Below, piece by piece: positions 1 through 37,959 of a DNA stretch of 37,959 nt. Location: positions 1 to 37,959 of IMG/VR virus record IMGVR_UViG_3300021962_007582. One strand, 5' to 3'. Both the position numbers and the translations under genes were made by a program. The notes below the pieces were generated by a model that was not told the DNA's origin, did not search any database, and saw only the letters and a list, made by a program, of their open reading frames with translations. Numbering within the stretch: position 1 is the stretch's first letter; every line of letters begins with the position of its first letter. This DNA comes from a virus.

Positions 1-456
1 TCTATGGAGAAAAAATTTAGACTACATCCAGATATTGATGATGGGATGTTAGATAACGGTAAATTAGCTAATATTACTACCCATCAAAGAGTAGAAACAT
101 GGGCTGGAGGTCATCCAATAGGGTATGCCGTTAATAAATTACACCAATCAATATTGGATAAAACAGCTCAAAATTTTCTATTTATACGATACGAGGATTT
201 ATGTGCTAATCCAAAGCCACAACTAGATTCAATCTATAGATTTTTTGGTCTAGAACCATTTGAACATGATTACAACCACATCCCTCAAATCACAGTTGAA
301 GACGATACAGTTCATGGAATATATGGAGATCATATTATTCGAAATACATTAGGTATGTTACCTGATGATTCTAAAGAAGTTTTAGGACAATATACCGCCG
401 ATTGGATTTACAACCAGTATAAGTGGTATTATGATACGTTCGGTTATAAAAAATAA
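1..456 (+). CDS. Sulfotransferase, C-terminal part (5' end outside window)
   Basis: Partial gene. The frame is open from base 1, so the in-frame ATG at 4 need not be the start. The visible ~150 residues match the C-terminal half of PAPS-dependent sulfotransferases: a FLFIRYEDLCANP segment, then a helix ending in YRFFGLEPF, then a terminal WYYDTFGY. By family knowledge the enzyme moves a sulfuryl group from PAPS to a hydroxyl or amino acceptor; the PAPS 5'-phosphosulfate loop would lie upstream and cannot be checked here. The next two genes look like PAPS-making enzymes, which supports the call. The acceptor is unknown; virion glycans or host surface polysaccharide are possible (inference). 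Confidence 0.75.
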   Translation, partial: SMEKKFRLHPDIDDGMLDNGKLANITTHQRVETWAGGHPIGYAVNKLHQSILDKTAQNFLFIRYEDLCANPKPQLDSIYRFFGLEPFEHDYNHIPQITVEDDTVHGIYGDHIIRNTLGMLPDDSKEVLGQYTADWIYNQYKWYYDTFGYKK

Positions 457-459
457 TTT

Positions 460-894
460 ATGCTATTAGTATTATTTGGACAACCCCACAGCGGTAAGTC
501 GACTTTAGCGAAAAAAATCTCAGCCGACCATTATATCGACGGAGATGATCTTAGAAGTATTTTTGTAAACACAGACTACAGTAGGGAGGGTAGGATAAAG
601 AATCTTAACCGAGCCAGTGATATTGCTGTGTATTTAGATAAGAAAGGGTATGACGTAGTTTTATCTTTAGTATACCCTATTAAAGAAGCTAGAGAATATC
701 TCAACAATCTTTCAAAAGAAGTGTTTTGGGTTTACCTAACCTACGAAGGAGAGAGAGGAAGAGAAAATTATCATGTAAAAGATTTTGAATTTCCAACAGA
801 AGAGCGTATATTGTCATTAGATACGTCTAAGGTTGATGTAGATGAATGTATTAAATCAATTAAAAGGTATATAGATGAAAAATCACTTAGTTAA
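460..894 (+). CDS. cysC: Adenylylsulfate (APS) kinase
   Basis: 144 aa. P-loop GQPHSGKST at residues 7-15, then IDGDDLR at 26-32, the signature region of APS kinases (usually LDGDNxR), then NLNRASDIAVYLDKKGYDVV, matching the helix-strand unit after the family's substrate loop. The enzyme phosphorylates adenylylsulfate with ATP to give PAPS, the donor for sulfotransferases. It is shorter than typical bacterial CysC (about 200 aa), so it is a compact form. It begins 3 nt after the sulfotransferase stop and overlaps the following nucleotidyltransferase by 20 nt, so the three are probably co-translated. A related small kinase of another specificity is the main alternative, but the context favours APS kinase. 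Confidence 0.8.
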   Translation: MLLVLFGQPHSGKSTLAKKISADHYIDGDDLRSIFVNTDYSREGRIKNLNRASDIAVYLDKKGYDVVLSLVYPIKEAREYLNNLSKEVFWVYLTYEGERGRENYHVKDFEFPTEERILSLDTSKVDVDECIKSIKRYIDEKSLS

Positions 895-1261
895 AGCAGC
901 AAGCAAGTCAGGAAGGTATGCAATGTTTATCGGAAGATGGCAACCCTGGCATCCAGGACATCAATGGCTAATTGATCAAGCTCTTGATGAGGGAAAAGAT
1001 GTCTTACTATGTATTAGAGATGTGGAACCAGATGAAAAGAATCCTTGGACTCCTCATCAAGTAATGTCAAATCTATTTAATGAACTTAAGAGTTTGGTCG
1101 AAGCAGGTAGAGTTAGGGTTATTATTATACCTGATATTGAATCTATTAATATTGGTAGGGGTGTTGGTTATGACATTATAGAGCATGTACCGCCTCAAGA
1201 AGTACACGATATTTCTGCTACAAAGATTCGTGAGCAAATGAAAGCAGAGGGGAAGCTATGA
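875..1261 (+). CDS. HxGH-family nucleotidyltransferase, possible APS-forming enzyme
   Basis: 128 aa. The adenylyltransferase/cytidylyltransferase fold is shown by GRWQPWHPGH (HxGH at residues 26-29) and ISATKIR (113-119), the two nucleotide-binding motifs of the superfamily. The middle carries RGVGYDIIEHVPPQEVHDIS, as in nucleotidyltransferases that I recall adjacent or fused to APS kinases. In that context it may adenylylate sulfate to APS, doing the job of ATP sulfurylase; this is inference. NMN or pantetheine-phosphate adenylyltransferase activity is the alternative. It overlaps the APS kinase by 20 nt and the next gene by 4 nt (ATGA). An in-frame ATG lies at residue 17, but a start there would cut the first strand close to its motif. 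Confidence 0.7.
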   Translation: MKNHLVKAASKSGRYAMFIGRWQPWHPGHQWLIDQALDEGKDVLLCIRDVEPDEKNPWTPHQVMSNLFNELKSLVEAGRVRVIIIPDIESINIGRGVGYDIIEHVPPQEVHDISATKIREQMKAEGKL

Positions 1262-1470
1262 TCGTAGATAAAAAACGACATATTGCTAAGACAGTCAGCT
1301 ATCGAATCGTGAGTACTTTGATAGGCTTTGTGATTATGTGGATTGTAAGTGGAAATGTAAAAGTAGGAGCCGCTTTTGGAATAGCAGAACTAATCTACAA
1401 ACCTGTTCAGTACTATCTTCACGAAAGGATTTGGTATAAGTGGATAAAGTTTGGTCTCAAGAAAGATTAG
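1258..1470 (+). CDS. DUF2061-like small membrane protein
   Basis: 70 aa. Starts KKRHIAKTVSYRIVSTLIGF, contains two hydrophobic helices (about residues 18-33 and 36-52) and ends YYLHERIWYKWIKFG. The RHIAKTxxYR start and YYLHERxW end are the hallmarks of DUF2061 proteins as I recall them; these are often found beside or fused to sulfate-assimilation genes. The start codon overlaps the nucleotidyltransferase stop by 4 nt, so it belongs to the same operon. Biochemical role is unknown; a part in sulfate handling at the membrane is a guess from context. Confidence 0.7.
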   Translation: MIVDKKRHIAKTVSYRIVSTLIGFVIMWIVSGNVKVGAAFGIAELIYKPVQYYLHERIWYKWIKFGLKKD

Positions 1471-1494
1471 TATATGTTCTTGTAAAAAACCTCC

Positions 1495-1510
1495 TATTTA
1501 TATATAGTAA
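1495..1510 (+). promoter_or_regulatory. Candidate late promoter element
   Basis: TATTTATATATAGTAA begins 27 nt before the ATG of the next gene, in the short gap after the sulfation cassette. It matches the TATTTATnnnTATA pattern at 2087, 4511, 5457, 6503 and 22966. Inferred from recurrence and position only. Confidence 0.4.
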
Positions 1511-1521
1511 AACCATTAACT

Positions 1522-1779
1522 ATGATAGGTGCATTATTTTTCGTCCTCTTACTTGCAGTCGGTATTGGAGGATTAGTATTCCAGTATCAAGCTAAGAAAA
1601 AACAATCTCTACCGGAAGAAGTTGTAGAGGTTGAGGTTAGTTCGGTAGAAGTTCCAAAAGGGGAAGTAAAATCCGAAGAAAAACCTAAAATCAAAGCTGT
1701 AAAGAAAGCAGCAAAGCCTGTAGAAACTGCTACGGTAAAGCAGGCTTCAAAGTCTAAAAAATCTAAATCAAACAAATAA
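1522..1779 (+). CDS. Small membrane-anchored protein with charged tail
   Basis: 85 aa. One N-terminal transmembrane helix (residues about 2-22, IGALFFVLLLAVGIGGLVF), then a low-complexity Glu/Val/Lys-rich stretch ending in a Lys/Ser tail (SKSKKSKSNK). No enzyme motif. It begins a new transcription unit with a late-type element just upstream and directly precedes the tail sheath region, so expression with virion genes is likely. Function unknown. Confidence 0.6.
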   Translation: MIGALFFVLLLAVGIGGLVFQYQAKKKQSLPEEVVEVEVSSVEVPKGEVKSEEKPKIKAVKKAAKPVETATVKQASKSKKSKSNK

Positions 1780-1788
1780 TTAAGTTTT

Positions 1789-2043
1789 ATGAGTGAAAAG
1801 TTGAATCAAGAAGAGTTAGAGCAATTGCAAGGTCTTCGTTCTGAAGCCAGTAATCTTGCTGCTACTCTAGGTGAATATGCTTATCAGAAAACACTTCTTG
1901 AAGCTGAATTAGACATTATTAAAGTAGGTATTAGAGATAATGCTAAAAAACAGCAAGAATTTCTTAGAACTCTTGGTGAAAAGTACGGAGATGGTGCTAT
2001 TAACTTTAAGACAGGAGAAATATCTCTCAATTCACCACAGTAA
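1789..2043 (+). CDS. Small coiled-coil protein
   Basis: 84 aa, largely helical: heptad-like Leu/Ala spacing from residue 5 to about 65 (EELEQLQGLRSEASNLAATL and the segment after it), then a short GDGAINFKTGEISL beta-like tail. It starts 9 nt after the preceding gene. The shape resembles small prefoldin-like proteins encoded near phage structural genes, but I cannot assign a family. Role unknown; virion or assembly factor by location. Confidence 0.6.
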   Translation: MSEKLNQEELEQLQGLRSEASNLAATLGEYAYQKTLLEAELDIIKVGIRDNAKKQQEFLRTLGEKYGDGAINFKTGEISLNSPQ

Positions 2044-2086
2044 TATCACCTCTAGGAATTAATTAGGTTTTGCCGCCAATAACAGC

Positions 2087-2100
2087 TATTTATTAGTATA
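2087..2100 (+). promoter_or_regulatory. Candidate late promoter upstream of tail sheath
   Basis: TATTTATTAGTATA, starting 28 nt before the sheath ATG. Matches the elements at 6503 and 22966 almost base for base. Confidence 0.45.
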
Positions 2101-2114
2101 AACAATTTATTGAC

Positions 2115-3908
2115 ATGGCAGAAGCGCTTATCAGCCCCGGTGTTTTCTTAAGAGAAAACGACCTTTCTCAAATAACAGCAGGACCAATTACAGTAGGATC
2201 GGCTTTAATCGGCCCTACAGTGATCGGTAGGAAAGATATTCCAACACTAGTAACTTCGTATTCTCAATACAGAGCTAAGTTTGGAACTACCTTCATCTCT
2301 GGTGGAAATACTTACGAGTACATGACCTCTCAAGCTGCGTATAACTACTTTCAGCAGGGAGGTACTTCTTTATTGGTGACTAGAGTAGCTAGCGGCTCTT
2401 ATGGCGCAGCTAGTTCTTCTTTTATCGCTAATAGGGTACCAGGAGCTACTCTACCAGCCTTTACACTTGAGACTTTATCTGTAGGAACAGTAATGAATAA
2501 CGACGCCAATTCAAGTGGTTCAGTTACTTTAAACGGTGTACTTCCTTCTGGTTCTGCTAATAACGTTAGGTGGCAGATTGCACAAGCAGATACTGCTTCT
2601 GGATACTTCACCCTTTTAGTTAGAAGAGGTGACGACTATACTGCAAACCAAACAGTATTGGAGACTTGGTCAAACATTTCTCTCGATCCTAATCAAAATA
2701 ACTACATTGAATATGTAATTGGTAACCAAACTCAACAAGTACTTACTGATGAGTCTGGTCAAAATTACCTTCAAATTACAGGTAGCTATCCTAACGCTTC
2801 AAACTACATTAGGGTTAAAGCGGTAAACTACCCAACTCCAAATTATCTTGGACCAACTGGTCAAGCACAGTCTCAATATACTGCTTCTATTCCAGTTAAT
2901 GGATCCGGTTCTTACAACGGTTCATTTGGCGGTGCTACAGGACCTCTTTACGGATGTTTAAATCCAACAACTTGGATTTCTACAGCACCACTTAACATGT
3001 ACGAATCAATTCCTGCTGTTACTGCTAACAGTGATGTTAACAATATTCAAGGGGTAAGGTCTTCCGATTACGATACAGCAATAAACTTGCTTGCAAATGC
3101 AGATGCATATGTATATAACGCAATTTATGCACCCGGCTTGACAAACCAAAATGCTGCCACACAGGTTAGCGCTTTGCTTTCAACAGCACAAAATCGTGGT
3201 GATGCCATTGCAGTAGTAGATATGGTTAGCTATAACCAAACAATTACCGCAGTATCTACTGGAGCTCAATCTTACGATAACTCTTATGGTGCTACTTATT
3301 GGCCATGGGTACAAATTAGGTCTACTGAAACTGGTCGTCTAAACTTCGTACCTGCTTCATTAATCGTTCCAGCAGTATATGAATACAACGATAAAGTAGC
3401 TGCTGAGTGGTTTGCACCTGCAGGTTTAACAAGAGGAGGTCTTCCGACAGTAATTCAACCAGAAAGAAGGTTGACAGTTGCTCAAAGAAACACTCTATAC
3501 ACTGCAAAAGTTAATCCAATTGCAATCTTCCCAGGTCAAGGCACTGTAATTTACGGACAAAAGACTTTACAATCTAAAGCTTCTGCTCTAGACCGAGTAA
3601 ACGTAAGGCGTTTGTTAATCGCATTGAAGTCTTACATTGGACAAATTGCACAGACTCTTGTATTCGAACAGAACACAGCTGTAACTAGGAATAAATTTTT
3701 ATCTCAAGTAAATCCTTACTTAGATTACGTACAACAGCGTCAAGGTTTATATGCCTTCCGTGTAGTAATGGATGATACTAATAATACACCAGACGTAATT
3801 GATAGAAATCTACTTGTAGGTGCTATTTACTTACAGCCAACTAGGACTGCTGAATTTATTCAACTCGATTTCAACATCTTGCCCACAGGTGTAACTTTTG
3901 GACAATAA
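2115..3908 (+). CDS. Contractile tail sheath protein (T4 gp18-like)
   Basis: 597 aa. The start EALISPGVFLRENDLSQIT is the typical sheath N-terminus, whose extended arm links neighbouring subunits. The C-terminal ~150 residues carry the conserved sheath domain: VNVRRLLIALKSYIGQIA, FEQNTAVTRNKF, then YAFRVVMDDTNNTPDVID and a final strand RTAEFIQLDFNILPTG. The middle (about residues 110-300) is Ser/Asn/Gly-rich and variable, as expected for the outward-facing insertion. The protein forms the contractile outer tube around the tail tube encoded at 4534. A late-type element lies upstream. Confidence 0.95.
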   Translation: MAEALISPGVFLRENDLSQITAGPITVGSALIGPTVIGRKDIPTLVTSYSQYRAKFGTTFISGGNTYEYMTSQAAYNYFQQGGTSLLVTRVASGSYGAASSSFIANRVPGATLPAFTLETLSVGTVMNNDANSSGSVTLNGVLPSGSANNVRWQIAQADTASGYFTLLVRRGDDYTANQTVLETWSNISLDPNQNNYIEYVIGNQTQQVLTDESGQNYLQITGSYPNASNYIRVKAVNYPTPNYLGPTGQAQSQYTASIPVNGSGSYNGSFGGATGPLYGCLNPTTWISTAPLNMYESIPAVTANSDVNNIQGVRSSDYDTAINLLANADAYVYNAIYAPGLTNQNAATQVSALLSTAQNRGDAIAVVDMVSYNQTITAVSTGAQSYDNSYGATYWPWVQIRSTETGRLNFVPASLIVPAVYEYNDKVAAEWFAPAGLTRGGLPTVIQPERRLTVAQRNTLYTAKVNPIAIFPGQGTVIYGQKTLQSKASALDRVNVRRLLIALKSYIGQIAQTLVFEQNTAVTRNKFLSQVNPYLDYVQQRQGLYAFRVVMDDTNNTPDVIDRNLLVGAIYLQPTRTAEFIQLDFNILPTGVTFGQ

Positions 3909-3926
3909 GATAAAACAACCATTTAA

Positions 3927-4487
3927 ATGAAAAATAATACTAAGATTAGATTGCACCTCTCAAAACAATTGTTTGAGTCTCTTGCAAAGCAAATAGTTGC
4001 TGAAAACAAAGACATGTCTGGTGGTGCTTACACAGAAGCTGTAAAAGCTCCTAAAATGAAACACGATAAGGCTCCTAAAGCTCATAAGGCTGAAGAAAAG
4101 CCGGTAAAAGAAATGGAGACTAGAGTAGCTGAAAAGAAAGGCGGAAAAAGTCTCGAAGAGTTAAAAGCTCTTAAAGCTAAAGTAGAGAGTAAGATCGAAG
4201 AGATGGAAAGCTCTGATAAGAAAAAAGGAGATGTATCAGAACTCGTAACAGGTGCTGGTACTACCGGAGCTAAACAAGCAGCAGAGCAGTTGATGGGCGC
4301 TATTTCTAGCGGAGATCCTTTCTGGACTGGTGTAGCTCTTGTAGGTGCAGTAGCTACAGGTCTTATAGCAGGTCCAAAAGTTGTAGACTCCGTTAAAGGT
4401 TACTATAAAGCATTATTCGGAAAAGATCCTAAGAAAGCAGAGAAGCTAAAAGACGCAGCAAAAGAAGCTGGAATGGATATTGCCTAA
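3927..4487 (+). CDS. Hypothetical Lys/Ala-rich protein between sheath and tube
   Basis: 186 aa. N-terminus IRLHLSKQLFESLAKQIVAE is an amphipathic helix. Residues about 30-110 are Lys/Glu/Ala-rich and probably disordered or coiled. Residues about 140-162 form a hydrophobic helix (FWTGVALVGAVATGLIAGP), followed by a Lys-rich helical tail. No recognised domain. Its place between sheath and tube suggests a structural or assembly role (inference). It could be membrane-active because of the single hydrophobic helix. Confidence 0.55.
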   Translation: MKNNTKIRLHLSKQLFESLAKQIVAENKDMSGGAYTEAVKAPKMKHDKAPKAHKAEEKPVKEMETRVAEKKGGKSLEELKALKAKVESKIEEMESSDKKKGDVSELVTGAGTTGAKQAAEQLMGAISSGDPFWTGVALVGAVATGLIAGPKVVDSVKGYYKALFGKDPKKAEKLKDAAKEAGMDIA

Positions 4488-4510
4488 TAAAAGGTTTTAA
4501 TAGCATTAGC

Positions 4511-4523
4511 TATTTATATAAAA
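4511..4523 (+). promoter_or_regulatory. Candidate late promoter upstream of tail tube
   Basis: TATTTATATAAAA, starting 23 nt before the tube ATG. Same TATTTAT core as the other candidate late elements, with a shorter spacing to TATA. Confidence 0.4.
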
Positions 4524-4533
4524 CAAGAACAAA

Positions 4534-5019
4534 ATGCCAGTATTAGATCCTAATGAAATAATGTTTACAGCGTTTGAACCCACAGTTCAAAATCGCTTTA
4601 TCATGTACGTAGACGGTATTCCCTCTTTCATGATTAAGAGTGCTACAGCACCAAACATTAACTTGAATGAAGTGAAGCTTGATCATATTAATGTTTACCG
4701 TAAAATAAAAGGCAAGGCTGAGTGGCAGGATATGACTCTCAACCTCTATAATCCAATTTCCCCCTCTGGCCAGCAGGCTTGTATGGAGTGGATTCGTTTA
4801 TCGCATGAGTCTGTAACTGGCCGTGATGGTTATTCCGATTTCTATAAGAAAGATCTTAACCTTTCTATTCTAGGACCAGTAGGAGATGTAGTGAGTGAGT
4901 GGATTATCAAAGGAGCCTTCGTTAAAACTGCAAATTTCGGTTCCTACGACTGGTCTAACCAAGATGCGATTACGATTGAACTCGGAATTGGAATGGATTA
5001 CTGTATCTTGAACTACTAG
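4534..5019 (+). CDS. Tail tube protein (T4 gp19-like)
   Basis: 161 aa, the usual length for T4 gp19-type tube subunits. The pattern is typical: N-terminal NRFIMYVDGIPSFMIKSATAP, then VYRKIKGKAEWQDMTLNLYN (the strand and loop that build the tube ring), then WIRLSHESVTGRDGYSDFYK and a C-terminal strand ending with DAITIELGIGMDYCILNY. It forms the rigid inner tube through which DNA passes. It stands alone between a late-type element and a strong terminator. Confidence 0.93.
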   Translation: MPVLDPNEIMFTAFEPTVQNRFIMYVDGIPSFMIKSATAPNINLNEVKLDHINVYRKIKGKAEWQDMTLNLYNPISPSGQQACMEWIRLSHESVTGRDGYSDFYKKDLNLSILGPVGDVVSEWIIKGAFVKTANFGSYDWSNQDAITIELGIGMDYCILNY

Positions 5020-5047
5020 TATACTATTGATTATCAATTATTTAGAG

Positions 5048-5072
5048 AGCCGCTTCAAAAGCGGCTTTTTTA
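5048..5072 (+). terminator. Intrinsic terminator after tail tube
   Basis: Perfect 8-bp stem AGCCGCTT/AAGCGGCT with a 3-nt CAA loop at 5048-5066, followed by a run of T at 5066-5071. Ends the sheath/tube transcription block; a host-like promoter follows at once. Confidence 0.85.
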
Positions 5073-5079
5073 TGTTAAA

Positions 5080-5112
5080 AGTTGTTATTTCTATCAAAAC
5101 TTCGTATCTTTA
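5080..5112 (+). promoter_or_regulatory. Bacteroidota-type promoter
   Basis: AGTTG (5080-5084), exactly 20 nt, then TATCTTTA (5105-5112), fitting the Bacteroidota -33/-7 pattern. Sits just after a terminator and 16 nt before an ATG preceded by ATAAATAAAAGTT. Confidence 0.65.
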
Positions 5113-5128
5113 GGCATAAATAAAAGTT

Positions 5129-5446
5129 ATGTCAATATCTACTTTCTTAATCGGATTATTAATCGTTAGTCTTTTAGCCGTCTTTATAAGAGCTTTTTGG
5201 CTTGAGTTGTTTATTATTTGGACTATACTAAGAGGATTGTTTTGGATTAGTGTAGGCGCTGTAATCTCTGCTATAATTTGGATGGTTTTTGTAGAAGACT
5301 ATCAATCTGGTCCTATAGATGGATTTTGGCTTACATGGCTTTTCTTTTTTCTTTCCTATACAATCATTAGCGTAGTCGCTTTCCTAATACTTACGGATGC
5401 TTACCAGTATTTTAAAGGATTTATCCGCGATTTACTTGGAAAGTAG
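5129..5446 (+). CDS. Small multi-pass membrane protein
   Basis: 105 aa with at least three hydrophobic segments: residues about 4-20 (FLIGLLIVSLLAVFIRAF), 27-52 (IIWTILRGLFWISVGAVISA) and 68-90 (FWLTWLFFFLSYTIISVVAF). No conserved motif recognised. It is a single gene with its own host-like promoter, inserted between the terminator after the tube gene and the late element of the next virion gene, so it is probably expressed separately from the virion genes. Function unknown. Confidence 0.65.
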   Translation: MSISTFLIGLLIVSLLAVFIRAFWLELFIIWTILRGLFWISVGAVISAIIWMVFVEDYQSGPIDGFWLTWLFFFLSYTIISVVAFLILTDAYQYFKGFIRDLLGK

Positions 5447-5456
5447 AGACTCTATA

Positions 5457-5472
5457 TATTTATGTATATATA
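5457..5472 (+). promoter_or_regulatory. Candidate late promoter upstream of gp26-like gene
   Basis: TATTTATGTATATATA, starting 29 nt before the ATG. Same core and spacing as the elements at 2087 and 6503. Confidence 0.4.
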
Positions 5473-5485
5473 ACTAATTAAGATT

Positions 5486-6238
5486 ATGGCTGAAAAGTTT
5501 ACACTCCCTACAGAAACTATTGAATTACCTTCTCAAGGTAAAGTCTACGACCTTACAAACCCTCTTTCTTCTGGTACTATTGAAATGAAGTACATGACAG
5601 CACGAGAAGAAGACATTCTAACCAATGTAAACCTATTAAAACAAGGGGTTGCTATTGAAAAGATGTTACAGTCGTTGATTAAATCTCCCATTAAATATGA
5701 AGATCTATTACTGGGAGACAGGAACGCTCTTTTAATAGCAGCTCGTATTCTAGCTTACGGTTCTTCCTATAGCTTTGAGTATTATGATGCAGAGGATGAT
5801 AGAAAGGAACAGATTACTGTTGACCTGCAGACTTTAAAGAATAAAGAAGTAAGTTATTCCTTATATAAGAACAAGAATGAGTTTAGTTTTGAGTTACCGC
5901 ATTCTAAAAATGTAGTTACTTTTAGACTTCTTACTATTGAAGATGAAAAAGCTATTGAAGCTGAAATAAAGGGGTTGAAAAAAGCAAACATAACTGCCGG
6001 TGAAATCACAACCAGGTTAAAAAAGCAAATTCTCTCAGTAAATGGCGATTACGAACCGAAAAACGTAAGAGATTTTGTAGACAACTACCTTATTGCTAAA
6101 GATTCTAATCCTTTGCGTACCTATATTCAGAGTATCACTCCTGATATTGATCTAACCATTAGTTTTACCCTAGCAAGTGGGAAAGAGGTAGAGGAGAGCC
6201 TCCCGCTGACGGCGGAATTTTTTTTTCCCGGGAGTTGA
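5486..6238 (+). CDS. gp26-like baseplate hub / tail assembly protein, frame-0 product
   Basis: 250 aa. The pattern TETIELPSQGKVYD, then GTIEMKYMTAREEDILTN, KMLQSLIKSP, GDRNALLIAARILAYG is that of T4 gp26-type baseplate hub proteins of T4-like phages as I recall them. It ends at TGA 6236-6238, just after nine T (6218-6226). The next frame is open across this point and continues a conserved-looking domain to 6497, so this is probably the short form of a frameshifted pair, as in lambda G/GT. Position directly before the tape-measure gene fits a tail assembly chaperone role. T4-like baseplate membership and chaperone role are not mutually exclusive. Confidence 0.7.
   Translation: MAEKFTLPTETIELPSQGKVYDLTNPLSSGTIEMKYMTAREEDILTNVNLLKQGVAIEKMLQSLIKSPIKYEDLLLGDRNALLIAARILAYGSSYSFEYYDAEDDRKEQITVDLQTLKNKEVSYSLYKNKNEFSFELPHSKNVVTFRLLTIEDEKAIEAEIKGLKKANITAGEITTRLKKQILSVNGDYEPKNVRDFVDNYLIAKDSNPLRTYIQSITPDIDLTISFTLASGKEVEESLPLTAEFFFPGS
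6218..6227 (+). other. Predicted programmed frameshift site (T9-C)
   Basis: Nine T followed by CCC GGG. In frame 0 the ribosome reads GAA TTT TTT TTT CCC. Slipping Phe-tRNA from TTT (6224) to TTC (6225) is a +1 shift that improves pairing and enters the frame of the downstream domain; a -2 slip gives the same frame. Transcriptional slippage or an error of one T in the assembly would look the same. Confidence 0.6.
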
Positions 6239-6497
6239 GTATCGTCAAGTCTTTAAAAGAGAAGTTTTCGAACTTACTTACCATGGCGGAGGCGGGTTTT
6301 CATGGTCTGAAGTCATGGATATGCCTGTGGCTGAAAGACGGCTTAATATTAAGTTTATCACCGAACATTTAGAGAAACTCCAAGAAATTCGTAATGAACG
6401 GCAAACAGTTACAGCCGATAAGCCTTTGACAGCCAAACCTGGAATTAAATCTCTGGATACTACTCCGACCTACACCTCTAAGGTAAAAAAGAAGTAA
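6228..6497 (+). CDS. Frameshift extension of gp26-like protein (gp51/GT-like domain)
   Basis: 89 codons in the +1 (or -2) frame relative to the upstream gene, open through the join. The translation reads PGVEYRQVFKREVFELTYHG, then GGGFSWSEVMDMPVAERRL, a helical RNERQ-containing segment and a Lys-rich end. The FSWSEVxxMPVxxRR pattern resembles second domains of tail assembly chaperones. A conventional start exists only at ATG 6315, which would remove the first 29 residues although they look coding; no ATG, GTG or TTG lies in frame upstream of it within the open stretch. The fusion product would be about 336 aa. T4 places the small gene 51 beside 26, so a gp51-like role is the alternative reading. 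Confidence 0.6.
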   Translation, partial: PGVEYRQVFKREVFELTYHGGGGFSWSEVMDMPVAERRLNIKFITEHLEKLQEIRNERQTVTADKPLTAKPGIKSLDTTPTYTSKVKKK

Positions 6498-6502
6498 ATA
6501 GC

Positions 6503-6518
6503 TATTTATTTGTATAAT
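6503..6518 (+). promoter_or_regulatory. Candidate late promoter upstream of tape measure gene
   Basis: TATTTATTTGTATAAT, starting 30 nt before the ATG at 6533. Very close to the elements at 2087 and 22966. Confidence 0.45.
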
Positions 6519-6532
6519 AGCTTTGTAACTTT

Positions 6533-8833
6533 ATGTCATTAGCACAAAATCCACTCAGTCCAGAAGAAAGAGAACAAAGATCACGAGTCGAAAGACTGGA
6601 ACGTGAACAACTCGCCTGGACTAATATACTTAGGTTAAGAGGTAAGATTAAAGATGCTGCTAAAGAGCAAGAAGCTTTTGATAAAGCGATAGCTAAACTA
6701 CAAGGACAACAAGCACAAGAAGCTGCTCGCTATCAGGGAAAGCTAAATGTAATAAAAACTCTAGAACAGAATTTAATTGCTGCTAAGCAAAGCGGTAATC
6801 AAGCAGTTGCTAGACAGGCTAAGAATATGCTCGATCAACAGCAAGCTCAGTTAAAAAATTTATTAAAAACTGAAGGAGGTGCATTAGCTGCTAGAAAAGC
6901 TCAAGCAGAAGCAACAAGGAAAGCCCTGACTGCTGAACGGGATTTAATTAAAGATATTAATAAGCAGCGAGGAATTACTAGCAGAATTGCGGACCTTTTT
7001 AGGAGTAAGGAAGCGAGACAGAGACAAATAGACATAGCTCGTATACAAGCTGGTGGCGGAGGTAATAGAGGCGGTGGCGGCGGAGGTAGTGTAACAGGAG
7101 CTGCTGCTGCAGGAGCTGCTGCAGGTGGACCCTACGGTGCTTTAGCAGCAGGATTAGCAGCTTTTGTACAAGGAATTAAAAATACTATTGCACAGATCGG
7201 TAAAGTAATTTTTAATTTTCTTGCAGGCCCTTTACAACAAATATCAGGTTTAGTTTCCGGAGGTATTGGTGGAGGGTATGGAGTTGGTGGTGGAGCAATT
7301 TCAGGCGGCGGTGCAACAAGTATACTCGGAGGCTTTCAACAGATAGCTAGTCAAATTCCTTTTATTGGAGGATTACTAAGCGGTTTAATAGGAATTTTCA
7401 AAGGGGTAGTAGATTTAGTTTTAGGTCTTGATCAAGGTATTACTAACTTTGCCCGCAATCTCGGTATCTCTAAGACGCAAGCTAAGGGCATTAAAGAAGA
7501 ATTTAGAGCTATTGCTAAAGCTAGCGATAATATAGTAGTCAACGAGACTAGGTTAATGGAGTCTCAAGTCGAATTAACAAGAGCACTCGGGGTTAGAAAT
7601 CAATTTGCAGGAGATGCTCTTGAAAATAATATTAAGCTAAAAGAAGTAGCAGGTATTGAATTAGAAACTAGAAAAGCTATTGTACAGACTAGTATAATTC
7701 AAGGTAAAAGCGCTACACAGCTTACAAAAAATGTTTTAGCACAGTCTAAAGCTTTTGAATTTCAAACAGGTATTGCTTTTGAGTACAGAGAGGTATTAGG
7801 GGAGGCTTCAAAACAGGCCGGAGTATTAGGTTTAACCTTTACTAAATATCCTGAGAAACTTACTAAAGCTCTAATGACTACAAAAGCTATGGGTATTGAG
7901 CTTAAGCAGCTTGATGGAATAGCTAGTAGCTTTTTAGATTTTGAAAGTAGTATCTCCAAGGAAATAGAAGCTCAAATACTTACAGGTAGGGAACTTAATT
8001 TAACAAAAGCTCGTGAAGCTGCTTTAAATAATGATCTCGTAACTGTAGCTAAAGAAATAACATCTCAGGTTGGTAGTACTGACGAGTATTTAAGGATGAA
8101 TAGAATCCAACAAGAAGCAATTGCTGAATCTGTTGGTATGACTAGAGACGGTTTAGCTGATGTTTTAAAACAGCAAGACTACTATAGAAAATTAGGGGCA
8201 TCGAATTTAGAGCAAGCACAAAAAGAGTTAAGAATTTTAAAAGAGAAAGGACTTACTCAAGAAGAGATTAGTAAAAGAATTGGTGAGGATGCTTATAATT
8301 ATATCACCCAGACCTCTACAGCTGAACGCCTTACTGAATTAATGAATAGAATTAAGACAGTTTTTGTTGAGTTTGTTGAGAAATCAGGTATACTAGATTT
8401 TATTACTAATCCAGATAAGATTCAAGGATTTGTAACAGGACTTATAAACAAGTTAGCAGGAGCTGTTAACATGGTAGGAGAAATCGTAGCAGGAATTGTA
8501 GAACTGGTAGCAGACGTTACAGGATTCTTTAGTGAAGATAGAGCAGCGAAACTTAGAGGACTTGCCTCTTCGGTTAGATCTGGTGCATCAGGGTTTGCAG
8601 GCGGTATAACTGCTGCTACTTCTGCTATGGGCGGAACAACTGCTCCATCAGTAGGAGCTGTATTGGAGAGAGGTACAAGAGGTGAAATAACTGCACCATC
8701 TGCCGTATATGGACCAGTACCAGCAGCTGCAGGTAATCAAACCACGACTGTTTATATGGTAATAGACGGAGAGGTAATTGCAAAACAAGTTGTCGGAAAA
8801 GTTCCAAGTATGTTTCAAACTAATCTCAAATAA
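6533..8833 (+). CDS. Tail tape measure-like protein
   Basis: 766 aa. Residues about 10-170 are a long charged coiled coil. A Gly-rich linker (about 173-186) leads to an Ala/Gly-rich hydrophobic region (about 190-300, including GPYGALAAGLAAFVQG) as seen in tape measure proteins that may enter the host membrane. The remainder is helical (about 310-620), with a second Gly/Ala-rich hydrophobic stretch near the C-terminus. Position directly after the frameshifted chaperone-like pair matches the chaperone-tape measure order of tailed phages. In T4 the length-determining role belongs to gp29. Sequence-level homology to a named family is not certain. Confidence 0.7.
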   Translation: MSLAQNPLSPEEREQRSRVERLEREQLAWTNILRLRGKIKDAAKEQEAFDKAIAKLQGQQAQEAARYQGKLNVIKTLEQNLIAAKQSGNQAVARQAKNMLDQQQAQLKNLLKTEGGALAARKAQAEATRKALTAERDLIKDINKQRGITSRIADLFRSKEARQRQIDIARIQAGGGGNRGGGGGGSVTGAAAAGAAAGGPYGALAAGLAAFVQGIKNTIAQIGKVIFNFLAGPLQQISGLVSGGIGGGYGVGGGAISGGGATSILGGFQQIASQIPFIGGLLSGLIGIFKGVVDLVLGLDQGITNFARNLGISKTQAKGIKEEFRAIAKASDNIVVNETRLMESQVELTRALGVRNQFAGDALENNIKLKEVAGIELETRKAIVQTSIIQGKSATQLTKNVLAQSKAFEFQTGIAFEYREVLGEASKQAGVLGLTFTKYPEKLTKALMTTKAMGIELKQLDGIASSFLDFESSISKEIEAQILTGRELNLTKAREAALNNDLVTVAKEITSQVGSTDEYLRMNRIQQEAIAESVGMTRDGLADVLKQQDYYRKLGASNLEQAQKELRILKEKGLTQEEISKRIGEDAYNYITQTSTAERLTELMNRIKTVFVEFVEKSGILDFITNPDKIQGFVTGLINKLAGAVNMVGEIVAGIVELVADVTGFFSEDRAAKLRGLASSVRSGASGFAGGITAATSAMGGTTAPSVGAVLERGTRGEITAPSAVYGPVPAAAGNQTTTVYMVIDGEVIAKQVVGKVPSMFQTNLK

Positions 8834-8835
8834 TT

Positions 8836-9066
8836 ATGATTATTCTCGATCAAATAAAAACTTCAAAACTCAGTAAACAGGGACGAACTAATCCCACAGG
8901 TGTTTTCGAAGGTACCCCTGAAAATGTAGCTCTTGTCGAGAGAGGAGTTCAAGTACCGGTAACATCTCGTGCTGTACCTCCTATTCAGAATCCGATTGAT
9001 ATTAGTACTAACAGTGTTGCGCAACCTACGTACCTCGATTTTTTAAGATCCTCACCAGCCAAGTAA
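8836..9066 (+). CDS. Small hypothetical virion-region protein
   Basis: 76 aa, starting 2 nt after the tape measure stop and ending 1 nt before the next gene, so translationally linked to both. Pro/Thr/Val-rich, no hydrophobic helix, no motif recognised; ends YLDFLRSSPAK. Probably a minor baseplate or tail component by location. Function unknown. Confidence 0.55.
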   Translation: MIILDQIKTSKLSKQGRTNPTGVFEGTPENVALVERGVQVPVTSRAVPPIQNPIDISTNSVAQPTYLDFLRSSPAK

Positions 9067-9067
9067 T

Positions 9068-11155
9068 ATGCCATTAATAGATTTTAAGACAAACTTAACC
9101 AGCCTCAAGTACGGACTTGATCAACCAGGCGGTGGATATAGCGGGCAACCTTATATTCAAAATCCTATTGAAGGTCCTGATACTCCCTCTGGTACGAGAA
9201 GGTATTATGAAATTAATAGAACTAGTTTAGATTTTCCAATTAGAGGTGGTGCAATATCGTCGCTAGTAAGCGGAGCTTTTTCTGCTTTTACTGCAACAGT
9301 AGATAGGGAGAGAATTCAAAAATTTTTTAAAGACGCTCCACGCGGTACTGCCTTTATTCAAAAGCAAGTAGGACTACAGCTGACTAATCCAAGAACTCAA
9401 GTACCTAATACTATTCAATTTGCAGGCGGTATATTAGGTAATGCTGTACTACCTGTTACTCAGACTTACAATCCTTTAAATACTCTAGCTCAGGTACAGG
9501 TACAGGGTACAGGAGCTCATTTTAATAGACAAGGTGTTGTTCCTACAATAACTGAAAGCCTGCAGCAAACGTACGAGTATATTGCTGGTGCGCCGCAAAA
9601 TAATACTGCTAGTACAAATAGACTTCTTATTTTAAAGTCTTTGAAGTTAGGAAATCTAAGCGGCTTTGCTCCCACAAGAGGAGATATTATTAACGTCGGT
9701 GTAGCTACGGATAAGGTCGAAGAATTAGGTATTTCTACGATAAATAACCAACTATTTAACTATACAGGAGGTCCTGGATCAGTGTACGGTATTGGAAATA
9801 CTAGAATTTTTAGGTACACTAATACAGAAGCTACTAACCTCTTAGATAATAGTACTACAGGTTTTACTATTGGCGGTAATCCAACACCGGTAGGTGTCTC
9901 TCGTCCATATTCTGCTATTGCTTTGACCTATCAACAACTAGCCGATCAAGATACCCGGACAACTAATCCGGTATCACCAACAGAAGCTACTATTCAAGAC
10001 TTTAGACAAGATACTAATAACGGTAGTCCTGTTATTCCTTGGACAGATTACTCGATTTATAATATTGCAAGGCCTTACGACGGTATTGCAGGAGGTTTAG
10101 GAGTAGGAAATCCTGGTGAGCCTTTAAGGCAGTCTAGTTTTCTTTTTTCAAAACCAGGAGGGGTAGACTTGTTAAATAAAGTAAACCCTTTTTATTATAA
10201 CGCCAATACTGAAACTCCTTGGACAGCAGGAGGAAATGATACGAAAGATATAATTAAGTTTGCTTTCGAATGCATGTCTAATGATAACCCAGACTACGCA
10301 GTAGCTTTAATTTTTAGAGCTTTTCTTGAAGGGCAGATTTCAGATAGTAACTCAGCAGAGTTTGATTCGTTTAAATATTTAGGTAGAGGTGAAACTTTTA
10401 GAACCTATCAGGGTTTTGATAGAACTATCGGGTTTGGTTTTAAGATATTTGCACAAACAAGAGAGGAGATGAGACCTCTTTACACTAAGTTAAATACTTT
10501 AATATCTCAAACATACCCAGACTACTCTCCGACATCTAAATTAATGCGAGGATCTGTTGTTAGGCTTACGATTGGTGATTATATTTACAGGATGCCTGGT
10601 TTTATCGAAAGCGTAAACGTTTCTATTGATAACAGTACTACTCCATGGGAAATCCAGTTACTAGGAGCTGCTAGTGAGTCTGATGTAGCACAGTTACCTC
10701 ACATGGTTACTGTGTCTTGTACTTTTAGACCTATTATGGATCTTTTACCTTCTAGGGTAACAATGAAAAATCCCCGTACATCGTTAATAGGTAATGTAGA
10801 TAAGGATACCTTTATCGGCAATATTGTAGATAAAACACCAGCACCTCAAATAACTATACCACAAGATGAAGAAATAGTAATTGTAGAAGGAGACGCAAGA
10901 ATACCGGCAATACAGGTAGGGGCTAATTCTCCTGATACTACTATAAAGAAAAAAGCAGTAACAAATAAAACTAATAAGCAAATTGCAGCTAAGAAAAATG
11001 CAAAAGCTAAACAAGCTTACATTCCTAACGGACCTTCCTACGGCATTGGATTAACTAATCAACCAGGAAGAACCTCTACTCCTGCTCCATCTAACAGAAG
11101 TAATGTAAATCAGTTTAGACCACAAGGTGCTCCTGGACAGTTTGGAGGTTTTTAA
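9068..11155 (+). CDS. Baseplate / tail-tube initiator-like protein
   Basis: 695 aa. The N-terminal two thirds are rich in Asn, Thr and Gly with no motif I recognise. Near residues 485-565 it carries GSVVRLTIGDYIYRMPGFIE, then TTPWEIQLL, then QLPHMVTVSCTFRPI. This pattern is like the tube-like domain of T4 gp48/gp54 tail-tube initiators and related baseplate proteins, where QLPHxxxVxxxFxPI is a recurring end. The C-terminus is Lys/Ala/Pro-rich and probably disordered. Placed just before a LysM/gp53-like gene and the hub gene, it most likely belongs to the baseplate-tube junction. Confidence 0.55.
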   Translation: MPLIDFKTNLTSLKYGLDQPGGGYSGQPYIQNPIEGPDTPSGTRRYYEINRTSLDFPIRGGAISSLVSGAFSAFTATVDRERIQKFFKDAPRGTAFIQKQVGLQLTNPRTQVPNTIQFAGGILGNAVLPVTQTYNPLNTLAQVQVQGTGAHFNRQGVVPTITESLQQTYEYIAGAPQNNTASTNRLLILKSLKLGNLSGFAPTRGDIINVGVATDKVEELGISTINNQLFNYTGGPGSVYGIGNTRIFRYTNTEATNLLDNSTTGFTIGGNPTPVGVSRPYSAIALTYQQLADQDTRTTNPVSPTEATIQDFRQDTNNGSPVIPWTDYSIYNIARPYDGIAGGLGVGNPGEPLRQSSFLFSKPGGVDLLNKVNPFYYNANTETPWTAGGNDTKDIIKFAFECMSNDNPDYAVALIFRAFLEGQISDSNSAEFDSFKYLGRGETFRTYQGFDRTIGFGFKIFAQTREEMRPLYTKLNTLISQTYPDYSPTSKLMRGSVVRLTIGDYIYRMPGFIESVNVSIDNSTTPWEIQLLGAASESDVAQLPHMVTVSCTFRPIMDLLPSRVTMKNPRTSLIGNVDKDTFIGNIVDKTPAPQITIPQDEEIVIVEGDARIPAIQVGANSPDTTIKKKAVTNKTNKQIAAKKNAKAKQAYIPNGPSYGIGLTNQPGRTSTPAPSNRSNVNQFRPQGAPGQFGGF

Positions 11156-11165
11156 AACATAAACT

Positions 11166-11471
11166 ATGGCATCAAGATACCAAAACATACCGATAGTTAA
11201 GTTAGATGGAACAGGTAGTCTATATTATAGAAATAATATCTACCCCTCTATTGCACCTACGGATACTGATTATTACGTTATTACAACAGCAGAAGATAGA
11301 CTCGATTTACTTGCATACGATTTTTATCAGGATTCTAGTTTGTGGTGGATTATAGCTTCTGCTAATGCTTTACCTGGAGATTCAATTTATCCTCCAATAG
11401 GTATGCAGTTGAGAATTCCAACAGACGTACAGAGAGTTTTAAGTTCTTACAATATAACAAATAATGGCTGA
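11166..11471 (+). CDS. LysM-like baseplate protein (gp53 / tail protein X-like)
   Basis: 101 aa. The segment YYVITTAEDRLDLLAYDFYQ, then SSLWWIIASANALP, then GMQLRIP is the LysM-like fold of phage baseplate proteins such as the gp53 LysM domain and P2 gpX: an ordered D-x-L-x-x-L-A helix, the WWxIAxAN helix and a closing RIP strand. In such phages it helps bind the baseplate wedge or tube end, perhaps near peptidoglycan. Its last codons overlap the next gene by 8 nt. Confidence 0.8.
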   Translation: MASRYQNIPIVKLDGTGSLYYRNNIYPSIAPTDTDYYVITTAEDRLDLLAYDFYQDSSLWWIIASANALPGDSIYPPIGMQLRIPTDVQRVLSSYNITNNG

Positions 11472-14400
11472 GAAGTTATCTAATGTCATAGGAGCTCCGT
11501 TTAGTAGTTACATTCTAGAACAACTCTACACTAGAGCTGCTCGTAACAGTACTACTCAAAGGAGTAATGAAGAGATTTTGTTCATAGCTAATAAAACAAG
11601 TTGGACTAGAATTATTTCATCTGTTAACATAAATGTAAGTGATTCTGGAAATACAAGACCTTTAAGTGAGTTTTATAAAACTTTAGGTCTTGGTGCTAAC
11701 TACACAAAGCCTGAAGACTTAGCGAAAAACTGGGTACTTCAAGGAGGTACTTCTGTAGCTGCAGGACAAGGTATAAACCTTAGATCAGGAATAGGCCCTG
11801 ACGGTGCTTACGGACTTGGTGGAATCGAAGAATTAGGTTATAGACCAATGCCAGGATTAACCTCGGTGCAAGTTGAAACAGCAGGTAGATTAGGTTCCTT
11901 AAGACAAGCTACGATTAATTTTAAAGTTTGGAATATGAATCAACTTAACATAGTTGAAGCATTATATTTCAGATTAGGATATTCTATGTTACTGGAATGG
12001 GGACATACTCAATTCTTTAATAACCCTACAGGAAACACTCCTGGTGGTAGGTTCGAAATAGCTACTAATACTTTCGGTTTAGATAATCCTTTTGCAGTAG
12101 GTATAGATAAGACAACAGTCCAGCAAAGAATTACGAAAAAGTCTAGAGAATTGAGCGGTAACTACGACGGAATGTTAGGTATTGTCTCTAACTTTAGTTG
12201 GTCTTTTAATCAGGAAGGAGGGTATGATTGTAGTGTAAAGATTGTAGGACTTGGTTCTATTATCGATACGTTAAGGATTAATCAATCTTACAAAATGCCT
12301 TCTGGGTTGATTAAAGAATTTAAAAAAGCTACTCAGTCTATTGAAGCTGAAATACAAAGAAAAGCTATTGCAGCAGAAGAAGAAAGGCTTGCTAGGGAAA
12401 GGCAAGGACAGGGATTACCTCCTTCTCCGCCTGCTGTACCAAGTAACCCTTCTCAAATTTATCAATATGTTTTTAAAAGTGATAAAGGTACCCCTACTTT
12501 AGAGACCGAAGAGTTTTTTTTAGAAACTGTTTCTTACCCTGTTTCCTATCAACCTAGTTTAACTACTACTAATAACGTTTTTGATTACTTTTATAGAGCC
12601 CAGAAAGGAGGTACTACCAATAGTGCGCCTTATGTAAAAGAGTTGAATACAAAATATACTGGATTATTTTTAAATCCTGTTCCGGGCGTTAGGTCTGACT
12701 GGCAAGTAGTTTTTGCAGAAAATTCATCGCCGGTAGCTCTTTCTGCTAACTTATTAAATCAAGCAGCTCAATTTTTTATTCAAGCAGAAAACCTAGAGTT
12801 AGATAATAATTTAGGAACAGATAATTTTGTTAAACTCTTCGATGAGACTATTAGAACTAGTAAGACTGGTAATATTGCAAGTACTGTCAATAACCTCGGT
12901 AATCTATACGTAGATCCAGACGAACCGGTTTTACCTGTTTTTTCTACAGCCGCTAATATACTAGGGGCAAACCTTACTAGAATTTTAGCTAACATTAATC
13001 TAGTAGATCCTGTAGCCTCGGGAGTAGCTCTTAGGGTGTCTTATGTAACTAGAGTAAAAAATGCACAGGGGGTAGAAGAGTTAAAGACTTTCTTTTTAGT
13101 ATTAAATTACCAACCTCCTTCTTATGAATCTACCGGGGTAGGTCCTACACGTCAGCAAGTTATCAATGCTATACAGAAATGGTTTACAAGTAGCCGGAAA
13201 ATAAACATTACTACTATTGAGACTTCTGTAGATGAAGACCTACTTGGAAAGACAGACTATGGATCTAATTCTAATTTAAAAAATAGGAGAGCTAATATTA
13301 TTGTTCAAGGAAACTTAGCAGATGTTAAAATAGGAGAGATAATTCCTAACATAAGTGTTACCTTTAATAATACTGCTTTTATTGAAAAAGTCTTACCTCC
13401 TTCAGTTAAGAGTCAACCTGCTCTACAGGCTACTCAAGCACCTAATCTCGGAGATACTTCTGCAGCTGAAAATACTGCTTCTACTCCTCAAACAGATGCT
13501 GCATCGGGGTATGAATCAGCGTTACACGTTATGTTATCTTACGTGAAGACGTTGTCTCTAGAACAGGCAACTCTTGCAAAAAACGCTACGAAAAAAACAA
13601 TTACAATAGACTTAGTTGCTGCTAGCAAAGCTTTCTACCAAGACGGAATATTAAAGAACGTTTTTAATCCAGTACCTTCGGTAGAAACTTTCAGAGCAAC
13701 TCCTTTTAATTTAACCTATTACGCACAAAAAGGTTTCAATAGTAATCTACTAGCTGATGCTTTAAATACTCCGGAATTATTTGGACAAGTTGATAGCGTA
13801 GATTATAATAAGCTATGTAGAGCATACTTGACACGGTACCAGGTAAGCAATCAAGCTTCTGACCTTATTGAATATCCAGTCTACATTAGCTTAGGATATC
13901 TTCTTGCATTTATAAACAATATGTGTTTAATCTATGATTCAAAGCAGAAGGTAGGTTCCAATAATTCACCACAAGGTTCAGACAAAGCTCCGTACGTGTA
14001 CGTTGACTTTAACCCAAATACAAATTTCTGTTTAACCTCTCCGCAACATTTATCTATAGATCCTAGAGTGTGTTTAATTCCTTTTCAAGGAAATAATGAA
14101 GATTACAAGGAAATTTTTCCGAGCAATATCGTTACCGGAGTACAGAATATTTTCTTACCTAGACAAGAGGATGAATTGTCTGGACAATTGCCTGAGTTTA
14201 AAACTTTAGCAGGAAATCCATATCAGGGGAAGACAATGAATATACTCCTGAATGTTGATTTTTTAATGAAAACTGCAAATAGCTTTATTAACTCTAGTTC
14301 TGATCACGCTGTTAATTTGCAGCCGTTTCTTGAATCCATTTTAGCAGAAGTAAATAAGAGCTTAGGAAATTTAAACTTATTTAGAGTTGCTTATAGAGAC

Positions 14401-15777
14401 GATTCGAATACGTTACAAATAAAAGATGATCAGTGGGTACCAGGTGCTGCTGGAGAAGTAACTATTTTAAATAAAAATACTCCGGTTAATTCTACCACTA
14501 AACTTCGTTTAGGAGAATTACCTATTTTCGGTCTTCAAAGCTTGGTTAGAAGTTTTCAATTTAGAACAAATCTTTCTACCAAGTTAGGGAGTATGGTAGC
14601 TATTTCTGCACAAGCAGCTACAGGTTCTATTAATGCAATCGATCCTTCTTCTCTCAGTTACTTAAATGCTAACTACCAGGATAGGTTTAAACCTTATATT
14701 ACCGAAGGATCAGGAGATCCAGTTTCTGGTAATGCTGCTACAAAAGCAATTGAAACAAGTCCTACAGATCAGTCGAATAACGATTTGACAGTTGCACAGC
14801 AGTTTAATACTTTGATTAAAAATATTTATTCTAATTTTGATCTTGATCTTGATAAAGTAGAAACAGCCAAAAACTACTATATTGAACGTATTTCTAAGAC
14901 TAAATCAGAAGACTCTGTTACTTCAGCTGCACCCTTTATTCCTGCCGATCTTGAAATTACTATAGACGGTATCGCAGGAATATTGATAGGAAATGCCTTT
15001 ACAATTCCAGAAGATAGATTACCCTTATCTCTTAAAGGAGAACCAGGAAAACCAAAAGTAGGTTTTATTGTTTCAGGATTATCTCATACTATTCAGAGCA
15101 ACCAGTGGTTGACTAAGATTAGAGGGCAGATGATTAAGTTAAGAGACGTTTCTACTACAGAAGCTGTTGGAGAGGTAAATAAGAGACAGAGTGCATTAAA
15201 AGTAAAAATAGATACTGAACAAGGAAGATTCATAGTAGGGGATGGATATCCTGTAGCACAGTCTGACATTGCTTTTGCTAATCAATATACAGGCGGAACC
15301 TTGCCTGCAGTACAACTAGCAGACGGGACTTTCCAAATTGCTAGAATAGAAGGAAGCCGTTACTGGTTACAGCCCAATCCATCATATATTTCTAGACTGT
15401 CAAATGTAACTATTCCAACAAGTACAGGTGACGTTACGGTTAAAGTAAATCCAGCTTTTGCTGCCAAACTAATACCAGCTTTTGCAGAAATACGTCAACA
15501 AGGTCTTGAAAAGTATATTGTAGATGTAGCAGGAGGTTTAGCTGTTAGAAACGTAACTAATGGAACAGCTCTTTCTTTTCATGCTTGGGGCTTTGCTATT
15601 GATATAAATGCAAGTGTCTACGCATACAATGTTTCGTGGAGTACATTACCTCAGAATGATTTTAATAGAGGATTTGAAAAAGTTGCATTAATTTTGAATA
15701 AGTACGGAGTTGGCTGGTTTAAGTCAAAAGACCCGATGCACTTTTCTATTTATGAATCTACTAACTTACAGTTTTAA
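11464..15777 (+). CDS. Giant baseplate hub protein with C-terminal M15 murein peptidase
   Basis: 1437 aa. The bulk is a baseplate hub-like protein: an early GYSMLLEWGHTQFFNN region, a long middle part without recognised motif, and VGFIVSGLSHTIQSNQWLTK near residue 1200. The final ~90 residues are a VanY/M15-type zinc peptidase: SFHAWGFAIDIN places H1373 and D1380, and DPMHFSI gives H1426, the three zinc ligands of M15 enzymes, with a Gly-Trp-Phe-containing segment before the last. It would cleave peptide cross-links in murein during injection, replacing the gp5 lysozyme of T4. It overlaps the LysM gene by 8 nt and is followed 2 nt later by another baseplate-region gene. Confidence 0.8.
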   Translation: MAEKLSNVIGAPFSSYILEQLYTRAARNSTTQRSNEEILFIANKTSWTRIISSVNINVSDSGNTRPLSEFYKTLGLGANYTKPEDLAKNWVLQGGTSVAAGQGINLRSGIGPDGAYGLGGIEELGYRPMPGLTSVQVETAGRLGSLRQATINFKVWNMNQLNIVEALYFRLGYSMLLEWGHTQFFNNPTGNTPGGRFEIATNTFGLDNPFAVGIDKTTVQQRITKKSRELSGNYDGMLGIVSNFSWSFNQEGGYDCSVKIVGLGSIIDTLRINQSYKMPSGLIKEFKKATQSIEAEIQRKAIAAEEERLARERQGQGLPPSPPAVPSNPSQIYQYVFKSDKGTPTLETEEFFLETVSYPVSYQPSLTTTNNVFDYFYRAQKGGTTNSAPYVKELNTKYTGLFLNPVPGVRSDWQVVFAENSSPVALSANLLNQAAQFFIQAENLELDNNLGTDNFVKLFDETIRTSKTGNIASTVNNLGNLYVDPDEPVLPVFSTAANILGANLTRILANINLVDPVASGVALRVSYVTRVKNAQGVEELKTFFLVLNYQPPSYESTGVGPTRQQVINAIQKWFTSSRKINITTIETSVDEDLLGKTDYGSNSNLKNRRANIIVQGNLADVKIGEIIPNISVTFNNTAFIEKVLPPSVKSQPALQATQAPNLGDTSAAENTASTPQTDAASGYESALHVMLSYVKTLSLEQATLAKNATKKTITIDLVAASKAFYQDGILKNVFNPVPSVETFRATPFNLTYYAQKGFNSNLLADALNTPELFGQVDSVDYNKLCRAYLTRYQVSNQASDLIEYPVYISLGYLLAFINNMCLIYDSKQKVGSNNSPQGSDKAPYVYVDFNPNTNFCLTSPQHLSIDPRVCLIPFQGNNEDYKEIFPSNIVTGVQNIFLPRQEDELSGQLPEFKTLAGNPYQGKTMNILLNVDFLMKTANSFINSSSDHAVNLQPFLESILAEVNKSLGNLNLFRVAYRDDSNTLQIKDDQWVPGAAGEVTILNKNTPVNSTTKLRLGELPIFGLQSLVRSFQFRTNLSTKLGSMVAISAQAATGSINAIDPSSLSYLNANYQDRFKPYITEGSGDPVSGNAATKAIETSPTDQSNNDLTVAQQFNTLIKNIYSNFDLDLDKVETAKNYYIERISKTKSEDSVTSAAPFIPADLEITIDGIAGILIGNAFTIPEDRLPLSLKGEPGKPKVGFIVSGLSHTIQSNQWLTKIRGQMIKLRDVSTTEAVGEVNKRQSALKVKIDTEQGRFIVGDGYPVAQSDIAFANQYTGGTLPAVQLADGTFQIARIEGSRYWLQPNPSYISRLSNVTIPTSTGDVTVKVNPAFAAKLIPAFAEIRQQGLEKYIVDVAGGLAVRNVTNGTALSFHAWGFAIDINASVYAYNVSWSTLPQNDFNRGFEKVALILNKYGVGWFKSKDPMHFSIYESTNLQF

Positions 15778-15779
15778 CT

Positions 15780-16406
15780 ATGGTCAAGTATTACCCTTCC
15801 ACTAGAATAAAAACAAATCTTTATACTCGAGGAGGAGAATTTTATCTCCCTGACGGAAAATCTTATAGTGGGAGATACTACTTAACATTTGACGGAAAGA
15901 CTTTTACAGGAGTTAATCCTTTATTAGGAACTAACATACCTCTAGTAAAGAGTGAGCAAGAAGAGGTCCTTACTCGTAGACCTGCTGCACGGGTAGAAGC
16001 AGTTCAATCAGTTACGCAAGGAGCTACAATAGCCACTAGTACCGAACTTAGACAGCTTGTACCTTACTACCCTGTACCTTTAGAATCAGATTATGTAAGA
16101 GGTTATTTTACAAGGTACTTTGCTAAGCAATTAACAGGTCCTGGTTACATACTTGAAATTTCAGAAAACGATTGGTCTAATTTAGAAAACGGGCTTACCG
16201 ATCAGACAGTTCTTGCTTACGAAGTAACTAGTATGTTTTGGCAGTTAACAGGACCCTTAAATAATAAAAGAATATCTCAGTATCAAATTCAAGGCGGTGT
16301 TTTTGATACCAATAAAAGAGTAACAGAAGCCAAAGAAGCTACTTTTAGAGGAATTATTTCTTATATAGGAGGAGAGTATACTAAATTTGCTCGAGTAACA
16401 CCGTAG
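15780..16406 (+). CDS. Hypothetical baseplate-region protein
   Basis: 208 aa. Begins YYPSTRIKTNLYTRGGEFYL, with a beta-rich N-terminus (about 1-70), a short linker and a second domain (YYPVPLESDYVRGYFTRYFA and onward) ending in an IISYIGGEYTKFARVTP strand. No enzyme motif. It begins 2 nt after the hub gene and ends this virion block, so it is probably a baseplate component made with the hub. Family not recognised. Confidence 0.6.
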   Translation: MVKYYPSTRIKTNLYTRGGEFYLPDGKSYSGRYYLTFDGKTFTGVNPLLGTNIPLVKSEQEEVLTRRPAARVEAVQSVTQGATIATSTELRQLVPYYPVPLESDYVRGYFTRYFAKQLTGPGYILEISENDWSNLENGLTDQTVLAYEVTSMFWQLTGPLNNKRISQYQIQGGVFDTNKRVTEAKEATFRGIISYIGGEYTKFARVTP

Positions 16407-16439
16407 AGTTGTTAGACAGAGAAATACTACTTACTTTTA
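16407..16439 (+). promoter_or_regulatory. Bacteroidota-type promoter
   Basis: AGTTG (16407-16411), exactly 20 nt, then TACTTTTA (16432-16439), 22 nt before an ATG with the same ATAAATAAAAGTTATG leader end as the gene at 5129. Marks the switch from virion to replication genes. Confidence 0.65.
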
Positions 16440-16461
16440 GTTAAGGCTATAAATAAAAGTT

Positions 16462-17757
16462 ATGTATTTCGTAATCGAAACTGAAGAGCAATTAAAGAGT
16501 TTATCAAAACCGGATAAATGCTTCATAGAACTTGTTTCTCTCTCCGAAGAAGCTCATCCGCTACTTACAGCCCCTTGCGTACTTTATTATAACGATTTTG
16601 AGAAGGGGTATATTTTTCCTATCGAACATTCAGAGGCATTTCCTCTTCCCTTAGAAGCAATTGTAAATTTTTTACAAAGCATTCCAAAAGTCTATCTTCT
16701 AGATAAAAAGTGGCATTCTTACTTTTTAGATCTACCTCAAGCTATAGACCTGTACTTTACTATTCTAGATGTAGATAACGAAATAAAAGAGCTTCAGTGT
16801 TATACTCCATTGCATCTTGATTTTTACAATAAATTTAAGTATGACGCAGAAGTAAATACCTTAGTTCCTATTTCCAAGCATTATGAGAGGTGTGAGTGTA
16901 TGTTTGAAAAAGTAAAATGCTATGTCGGACAGGAAAAAAATACAGAATGGCAGAAAAAGTATACCGAGACCTATAAATGGGTAGAAGAACAGGGTCTGCT
17001 TACAGATCCCCGGGTTTTCAATAAGTTCTTCGAACCTGTATGGAAGAGTAGATCTATGAAAGAGAGTAGGATATACACAAGCTATAACCTTTATAACATA
17101 ACCTCACGTCCTACTAATGCTTTTAACGGTATAAACTTTTTAGCTTTTAATAAAGAGAACAATTCTAGAACAGCTTTTATTCCAGAAAACGATGCTTTCG
17201 TAGAGTTTGACTTTGATGGATACCATGTTAGGTTAATTGCTAATATGTTACACCTTGAAATACCGAATAACGAATCAATTCACGTGATTTTAGGTAGGGA
17301 GTATTTTGGAAAGCAGGAATTAACAGCAGAAGAGTATCAAGAATCTAAGAAAATAACGTTTCGCCAGCTTTATAATGGAGTTGAACCTGAATACAGGACA
17401 ATAGAGTTTTTTGATCATGTAGGTGATTTAGTAGAAGCGGCTTGGACTGAGTATAAAAGACGGGGGGTATTGTTGCTACCTAACGGAAGAGCTATTAAAA
17501 TTGAGAATGCAACTCCGCAAAAGCTTTTTAATTACTACGTACAGTGTTTAGAAACAGTAAACAACGTAAAAAAGCTTACAGCTTTAAGAGAATTAATGGA
17601 AGGCAAAAAAAGTAAAGTAGTCTTGGTTGTCTATGATTCTATGCTCATAGACTATTCAGCAGAAGACGGAAAAGGTTTTTTAGCTCAAATTAAAGATGTT
17701 ATAGAAGCGGATAATTACAAAGTAAAAGCAAAAAAAGGTCATAACTACAACTTTTAG
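16462..17757 (+). CDS. Miniature family A DNA polymerase-like protein
   Basis: 431 aa. The C-terminal ~240 residues match a polymerase I palm/fingers: RIYTSYNLYNITSRPTNAFN then GINFLAFN; motif A VEFDFDGYHVRL with D250/D252; a motif B-like ESKKITFRQLYNG (about 294-305); motif C VVYDSMLIDY with D392. The N-terminal ~150 residues have the outline of a 3'-5' exonuclease domain (GYIFPIE, KVYLLDKKWHSYF), but the DET and NxxFD acidic residues are absent. Both palm aspartates needed for metal binding seem present, so activity is possible. A separate full-size family A polymerase begins at 35843. Translesion, priming or structural roles are open (inference). Confidence 0.7.
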   Translation: MYFVIETEEQLKSLSKPDKCFIELVSLSEEAHPLLTAPCVLYYNDFEKGYIFPIEHSEAFPLPLEAIVNFLQSIPKVYLLDKKWHSYFLDLPQAIDLYFTILDVDNEIKELQCYTPLHLDFYNKFKYDAEVNTLVPISKHYERCECMFEKVKCYVGQEKNTEWQKKYTETYKWVEEQGLLTDPRVFNKFFEPVWKSRSMKESRIYTSYNLYNITSRPTNAFNGINFLAFNKENNSRTAFIPENDAFVEFDFDGYHVRLIANMLHLEIPNNESIHVILGREYFGKQELTAEEYQESKKITFRQLYNGVEPEYRTIEFFDHVGDLVEAAWTEYKRRGVLLLPNGRAIKIENATPQKLFNYYVQCLETVNNVKKLTALRELMEGKKSKVVLVVYDSMLIDYSAEDGKGFLAQIKDVIEADNYKVKAKKGHNYNF

Positions 17758-17778
17758 AAGAGTTTAATCCTATTTATT

Positions 17779-18198
17779 ATGGAATTTATCGAATTAACAC
17801 AGGAACAGTTGAAAAATAAGTTATTTTGTACCTTTTCTACCAGGGATAGGTTAGAAGAAACCCTCACCACTATTAAATCTGAGTACGTTATTATGTACGA
17901 TAAGATTTTCGTACTAGAATCAGAAGATTCTGAAGAATACCTGTGTACTTATAATATTGAGCTTCAAGGAAGTAGCGCTAAAGTACTTCCGAATACGATT
18001 CTCTTGCATAGAAAAAAAGAAAGTAATACTCTGTATACTATTAACAGTTTAAACTTGTTAATCAAGTCCTTGAATAAAGGAATACTTGATGTTACCTTTC
18101 GTATTGAGTGGCAGAATTACAGAAATACTGTCCTACTCTCCCAGGGTGAAGACCTGAAAAAGCTCTCTACAAAAATTCACAAGATAGTCAACATTTAG
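17779..18198 (+). CDS. Hypothetical protein between polymerase-like and SSB genes
   Basis: 139 aa, Glu/Leu/Ser-rich, predicted mixed alpha/beta. Starts MEFIELTQEQLKNKLF; no hydrophobic helix, Cys cluster or nucleotide motif. It starts 21 nt after the polymerase-like gene, with no terminator between, so it is probably co-transcribed. Family not recognised; the setting suggests a replication or early-stage role. Confidence 0.55.
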   Translation: MEFIELTQEQLKNKLFCTFSTRDRLEETLTTIKSEYVIMYDKIFVLESEDSEEYLCTYNIELQGSSAKVLPNTILLHRKKESNTLYTINSLNLLIKSLNKGILDVTFRIEWQNYRNTVLLSQGEDLKKLSTKIHKIVNI

Positions 18199-18229
18199 TT
18201 GCTAGAGTGAGCTTTTCTTGCTATTTTTA
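18197..18229 (+). promoter_or_regulatory. Bacteroidota-type promoter upstream of SSB
   Basis: AGTTG (18197-18201, overlapping the upstream stop), exactly 20 nt, then TATTTTTA (18222-18229), 28 nt before the SSB ATG. Confidence 0.6.
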
Positions 18230-18257
18230 AGTAATAATAATCTAAAACATACAAGTT

Positions 18258-19058
18258 ATGATGGACCTAAGTGCTATTAAAAGCAAACTGACTTCCTTGC
18301 AAACTCAAAACAAAGGAGGTCAAAAGAGAGACATGTCTCTTATTCTTTGGAAACCGACTGTAGGAAAGCATTCGGTACGTATTGTTCCAGCGATGTGGGA
18401 CAAATCAAATCCTTTTAAAGAAGTTTTCGTACATTACGGTATTGGTAATCGTACTATGATTTCTTTGGTTAATTTCGGTGAAAAAGATCCTATCGTTGAA
18501 TTTGCTAAGCAATTAGCTTCTTCAGGTGATAAGGAAAATTGGATGATGTCCCGTAAACTTGAACCGAAAATGCGTGTATTTACACCAGTAATTGTACGCG
18601 GAGAAGAAGAAAAAGGAGTTCGGTTGTGGGAATTCGGTAAGCAGATCTATGCTGAATTGCTTAGTCTTGCCGATGATCCTGATGTAGGGGACTACACCGA
18701 CGTTATCCAAGGTCGTGACATTACTATTGAAACTACAGGACCTGAAACTAATGGTACTAGTTTTAATCAGTCAAAAGTACGTGTTCGTACTAAAACAACT
18801 CCTCTCTCTGAAGATGCTAAAGAGGTAGAAAAGTGGTTGAATACTCAACCCGAAGTATTTCCTATCTTTAAAAAGTACTCTTACGACGAGATGAAAGAAT
18901 CTCTACTCTCTTGGTTGAATCCTGAAGAGACTACCGATGAGCCTGCTCCGGTTGCAGCTCCTAAAGTTGAAGCACCTGCCTCTCAGCCTGCTTCCTTTAC
19001 GCTTAATGCAAAACCTAAGCAGAGTATTGATGATGAATTCGCTGAGTTGTTTAAATAA
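18258..19058 (+). CDS. Single-stranded DNA-binding protein (T4 gp32-like)
   Basis: 266 aa. Features of gp32-type SSBs: a basic N-terminal arm (LSAIKSKLTSLQTQNKGG), an OB-fold core beginning ILWKPTVGKHSVRIVP, RDITIETTGP and KVRVRTKTTPL strands, then a Pro/Ala linker and an acidic tail DDEFAELFK that in gp32 recruits other replisome proteins. The whole protein has no cysteine, so the zinc knuckle of T4 gp32 is lost; the usual place holds HYGIGNRTMISLVNFG. It coats ssDNA for replication and recombination and is followed 9 nt later by uvsX, its functional partner. Confidence 0.85.
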   Translation: MMDLSAIKSKLTSLQTQNKGGQKRDMSLILWKPTVGKHSVRIVPAMWDKSNPFKEVFVHYGIGNRTMISLVNFGEKDPIVEFAKQLASSGDKENWMMSRKLEPKMRVFTPVIVRGEEEKGVRLWEFGKQIYAELLSLADDPDVGDYTDVIQGRDITIETTGPETNGTSFNQSKVRVRTKTTPLSEDAKEVEKWLNTQPEVFPIFKKYSYDEMKESLLSWLNPEETTDEPAPVAAPKVEAPASQPASFTLNAKPKQSIDDEFAELFK

Positions 19059-19067
19059 TAAAAAAAT

Positions 19068-20144
19068 ATGTCTAAAGCAAACAGAGCATCGCTTAACGAA
19101 AGTGTAGCAGGTGCCTTAAAAGGTTCTTTTGATCTTGATAAGTTTATTCAGTCTAAGAACTTATCTAGTACTTCAATTAAAATGAAGGAACAAAAGTGGA
19201 TACCTCTATCACCAGCTTTTCAGAATTGTTTGTCTATCCCAGGCATACCTATCGGACATATTACCTTGTTAAGAGGTCATTCCGATACAGGAAAAACTAC
19301 CGCATTACTAGAAGCAGCAGTAAGTGCCCAGAAATTGGGCATCTTACCTGTCTTCATCATTACGGAGATGAAATGGAACTGGGAGCATGCTAGGCAGATG
19401 GGTGTACAGTTTGAAGATGTACCGGATGAGAATGGAGTAGTATCTGATTACAAAGGATTTTTCATTTATATTGATAGAGAGAGGTTAAATACTATTGAAG
19501 ACGTTGCTGCTTTTATTGCTGATCTTCTTGATGAGCAAAAAAATGGTAGACTTCCTTACGACTTACTTTTCTTGTGGGACTCTGTAGGTTCTATTCCTAG
19601 TAGGTTGTCTGTTGAATCCAACAAAAACAACAACGAATGGAATGCAGGAGCTATGTCACAGCAATTTGGTAATTTTATTAACCAGAAAATTGTACTGTCT
19701 CGTAAACAAAGTCAGCCTCATACCAATACTATGCTTGCAGTCAATAAGGTATGGGTAGCTAAGGCAGAGAATATTATGGCTCAACCTAAAATGAAAAATA
19801 AAGGTGGCGATACAATGTACTTTGACTCTTCTTTGATTATTACGTTTGGTAATGTAACTAATTCTGGTACGAATAAAATTAAAGCTACTAAGAACGGAAA
19901 GGACGTAGAGTTTGCTAAACGTACTAAAGTTAGTTGTGATAAGAACCACGTAAACGACGTAACGTCTACAGGCAGGGTAATTATGACTGCACATGGTTTT
20001 ATTGACGATACCAAGCAAGCTATCGATGCTTATAAGAAGCAATACTCTAAAGACTGGTTAAAAACTCTAGGATCTACAGACTTTGATGTAGTGATAGAAA
20101 CTGATGAAGATAATAAAGATATCTTCGACGTTTCAGAGGAATAG
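19068..20144 (+). CDS. uvsX: UvsX-like RecA-family recombinase
   Basis: 358 aa. Walker A GHSDTGKTT at residues 70-78, preceded by the GIPIGHITLLRG strand; VFIITEMKWNWEHARQMG then follows, and LLFLWDSVGSIPS is the Walker B strand. The SPAF/SIPGIPIGH start and QQFGNFINQKIVLSRK helix are typical of T4 UvsX. It forms filaments on ssDNA and drives strand invasion for recombination-dependent replication. It sits directly after the SSB. The acidic C-terminus (ETDEDNKDIFDVSEE) matches that of other UvsX proteins. Confidence 0.88.
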   Translation: MSKANRASLNESVAGALKGSFDLDKFIQSKNLSSTSIKMKEQKWIPLSPAFQNCLSIPGIPIGHITLLRGHSDTGKTTALLEAAVSAQKLGILPVFIITEMKWNWEHARQMGVQFEDVPDENGVVSDYKGFFIYIDRERLNTIEDVAAFIADLLDEQKNGRLPYDLLFLWDSVGSIPSRLSVESNKNNNEWNAGAMSQQFGNFINQKIVLSRKQSQPHTNTMLAVNKVWVAKAENIMAQPKMKNKGGDTMYFDSSLIITFGNVTNSGTNKIKATKNGKDVEFAKRTKVSCDKNHVNDVTSTGRVIMTAHGFIDDTKQAIDAYKKQYSKDWLKTLGSTDFDVVIETDEDNKDIFDVSEE

Positions 20145-20147
20145 TCC

Positions 20148-20155
20148 TATCTTTA
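20148..20155 (+). promoter_or_regulatory. Possible -7 promoter box upstream of denV
   Basis: TATCTTTA followed by GAGAAAATAAGTTATG. The position 20 nt upstream holds TTCG rather than TTG, so the -33 element is weak. Confidence 0.35.
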
Positions 20156-20168
20156 GAGAAAATAAGTT

Positions 20169-20615
20169 ATGACAAGAATTAATTTAGGAATCCCGGTTAA
20201 AGAATTAACCAATAAGCATTTAATTGCTGAACATAGGGAGTTAAAACGTATACCTAATGTAGTAGCAAAAGGTAGATGTAATCTTAAAAATATTCCCACA
20301 CAATTTACTCTCGGTAAAGGTCATGTATCATTTTTTTACGACAAGCTAGGCTATCTAAGAGAACGGTACATTGATCTTTACAACGAGTGTATTACACGAG
20401 GTTTTAATGTTCAAAGCTATCTTGCTTCTTGGGACGGTGTCCCGCAAGAACTGTTAAACGGATACACGCCCACAGCTAGAGATACTGAAATAATTCGAGA
20501 AAGAATAGCTGAGAGACTAGCTAATCCTATCGCTAAACAAAAGAAGAATGGATTACAGGAAGATGTTCGAACAGATGGAAAAACAAGAACCAGTAGAGCT
20601 ACACAAAAACAGTAG
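20169..20615 (+). CDS. denV: Pyrimidine dimer DNA glycosylase / endonuclease V (DenV)
   Basis: 148 aa. The N-terminus MTRINLGIPVKELTNKHLIA, then EHRELKRIP, closely follows T4 endonuclease V (MTRINL...HLMAEYRELPRV). T2, whose amino group is the nucleophile after Met removal, R23, E24 (the catalytic Glu) and R27 are all present, as is the GKGHVSFFYDKLGYLRERYI block. The enzyme removes UV-induced cyclobutane pyrimidine dimers and nicks the abasic site. It is a little longer than T4 DenV (138 aa), with a Lys/Arg/Thr-rich tail that overlaps the next gene. The tail may be non-functional and kept only by the overlap. Confidence 0.93.
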   Translation: MTRINLGIPVKELTNKHLIAEHRELKRIPNVVAKGRCNLKNIPTQFTLGKGHVSFFYDKLGYLRERYIDLYNECITRGFNVQSYLASWDGVPQELLNGYTPTARDTEIIRERIAERLANPIAKQKKNGLQEDVRTDGKTRTSRATQKQ

Positions 20616-21546
20616 GGTTTTAATTGTTGATTCTTTAAATACTTTTTTACGTAGTTTCGCAGCTATTGGACATGTTAATCCAAGCGGTGCACACGTTGGT
20701 GGACTAGGAGGTTTTTTAAAATCAATCGGATCAGCTATAAGACAGTTACGTCCTACAAGAGTTATTCTTGTCTTCGACGGACAGGGAGGATCTACCAATA
20801 AAAGATACCTCTATCCAGAGTATAAAGCTAATAGACATATTACTAAAATTTCAAACTGGGATGCTTTCGATAACCAAGAAGAAGAGTCAGAGTCAATAAC
20901 AGCTCAGATCGTGCGTCTGATTAGTTATCTCAAGTGTCTCCCTGTTGATTTAGTTGTTATAGATAAAATTGAAGCTGACGACGTTATTGGGTATCTTGCA
21001 AAGCAATTTAATGAGCAAGTATACATCCTATCTACCGATCAAGACTATTTACAGCTTGTAACAGACAGGGTTTCTGTTTTCTCTCCAATTAAGAGAGTAG
21101 TCTATAGTCCAGAATTAGTACTCAAGGAGTATGGTATACCGTCTCATAACTTTCTTACACATAAGATTATAGTAGGAGATAAAGGAGACAACGTACCAGG
21201 GGTGAGAGGTATTGCGGCTAAGACTTTAATTAAGCTATTTCCTACTATTGCCGGTGAAGATAAAATTACATTGAAAGACTTACTGCAGGAATGTGAAGGA
21301 AAAGATAAGAAGTATGCCGATGTTTATAATTTTAGAAAGCAACTAGAGATCAACCAAAAGTTGATGGATTTAGAGAATCCAAACATACCTGAAGCAGACA
21401 AAGAAGTATTAGATTATACTGTAGCTAACCACAATAGTGTTTTTAACCCTGATTGTTTTATTAAGCTATACAACGAAGATCAGTTAGGGAAGACTTTACT
21501 AAATCCACAGATGTGGTTGAATGAAACTTTTGCTAAACTATTGTAG
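20548..21546 (+). CDS. 5'-3' exonuclease / flap endonuclease (T4 RNase H-like)
   Basis: 332 aa. PIN/FEN-type nuclease: VLIVDSLNTFLR (first Asp), VILVFDGQGG, KIEADDVIGYLA, YILSTDQDYLQL and VGDKGDNVPGVRGI (the helix-hairpin-helix Asp cluster) carry the acidic residues that bind two metal ions. It would remove RNA primers and 5' flaps on the lagging strand, as T4 rnh does. The first ATG overlaps denV by 68 nt; ATGs at 20563 and 20575 are also in frame and would keep all motifs, so the exact start is uncertain. Confidence 0.87.
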   Translation: MDYRKMFEQMEKQEPVELHKNSRVLIVDSLNTFLRSFAAIGHVNPSGAHVGGLGGFLKSIGSAIRQLRPTRVILVFDGQGGSTNKRYLYPEYKANRHITKISNWDAFDNQEEESESITAQIVRLISYLKCLPVDLVVIDKIEADDVIGYLAKQFNEQVYILSTDQDYLQLVTDRVSVFSPIKRVVYSPELVLKEYGIPSHNFLTHKIIVGDKGDNVPGVRGIAAKTLIKLFPTIAGEDKITLKDLLQECEGKDKKYADVYNFRKQLEINQKLMDLENPNIPEADKEVLDYTVANHNSVFNPDCFIKLYNEDQLGKTLLNPQMWLNETFAKLL

Positions 21547-21550
21547 TATA

Positions 21551-21583
21551 AGTTGAAAGATTAATAAAAATAAGCTAAATTAA
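21551..21583 (+). promoter_or_regulatory. Weak Bacteroidota-type promoter candidate
   Basis: AGTTG (21551-21555), exactly 20 nt, then TAAATTAA (21576-21583). Only 3 nt remain before the helicase ATG, so it would give a leaderless or nearly leaderless message, or the -7 match may be chance. Confidence 0.3.
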
Positions 21584-21586
21584 GTT

Positions 21587-22963
21587 ATGAGTGTTTTGAA
21601 TCAACTGAACCAGTACGGGGTAAGCTTTCAGATTAAGGTGTTATCGAGCTTGTTAAAGCATAAAGAGTTCTTACAAGGTATTTACGATATCTTAGAGGAG
21701 GATTACTTTGATAATCCTGCCCATAAATGGATTGTAGAGGAGATGCTTAAGTACTACTACAAGTATCACACCACACCGACTCTTGATGTACTGCAGGTAG
21801 AAGTTAAAAAGATCGATAACGAAGTATTAAAAGTATCCGTTATTGAACAACTTAAAGAAGCCTACAAAGCCTCTAACGAAGATAGAGATTTCGTAGAACA
21901 AGAATTTGCTAACTTTTGTAAGAATCAGCAACTTAAGAAAGCTCTCCTCTCTTCTGTAGAACTCCTTGAAAAAGGTCAATACGATGATATTCGGTACCTT
22001 ATCGATACTGCACTTAAAGCAGGATCTGATAAAAATATCGGACACGAGTACGAAAAAGATACTGAAACTCGTTATAGATTAGAAGAAAGAGGTCCAATTG
22101 CAACGCCATGGGAACATATCAACGAACTACTACAAGGAGGATTAGGTGCAGGTGATTTAGGTATTGTATTTGGTAATCCAGGCGGGGGTAAGAGTTGGAT
22201 GTTAACAGCTCTAGGAGCTATGGCAGTATCGGCCGGTCATACTGTTTGCCATTACACTCTTGAACTATCAGAATCCTATGTAGGTAAGAGGTACGACGCT
22301 GTATTCACAGGTATTCGTATACAAGACTTGGGGTTGCATAGAGCCGAAGTAGATGCTGCTATCAATAAGCTTCCCGGCAAGCTGATTATTAAAGAGTTTG
22401 CAATGGGTAAAGCATCTATATCTACTATTGAAAGTCATATTCAAAAGACTGTAGATCTTGGACATAAGCCTGCTCTCATTATTATTGACTATGTAGATTT
22501 ACTTAAGTCTAAGAGAAAGTCTATAGACAGAAAAGATGAAATTGATGATATCTATATATCTACTAAGGCCTTAGCTAGAGAACTAAAAATACCTGTCTGG
22601 ACTGTATCACAGGTTAATAGAGCTGGTGCAAAAGATGATATAATTGAAGGAGATAAAGCAGCAGGTTCTTACAGTAAAATTATGATTGCCGATTTCGCTA
22701 TGTCTCTTTCAAGGAAAAGATTGGATAAAGTCAATGGAACCGGTAGAGGTCATATTATGAAAAATAGGTATGGCGGTGATGGAATGACTTATCCTATGAA
22801 AATCAATGCAGAAAATGGTAATATTGAGATTGAAGCACGTGAGATCGGAGAAGACGAACTAACACCAGAAGGATCAGGAAACTCAGGAAAAACACCTGTC
22901 ACTGGATTTAGTGCAGAAGAACGAAATTATCTACAACAAAAGTTCTTTGAATTAGGAAAATAA
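21587..22963 (+). CDS. Replicative DNA helicase (DnaB / T4 gp41-like)
   Basis: 458 aa. A helical N-terminal domain (1-150) is followed by a RecA-like motor: GNPGGGKSW Walker A at 196-204, VCHYTLELSESYVGKRYDA (motif 1a), ALIIIDYVDLL Walker B, and PVWTVSQVNRAG with a GDKAAGSYSKIMIADF motif ahead of the arginine-finger region. It forms a hexamer that unwinds DNA at the fork. The low-complexity Gly/Ser/Thr stretch before the last 20 residues resembles the gp41 linker to the polymerase or primase. It begins 40 nt after the exonuclease gene. Confidence 0.9.
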   Translation: MSVLNQLNQYGVSFQIKVLSSLLKHKEFLQGIYDILEEDYFDNPAHKWIVEEMLKYYYKYHTTPTLDVLQVEVKKIDNEVLKVSVIEQLKEAYKASNEDRDFVEQEFANFCKNQQLKKALLSSVELLEKGQYDDIRYLIDTALKAGSDKNIGHEYEKDTETRYRLEERGPIATPWEHINELLQGGLGAGDLGIVFGNPGGGKSWMLTALGAMAVSAGHTVCHYTLELSESYVGKRYDAVFTGIRIQDLGLHRAEVDAAINKLPGKLIIKEFAMGKASISTIESHIQKTVDLGHKPALIIIDYVDLLKSKRKSIDRKDEIDDIYISTKALARELKIPVWTVSQVNRAGAKDDIIEGDKAAGSYSKIMIADFAMSLSRKRLDKVNGTGRGHIMKNRYGGDGMTYPMKINAENGNIEIEAREIGEDELTPEGSGNSGKTPVTGFSAEERNYLQQKFFELGK

Positions 22964-22965
22964 CC

Positions 22966-22980
22966 TATTTATTACTATAA
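22966..22980 (+). promoter_or_regulatory. Candidate late promoter inside replication region
   Basis: TATTTATTACTATAA, starting 27 nt before the ATG at 22993 and only 2 nt after the helicase stop. Nearly identical to the element upstream of the tail sheath, so the small gene behind it may be expressed late. Confidence 0.45.
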
Positions 22981-22992
22981 AACTGCCTTAAT

Positions 22993-23211
22993 ATGAGTCT
23001 TATTACACTTTACGACGAGAAAAAATCAGCCTTTGGCCCACCTCCAGTACAGGATACGTATGAGCAGTTCGTTTTCAACATGGAAAGGAACGGCACAAAC
23101 GATCTTGTTGAAAGGAATCAAATTGATCCAACCTTTAGACCTCCTCTTCCTGAAGATTCGTATATTTCTCAGACATTCAAGCAGAGTGTAGGAGCAAGCA
23201 GATTACTCTAA
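22993..23211 (+). CDS. Small hypothetical protein, probably late-expressed
   Basis: 72 aa, Pro/Phe/Gln-rich, with no hydrophobic helix: contains SAFGPPPVQDTYEQFVFNME and FRPPLPEDSYISQTFKQS. No family recognised. Its own late-type element suggests a virion or assembly protein stranded among replication genes (inference). A 124-nt A/T-rich gap follows that holds the promoter for the ribonucleotide reductase. Confidence 0.55.
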   Translation: MSLITLYDEKKSAFGPPPVQDTYEQFVFNMERNGTNDLVERNQIDPTFRPPLPEDSYISQTFKQSVGASRLL

Positions 23212-23245
23212 TTTTTATTAAATAGGTTTTAAATTTTTCTGAAAA

Positions 23246-23277
23246 TTTTACATTTTTAGCTGAAATAACTATCTTTA
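23246..23277 (+). promoter_or_regulatory. Promoter candidate upstream of ribonucleotide reductase
   Basis: TTTT (23246-23249), 20 nt, then TATCTTTA (23270-23277), the same -7 box as at 5105 and 29231. The -33 box is TTTT rather than TTG. It leaves a 58-nt leader, the longest here. Confidence 0.45.
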
Positions 23278-23335
23278 GAAGCATAGACTAAGGACAATAT
23301 TAATATTATAAAAACAACAATTAAACATTTAGAGA

Positions 23336-25198
23336 ATGGAGGTAAGTAGTAGTATTCTTTCGGATTTAACAGTATACATGAAGTATGCGAAATTTAACCC
23401 TGAAAAAGAGAGGAGAGAAAGCTGGGAGGAACTAGTGGATAGGAATAAAGATATGCACTTAAAGAAATTTCCGCAGTTGACTCAAGAGATTGAAGAAGCT
23501 TACAAGTATGTATACGAGAAGAAAGCACTTCCTTCTATGAGATCTATGCAATTTGCTGGAAAACCTATTGAGATTAGTCCTAACCGTATTTACAACTGTG
23601 CTTACCTTCCAATCGACGACTGGAGAGCTTTCGGAGAAGTAATGTTTTTGCTTCTAGGCGGAACAGGAGTAGGATATTCTGTGCAGAAACATCACGTAGA
23701 TAAATTGCCGGAGATAAGAAAACCGGATTCTAAGAAGCATAGACGTTTTCTAATTGGAGATAGTATTGAAGGATGGGCCGATGCAGTAAAAGTACTGGTT
23801 AAAGCCTATTTCGAAGGAGGATCTACCCCTGTATTTGATTTTTCTGATATCCGACCAAAGGGTGCTGCGTTAATAACCTCAGGAGGAAAAGCTCCAGGTC
23901 CGCAACCTCTTAAAGAGTGCTTGCTTAAAGTACAAGGTATTTTAGATAGTAAAGAAACTGACGATAGACTAACTTCGATTGAAGTGCATGACATGGTATG
24001 TCATATTGCTGATGCTGTCCTTGCTGGAGGCATACGTAGAGCAGCTCTTATTAGTCTATTTAGTGCTGACGATGAAAATATGATTGCTGCTAAATCTGGT
24101 CATTGGTGGGAGCTCCATCCTCAACGAGGCCGTGCTAATAATTCAGCAGTACTCCTAAGGAATAAAGTAACAGAAGAGTTCTTCTACGACCTTTGGGAGA
24201 AAATTAAAGCTAGTGGAGCTGGTGAACCCGGTATTTATTTTAACAACGACAAGGATTGGGGTACTAACCCGTGCTGTGAAATTGCACTACGTCCTTTTCA
24301 ATTCTGTAACCTATGTGAAGTCAATGTAAGCGATGTTGTCGATCAAGAAGACTTAGATGCAAGAGTTAAGGCCGCTACGTTTATCGGCACTCTACAAGCT
24401 TCTTACACTAGCTTTCATTACCTAAGGCCGGTATGGCAGCGTACTACCGAAAAAGATGCTCTAATCGGAGTAGGTATGACTGGAATCGGATCAGGTGCTG
24501 CACAGAAGTTAGATCTTAAACAAGCAGCAGAAGTAGTAAAACAGGAGAATGAAAGAGTAGCTAAGTTACTCGGTATTAATTCTGCTGCTAGATGTACTAC
24601 TATCAAGCCTTCTGGTACCTCCTCTCTTACATTAGGTACTTCAAGCGGTATTCACGCTTGGCATAATGATTATTATATTCGAAGAGTGAGAGTAGGTAAA
24701 AACGAAGCAATTTACACCTACCTAGCAATTAATCATCCAGAACTTGTAGAAGACGATTACTTTAGAGCACACGATACTGCTATTATCTCTGTACCGCAGA
24801 AAGCTCCAAAAGATGCAATTTATAGATCAGAGTCTGCACTAGACTTATTAGAGAGAGTTAAGCATTTTTATCAGAATTGGATAAAGCCCGGACATAGGAC
24901 TGGAAGCAATACTCATAATATTTCTGCTACAGTATCTATTAAAGCAGAAGAATGGGAAGAGGTAGGTAAGTGGATGTGGGAGAATAGAAAATTCTATAAC
25001 GGTCTTTCAGTTTTACCTTACGATGGCGGTACCTATATTCAAGCTCCGTTTGAGGATTGTACAGAAGAGGAGTACAACGAAAAAGTAAAGAGTCTCCATA
25101 GTGTAGATCTTTCTCGAGTTGTAGAATTTGCTGACAATACAAACTTAGCAGGAGAGGCGGCTTGTGCTGGTGGAAGCTGTACAGTAGAGTCTTTTTAA
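23336..25198 (+). CDS. nrdJ: Adenosylcobalamin-dependent (class II) ribonucleotide reductase
   Basis: 620 aa. Reduces ribonucleotides to deoxyribonucleotides using B12 radical chemistry, so no small subunit is needed. The key cysteines of monomeric class II reductases (Lactobacillus type) are present: C88 in YNCAYLP and C324 in FQFCNLC form the reducible pair, C313 in NPCCEIAL is the thiyl radical site with E315 two residues on, and C610/C615 in CAGGSC at the C-terminus shuttle electrons. LLLGGTGVGYSVQKH matches the family. No N-terminal ATP cone is seen and the protein is shorter than the Lactobacillus enzyme (about 740 aa). It depends on host or environmental cobalamin. Confidence 0.87.
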   Translation: MEVSSSILSDLTVYMKYAKFNPEKERRESWEELVDRNKDMHLKKFPQLTQEIEEAYKYVYEKKALPSMRSMQFAGKPIEISPNRIYNCAYLPIDDWRAFGEVMFLLLGGTGVGYSVQKHHVDKLPEIRKPDSKKHRRFLIGDSIEGWADAVKVLVKAYFEGGSTPVFDFSDIRPKGAALITSGGKAPGPQPLKECLLKVQGILDSKETDDRLTSIEVHDMVCHIADAVLAGGIRRAALISLFSADDENMIAAKSGHWWELHPQRGRANNSAVLLRNKVTEEFFYDLWEKIKASGAGEPGIYFNNDKDWGTNPCCEIALRPFQFCNLCEVNVSDVVDQEDLDARVKAATFIGTLQASYTSFHYLRPVWQRTTEKDALIGVGMTGIGSGAAQKLDLKQAAEVVKQENERVAKLLGINSAARCTTIKPSGTSSLTLGTSSGIHAWHNDYYIRRVRVGKNEAIYTYLAINHPELVEDDYFRAHDTAIISVPQKAPKDAIYRSESALDLLERVKHFYQNWIKPGHRTGSNTHNISATVSIKAEEWEEVGKWMWENRKFYNGLSVLPYDGGTYIQAPFEDCTEEEYNEKVKSLHSVDLSRVVEFADNTNLAGEAACAGGSCTVESF

Positions 25199-25210
25199 AA
25201 GAGACTCTAC
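25184..25210 (+). other. Hairpin across the RNR stop codon
   Basis: Perfect 9-bp inverted repeat GTAGAGTCT/AGACTCTAC with a 9-nt loop that contains the stop codon of the reductase gene. No T-run follows, so it is not a classical terminator; an mRNA 3'-end or processing element is possible. Confidence 0.55.
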
Positions 25211-25254
25211 ATTATATGCTGTAGTTGGAGTTTATATTTAAAAAGGTATAGAGA

Positions 25255-25458
25255 ATGCAACCACACTATAGAGATGGGTTCATAGAAGGAATTCACTTTG
25301 AGAATGATAAAGGGTTAATTAAATTTACCGCCCTCTTTCATATACAGAGAGGAAAGTGTTGTGGTAACGAATGCCGTCACTGTCCTTTCGAACCAGTACA
25401 TAAAAGAAGTAGTGATCAAGTAGCAGAAAAATTTGCTTATTTAAAAGAAAAATCTTAA
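25255..25458 (+). CDS. Small Cys-rich protein (DUF5522-like)
   Basis: 67 aa. The core QRGKCCGNECRHCPFEP holds four cysteines in CC-x3-C-x2-C arrangement, with LIKFTALFHIQRG before it. This resembles the DUF5522 family, which I recall mainly from Bacteroidota. The cysteines could bind a metal or an Fe-S cluster. Function unknown. It lies between the RNR and queD; a redox role tied to either is speculation. Confidence 0.6.
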   Translation: MQPHYRDGFIEGIHFENDKGLIKFTALFHIQRGKCCGNECRHCPFEPVHKRSSDQVAEKFAYLKEKS

Positions 25459-25501
25459 ATTAAGTTATAAGTATTTTCGTTTTAATTAAAAAGATATTAA
25501 A

Positions 25502-25966
25502 ATGTCTAAGTTTCAATCAACAAAGATTTTCGATGGCTATAGTTGTGTATTCCGTCAATGGAAAGCAGAAGGAACACATTGCCGGTTTCTTCATGGCTAT
25601 GGAGTATCCTTTAGGGTATGGTTCGAAGGTGAACTAGACCAGCGTAATTGGGTTTGGGACTTCGGAGGCATGAAACGTGCTAAAAATACTATTGACGGTA
25701 TGAATCCTAAAGCATGGATGGATTATATGTTTGATCATACTGTTATTATAGCAGACGATGATCCATACCTTTCTTACTTCCGTAACATGGACATAGAAGG
25801 TATAGTACAGTTAAGAGTTATTCCTGCTGTAGGAGCAGAACAATTTGCAAAGTATATTTTCAAAAAAATTAACGATTTCGTTCAAGTAGAAACCGGCGGT
25901 AGAGTGCAAGTCGTAAAAGTTGAATTCATGGAACACAGTAAAAATACCGCCATATATGCAGAATAA
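25502..25966 (+). CDS. queD: 6-carboxy-tetrahydropterin synthase, divergent QueD
   Basis: 154 aa. Second step of 7-deazaguanine synthesis: dihydroneopterin triphosphate to 6-carboxytetrahydropterin. The pattern SCVFRQWKAEGTHCRFLHGY, then NWVWDFGGMK, then MFDHTVIIADDDP and a GAEQFAKYIF helix is a QueD/PTPS fold with the catalytic Cys (THC) and FDH His. Compared with E. coli QueD, the LHGH zinc motif reads LHGY and the early His of FDAAH is absent, so the metal site is altered; I recall the FRQW/HC/LHGY version as a recurring divergent QueD subfamily. It starts the queuosine-precursor gene set of this phage. Confidence 0.85.
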   Translation: MSKFQSTKIFDGYSCVFRQWKAEGTHCRFLHGYGVSFRVWFEGELDQRNWVWDFGGMKRAKNTIDGMNPKAWMDYMFDHTVIIADDDPYLSYFRNMDIEGIVQLRVIPAVGAEQFAKYIFKKINDFVQVETGGRVQVVKVEFMEHSKNTAIYAE

Positions 25967-26234
25967 AAAGACTACTAAGAAAGCTGTTAGGAAAAAACTT
26001 ATCGAAGAAGCAGAACAGATGCCACCTCCCTACACAGAAGGTCATTGGGAGGATGCAATGCTAGAAAATGATAGTTACTACGATATCGATATACTCGAAA
26101 ATCACAATGCTCCTATCCGAGAAGAAATTAGATACTGGGAGGAAGAGTATAAGCCTTCTAGTAATATGGGAAAATGGTGGGCTAGCATTCAAATAGAGAG
26201 ACTAAAGAAAAAATTAAAGCATTATAAAAAATAG
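25956..26234 (+). CDS. Small charged hypothetical protein
   Basis: 92 aa from the ATG at 25956, which overlaps the queD stop by 11 nt. A longer reading from 25920 lies wholly inside queD at its start and is less likely. Lys-rich N-terminus (NKKTTKKAVRKKLIEEAEQ), middle with PPPYTEGHWEDAMLEND, and a C-terminal helix IQIERLKKKLKHYKK. No family recognised; probably co-translated with queD. Confidence 0.55.
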   Translation: MQNKKTTKKAVRKKLIEEAEQMPPPYTEGHWEDAMLENDSYYDIDILENHNAPIREEIRYWEEEYKPSSNMGKWWASIQIERLKKKLKHYKK

Positions 26235-26237
26235 TTT

Positions 26238-26369
26238 ATGCACGAGATACTACATACTCTTGAGCACGCTCTCGGCGTCTGCGGAGACTCTCACCCTACT
26301 TTATTAGCTTTTTTGTTGGAATATCCACAAGTAAGTCATATTTTCAATTACATAAAAACATGGAGGTAA
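26238..26369 (+). CDS. 43-aa small protein
   Basis: Translation begins MHEILHTLEHALGVCGDSHP and ends FNYIKTWR. The ORF fits the gap between its neighbours, starting 3 nt after one stop. Its final codons TGG AGG TAA include the purine-rich ribosome-binding site of the next gene, so the two are translationally linked. Function unknown; the LEHALGVCGDSHP stretch looks like a real protein rather than noise. Confidence 0.5.
   Translation: MHEILHTLEHALGVCGDSHPTLLAFLLEYPQVSHIFNYIKTWR
26361..26366 (+). promoter_or_regulatory. Unusual strong Shine-Dalgarno site
   Basis: TGGAGG ends 7 nt before ATG 26374. Nearly all other genes here lack a Shine-Dalgarno sequence, so this is an exception. Confidence 0.5.
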
Positions 26370-26373
26370 AACT

Positions 26374-26574
26374 ATGAAGTGTCTTAAAAATTTAAAAACA
26401 GGAAATATCATCCGAGTAGATGATAAACAAGCTCACAGTATGGCAGGCAGAGAATGGCAGTACGCCTCTAAGGTAGAGTGGAAATCTGCTACACGTGTAC
26501 CTACTCCTATTGTAGAAGCGGTAAAAGAGGAACTTACAGTGTCTGAAAAACAATTAAAGCGTAATAAAAAATGA
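26374..26574 (+). CDS. Small hypothetical protein
   Basis: 66 aa. Contains LKNLKTGNIIRVDDKQAHSM, then REWQYASKVEWKSATR, a two-strand plus helix pattern I recall in short phage proteins (KNLKTGxIxRVxDxxAxxL...W.Y..K.EWK). The tail is Lys-rich. It overlaps the queE start by 4 nt (ATGA). A small regulatory or DNA-binding-like role is possible, but no evidence is visible. Confidence 0.55.
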   Translation: MKCLKNLKTGNIIRVDDKQAHSMAGREWQYASKVEWKSATRVPTPIVEAVKEELTVSEKQLKRNKK

Positions 26575-27464
26575 GTAAAATAGATCCAAACAAATTACTA
26601 ATTTCTAGTGACTTCTACTCTGTCCAAGGTGAGGGTATCTCATCAGGAGTGCCCTCTTACTTTGTTCGTTTAGGTATTTGTAACCTAACTTGCGGTATGA
26701 GTAGAGCATTCACCAATCAGTTATTAAAAGACCAAAACTTAGAAGATGGTGAAATATTCGAAGGTGATTTACATAAAGAAGGTAAAGCAACTTGGACTTG
26801 TGACTCTACTTCTCAGTGGTTATGGAGAGGTGAAGATAAAGAGTTCCAATATCTATTAGATAGATTTAAAGAAGAAGGTGTATACGATGATATTAAGGAT
26901 GGTAACATTCATATTATATGGACTGGTGGTGAACCTACAATTAAAGGGCATCAAGAAGCAATTTTTAATTTTCATAAGTACTGGGAAGATGTAGACCCAT
27001 CTATAGTAAGAGAAATAGGTGTAAGTAGCTATGATACTACTACTAAACCTGCATTTTATAATCAATACTATAATTTTAATGAGATAGAAACAAATGGTAC
27101 TGTAGTAATTGAAGATGATTTATTTAGAATACTTGATCAAATTAACTGCTCACCTAAGTTATCCAATTCAGGTATGACTGAAAAACAACGTATTGTACCT
27201 GCTGCTATTAAGCGTATTATGGAACATAAAAATTATCAATTTAAATTCGTAATCAGCAATGAAGAAGATGTATTGGAACTTTTTAGGGACTTTGTCGTAC
27301 CATTTAGCATACCTCTTAAGAATGTAGTTTGTATGCCCGGACTGGATGATGTAGCTAATTTTGAAGAGCGTACTCAATTCTGTTTGGAAATGGCTAAGAA
27401 GTATCGTTTCCGCGGTCTTACAAGATTGCATATTGCTGCTTGGAACAAAACATTAAACGTATAG
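26571..27464 (+). CDS. queE: 7-carboxy-7-deazaguanine synthase, QueE with inserted cluster loop
   Basis: 297 aa. Radical SAM enzyme of the preQ0 route. VQGEGISSGVPSYFVRLGIC is the family start. Normal QueE has a C-x3-C-x2-C cluster motif; here C37 and C41 (ICNLTC) are followed by the third Cys only at C77 (WTCDS), giving C-x3-C-x35-C. The DS after the third Cys and the downstream IIWTGGEPTIKG (SAM-binding GGEP) are conserved, and FNEIETNGT is a substrate-site strand. The inserted ~33-residue loop is Glu/Asp-rich. It should make 7-carboxy-7-deazaguanine from 6-carboxytetrahydropterin. Confidence 0.85.
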   Translation: MSKIDPNKLLISSDFYSVQGEGISSGVPSYFVRLGICNLTCGMSRAFTNQLLKDQNLEDGEIFEGDLHKEGKATWTCDSTSQWLWRGEDKEFQYLLDRFKEEGVYDDIKDGNIHIIWTGGEPTIKGHQEAIFNFHKYWEDVDPSIVREIGVSSYDTTTKPAFYNQYYNFNEIETNGTVVIEDDLFRILDQINCSPKLSNSGMTEKQRIVPAAIKRIMEHKNYQFKFVISNEEDVLELFRDFVVPFSIPLKNVVCMPGLDDVANFEERTQFCLEMAKKYRFRGLTRLHIAAWNKTLNV

Positions 27465-27465
27465 T

Positions 27466-27639
27466 ATGAGAAACTACTTTGATTACTGGTACAAACGGAC
27501 TATTAAAGATGGTTTAAAAGCTATTCGCTTAGTAATAGGTCTAGGATTAGCAGTATCTTTTGGATACTCAGTAAATCTACCCATCGGTATTATGGTATTC
27601 AGTTATGTACTAGTTGATACACTTGTTGATAAAAGTTAA
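27466..27639 (+). CDS. 57-aa small membrane protein
   Basis: Starts 1 nt after the queE stop. Sequence MRNYFDYWYKRTIKDGLKAI is followed by a hydrophobic stretch RLVIGLGLAVSFGYSVNLPI and a second one GIMVFSYVLVDTLVD. Two short transmembrane helices or a hairpin. It has no recognisable family. First of a block of small, mostly membrane genes between queE and queC. Confidence 0.55.
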   Translation: MRNYFDYWYKRTIKDGLKAIRLVIGLGLAVSFGYSVNLPIGIMVFSYVLVDTLVDKS

Positions 27640-27649
27640 AAAGTATAAA

Positions 27650-27823
27650 ATGAAAAAATTTAGTATTAGTGAGTTACTTATATTAGCAATATGCGTTGTG
27701 TGTATCTTTGTTAGTGAGTATATCTATCTATCACACGGTGACGCAACAAAAGCAATCTTTATTGGACTATGGCCTCCTACTATATTAGGATTGTTAAATT
27801 TTATCAACGCTAAAAGAGGGTAA
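27650..27823 (+). CDS. 57-aa small membrane protein
   Basis: Start chosen at ATG 27650 (MKKFSISELLILAICVVCIF); an in-frame ATG at 27614 would overlap the preceding gene and gives a less plausible N-terminus. Two hydrophobic helices: ELLILAICVVCIFVSEYIYL and AIFIGLWPPTILGLLNFI. No family recognised. It follows the previous small membrane gene closely and is followed 1 nt later by another. Confidence 0.5.
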   Translation: MKKFSISELLILAICVVCIFVSEYIYLSHGDATKAIFIGLWPPTILGLLNFINAKRG

Positions 27824-27824
27824 A

Positions 27825-28187
27825 ATGGAAAATTTAGATATAATAGTTCTTAGTACAATCTTATCTACACTTTTTATTGTGTTTGGTATAGCAGTGTATA
27901 GAGAATTCAGTAGAATGGAAAAGGAAAACTACCAGTATAATCCTAATGCAAAACGGTATGGTAGAGATGCTTTATTTTACTTAGCAGCTAGGTTATTTGC
28001 AGATGAGAAAGTTCCAAAAAAAGATAAAGAAGTAATCTATAAAGCAGTAAAAAGAACTATCGCTGATATGGAATCAGACGGTATCTATTTTCCTCAAGAA
28101 GCTAAAGAAGAACTTAGGAGACAAAGAGAAGAATTAAATTGTGAGTATAGCGGATTGCCTTCTGTTAAAGCTTATGAAATGAATTAA
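27825..28187 (+). CDS. Membrane-anchored hypothetical protein
   Basis: 120 aa. One N-terminal transmembrane helix (IIVLSTILSTLFIVFGIAVY, residues about 5-24), then a soluble, Lys/Glu-rich cytoplasmic helix region (KVPKKDKEVIYKAVKRTIAD) and a short tail. No family recognised. Part of the small-gene block between queE and queC. Confidence 0.55.
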   Translation: MENLDIIVLSTILSTLFIVFGIAVYREFSRMEKENYQYNPNAKRYGRDALFYLAARLFADEKVPKKDKEVIYKAVKRTIADMESDGIYFPQEAKEELRRQREELNCEYSGLPSVKAYEMN

Positions 28188-28196
28188 ACATATAAC

Positions 28197-28457
28197 ATGA
28201 GTGATAAACCAAGTTATAGTGAAGTATTCTTAAATAAACTAAAAGAACAATCCTTCACAATTATTCTTCTTGTTGGTATAATGTATTATCAAAATAGTAT
28301 ATTTACTTCTCAAATGAGTGAGTATAAAAAGATGATACAAGAAAAAGAACAACTTATACTAAAACTTACTGAAGAGGAAAGAGAAAGATTACTGGAAAGA
28401 GAAAAGTATCTTATAGAACAGAGGGATGAATTTATCGAAATGCTTAAATATGAGTAA
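28197..28457 (+). CDS. Membrane-anchored coiled-coil protein
   Basis: 86 aa. One transmembrane helix (FTIILLVGIMYYQNSIF, about 20-36) followed by a long charged coiled coil rich in Glu/Lys (EKEQLILKLTEEERERLLER). The shape is that of an inner-membrane spanin, but no lipobox partner is visible next to it, so that role is not supported. Overlaps the next gene by 8 nt. Confidence 0.5.
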   Translation: MSDKPSYSEVFLNKLKEQSFTIILLVGIMYYQNSIFTSQMSEYKKMIQEKEQLILKLTEEERERLLEREKYLIEQRDEFIEMLKYE

Positions 28458-28740
28458 TATGGAAAACAATCGTAGATCATTTTTTAAGGGACTAGCTACT
28501 TTCGCTAGTGGAGTGGTAGCCGCTAAAGCTGCAACTTATATTCCAAAAAAAGAAGAAAAGAAAGAGGCTGTATTCGTACCTAGTACTCTTACAATTTATC
28601 ATGAAGGAAAGGAATTTCATCCCTTAGTAGTAGAGAAAACATCTTTTGATAAAGTACAGTTTGTTCCTACAAATGTAAGCCATTCCTTTGAATTACAGAG
28701 AGTTGAAACAAAACAAACAATCAGAAAAGCAAACATTTAA
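28450..28740 (+). CDS. Predicted Tat-exported protein
   Basis: 96 aa, start at ATG 28450 (or 28459). N-terminus MENNRRSFFKGLATFASGVV carries a twin-arginine motif NRRSFFK followed by a short moderately hydrophobic segment to AAKAATY, the layout of a Tat signal peptide. The mature part is a small beta-rich domain (STLTIYHEGKEFHPLVVEK, FELQRVETKQTI). A phage protein exported folded through the host Tat pathway is unusual. An upstream in-frame ATG at 28426 lies inside the previous gene. Role unknown. Confidence 0.55.
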   Translation: MSNMENNRRSFFKGLATFASGVVAAKAATYIPKKEEKKEAVFVPSTLTIYHEGKEFHPLVVEKTSFDKVQFVPTNVSHSFELQRVETKQTIRKANI

Positions 28741-28743
28741 TTT

Positions 28744-28992
28744 ATGGATGTACCACAACAAGTAGAATACTGTGTATCATGTGGGAGCATAACACCCTAC
28801 ACTATTGATACCCATATTGATTTTAGAGAGGGATATATTAAAGGAGTAGGGCAATTATGTAGAATCTGCTTTCACAGTGCTCCACAAGAAAAAACACATC
28901 TTTCTATTCCTAAAAGTATAATACGTGATACACCTAATAATGCCGAATTAGGAGCAAAAGTAAGACATTTATACCATGAAAACAACAGCTGA
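28744..28992 (+). CDS. Small zinc-ribbon-like protein
   Basis: 82 aa. Two CxxC pairs, CVSCG (about residues 10-14) and LCRIC (about 39-43), spaced like a zinc ribbon, with a beta strand between. Could bind zinc and nucleic acid or protein; function unknown. It starts 3 nt after the Tat-like gene and overlaps the next gene by 17 nt. Confidence 0.5.
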   Translation: MDVPQQVEYCVSCGSITPYTIDTHIDFREGYIKGVGQLCRICFHSAPQEKTHLSIPKSIIRDTPNNAELGAKVRHLYHENNS

Positions 28993-29230
28993 AAGTTTTT
29001 ACGAGGCAATTAAACACATAGGTGCTGGAAGTCTTTATTATTTAGTTCGTAAGAAAGGTTCGAGTACTGAATTTATTTTTGAACCTCTTATGATAGACAC
29101 TACCAACAAAGACTTAACAGTAAAAATACTTCAAAGAGCTATGAACGAACCTAATTTCATAGCTTTCCCTGGAACATCAGAAGCTTATGACTTTATGAGA
29201 GAAACAGTTGCTAATTCAGAACAAAAATAG
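28976..29230 (+). CDS. Hypothetical small protein
   Basis: 84 aa, soluble, alpha/beta: SFYEAIKHIGAGSLYYLVRK, then STEFIFEPLMIDT and EAYDFMRETVANSEQK. No motif recognised. Overlaps the zinc-ribbon-like gene by 17 nt. A promoter-like element lies across its last codons and stop. Confidence 0.5.
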   Translation: MKTTAESFYEAIKHIGAGSLYYLVRKKGSSTEFIFEPLMIDTTNKDLTVKILQRAMNEPNFIAFPGTSEAYDFMRETVANSEQK

Positions 29231-29238
29231 TATCTTTA
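29206..29238 (+). promoter_or_regulatory. Bacteroidota-type promoter ahead of queC operon
   Basis: AGTTG (29206-29210), exactly 20 nt, then TATCTTTA (29231-29238). Only 4 nt before ATG 29243, so that gene would be leaderless or the promoter chiefly serves queC-dpdA-queF-dpdN downstream. Confidence 0.5.
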
Positions 29239-29242
29239 TAGT

Positions 29243-29455
29243 ATGACATTTACAATAAGTTCTGAACACGTTTATATAGCTATTATTCTAATACTAATGG
29301 CTATTCAGGTATGGCAGTGGAGATTAATCTTCAAGTTTCAAAAAGAATGTGATCATATCTGGACTCAACTCGGAACTTTAGCAGCTAGTCTAGCTACACA
29401 GATTATATCTATTCAACAAGAGCTTACTAAAAAAGAAGATAAAAAAGTCGGTTAA
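29243..29455 (+). CDS. Small membrane-anchored protein
   Basis: 70 aa. Transmembrane helix HVYIAIILILMAIQVWQWRL near the N-terminus, then a helical tail CDHIWTQLGTLAASLATQII and a Lys-rich end. No family recognised. The promoter-like -7 box ends 4 nt before this ATG, so the start may be leaderless or lie later. Confidence 0.5.
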   Translation: MTFTISSEHVYIAIILILMAIQVWQWRLIFKFQKECDHIWTQLGTLAASLATQIISIQQELTKKEDKKVG

Positions 29456-29507
29456 AGAGCTAATCGATCAATAAAATAATACGCTCTATACTTTAATTAT
29501 TTTTAAA

Positions 29508-30440
29508 ATGAAAAAACAAGCAGTTTTAAGTCTCAGCGGTGGGATGGATTCTTCGTCTCTTTTGCTGCACTTGTTAGCAAATGGTTATGAAGTTACAGCA
29601 CTTAGTTTTGACTATGGACAAAAACACAGAGTAGAACTCGAACGTGCTACTGAATTAGTCGAGTATATTAATTGGAACCCAGCAAGAGTATTTCACCATG
29701 ATCATGCTCCTGATGGGTTTGAACAAAAATATCCGTTAGTAAAACATCAAATCATTAAGCTAGACGGATTACAGAAACTACTTAATTCAGCCTTAGTTGA
29801 AGGCGGTAAAGATGTCCCTGAAGGACATTACGAGCAGGATAACATGAAAGAAACTGTTGTACCTAACCGTAATAAAATTTTTAGTTCCTTAATTCAAGCA
29901 GTTGCTTTATCCCTAGCTACAAAGCCTATAGGTGATGATTGTACAGTAAGACAAGAGGTAAAGATTGCATTAGGTATTCATGCCGGTGATCATGCAATTT
30001 ACCCTGACTGTAGACAAGAATTTAGGGATGCAGATATGGAAGCATTTAAGATCGGTAATTGGGATGCTACTTTAGTTGATTTTTATACACCTTACTTGGA
30101 TACTGATAAGTTCGGTATTTTACAAGACGGAGAAAAATGCTGTGAAGTGTTGGATTTAGATTTTGACGAAGTATATAAGCGCACAAATACATCTTATAAA
30201 CCAATTTGGATACCTAAAGCTCAAACATTAGATGGAGACGTAGTTCTTTATCAATCGAAAGAAGGATATTGGTTTAGTGATTATAAATCAGCAGCATCAG
30301 TAGAACGTATTGAAGCGTTTCTTAAGCTAGGTCGTCCTGATCCGGTAGATTATGCTGATGAAACTGGTCCTGTAGGTTGGGAAGTAGCAAAGTCTCATGT
30401 AGAGAATGTATTGGCTAGTCATAAAAAAGCAAACGTATGA
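29508..30440 (+). CDS. queC: 7-cyano-7-deazaguanine synthase, QueC, without the usual zinc cysteines
   Basis: 310 aa. ATP-dependent conversion of 7-carboxy-7-deazaguanine to preQ0. N-terminal PP-loop SLSGGMDSSSLLLHLLANGY is the ATP-binding signature and ALSFDYGQKH the substrate-side strand; VVPNRNKIFSSLI and HAGDHAIYPDCRQEF are further QueC blocks. Standard QueC is about 220-230 aa and ends with a zinc site (CY...CGxCxxC). Here the equivalent C-terminal part reads TNTSYKP, and later YKSAASVERIEAF, with no Cys after C212, so the zinc site is gone and ~80 residues are added. It overlaps dpdA by 4 nt (ATGA), so translation is coupled. Confidence 0.88.
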   Translation: MKKQAVLSLSGGMDSSSLLLHLLANGYEVTALSFDYGQKHRVELERATELVEYINWNPARVFHHDHAPDGFEQKYPLVKHQIIKLDGLQKLLNSALVEGGKDVPEGHYEQDNMKETVVPNRNKIFSSLIQAVALSLATKPIGDDCTVRQEVKIALGIHAGDHAIYPDCRQEFRDADMEAFKIGNWDATLVDFYTPYLDTDKFGILQDGEKCCEVLDLDFDEVYKRTNTSYKPIWIPKAQTLDGDVVLYQSKEGYWFSDYKSAASVERIEAFLKLGRPDPVDYADETGPVGWEVAKSHVENVLASHKKANV

Positions 30441-31216
30441 TAAAAATCAGTCACGAAATACCGAAAGCATTATTTGACCGTCATGATTCTATTTCAGACT
30501 ATCCTTATGTATTAGGTCATTTGTTAAATCTAGATACAGAGTATGCTGATTTTTATAAACAAAAATTACAGACAGTAGATTATTCTATACTAGATAATTC
30601 AGCGTTTGAATTAGGTAAATCCATTCCAATGGAAGAACTGTATGAGTTGGGTAGGGAGTATAATCCTACTCATCTCGTACTTCCTGACGTAGTAAATGAT
30701 CATAACCAGACCTTAGATAATGCTAAAGAGTATTTAGCTAGGTACGGTGAGGATAAGCAAAAGCTTATCGGTGTCTGTCAAGGAGATACTTTTGAGCAAA
30801 TTGCTGATTGTATTGATTTTTATATGCAGAAGGATGTGGATATTATTGCACTACCTTTCGATCTAGTAAAAGATTCAGACTACATTACTGTGAGATTTAG
30901 ATTTTTAAACTGGTGGTATAGTAATAGGTTTAAGTTTACAGGAAGAACTCCTAAATTTCATTTACTGGGTTGTCAGAATCCTGTAGAGTTTTCTCTCTTT
31001 AAGTATAACCAGAAACATATTTCAAGATTTATTTACTCTTTAGATACAAGTTCTCCTGTTATAAACGGGTGGATAGGTAACGAATTAGGTCCTCACGGGT
31101 TAATTGTACCGAAACCAAAAGCTAAACTTGCAGATAATCTTGATATTACCCTAACACAAGATCAAGTTGATCTTATTTATAAAAACGTAAAAACCTTTCG
31201 TCAATATGTCAATTAA
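30437..31216 (+). CDS. dpdA: DpdA-like DNA 7-deazaguanine transglycosylase
   Basis: 259 aa, TGT-like TIM barrel. Catalytic features: ILDNSAFELG puts D53 where tRNA-guanine transglycosylase has its general-base Asp (DSGGF); VLPDVVNDH and LIGVCQGDTFEQI follow the TGT pattern (xGxxQG); YSLDTSSPVING places D203 at the nucleophile position (TGT: DxxxPTRxxRxG). The CxCxxC zinc site of tRNA enzymes is absent. By family knowledge DpdA exchanges guanine in DNA for a 7-deazaguanine base. The neighbours queC, queF and a formyltransferase support DNA modification. The DpdA subfamily cannot be fixed by eye. It overlaps both neighbours. Confidence 0.8.
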   Translation: MIKISHEIPKALFDRHDSISDYPYVLGHLLNLDTEYADFYKQKLQTVDYSILDNSAFELGKSIPMEELYELGREYNPTHLVLPDVVNDHNQTLDNAKEYLARYGEDKQKLIGVCQGDTFEQIADCIDFYMQKDVDIIALPFDLVKDSDYITVRFRFLNWWYSNRFKFTGRTPKFHLLGCQNPVEFSLFKYNQKHISRFIYSLDTSSPVINGWIGNELGPHGLIVPKPKAKLADNLDITLTQDQVDLIYKNVKTFRQYVN

Positions 31217-32126
31217 TAACATGTCAGAAGCCGCCGCTAGATCTCTAGGTTCGGCTAATAGCTACGCAGTTTATACAGATAAGTTTGACCCTAGTCAACT
31301 CAATCCCATGCCCCGTATTCTCGCTCGTCAAGATTGGGGTATTACTGGAAATGAATTTACAGGTTATGATACTTGGCATTGCCATGAAGCTACGTTTCTT
31401 CTTAGCAATGGATTACCTGTAGCAGGTACTTTAAAGATCGTATGTCCATCTGATTCGGAATTTATGGTAGAGTCAAAATCTTTTAAGCTCTACTTAAATA
31501 CTTTCGATATGTGTAAAATGGGAGATACGATTAGTGAAGCAAGTAGAAACTACGAAAATCAAGTTAGAAAGGATATTAGCGATTGTATTAAAGCTCCAGT
31601 AAAAGTTACTTTTTTTAATTCTGGAGAAGATGAAGAATTGCAAGCAGATCCAGCACAGGGTTTTATCGATCTTTACAAGTCTATTTCCGACGAAGCATTA
31701 GCTACTATGGAAATCACTGATTATAATGCTTCAGGGAAGTATGAAATTATATTGCAGGACGGAGAAATAGGAGAAGATGCTTCTTATTTTACTAACGTGT
31801 TAAGATCTCGTTGCAGACATACTAAGCAAAAAGATACCGGTGCTGCTTACTTTCGAATTATAACTAAAGAAGGATCTGTAAGCCAAACAGAACTTTTAAA
31901 ACTTGTTATTTCTCTAAGGGAAGTAAATGAATTCCATGAGTTCTGCGCTGAAAAACTCTATACTGAGATTATGTCTAACCCTTTAGTACAGGATTGCTGT
32001 GTGATGCTACTCTATGCACGCAGAGGGTCTTTGGATATTTGTCCAGTTCGAGCTAGTAGAGAGTCTTTAATTCCTGAGGCTTTGAGTTCTGCAAAATATT
32101 ATACTAAAAAAGCAATGGGACAATGA
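31206..32126 (+). CDS. queF: 7-cyano-7-deazaguanine reductase, QueF
   Basis: 306 aa, the length of long (E. coli type) QueF. NADPH-dependent reduction of preQ0 to preQ1. The family motif FMVESKSFKLYLNTF is present, the catalytic Cys is C203 in LRSRCRHTKQKD with D210 seven residues on (as C190/D197 in E. coli), and LREVNEFHEFCAEKLY follows the His/Glu helix. The presence of QueF implies that the modification goes beyond preQ0 to the aminomethyl stage. It overlaps dpdA by 11 nt and the next gene by 4 nt. An alternative start at 31221 (MSEAA) is possible. Confidence 0.88.
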   Translation: MSINNMSEAAARSLGSANSYAVYTDKFDPSQLNPMPRILARQDWGITGNEFTGYDTWHCHEATFLLSNGLPVAGTLKIVCPSDSEFMVESKSFKLYLNTFDMCKMGDTISEASRNYENQVRKDISDCIKAPVKVTFFNSGEDEELQADPAQGFIDLYKSISDEALATMEITDYNASGKYEIILQDGEIGEDASYFTNVLRSRCRHTKQKDTGAAYFRIITKEGSVSQTELLKLVISLREVNEFHEFCAEKLYTEIMSNPLVQDCCVMLLYARRGSLDICPVRASRESLIPEALSSAKYYTKKAMGQ

Positions 32127-32683
32127 TAAAAGTACAAGAAGACTGGGGAGTACTAGTATCACAGACTGGATCGGAGATTATTGCGATAAGTAAAAAGATT
32201 AGGTTTCTCCCAAGTCTTCTTGTAACTAATCATCTATCTAGGATACCTCAAGATAACTTGAGATTCTTTGGAGAAAACGGTGTGACAATAAGATCGACAC
32301 CCTTTAGACCTACTCTCGAAGATTATCTTATTCCAGAATTGCTAGAAAAGAAGTTAATTACCTTACACGGCTTTTTGAGAATACTACCCCCTGCTTTCTT
32401 TCAGCAATATGCCGGAGAGCTGTATAACGGTCATCCTGGACTAATCAACCACTTTCCAGAGCTTAAAGGAAAAGATCCTCAGGTTAGAGCCTGGGAAGGA
32501 AATTACGGTATAGTAGGTTCGGTAGTACATAAGGTAATAGAGGGTGTAGATGAAGGAGAAATAGTCAGGTATGCTGCTACCCCTAATACAGCTCGAAGTT
32601 TAGACGATATGTATGCCCTACTTCGAGAAACTTCTCTCGATGCCTGGGAGAGATTTTTTAAGAATAATTGGAACTTTGAATAA
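32123..32683 (+). CDS. dpdN: PurN-fold formyltransferase, DpdN-like (predicted preQ1 formylation)
   Basis: 186 aa. The formyltransferase fold is recognised by ITLHGFLRILPPAFFQQY, then LYNGHPGLINHFPELKG and the GVDEGEIV end strand. The catalytic set of GAR-type enzymes is kept: N102 and H104 in NGH, D143 in VDEG. It has no purine-pathway neighbours but overlaps queF by 4 nt in a 7-deazaguanine DNA-modification operon. A PurN-like enzyme called DpdN was predicted in published work to formylate the aminomethyl group of preQ1 in DNA, so the same role is most likely here. A purine salvage role remains possible. Confidence 0.72.
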   Translation: MIKVQEDWGVLVSQTGSEIIAISKKIRFLPSLLVTNHLSRIPQDNLRFFGENGVTIRSTPFRPTLEDYLIPELLEKKLITLHGFLRILPPAFFQQYAGELYNGHPGLINHFPELKGKDPQVRAWEGNYGIVGSVVHKVIEGVDEGEIVRYAATPNTARSLDDMYALLRETSLDAWERFFKNNWNFE

Positions 32684-32698
32684 AAGTACTTACTTTTA
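32666..32698 (+). promoter_or_regulatory. Bacteroidota-type promoter
   Basis: AATTG (32666-32670), exactly 20 nt, then TACTTTTA (32691-32698), 13 nt before ATG 32712. The -33 box overlaps the dpdN end. Likely drives the P-loop and folE genes. Confidence 0.55.
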
Positions 32699-32711
32699 AG
32701 AAAACATCTTC

Positions 32712-33230
32712 ATGAAAATACTCATTGGCTCTCACGGAACTGGAAAGACTACATTACTAAAGGAGGTAGCTACTCGATTTCCGGATTATTATGTTACAGA
32801 CGGATTCTCTAGACCCGTTTCTAAGATTGCTAAATATTTAGAGTTTTCAAACAACGAAAAGCAGTTTGTAATTAATGAACTATCTGCTTGGGCTTATCAA
32901 AACTATCTATCTCATAAAAATGTAATAAGTACCCGGAGTGTTGTAGACTGTATTATATACTCTCAAATAGTAGCTCCTGATGTAGACGTTAAAGCAATGT
33001 TAGACTTATTCCAACAAACTAAAGAGCAAGTAGAGTATTTTTTCTATATTCCTATCGAGTTTGCTTATGTAGTAGATGATGAAAGACCTGATGGTGTGTG
33101 GCAAGAGTTACAAGCTAAGATCGATAAAGTTATACAAGATTTTATCAAAGAGTATATTCCTGCAGAAAAAATTATAACTTTAACAGGAACAGTAGAAGAA
33201 CGTTTAAACCAAATATCTTTATACCTATAA
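32712..33230 (+). CDS. P-loop NTPase (AAA_28 / NadR-like)
   Basis: 172 aa. Walker A SHGTGKTT (residues 8-15) at the very start, a VISTRSVVDCIIYSQ Walker B-type strand and EQVEYFFYIPIEFAYVVDDE as a late core strand. This organisation is that of small nucleotide or nucleoside kinases of the AAA_28/NadR-like group. The substrate cannot be read from the sequence; nucleotide metabolism is likely given the neighbouring folE and dCTP deaminase-like genes. It begins 13 nt after a host-like promoter and ends 3 nt before folE. Confidence 0.6.
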   Translation: MKILIGSHGTGKTTLLKEVATRFPDYYVTDGFSRPVSKIAKYLEFSNNEKQFVINELSAWAYQNYLSHKNVISTRSVVDCIIYSQIVAPDVDVKAMLDLFQQTKEQVEYFFYIPIEFAYVVDDERPDGVWQELQAKIDKVIQDFIKEYIPAEKIITLTGTVEERLNQISLYL

Positions 33231-33233
33231 TTT

Positions 33234-33944
33234 ATGAGTAGAGACAAACATATTGAGATTGAAAAGTTAGAACTAGCACAAGCTGGTCATGCAAATGGTA
33301 TTAGTCTTCAGTTGAAAGAAGCTATTGAGAATGGAAGTCATAAACTAAGTGATTATGACAAGCATCAGATTATCGAAGAAGCTGCACTTTACTACGGTAA
33401 GTTTCTTACTGCACTCGGTGTAGATTGGGAAAATGATCCTAATAGCTCTAATACTCCTAAGAGAGTTGCTAAGGCTTACGTAAACGATCTATGGAAAGGT
33501 AGGTACGAGCAACTAGACTCTGTTACTAGCTTTCCTGCCGACGGCTACGACGGTGTAGTTTTCGAAGGAGGTATTCCTATTACAAGCATGTGTAGTCACC
33601 ACCATCAGACTATTAACGGACTATGTCATATTGCTTATGTACCTACCCTAGAAAGTAGGGTAGTAGGTCTAAGCAAGCTAAACCGTATTGTAGAGCATTT
33701 TAGTAGACGAGGTGCAATTCAAGAGCAGCTAACTGTAGCTATTCATAACGCTGTAGATAAGATCTGTGAAGGTAATATTGGTGTAGCTGTAATGATTGAA
33801 GCAACCCATAACTGCGTAAGCTGTAGAGGGGTTAAACATCAGGGTGCTAGCATGAAAACTTCTAAACTCTCAGGATGCTTCCTCGAAGAAGATGCAGCTA
33901 GAGCTGAATTTTATGAGTTTATTAAAGGGTATCCAAGAAGATGA
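33234..33944 (+). CDS. folE: GTP cyclohydrolase I, FolE
   Basis: 236 aa. Converts GTP to dihydroneopterin triphosphate, the entry step to preQ0. Signature blocks: SNTPKRVAKAYVNDLW, MCSHHHQTINGLCHIAYVP with zinc ligands C120 and H123, VVGLSKLNRIVEHFSRRGAI, the QEQLT helix and THNCVSCRGVKHQGASMKTS with C194 as third zinc ligand. The N-terminus is about 40 residues longer than minimal forms and is helical. The ATGA overlap with the next small gene indicates coupling. Together with QueD, QueE, QueC and QueF the phage has the complete path from GTP to preQ1. Confidence 0.95.
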   Translation: MSRDKHIEIEKLELAQAGHANGISLQLKEAIENGSHKLSDYDKHQIIEEAALYYGKFLTALGVDWENDPNSSNTPKRVAKAYVNDLWKGRYEQLDSVTSFPADGYDGVVFEGGIPITSMCSHHHQTINGLCHIAYVPTLESRVVGLSKLNRIVEHFSRRGAIQEQLTVAIHNAVDKICEGNIGVAVMIEATHNCVSCRGVKHQGASMKTSKLSGCFLEEDAARAEFYEFIKGYPRR

Positions 33945-34108
33945 GAGCAGAGGGATTAGGAGATACGGTTGCTAGAGTAATGAAGTTTTTCTATATTGAT
34001 AGACTAGCAGAAAAGATTGCTCATATGTTGGGTTATGAAGATTGCGGCTGTACTAGAAGAAAGACTTTATTAAATAAATTATTTCCTTATAAAAAGAAAA
34101 AGAAATAG
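33941..34108 (+). CDS. 55-aa small protein with CGC-RR-LFPY motif
   Basis: Overlaps the folE stop (ATGA). Begins MRAEGLGDTVARVMKFFYID and ends GYEDCGCTRRKTLLNKLFPY followed by a run of Lys. The GLGDT start and CGCxxRxxxLNxLFPY end look like a small protein family I recall from Bacteroidota phages. Two close cysteines could form a metal site or disulfide. Function unknown. Confidence 0.6.
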   Translation: MRAEGLGDTVARVMKFFYIDRLAEKIAHMLGYEDCGCTRRKTLLNKLFPYKKKKK

Positions 34109-34110
34109 AT

Positions 34111-34644
34111 ATGTTAAATGCACAGCAAATCCTTGAAGAAGGACTTCTTAAGCTTGATGAAAGTAAAGGTAAAGTAGCTCAAGTAGGTTACGATCTAACT
34201 TTGAAAGCGGTAAATATAGTAGGAGATCCGAACAATGACGGAAACCTTGTTTACAGAACATATAAAATAGGTAAAGTTCTAAAGGATAAAACTGAGCTTA
34301 CTACCTATACTCCTATTGAAACTAAAAACGTAGACGGAATAGAAGGGTGGCTCTTATATCCAGGTACATACGATATAGAATTCTGGGAAGGATGCAAGAT
34401 TCCAGACAATCGTGTTGCATTTATTAAGCAGCGATCTTCTATGTGGCGTAACGGCACATTAATTAATAGTCCTGTATTTGATCCTGGTTTTCAAACAGAT
34501 AACATGGGAACCATTATGCTGGTAACCGAAACGATATTTATTGAGAAGGATGCTCGTGTAGCTCAGATATATTTTCATGAATGTATCTCTGCTGAAAAAT
34601 ACGACGGTCAGTGGCAGAATGATAAACAAAGAAGTAGCCTATAA
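34111..34644 (+). CDS. dCTP deaminase / dUTPase-superfamily protein
   Basis: 177 aa. Trimeric dUTPase fold: AQVGYDLTL (first strand), IPDNRVAFIKQRSSMWRNGT with the RSS substrate loop, FDPGFQTDNMGTI and KDARVAQIYFHE, ending EKYDGQWQNDK, where YDGxWQ is typical of dCTP deaminases. The enzyme would deaminate dCTP to dUTP or hydrolyse dUTP for thymidylate supply. Deaminase versus diphosphatase cannot be separated with confidence; the YDGQWQ end favours deaminase. It starts 2 nt after the 55-aa gene. Confidence 0.75.
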   Translation: MLNAQQILEEGLLKLDESKGKVAQVGYDLTLKAVNIVGDPNNDGNLVYRTYKIGKVLKDKTELTTYTPIETKNVDGIEGWLLYPGTYDIEFWEGCKIPDNRVAFIKQRSSMWRNGTLINSPVFDPGFQTDNMGTIMLVTETIFIEKDARVAQIYFHECISAEKYDGQWQNDKQRSSL

Positions 34645-34655
34645 AATATTTAATT

Positions 34656-34826
34656 ATGCAACCTAAAGAAAGCAAAACAAACTGGCATTTTAGAATTAGT
34701 ATAATCAAGTCAGTAATTAGAATATTTGCTGGGCTAGCATTACTGTATGCAGATCAATGGTATTTTAATACTGCAGGCGGATTACTGATTGGAGCTGAAA
34801 TACTAGGTATCCTAGAAGAACTTTAA
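34656..34826 (+). CDS. 56-aa small membrane protein
   Basis: Fills the gap between its neighbours; its stop is followed directly by the next ATG. One or two hydrophobic helices (SVIRIFAGLALLYAD and GGLLIGAEILGILEEL). The Ile-rich end AEILGILEEL looks like a short conserved membrane protein of phages. Function unknown. Confidence 0.55.
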   Translation: MQPKESKTNWHFRISIIKSVIRIFAGLALLYADQWYFNTAGGLLIGAEILGILEEL

Positions 34827-35846
34827 ATGCGATTAGACAAGTACAATAAGTTAAAGCTTAAATTTGAAATATTTAAGTTAGAGCAGAATTATTTTACCCT
34901 AGATAAAATTTTATACTATTTTTCTTTCTTAGGTAATATCTTTTTGATCTACTTCGGGTATTTCTTTGTTAAGTCTATTACTAATAGTATACCTACTCTT
35001 TTTCCATTTCAGGATATTTTTTTTACTATTTTTATAGCCCTATTTTTAACAGGTTATGAGCTAACAAAAAGATTTGCTTTAGAACAGCTATCTTTTAGCG
35101 TTTTGCAAATTAAAAAATTTACTGCGTCTATTTTTATTGGACTTGTAGTGTGTACTGTACTAGTAGCTGGAAGCTTTTACTTGTCTATTAAAGGAGCTCA
35201 TAGATTAGTTAGTAACATAGAATCTATTGAAAATGTAACAGACTCGGTAGTTGCCCGTAGAGTAGATTCCGTTGCTAAGTACTACGATAAAGAAATTCAG
35301 TTTTACCGTACACAGTCGGGAGCTAGAAGGGAAGATAGACGGTACAGAGATTCTGTTGTGAATGTCTTAGAACAAACTAAACAGATTAAGGTTGAGCAGA
35401 TAGAATCCAAGACACAGAATAAGTCCGCTAATAAATTAGAAGAGAATAAAGAAAACTCACAGGCATTTTTGTTTATAACTATTTTTCTAGAACTATTAAT
35501 TCTAATAGGAGTAGGGTTTGATGCATACTATACTATAGGAAGTTACGAAGAGACAAAAAGATTAATGCAAACTCCTAAATTTAAACAGTTGGAATTGCAT
35601 TTAAAACTTCTTAAATTGTACTATCAGAACGGTAAGAAAACTGTAGGAGATCCTACATTAGCTTTCAGTAAATTTAAAACTCTTGTAGAAGCTCAAGGTA
35701 TTTACTGTAGTCAAAAAGAATTAAAAAACTTTATTACTATCTGCCAAGAATTAGATATTACTAGAGATTATAGAGCAAAGAAAAAAGAGTTTATACTCTC
35801 CTATCAACAAGCTAGAGAATTAATAGAGAATCAAGAATTAGTATGA
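34827..35846 (+). CDS. Large multi-pass membrane protein with cytoplasmic coiled coil
   Basis: 339 aa. Transmembrane helices at about 28-50, 60-78, 98-118 and 213-236; a charged coiled-coil region (about 120-210, KYYDKEIQFYRTQSGARRED and onward) lies between the third and fourth, and a helical C-terminal ~100 residues end LSYQQARELIENQELV. Not a recognised family. It begins immediately after the 56-aa membrane gene and overlaps the DNA polymerase by 4 nt, so it is produced with the polymerase. An anchor for replication at the membrane or a superinfection-related role are guesses. Confidence 0.6.
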   Translation: MRLDKYNKLKLKFEIFKLEQNYFTLDKILYYFSFLGNIFLIYFGYFFVKSITNSIPTLFPFQDIFFTIFIALFLTGYELTKRFALEQLSFSVLQIKKFTASIFIGLVVCTVLVAGSFYLSIKGAHRLVSNIESIENVTDSVVARRVDSVAKYYDKEIQFYRTQSGARREDRRYRDSVVNVLEQTKQIKVEQIESKTQNKSANKLEENKENSQAFLFITIFLELLILIGVGFDAYYTIGSYEETKRLMQTPKFKQLELHLKLLKLYYQNGKKTVGDPTLAFSKFKTLVEAQGIYCSQKELKNFITICQELDITRDYRAKKKEFILSYQQARELIENQELV

Positions 35847-37959
35847 TACAACAAAAAAGTTATGTAACTGTCAACAGTAAAGAAACCTTAAAAGAACTAA
35901 TTCAACATATTAGAGAAAGTGAATACATAGCTTTCGATACTGAGACCGATAGTCTGAATATGAGAAAAGGACAGATTATCGGTTTTTCTGTATCGGGAGA
36001 GATAGGTAAAGGTTTCTATATGCCTACAATGGTATGGAATGTAGAAAAAGGAAGATTAGAAGAGGTTCAGATTGAGAGTAAAGGCGCTCACGAATTAGCT
36101 AAATTTGTGATTAACCAACTTACTAGTAAAAAGCTTATCTGCCATAATGCTTCGTTTGACTTACGTTACGTAAAGAATTTCTACGGTATCAATTTACTTC
36201 CCTCCCTTCACGCAGATACTTCTCTCTTAGTACATACGGTAAAAGAAGAGGGGGCATTTGGTTACGGAACTCCTTTCGGTTTGAAATCAATCGCTATAAT
36301 GGTTCAAAAAGAGATTGGATTAGACGTAGAAACTGAAGCTAACGAAGAACAGCTAGCTCTTAAGGATAGTATTAAAGCTAACGGCGGGTCTACTTCTAAA
36401 GATAATTATGAAATCTATAAAGCAGATCTAGAGATTTTATCTAGGTATGCTGCAGCTGATACTGACCTTACCTTACGTGTCTACAATCATTTTCTTAAAG
36501 TTTTAATTGAAGAAGGACTTGAAAAGTTTTTCTTTGAAGATGAAGTAATGCCAGTGTATAGGGAAGTTACTATACCGATGGAAGAGCACGGTATTAGGCT
36601 CGATATTGCTTTACTAGAAGAGACACGAGGTAAGATTACTATTGATCTTGAAGAACAGGCTACCTTGGTAGTTCAAGAACTTTTAAAAGAGCCAAAAGTT
36701 AGAGGTTGGATAATAGATCAAGCTGTAGAGGCTTATCCGCCTAAGAGTAAAGGTGCTTTTGCTCAAAGGTTGCTAGAGCAAAATAACTTAGAGTTACCTA
36801 GATCTGAAAAGACAGGTAAGTTTACTATTAACAAAGCAGCTTTACTAGGATTACCAGATTCTTCTATAAAGGATTTCTTAATAACAGGTGAGATAAATTA
36901 CTTAAATAAAGATCAAATAGTAAGAACTAGCTTATCTCTTTGGAAAGAAGATAACAGTGGGCAGTTCTTTAATATTCAATCTAAAGATCAAATGGGTAAG
37001 ATAGCTTTTGATGTAATGGGAGAGAAACCTATCTCTTCTACGACTAAAGGCAAGCCTCAATTTGACGAAGATATGATACAGTCTATTAAGGATAAGTATA
37101 GCTGGGCAAAGCATCTACGACTCTACAACAAACTAACTAAGATTAAGACTGCGTACGTAGATCGATTTTTAGATGCAGCAGAAGGAGATAGGTTCTACCC
37201 GTACTTTAAGCAAAACGGAACTGTATCAGGAAGGTATGGTTCAGATATGCAGCAACTACCTAAACCGTTAGAGCCAGGCCAAGACGAACAAATTATTATA
37301 GACTATGCTAATTTAGTTAGAGCATTTTTTATTGCTGACGAAGGTACTAAAATCCTAGATACTGACTATGCATCTCTAGAACCGAGAGTTTTTGCGACTG
37401 TAGCAGGAGATCAAGGATTGAAAGATATCTTTAATAACGATCTTGATTTTTATTCCCATATTGCTATTAAGACTGAAAAGCTGGAAGGTGTGAGTGCACA
37501 TACAAAAGCACCTAATTTTCTTAAAAAAATAGATCCGGTCAAGAGACAAACCGCAAAAGGATATGCATTAGGTGTACCGTATGGTATGTCAGGTTATGCT
37601 TTAGCTATGTCGCTTGGTATCGATAGGAAGGAAGGAGAAAGACTTGTAGAAGGGTATCTTAGTGGATTTCCTGAACTAAGAAAGTGGAGAGAGGATTCTC
37701 GTAAATTTATAAAAGAGAATGGTTATATTAAGAATAAGGTAGGACGTGTTAGGCATTTACCTCGAGCAAAAGAGATTTATGCTGCACTGGGGGACAAGTT
37801 GATTGAAGATTGGAAATTTAGGAAAGAACTAGAAAGAGAGTACGGAGTAGAGAAAACAACCGCCCTATACCGTGATTATAAGAATGCGCTTAATAACTGT
37901 TTAAACTTTCAAATTCAAAGTTATTCAGCAAGTATAGTAAACCGTGCAGCTTTACAAAT
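35843..37959 (+). CDS. polA: DNA polymerase, family A with 3'-5' exonuclease (3' end outside window)
   Basis: At least 705 codons, cut by the window end. Exonuclease domain: IAFDTETDSL (D32, E34), CHNASFDLRY (N103, D107) and YAAAD (Y202, D206), the full DEDDy set. Polymerase domain: motif A LDTDYASLEPRVFA with D508, motif B RQTAKGYALGVPYG with R568, K572, Y580 in canonical R-x3-K-x7-YG spacing. Motif C (HDE) lies beyond the window. It overlaps the preceding membrane protein by 4 nt (ATGA). It is the likely replicative polymerase of the phage, distinct from the miniature polymerase-like protein at 16462. Confidence 0.95.
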   Translation, partial: MIQQKSYVTVNSKETLKELIQHIRESEYIAFDTETDSLNMRKGQIIGFSVSGEIGKGFYMPTMVWNVEKGRLEEVQIESKGAHELAKFVINQLTSKKLICHNASFDLRYVKNFYGINLLPSLHADTSLLVHTVKEEGAFGYGTPFGLKSIAIMVQKEIGLDVETEANEEQLALKDSIKANGGSTSKDNYEIYKADLEILSRYAAADTDLTLRVYNHFLKVLIEEGLEKFFFEDEVMPVYREVTIPMEEHGIRLDIALLEETRGKITIDLEEQATLVVQELLKEPKVRGWIIDQAVEAYPPKSKGAFAQRLLEQNNLELPRSEKTGKFTINKAALLGLPDSSIKDFLITGEINYLNKDQIVRTSLSLWKEDNSGQFFNIQSKDQMGKIAFDVMGEKPISSTTKGKPQFDEDMIQSIKDKYSWAKHLRLYNKLTKIKTAYVDRFLDAAEGDRFYPYFKQNGTVSGRYGSDMQQLPKPLEPGQDEQIIIDYANLVRAFFIADEGTKILDTDYASLEPRVFATVAGDQGLKDIFNNDLDFYSHIAIKTEKLEGVSAHTKAPNFLKKIDPVKRQTAKGYALGVPYGMSGYALAMSLGIDRKEGERLVEGYLSGFPELRKWREDSRKFIKENGYIKNKVGRVRHLPRAKEIYAALGDKLIEDWKFRKELEREYGVEKTTALYRDYKNALNNCLNFQIQSYSASIVNRAALQ

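Follow-up and report, generated by a model that had tools for sequence, protein, structure and literature searches.

PAPS synthases, among them human PAPSS1 and the SAT/APS kinase of Aquifex, pair an HxGH adenylyltransferase with a P-loop APS kinase, and a sulfotransferase acts later in the pathway; the phage locus described here has the same pairing. Human PAPS synthase requires its HNGH motif, and the sulfate contacts modelled for it are arginines (PMC11697783). Two types of ATP sulfurylase, Sat and CysDN, are generally recognised (PMC3779200). Viral cysC genes (PMC12713726) and viral sulfotransferase genes (PMC8290583) have been reported as auxiliary metabolic genes, in both cases without validation, and in the open-access literature we found no report of phage sulfation with PAPS synthesis, of a function for DUF2061, or of a novel ATP sulfurylase. 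We consider it likely that the locus is a self-contained sulfation cassette, in which a compact adenylyltransferase (NT) would make APS, an APS-kinase-like protein (KIN) would convert it to PAPS, and a sulfotransferase (ST) would use PAPS to form a sulfated product, NT thus being a third, compact type of ATP sulfurylase.

A putative sulfation cassette in an aquatic phage

The window, by which we mean the whole stretch of DNA analysed, is an IMG/VR virus record of 37,959 bases, and the phage comes from an aquatic metagenome. The cassette has four genes:

1-456 (open at the window edge), + strand: ST, C-terminal 151 amino acids of a PAPS-type sulfotransferase (Pfam Sulfotransfer_1, 28 bits)
460-894, + strand: KIN, short APS-kinase-like P-loop kinase (Pfam APS_kinase, 32 bits; AlphaFold2 model)
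875-1261, + strand: NT, compact HxGH adenylyltransferase, proposed to form APS (CTP_transf_like match; model; fusions; exclusion of Sat)
1258-1470, + strand: DUF2061 small membrane protein, proposed accessory to sulfate activation (PF09834, 61.5 bits; cysH-cysD adjacency in Bacteroidota)

KIN and NT overlap by 20 bases and NT and DUF2061 by 4, and downstream lie tail sheath and tube-like genes and DNA replication genes. The first-pass annotation had claimed a four-gene cassette here; all four + strand reading frames match Pfam families above the curated cut-offs, and every motif that it named is present at the place it gave. Elsewhere in the window, genes for QueC (29508-30440), QueF (31206-32126) and GTP cyclohydrolase I (33234-33944) fall within 29508-33944, and the reading frames at 26571-27464 and 30437-31216 resemble QueE and a TGT/DpdA-like protein, respectively, with no Pfam match; together these suggest 7-deazaguanine DNA modification in this phage. 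A B12-type ribonucleotide reductase and a formyltransferase-domain protein are found at 23336-25198 and 32123-32683.

The ST fragment exceeds the cut-off for Sulfotransfer_1 (28 bits; cut-off 22) and falls below that for Sulfotransfer_3 (25.5 bits; cut-off 27). The complete gene is available in a near-identical contig, L002, in which KIN is 100% and NT 99% identical to the window proteins; judged by this identity, the two contigs are from the same phage or a very close one. The L002 protein (L002:3305-4132; 275 amino acids) scores 67.7 bits against Sulfotransfer_3 (PF13469; cut-off 27) and 47.3 bits against Sulfotransfer_1 (PF00685; cut-off 22), with the motif SSLPRAGSTLLQN near its N-terminus and RDLRAVFASME in mid-protein. 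It contains the N-terminal PAPS-binding loop SLPRAGSTLLQN and meets the requirements for membership of the sulfotransferases. Upstream sequence lacking a sulfotransferase fold had been named as an outcome that would refute the cassette, and that refutation does not hold.

Upstream of ST in L002 are a tail-fibre-like repeat protein, a GT9-like protein and two 2OG-Fe(II) oxygenases. The GT9-like protein, a frequent neighbour of the cassette, has no meaningful Pfam match, and it is called heptosyltransferase-like solely from how its sequence reads. Additional genes at related viral loci encode group 1 glycosyltransferases, an FkbM methyltransferase, a carbamoyltransferase and a CMP-sugar-type cytidylyltransferase, and some appear to be heptose genes. 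The repeat-rich protein, characterized by AGTQNAALAFGG repeats, lies between the GT9-like gene and ST in up to three tandem copies (L024, L025, L027-L029; L002:2260-3225). Its appearance is that of a variable tail fibre, and sulfation or glycosylation could act on it.

KIN is a divergent APS kinase and NT a shortened adenylyltransferase

KIN matches Pfam APS_kinase (PF01583) at 32 bits (cut-off 21.1) and carries the motifs GQPHSGKST, IDGDDLR and SREGRIKNLNRA. Structure prediction, which had been proposed as a check, was applied to KIN and NT. The 28 best PDB matches to the AlphaFold2 model of KIN (pLDDT 92) are all APS kinases or APS-kinase-domain proteins, including APS complexes (Z 17.2-19.5), and the best match outside this group is a gluconokinase (Z 16.6). 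By Pfam profile and fold, KIN is therefore a member of the APS kinases. It does not meet the NCBIfam apsK equivalog TIGR00455 (26.7 bits; cut-off 138.7), and its top NCBIfam match, PRK05541.1, is well under threshold (47.8 bits; cut-off 127). This low score against the apsK equivalog, together with a lid stretch shorter than in canonical APS kinases, makes KIN a divergent member of the family. A tblastn search of named phages with KIN gave no match.

NT, of about 110-130 amino acids, matches Pfam CTP_transf_like (PF01467) at 23.7 bits (cut-off 21) and meets the criterion for the HxGH nucleotidyltransferase superfamily (TIGR00125; 30 bits, cut-off 27.7). Its motifs are GRWQPWHPGH, IRD..KNP, IPDIESINIGRGVGYD and ISATKIR, and its AlphaFold2 model (pLDDT 93) has an adenylyltransferase fold nearest PPAT and NMNAT (Z of about 10; likewise in Foldseek). 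Consistent with this placement, a profile built from 78 NT sequences matches the archaeal NMNAT 1f9a (E = 4.5e-13), in its N-terminal half only. The NMNAT-like sequence in NT ends after IPDIE, about 28 residues are absent before IS(A/G)TxxR, and an invariant GRxxG(Y) stands where they are missing. Across the 78 sequences, G20, R21, P24, H26, G28, H29, G94, R95, G98, S114 and R119 are invariant.

No profile similarity to known ATP sulfurylases was detected. NT does not meet the Sat-type profile PF01747 (11.4 bits; cut-off 24.3), its profile shows no detectable similarity to four haloarchaeal Sat proteins by hhalign (0.3%), and no CysD model is among its NCBIfam matches up to E = 1. Its best 50 structural matches include no ATP sulfurylase either, which by itself does not count against a structural relationship. 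NT also does not meet the NMN adenylyltransferase profile TIGR01527 (25.8 bits; cut-off 181.2). On these profiles and the predicted model, NT is a shortened relative of the NMNAT/PPAT adenylyltransferases, outside the Sat and CysDN families. In Sat, a GRD motif (GRDHAG) lies between the core and SGTxxR, and some NT members have GRDVGY; that the two are equivalent is no more than a lead.

NT is linked to APS kinase in cellular genomes and does not co-occur with Sat in haloarchaea

NT relatives occur in at least 595 viral contigs and, beyond viruses, in several archaeal and bacterial groups. A scan of 84,980 bacterial and archaeal genomes yielded 39 loci. Haloarchaea have CysC and NT, in that order, in one protein (Natrialba, APS_kinase E = 7.7e-45), OCS116 bacteria have the reverse order, NT-CysC (E = 2.8e-65), and a DPANN archaeon has a fusion likewise with NT first. 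In TMED217 (L104), a separate canonical CysC (1.4e-67) occupies the place of KIN beside NT, and a further locus, L108, looks alike. These loci physically link NT to APS kinase as separate genes and in both fusion orders. Among the 39 genomes, Sat is found in two and a near full-length CysD in three; many of the genomes are incomplete, so this scarcity is weak evidence alone.

Sulfotransferases of several kinds also occur near cellular NT genes. One lies directly upstream in Diapherotrites, a Sulfotransfer_2 protein adjoins the fusion in a Staskawiczbacteria locus, and at a gammaproteobacterial locus a Sulfotransfer_5 protein is encoded three genes upstream of KIN on the opposite strand. Some cellular KIN-NT pairs are surrounded by polysaccharide clusters (UDP-glucose dehydrogenase, Wzz, flippase). 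In haloarchaea, CysC-NT is preceded by a gene annotated as a sulfotransferase, which also has a Pfam match, and NCBI annotates the fusion as cysC only, leaving NT unrecognised. A conserved operon of sulfotransferase, CysC-NT and a YqcI/YcgG protein was observed in haloarchaea (L112-L121, L237, L238), several of the copies being plasmid-borne.

A sharper comparison came from 242 Halobacteria genomes searched with an APS kinase profile. Weak matches occurred everywhere, and strong matches, defined as over 120 bits, in 16 genomes. Six of the 16 have Sat directly upstream of CysC and lack NT; nine have the CysC-NT fusion and no Sat, their CysD matches being partial only (about 30 bits); and one (G303) has CysC without either. 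Sat and NT never occur together in these haloarchaea (Fisher p = 2e-4, 15 genomes). The nine CysC-NT proteins are close relatives, several of them on plasmids, and the plasmid NT domains are mostly 90-95% identical; displacement of Sat therefore represents one or a few events, not nine. Two observations thus back the ATP-sulfurylase-like role that the first-pass annotation had inferred for NT, namely its occurrence in fusions with canonical APS kinases and the mutually exclusive distribution of NT and Sat in haloarchaea; the activity itself remains a prediction.

An APS-kinase-like enzyme phosphorylates a nucleotide anhydride in Campylobacter capsule biosynthesis, and NT might by analogy activate some small acid other than sulfate, for example as a phosphoramidate or phosphonate donor, with KIN phosphorylating the resulting anhydride. 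The insecure assignment of the KIN substrate at family level, as seen in its PRK05541.1 score, leaves room for such chemistry. We nevertheless regard it as improbable, because the transferases linked to NT are sulfotransferases of several kinds, a canonical CysC can take the place of KIN, and the exclusion of Sat points to sulfate.

The resemblance of NT to NMNAT raises a different question, namely whether the two proteins work together in NAD salvage, NT as an NMN adenylyltransferase and KIN as a nucleoside kinase in the manner of NadR, perhaps refilling NAD during host defence. The match of the N-terminal half of NT to 1f9a and its PPAT and NMNAT fold neighbours fit this idea, as does Stenotrophomonas phage Bhz60, where the gene adjoining the fused KIN-NT is annotated as encoding a NADAR-domain protein (L090:5151-6327). 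Against it, NT lacks the NMN-binding C-terminal half, the nearest structures to KIN are APS kinases and not ribosylnicotinamide kinases, and the sulfotransferase association would be left unexplained. Moreover, all 16 haloarchaea with a strong APS kinase have a separate NMNAT-like match (39-48 bits), indicating that NT is not needed there for NAD synthesis, and these same genomes include those in which NT is joined to a canonical APS kinase and Sat is missing. Structural matches placing NT in NAD or CoA synthesis had been named in advance as grounds for abandoning the sulfation reading: sequence and fold do lie nearest NMNAT and PPAT, but the genomic evidence (the fusions, the exclusion of Sat and the separate NMNAT-like gene) argues against such a role, and we rejected NAD/CoA synthesis as the best reading. 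Salvage in particular seems to us very improbable.

Sulfotransferases, neighbouring genes and DUF2061 in viral loci

The pairing of KIN with NT is no chance arrangement: of 85 viral loci, 84 have both, 67 have a DUF2061 reading frame and 40 have window-type sulfotransferases. We compared 42 NT-bearing virus records with 27 NT-free relatives found through the tail-tube gene, counting PF00685 matches with E up to 0.001. Such matches were found in 26 of the 42 and in none of the 27 (p = 2.5e-8), and the difference persisted among records of at least 25 kb (18/25 with NT versus 0/12 without; p = 3.7e-5). Sulfotransfer_3 was similarly confined to NT-bearing records (14/23 versus 0/27). The records are fragmentary and mutually related, and the p-values are a guide only. 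Co-occurrence joins families, folds and fusions in supporting the reading of the locus as PAPS synthesis coupled to a sulfotransferase.

PF00685 was absent from 16 of the 42 NT-bearing records, many of which are fragments and some of which have weak ST-like reading frames. These negative records include members of a freshwater group of viruses in which KIN-NT is flanked by a DUF3310-like gene and an N6/N4 DNA methylase and a window-type ST is mostly absent (L048, L051, L054-L081). PF00685 was likewise not found in four cultured phages with fused KIN-NT (DLP6, AhaSv, Bhz60 and phage 33); in these phages the fused gene may have a different role, or the sulfotransferase may come from another family.

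Two further sets of neighbours were observed. A small HAD-family protein with a weak match to the PNKP phosphatase domain is encoded at L003:4380-4727 and in 16 other loci, often between KIN and NT; its activity is inferred, and it could strip the 3'-phosphate from the PAP left by the sulfotransferase. In L084 and L085 (about 6001-9500), HldE-half-like genes, an HldD-like epimerase and a cupin lie between KIN and NT, suggesting, from gene content alone, ADP-heptose synthesis beside sulfation. The ADP-heptose pathway was considered as the purpose of KIN and NT and rejected, since the apparent HldE and HldD genes of these loci look complete alone and occur in few loci.

The window DUF2061 protein is a member of its family (PF09834; 61.5 bits, cut-off 23.1). 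DUF2061 is present in 7 of 99 Bacteroidota genomes, and in four of the seven it immediately precedes cysH and cysD, three of these four having a gene for an Rrf2-type regulator on its other flank; CysD, CysH and one Rrf2 protein were identified at these loci. In a fifth genome it follows a gene read as UDP-glucose dehydrogenase. The adjacency to cysH and cysD ties DUF2061 to sulfate activation outside phages too; that its role is in sulfate supply or membrane localisation is a guess.

This same adjacency can be taken to mean that the phage genes serve assimilatory sulfur metabolism of the host and not sulfation, and viral cysC has indeed been catalogued under assimilatory sulfate reduction, without validation (PMC12713726). 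The consumer genes that adjoin the cassette are sulfotransferases and glycosyltransferases, however, and we noticed no gene for PAPS reductase among the neighbours that recur (a statement about neighbours, not whole viral records), so we give host assimilation only a very slim chance. That NT is a non-catalytic partner of KIN, with APS coming from a host ATP sulfurylase, is scarcely credible: NT is very small and has no similarity to known ATP sulfurylases, but its HxGH and S-x-T-x-x-R motifs are invariant or nearly so in 78 diverse members, and in nine haloarchaea that carry it neither Sat nor a full-length CysD was detected that could provide APS.

A proposed pathway for sulfation

The sulfation pathway that we prefer builds on the gene order, families, folds, fusions, co-occurrence and exclusion observed above. 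By inference, and with no activity measured, NT would convert ATP and sulfate to APS and pyrophosphate, and KIN would then phosphorylate APS at the 3' position to give PAPS. PAPS would in turn serve ST as the donor of a sulfuryl group; the acceptor is most likely a sugar that the phage's own glycosyltransferases make or modify. DUF2061 is presumed to aid sulfate supply or to localise the pathway. A glycan target, whether on the virion or in the host envelope, is only an inference from the glycosyltransferase and tail-fibre-like neighbours and from the cellular polysaccharide clusters. NT itself is a shortened adenylyltransferase of the NMNAT type that lacks the NMN-binding half and has the GR(G/D)VGY motif in its place. 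We advance with considerable doubt the wider proposal that NT evolved out of an NMNAT-type enzyme, independently of the other ATP sulfurylases, and was spread among bacteria and archaea by phages and plasmids, and that phages sulfate their own virion glycans; no report was found in the literature of NT as an ATP sulfurylase, or of sulfate esters on phage virion glycans.

If the pathway is correct, a third ATP sulfurylase of about 110 residues would close a gap in sulfate activation in those haloarchaea, and perhaps those Marinimicrobia, with an APS kinase and no known ATP sulfurylase, and viral cysC genes could be read as parts of sulfation pathways, not as aids to host sulfur assimilation. 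The cassette also offers an enzyme that is small and easy to express, a possible way into the function of DUF2061, and the prediction that some phages make sulfated molecules.

Comparison with known systems

The cassette differs from PAPS synthases in its adenylyltransferase, which has only about 110-130 residues, is of NMNAT/PPAT ancestry and does not match the Sat profile. Archaeal NMNAT (PDB 1f9a, 1ej2) resembles NT over about 75 residues, sharing GRxQPxHxGH, NP after strand 2 and a weak match to SGTxIR, but NT is without the NMN-binding half, has GR(G/D)VGY, and neighbours APS kinase and ST genes, not NAD genes. Among phage proteins, the family phrog_10255 of PHROG (230 amino acids; Stenotrophomonas, Xanthomonas and Clavibacter phages) is matched by KIN in its N-terminal part and by NT in its C-terminal part; here the two are fused, PF00685 is missing from the four such phages noted above, and the annotation is only 'kinase' or hypothetical. 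In the haloarchaeal plasmid operon of sulfotransferase, 'cysC' and YqcI/YcgG, NT forms one protein with a canonical CysC and no DUF2061 was seen, but the make-up of ST, APS kinase and NT is the same as in the phage cassette.
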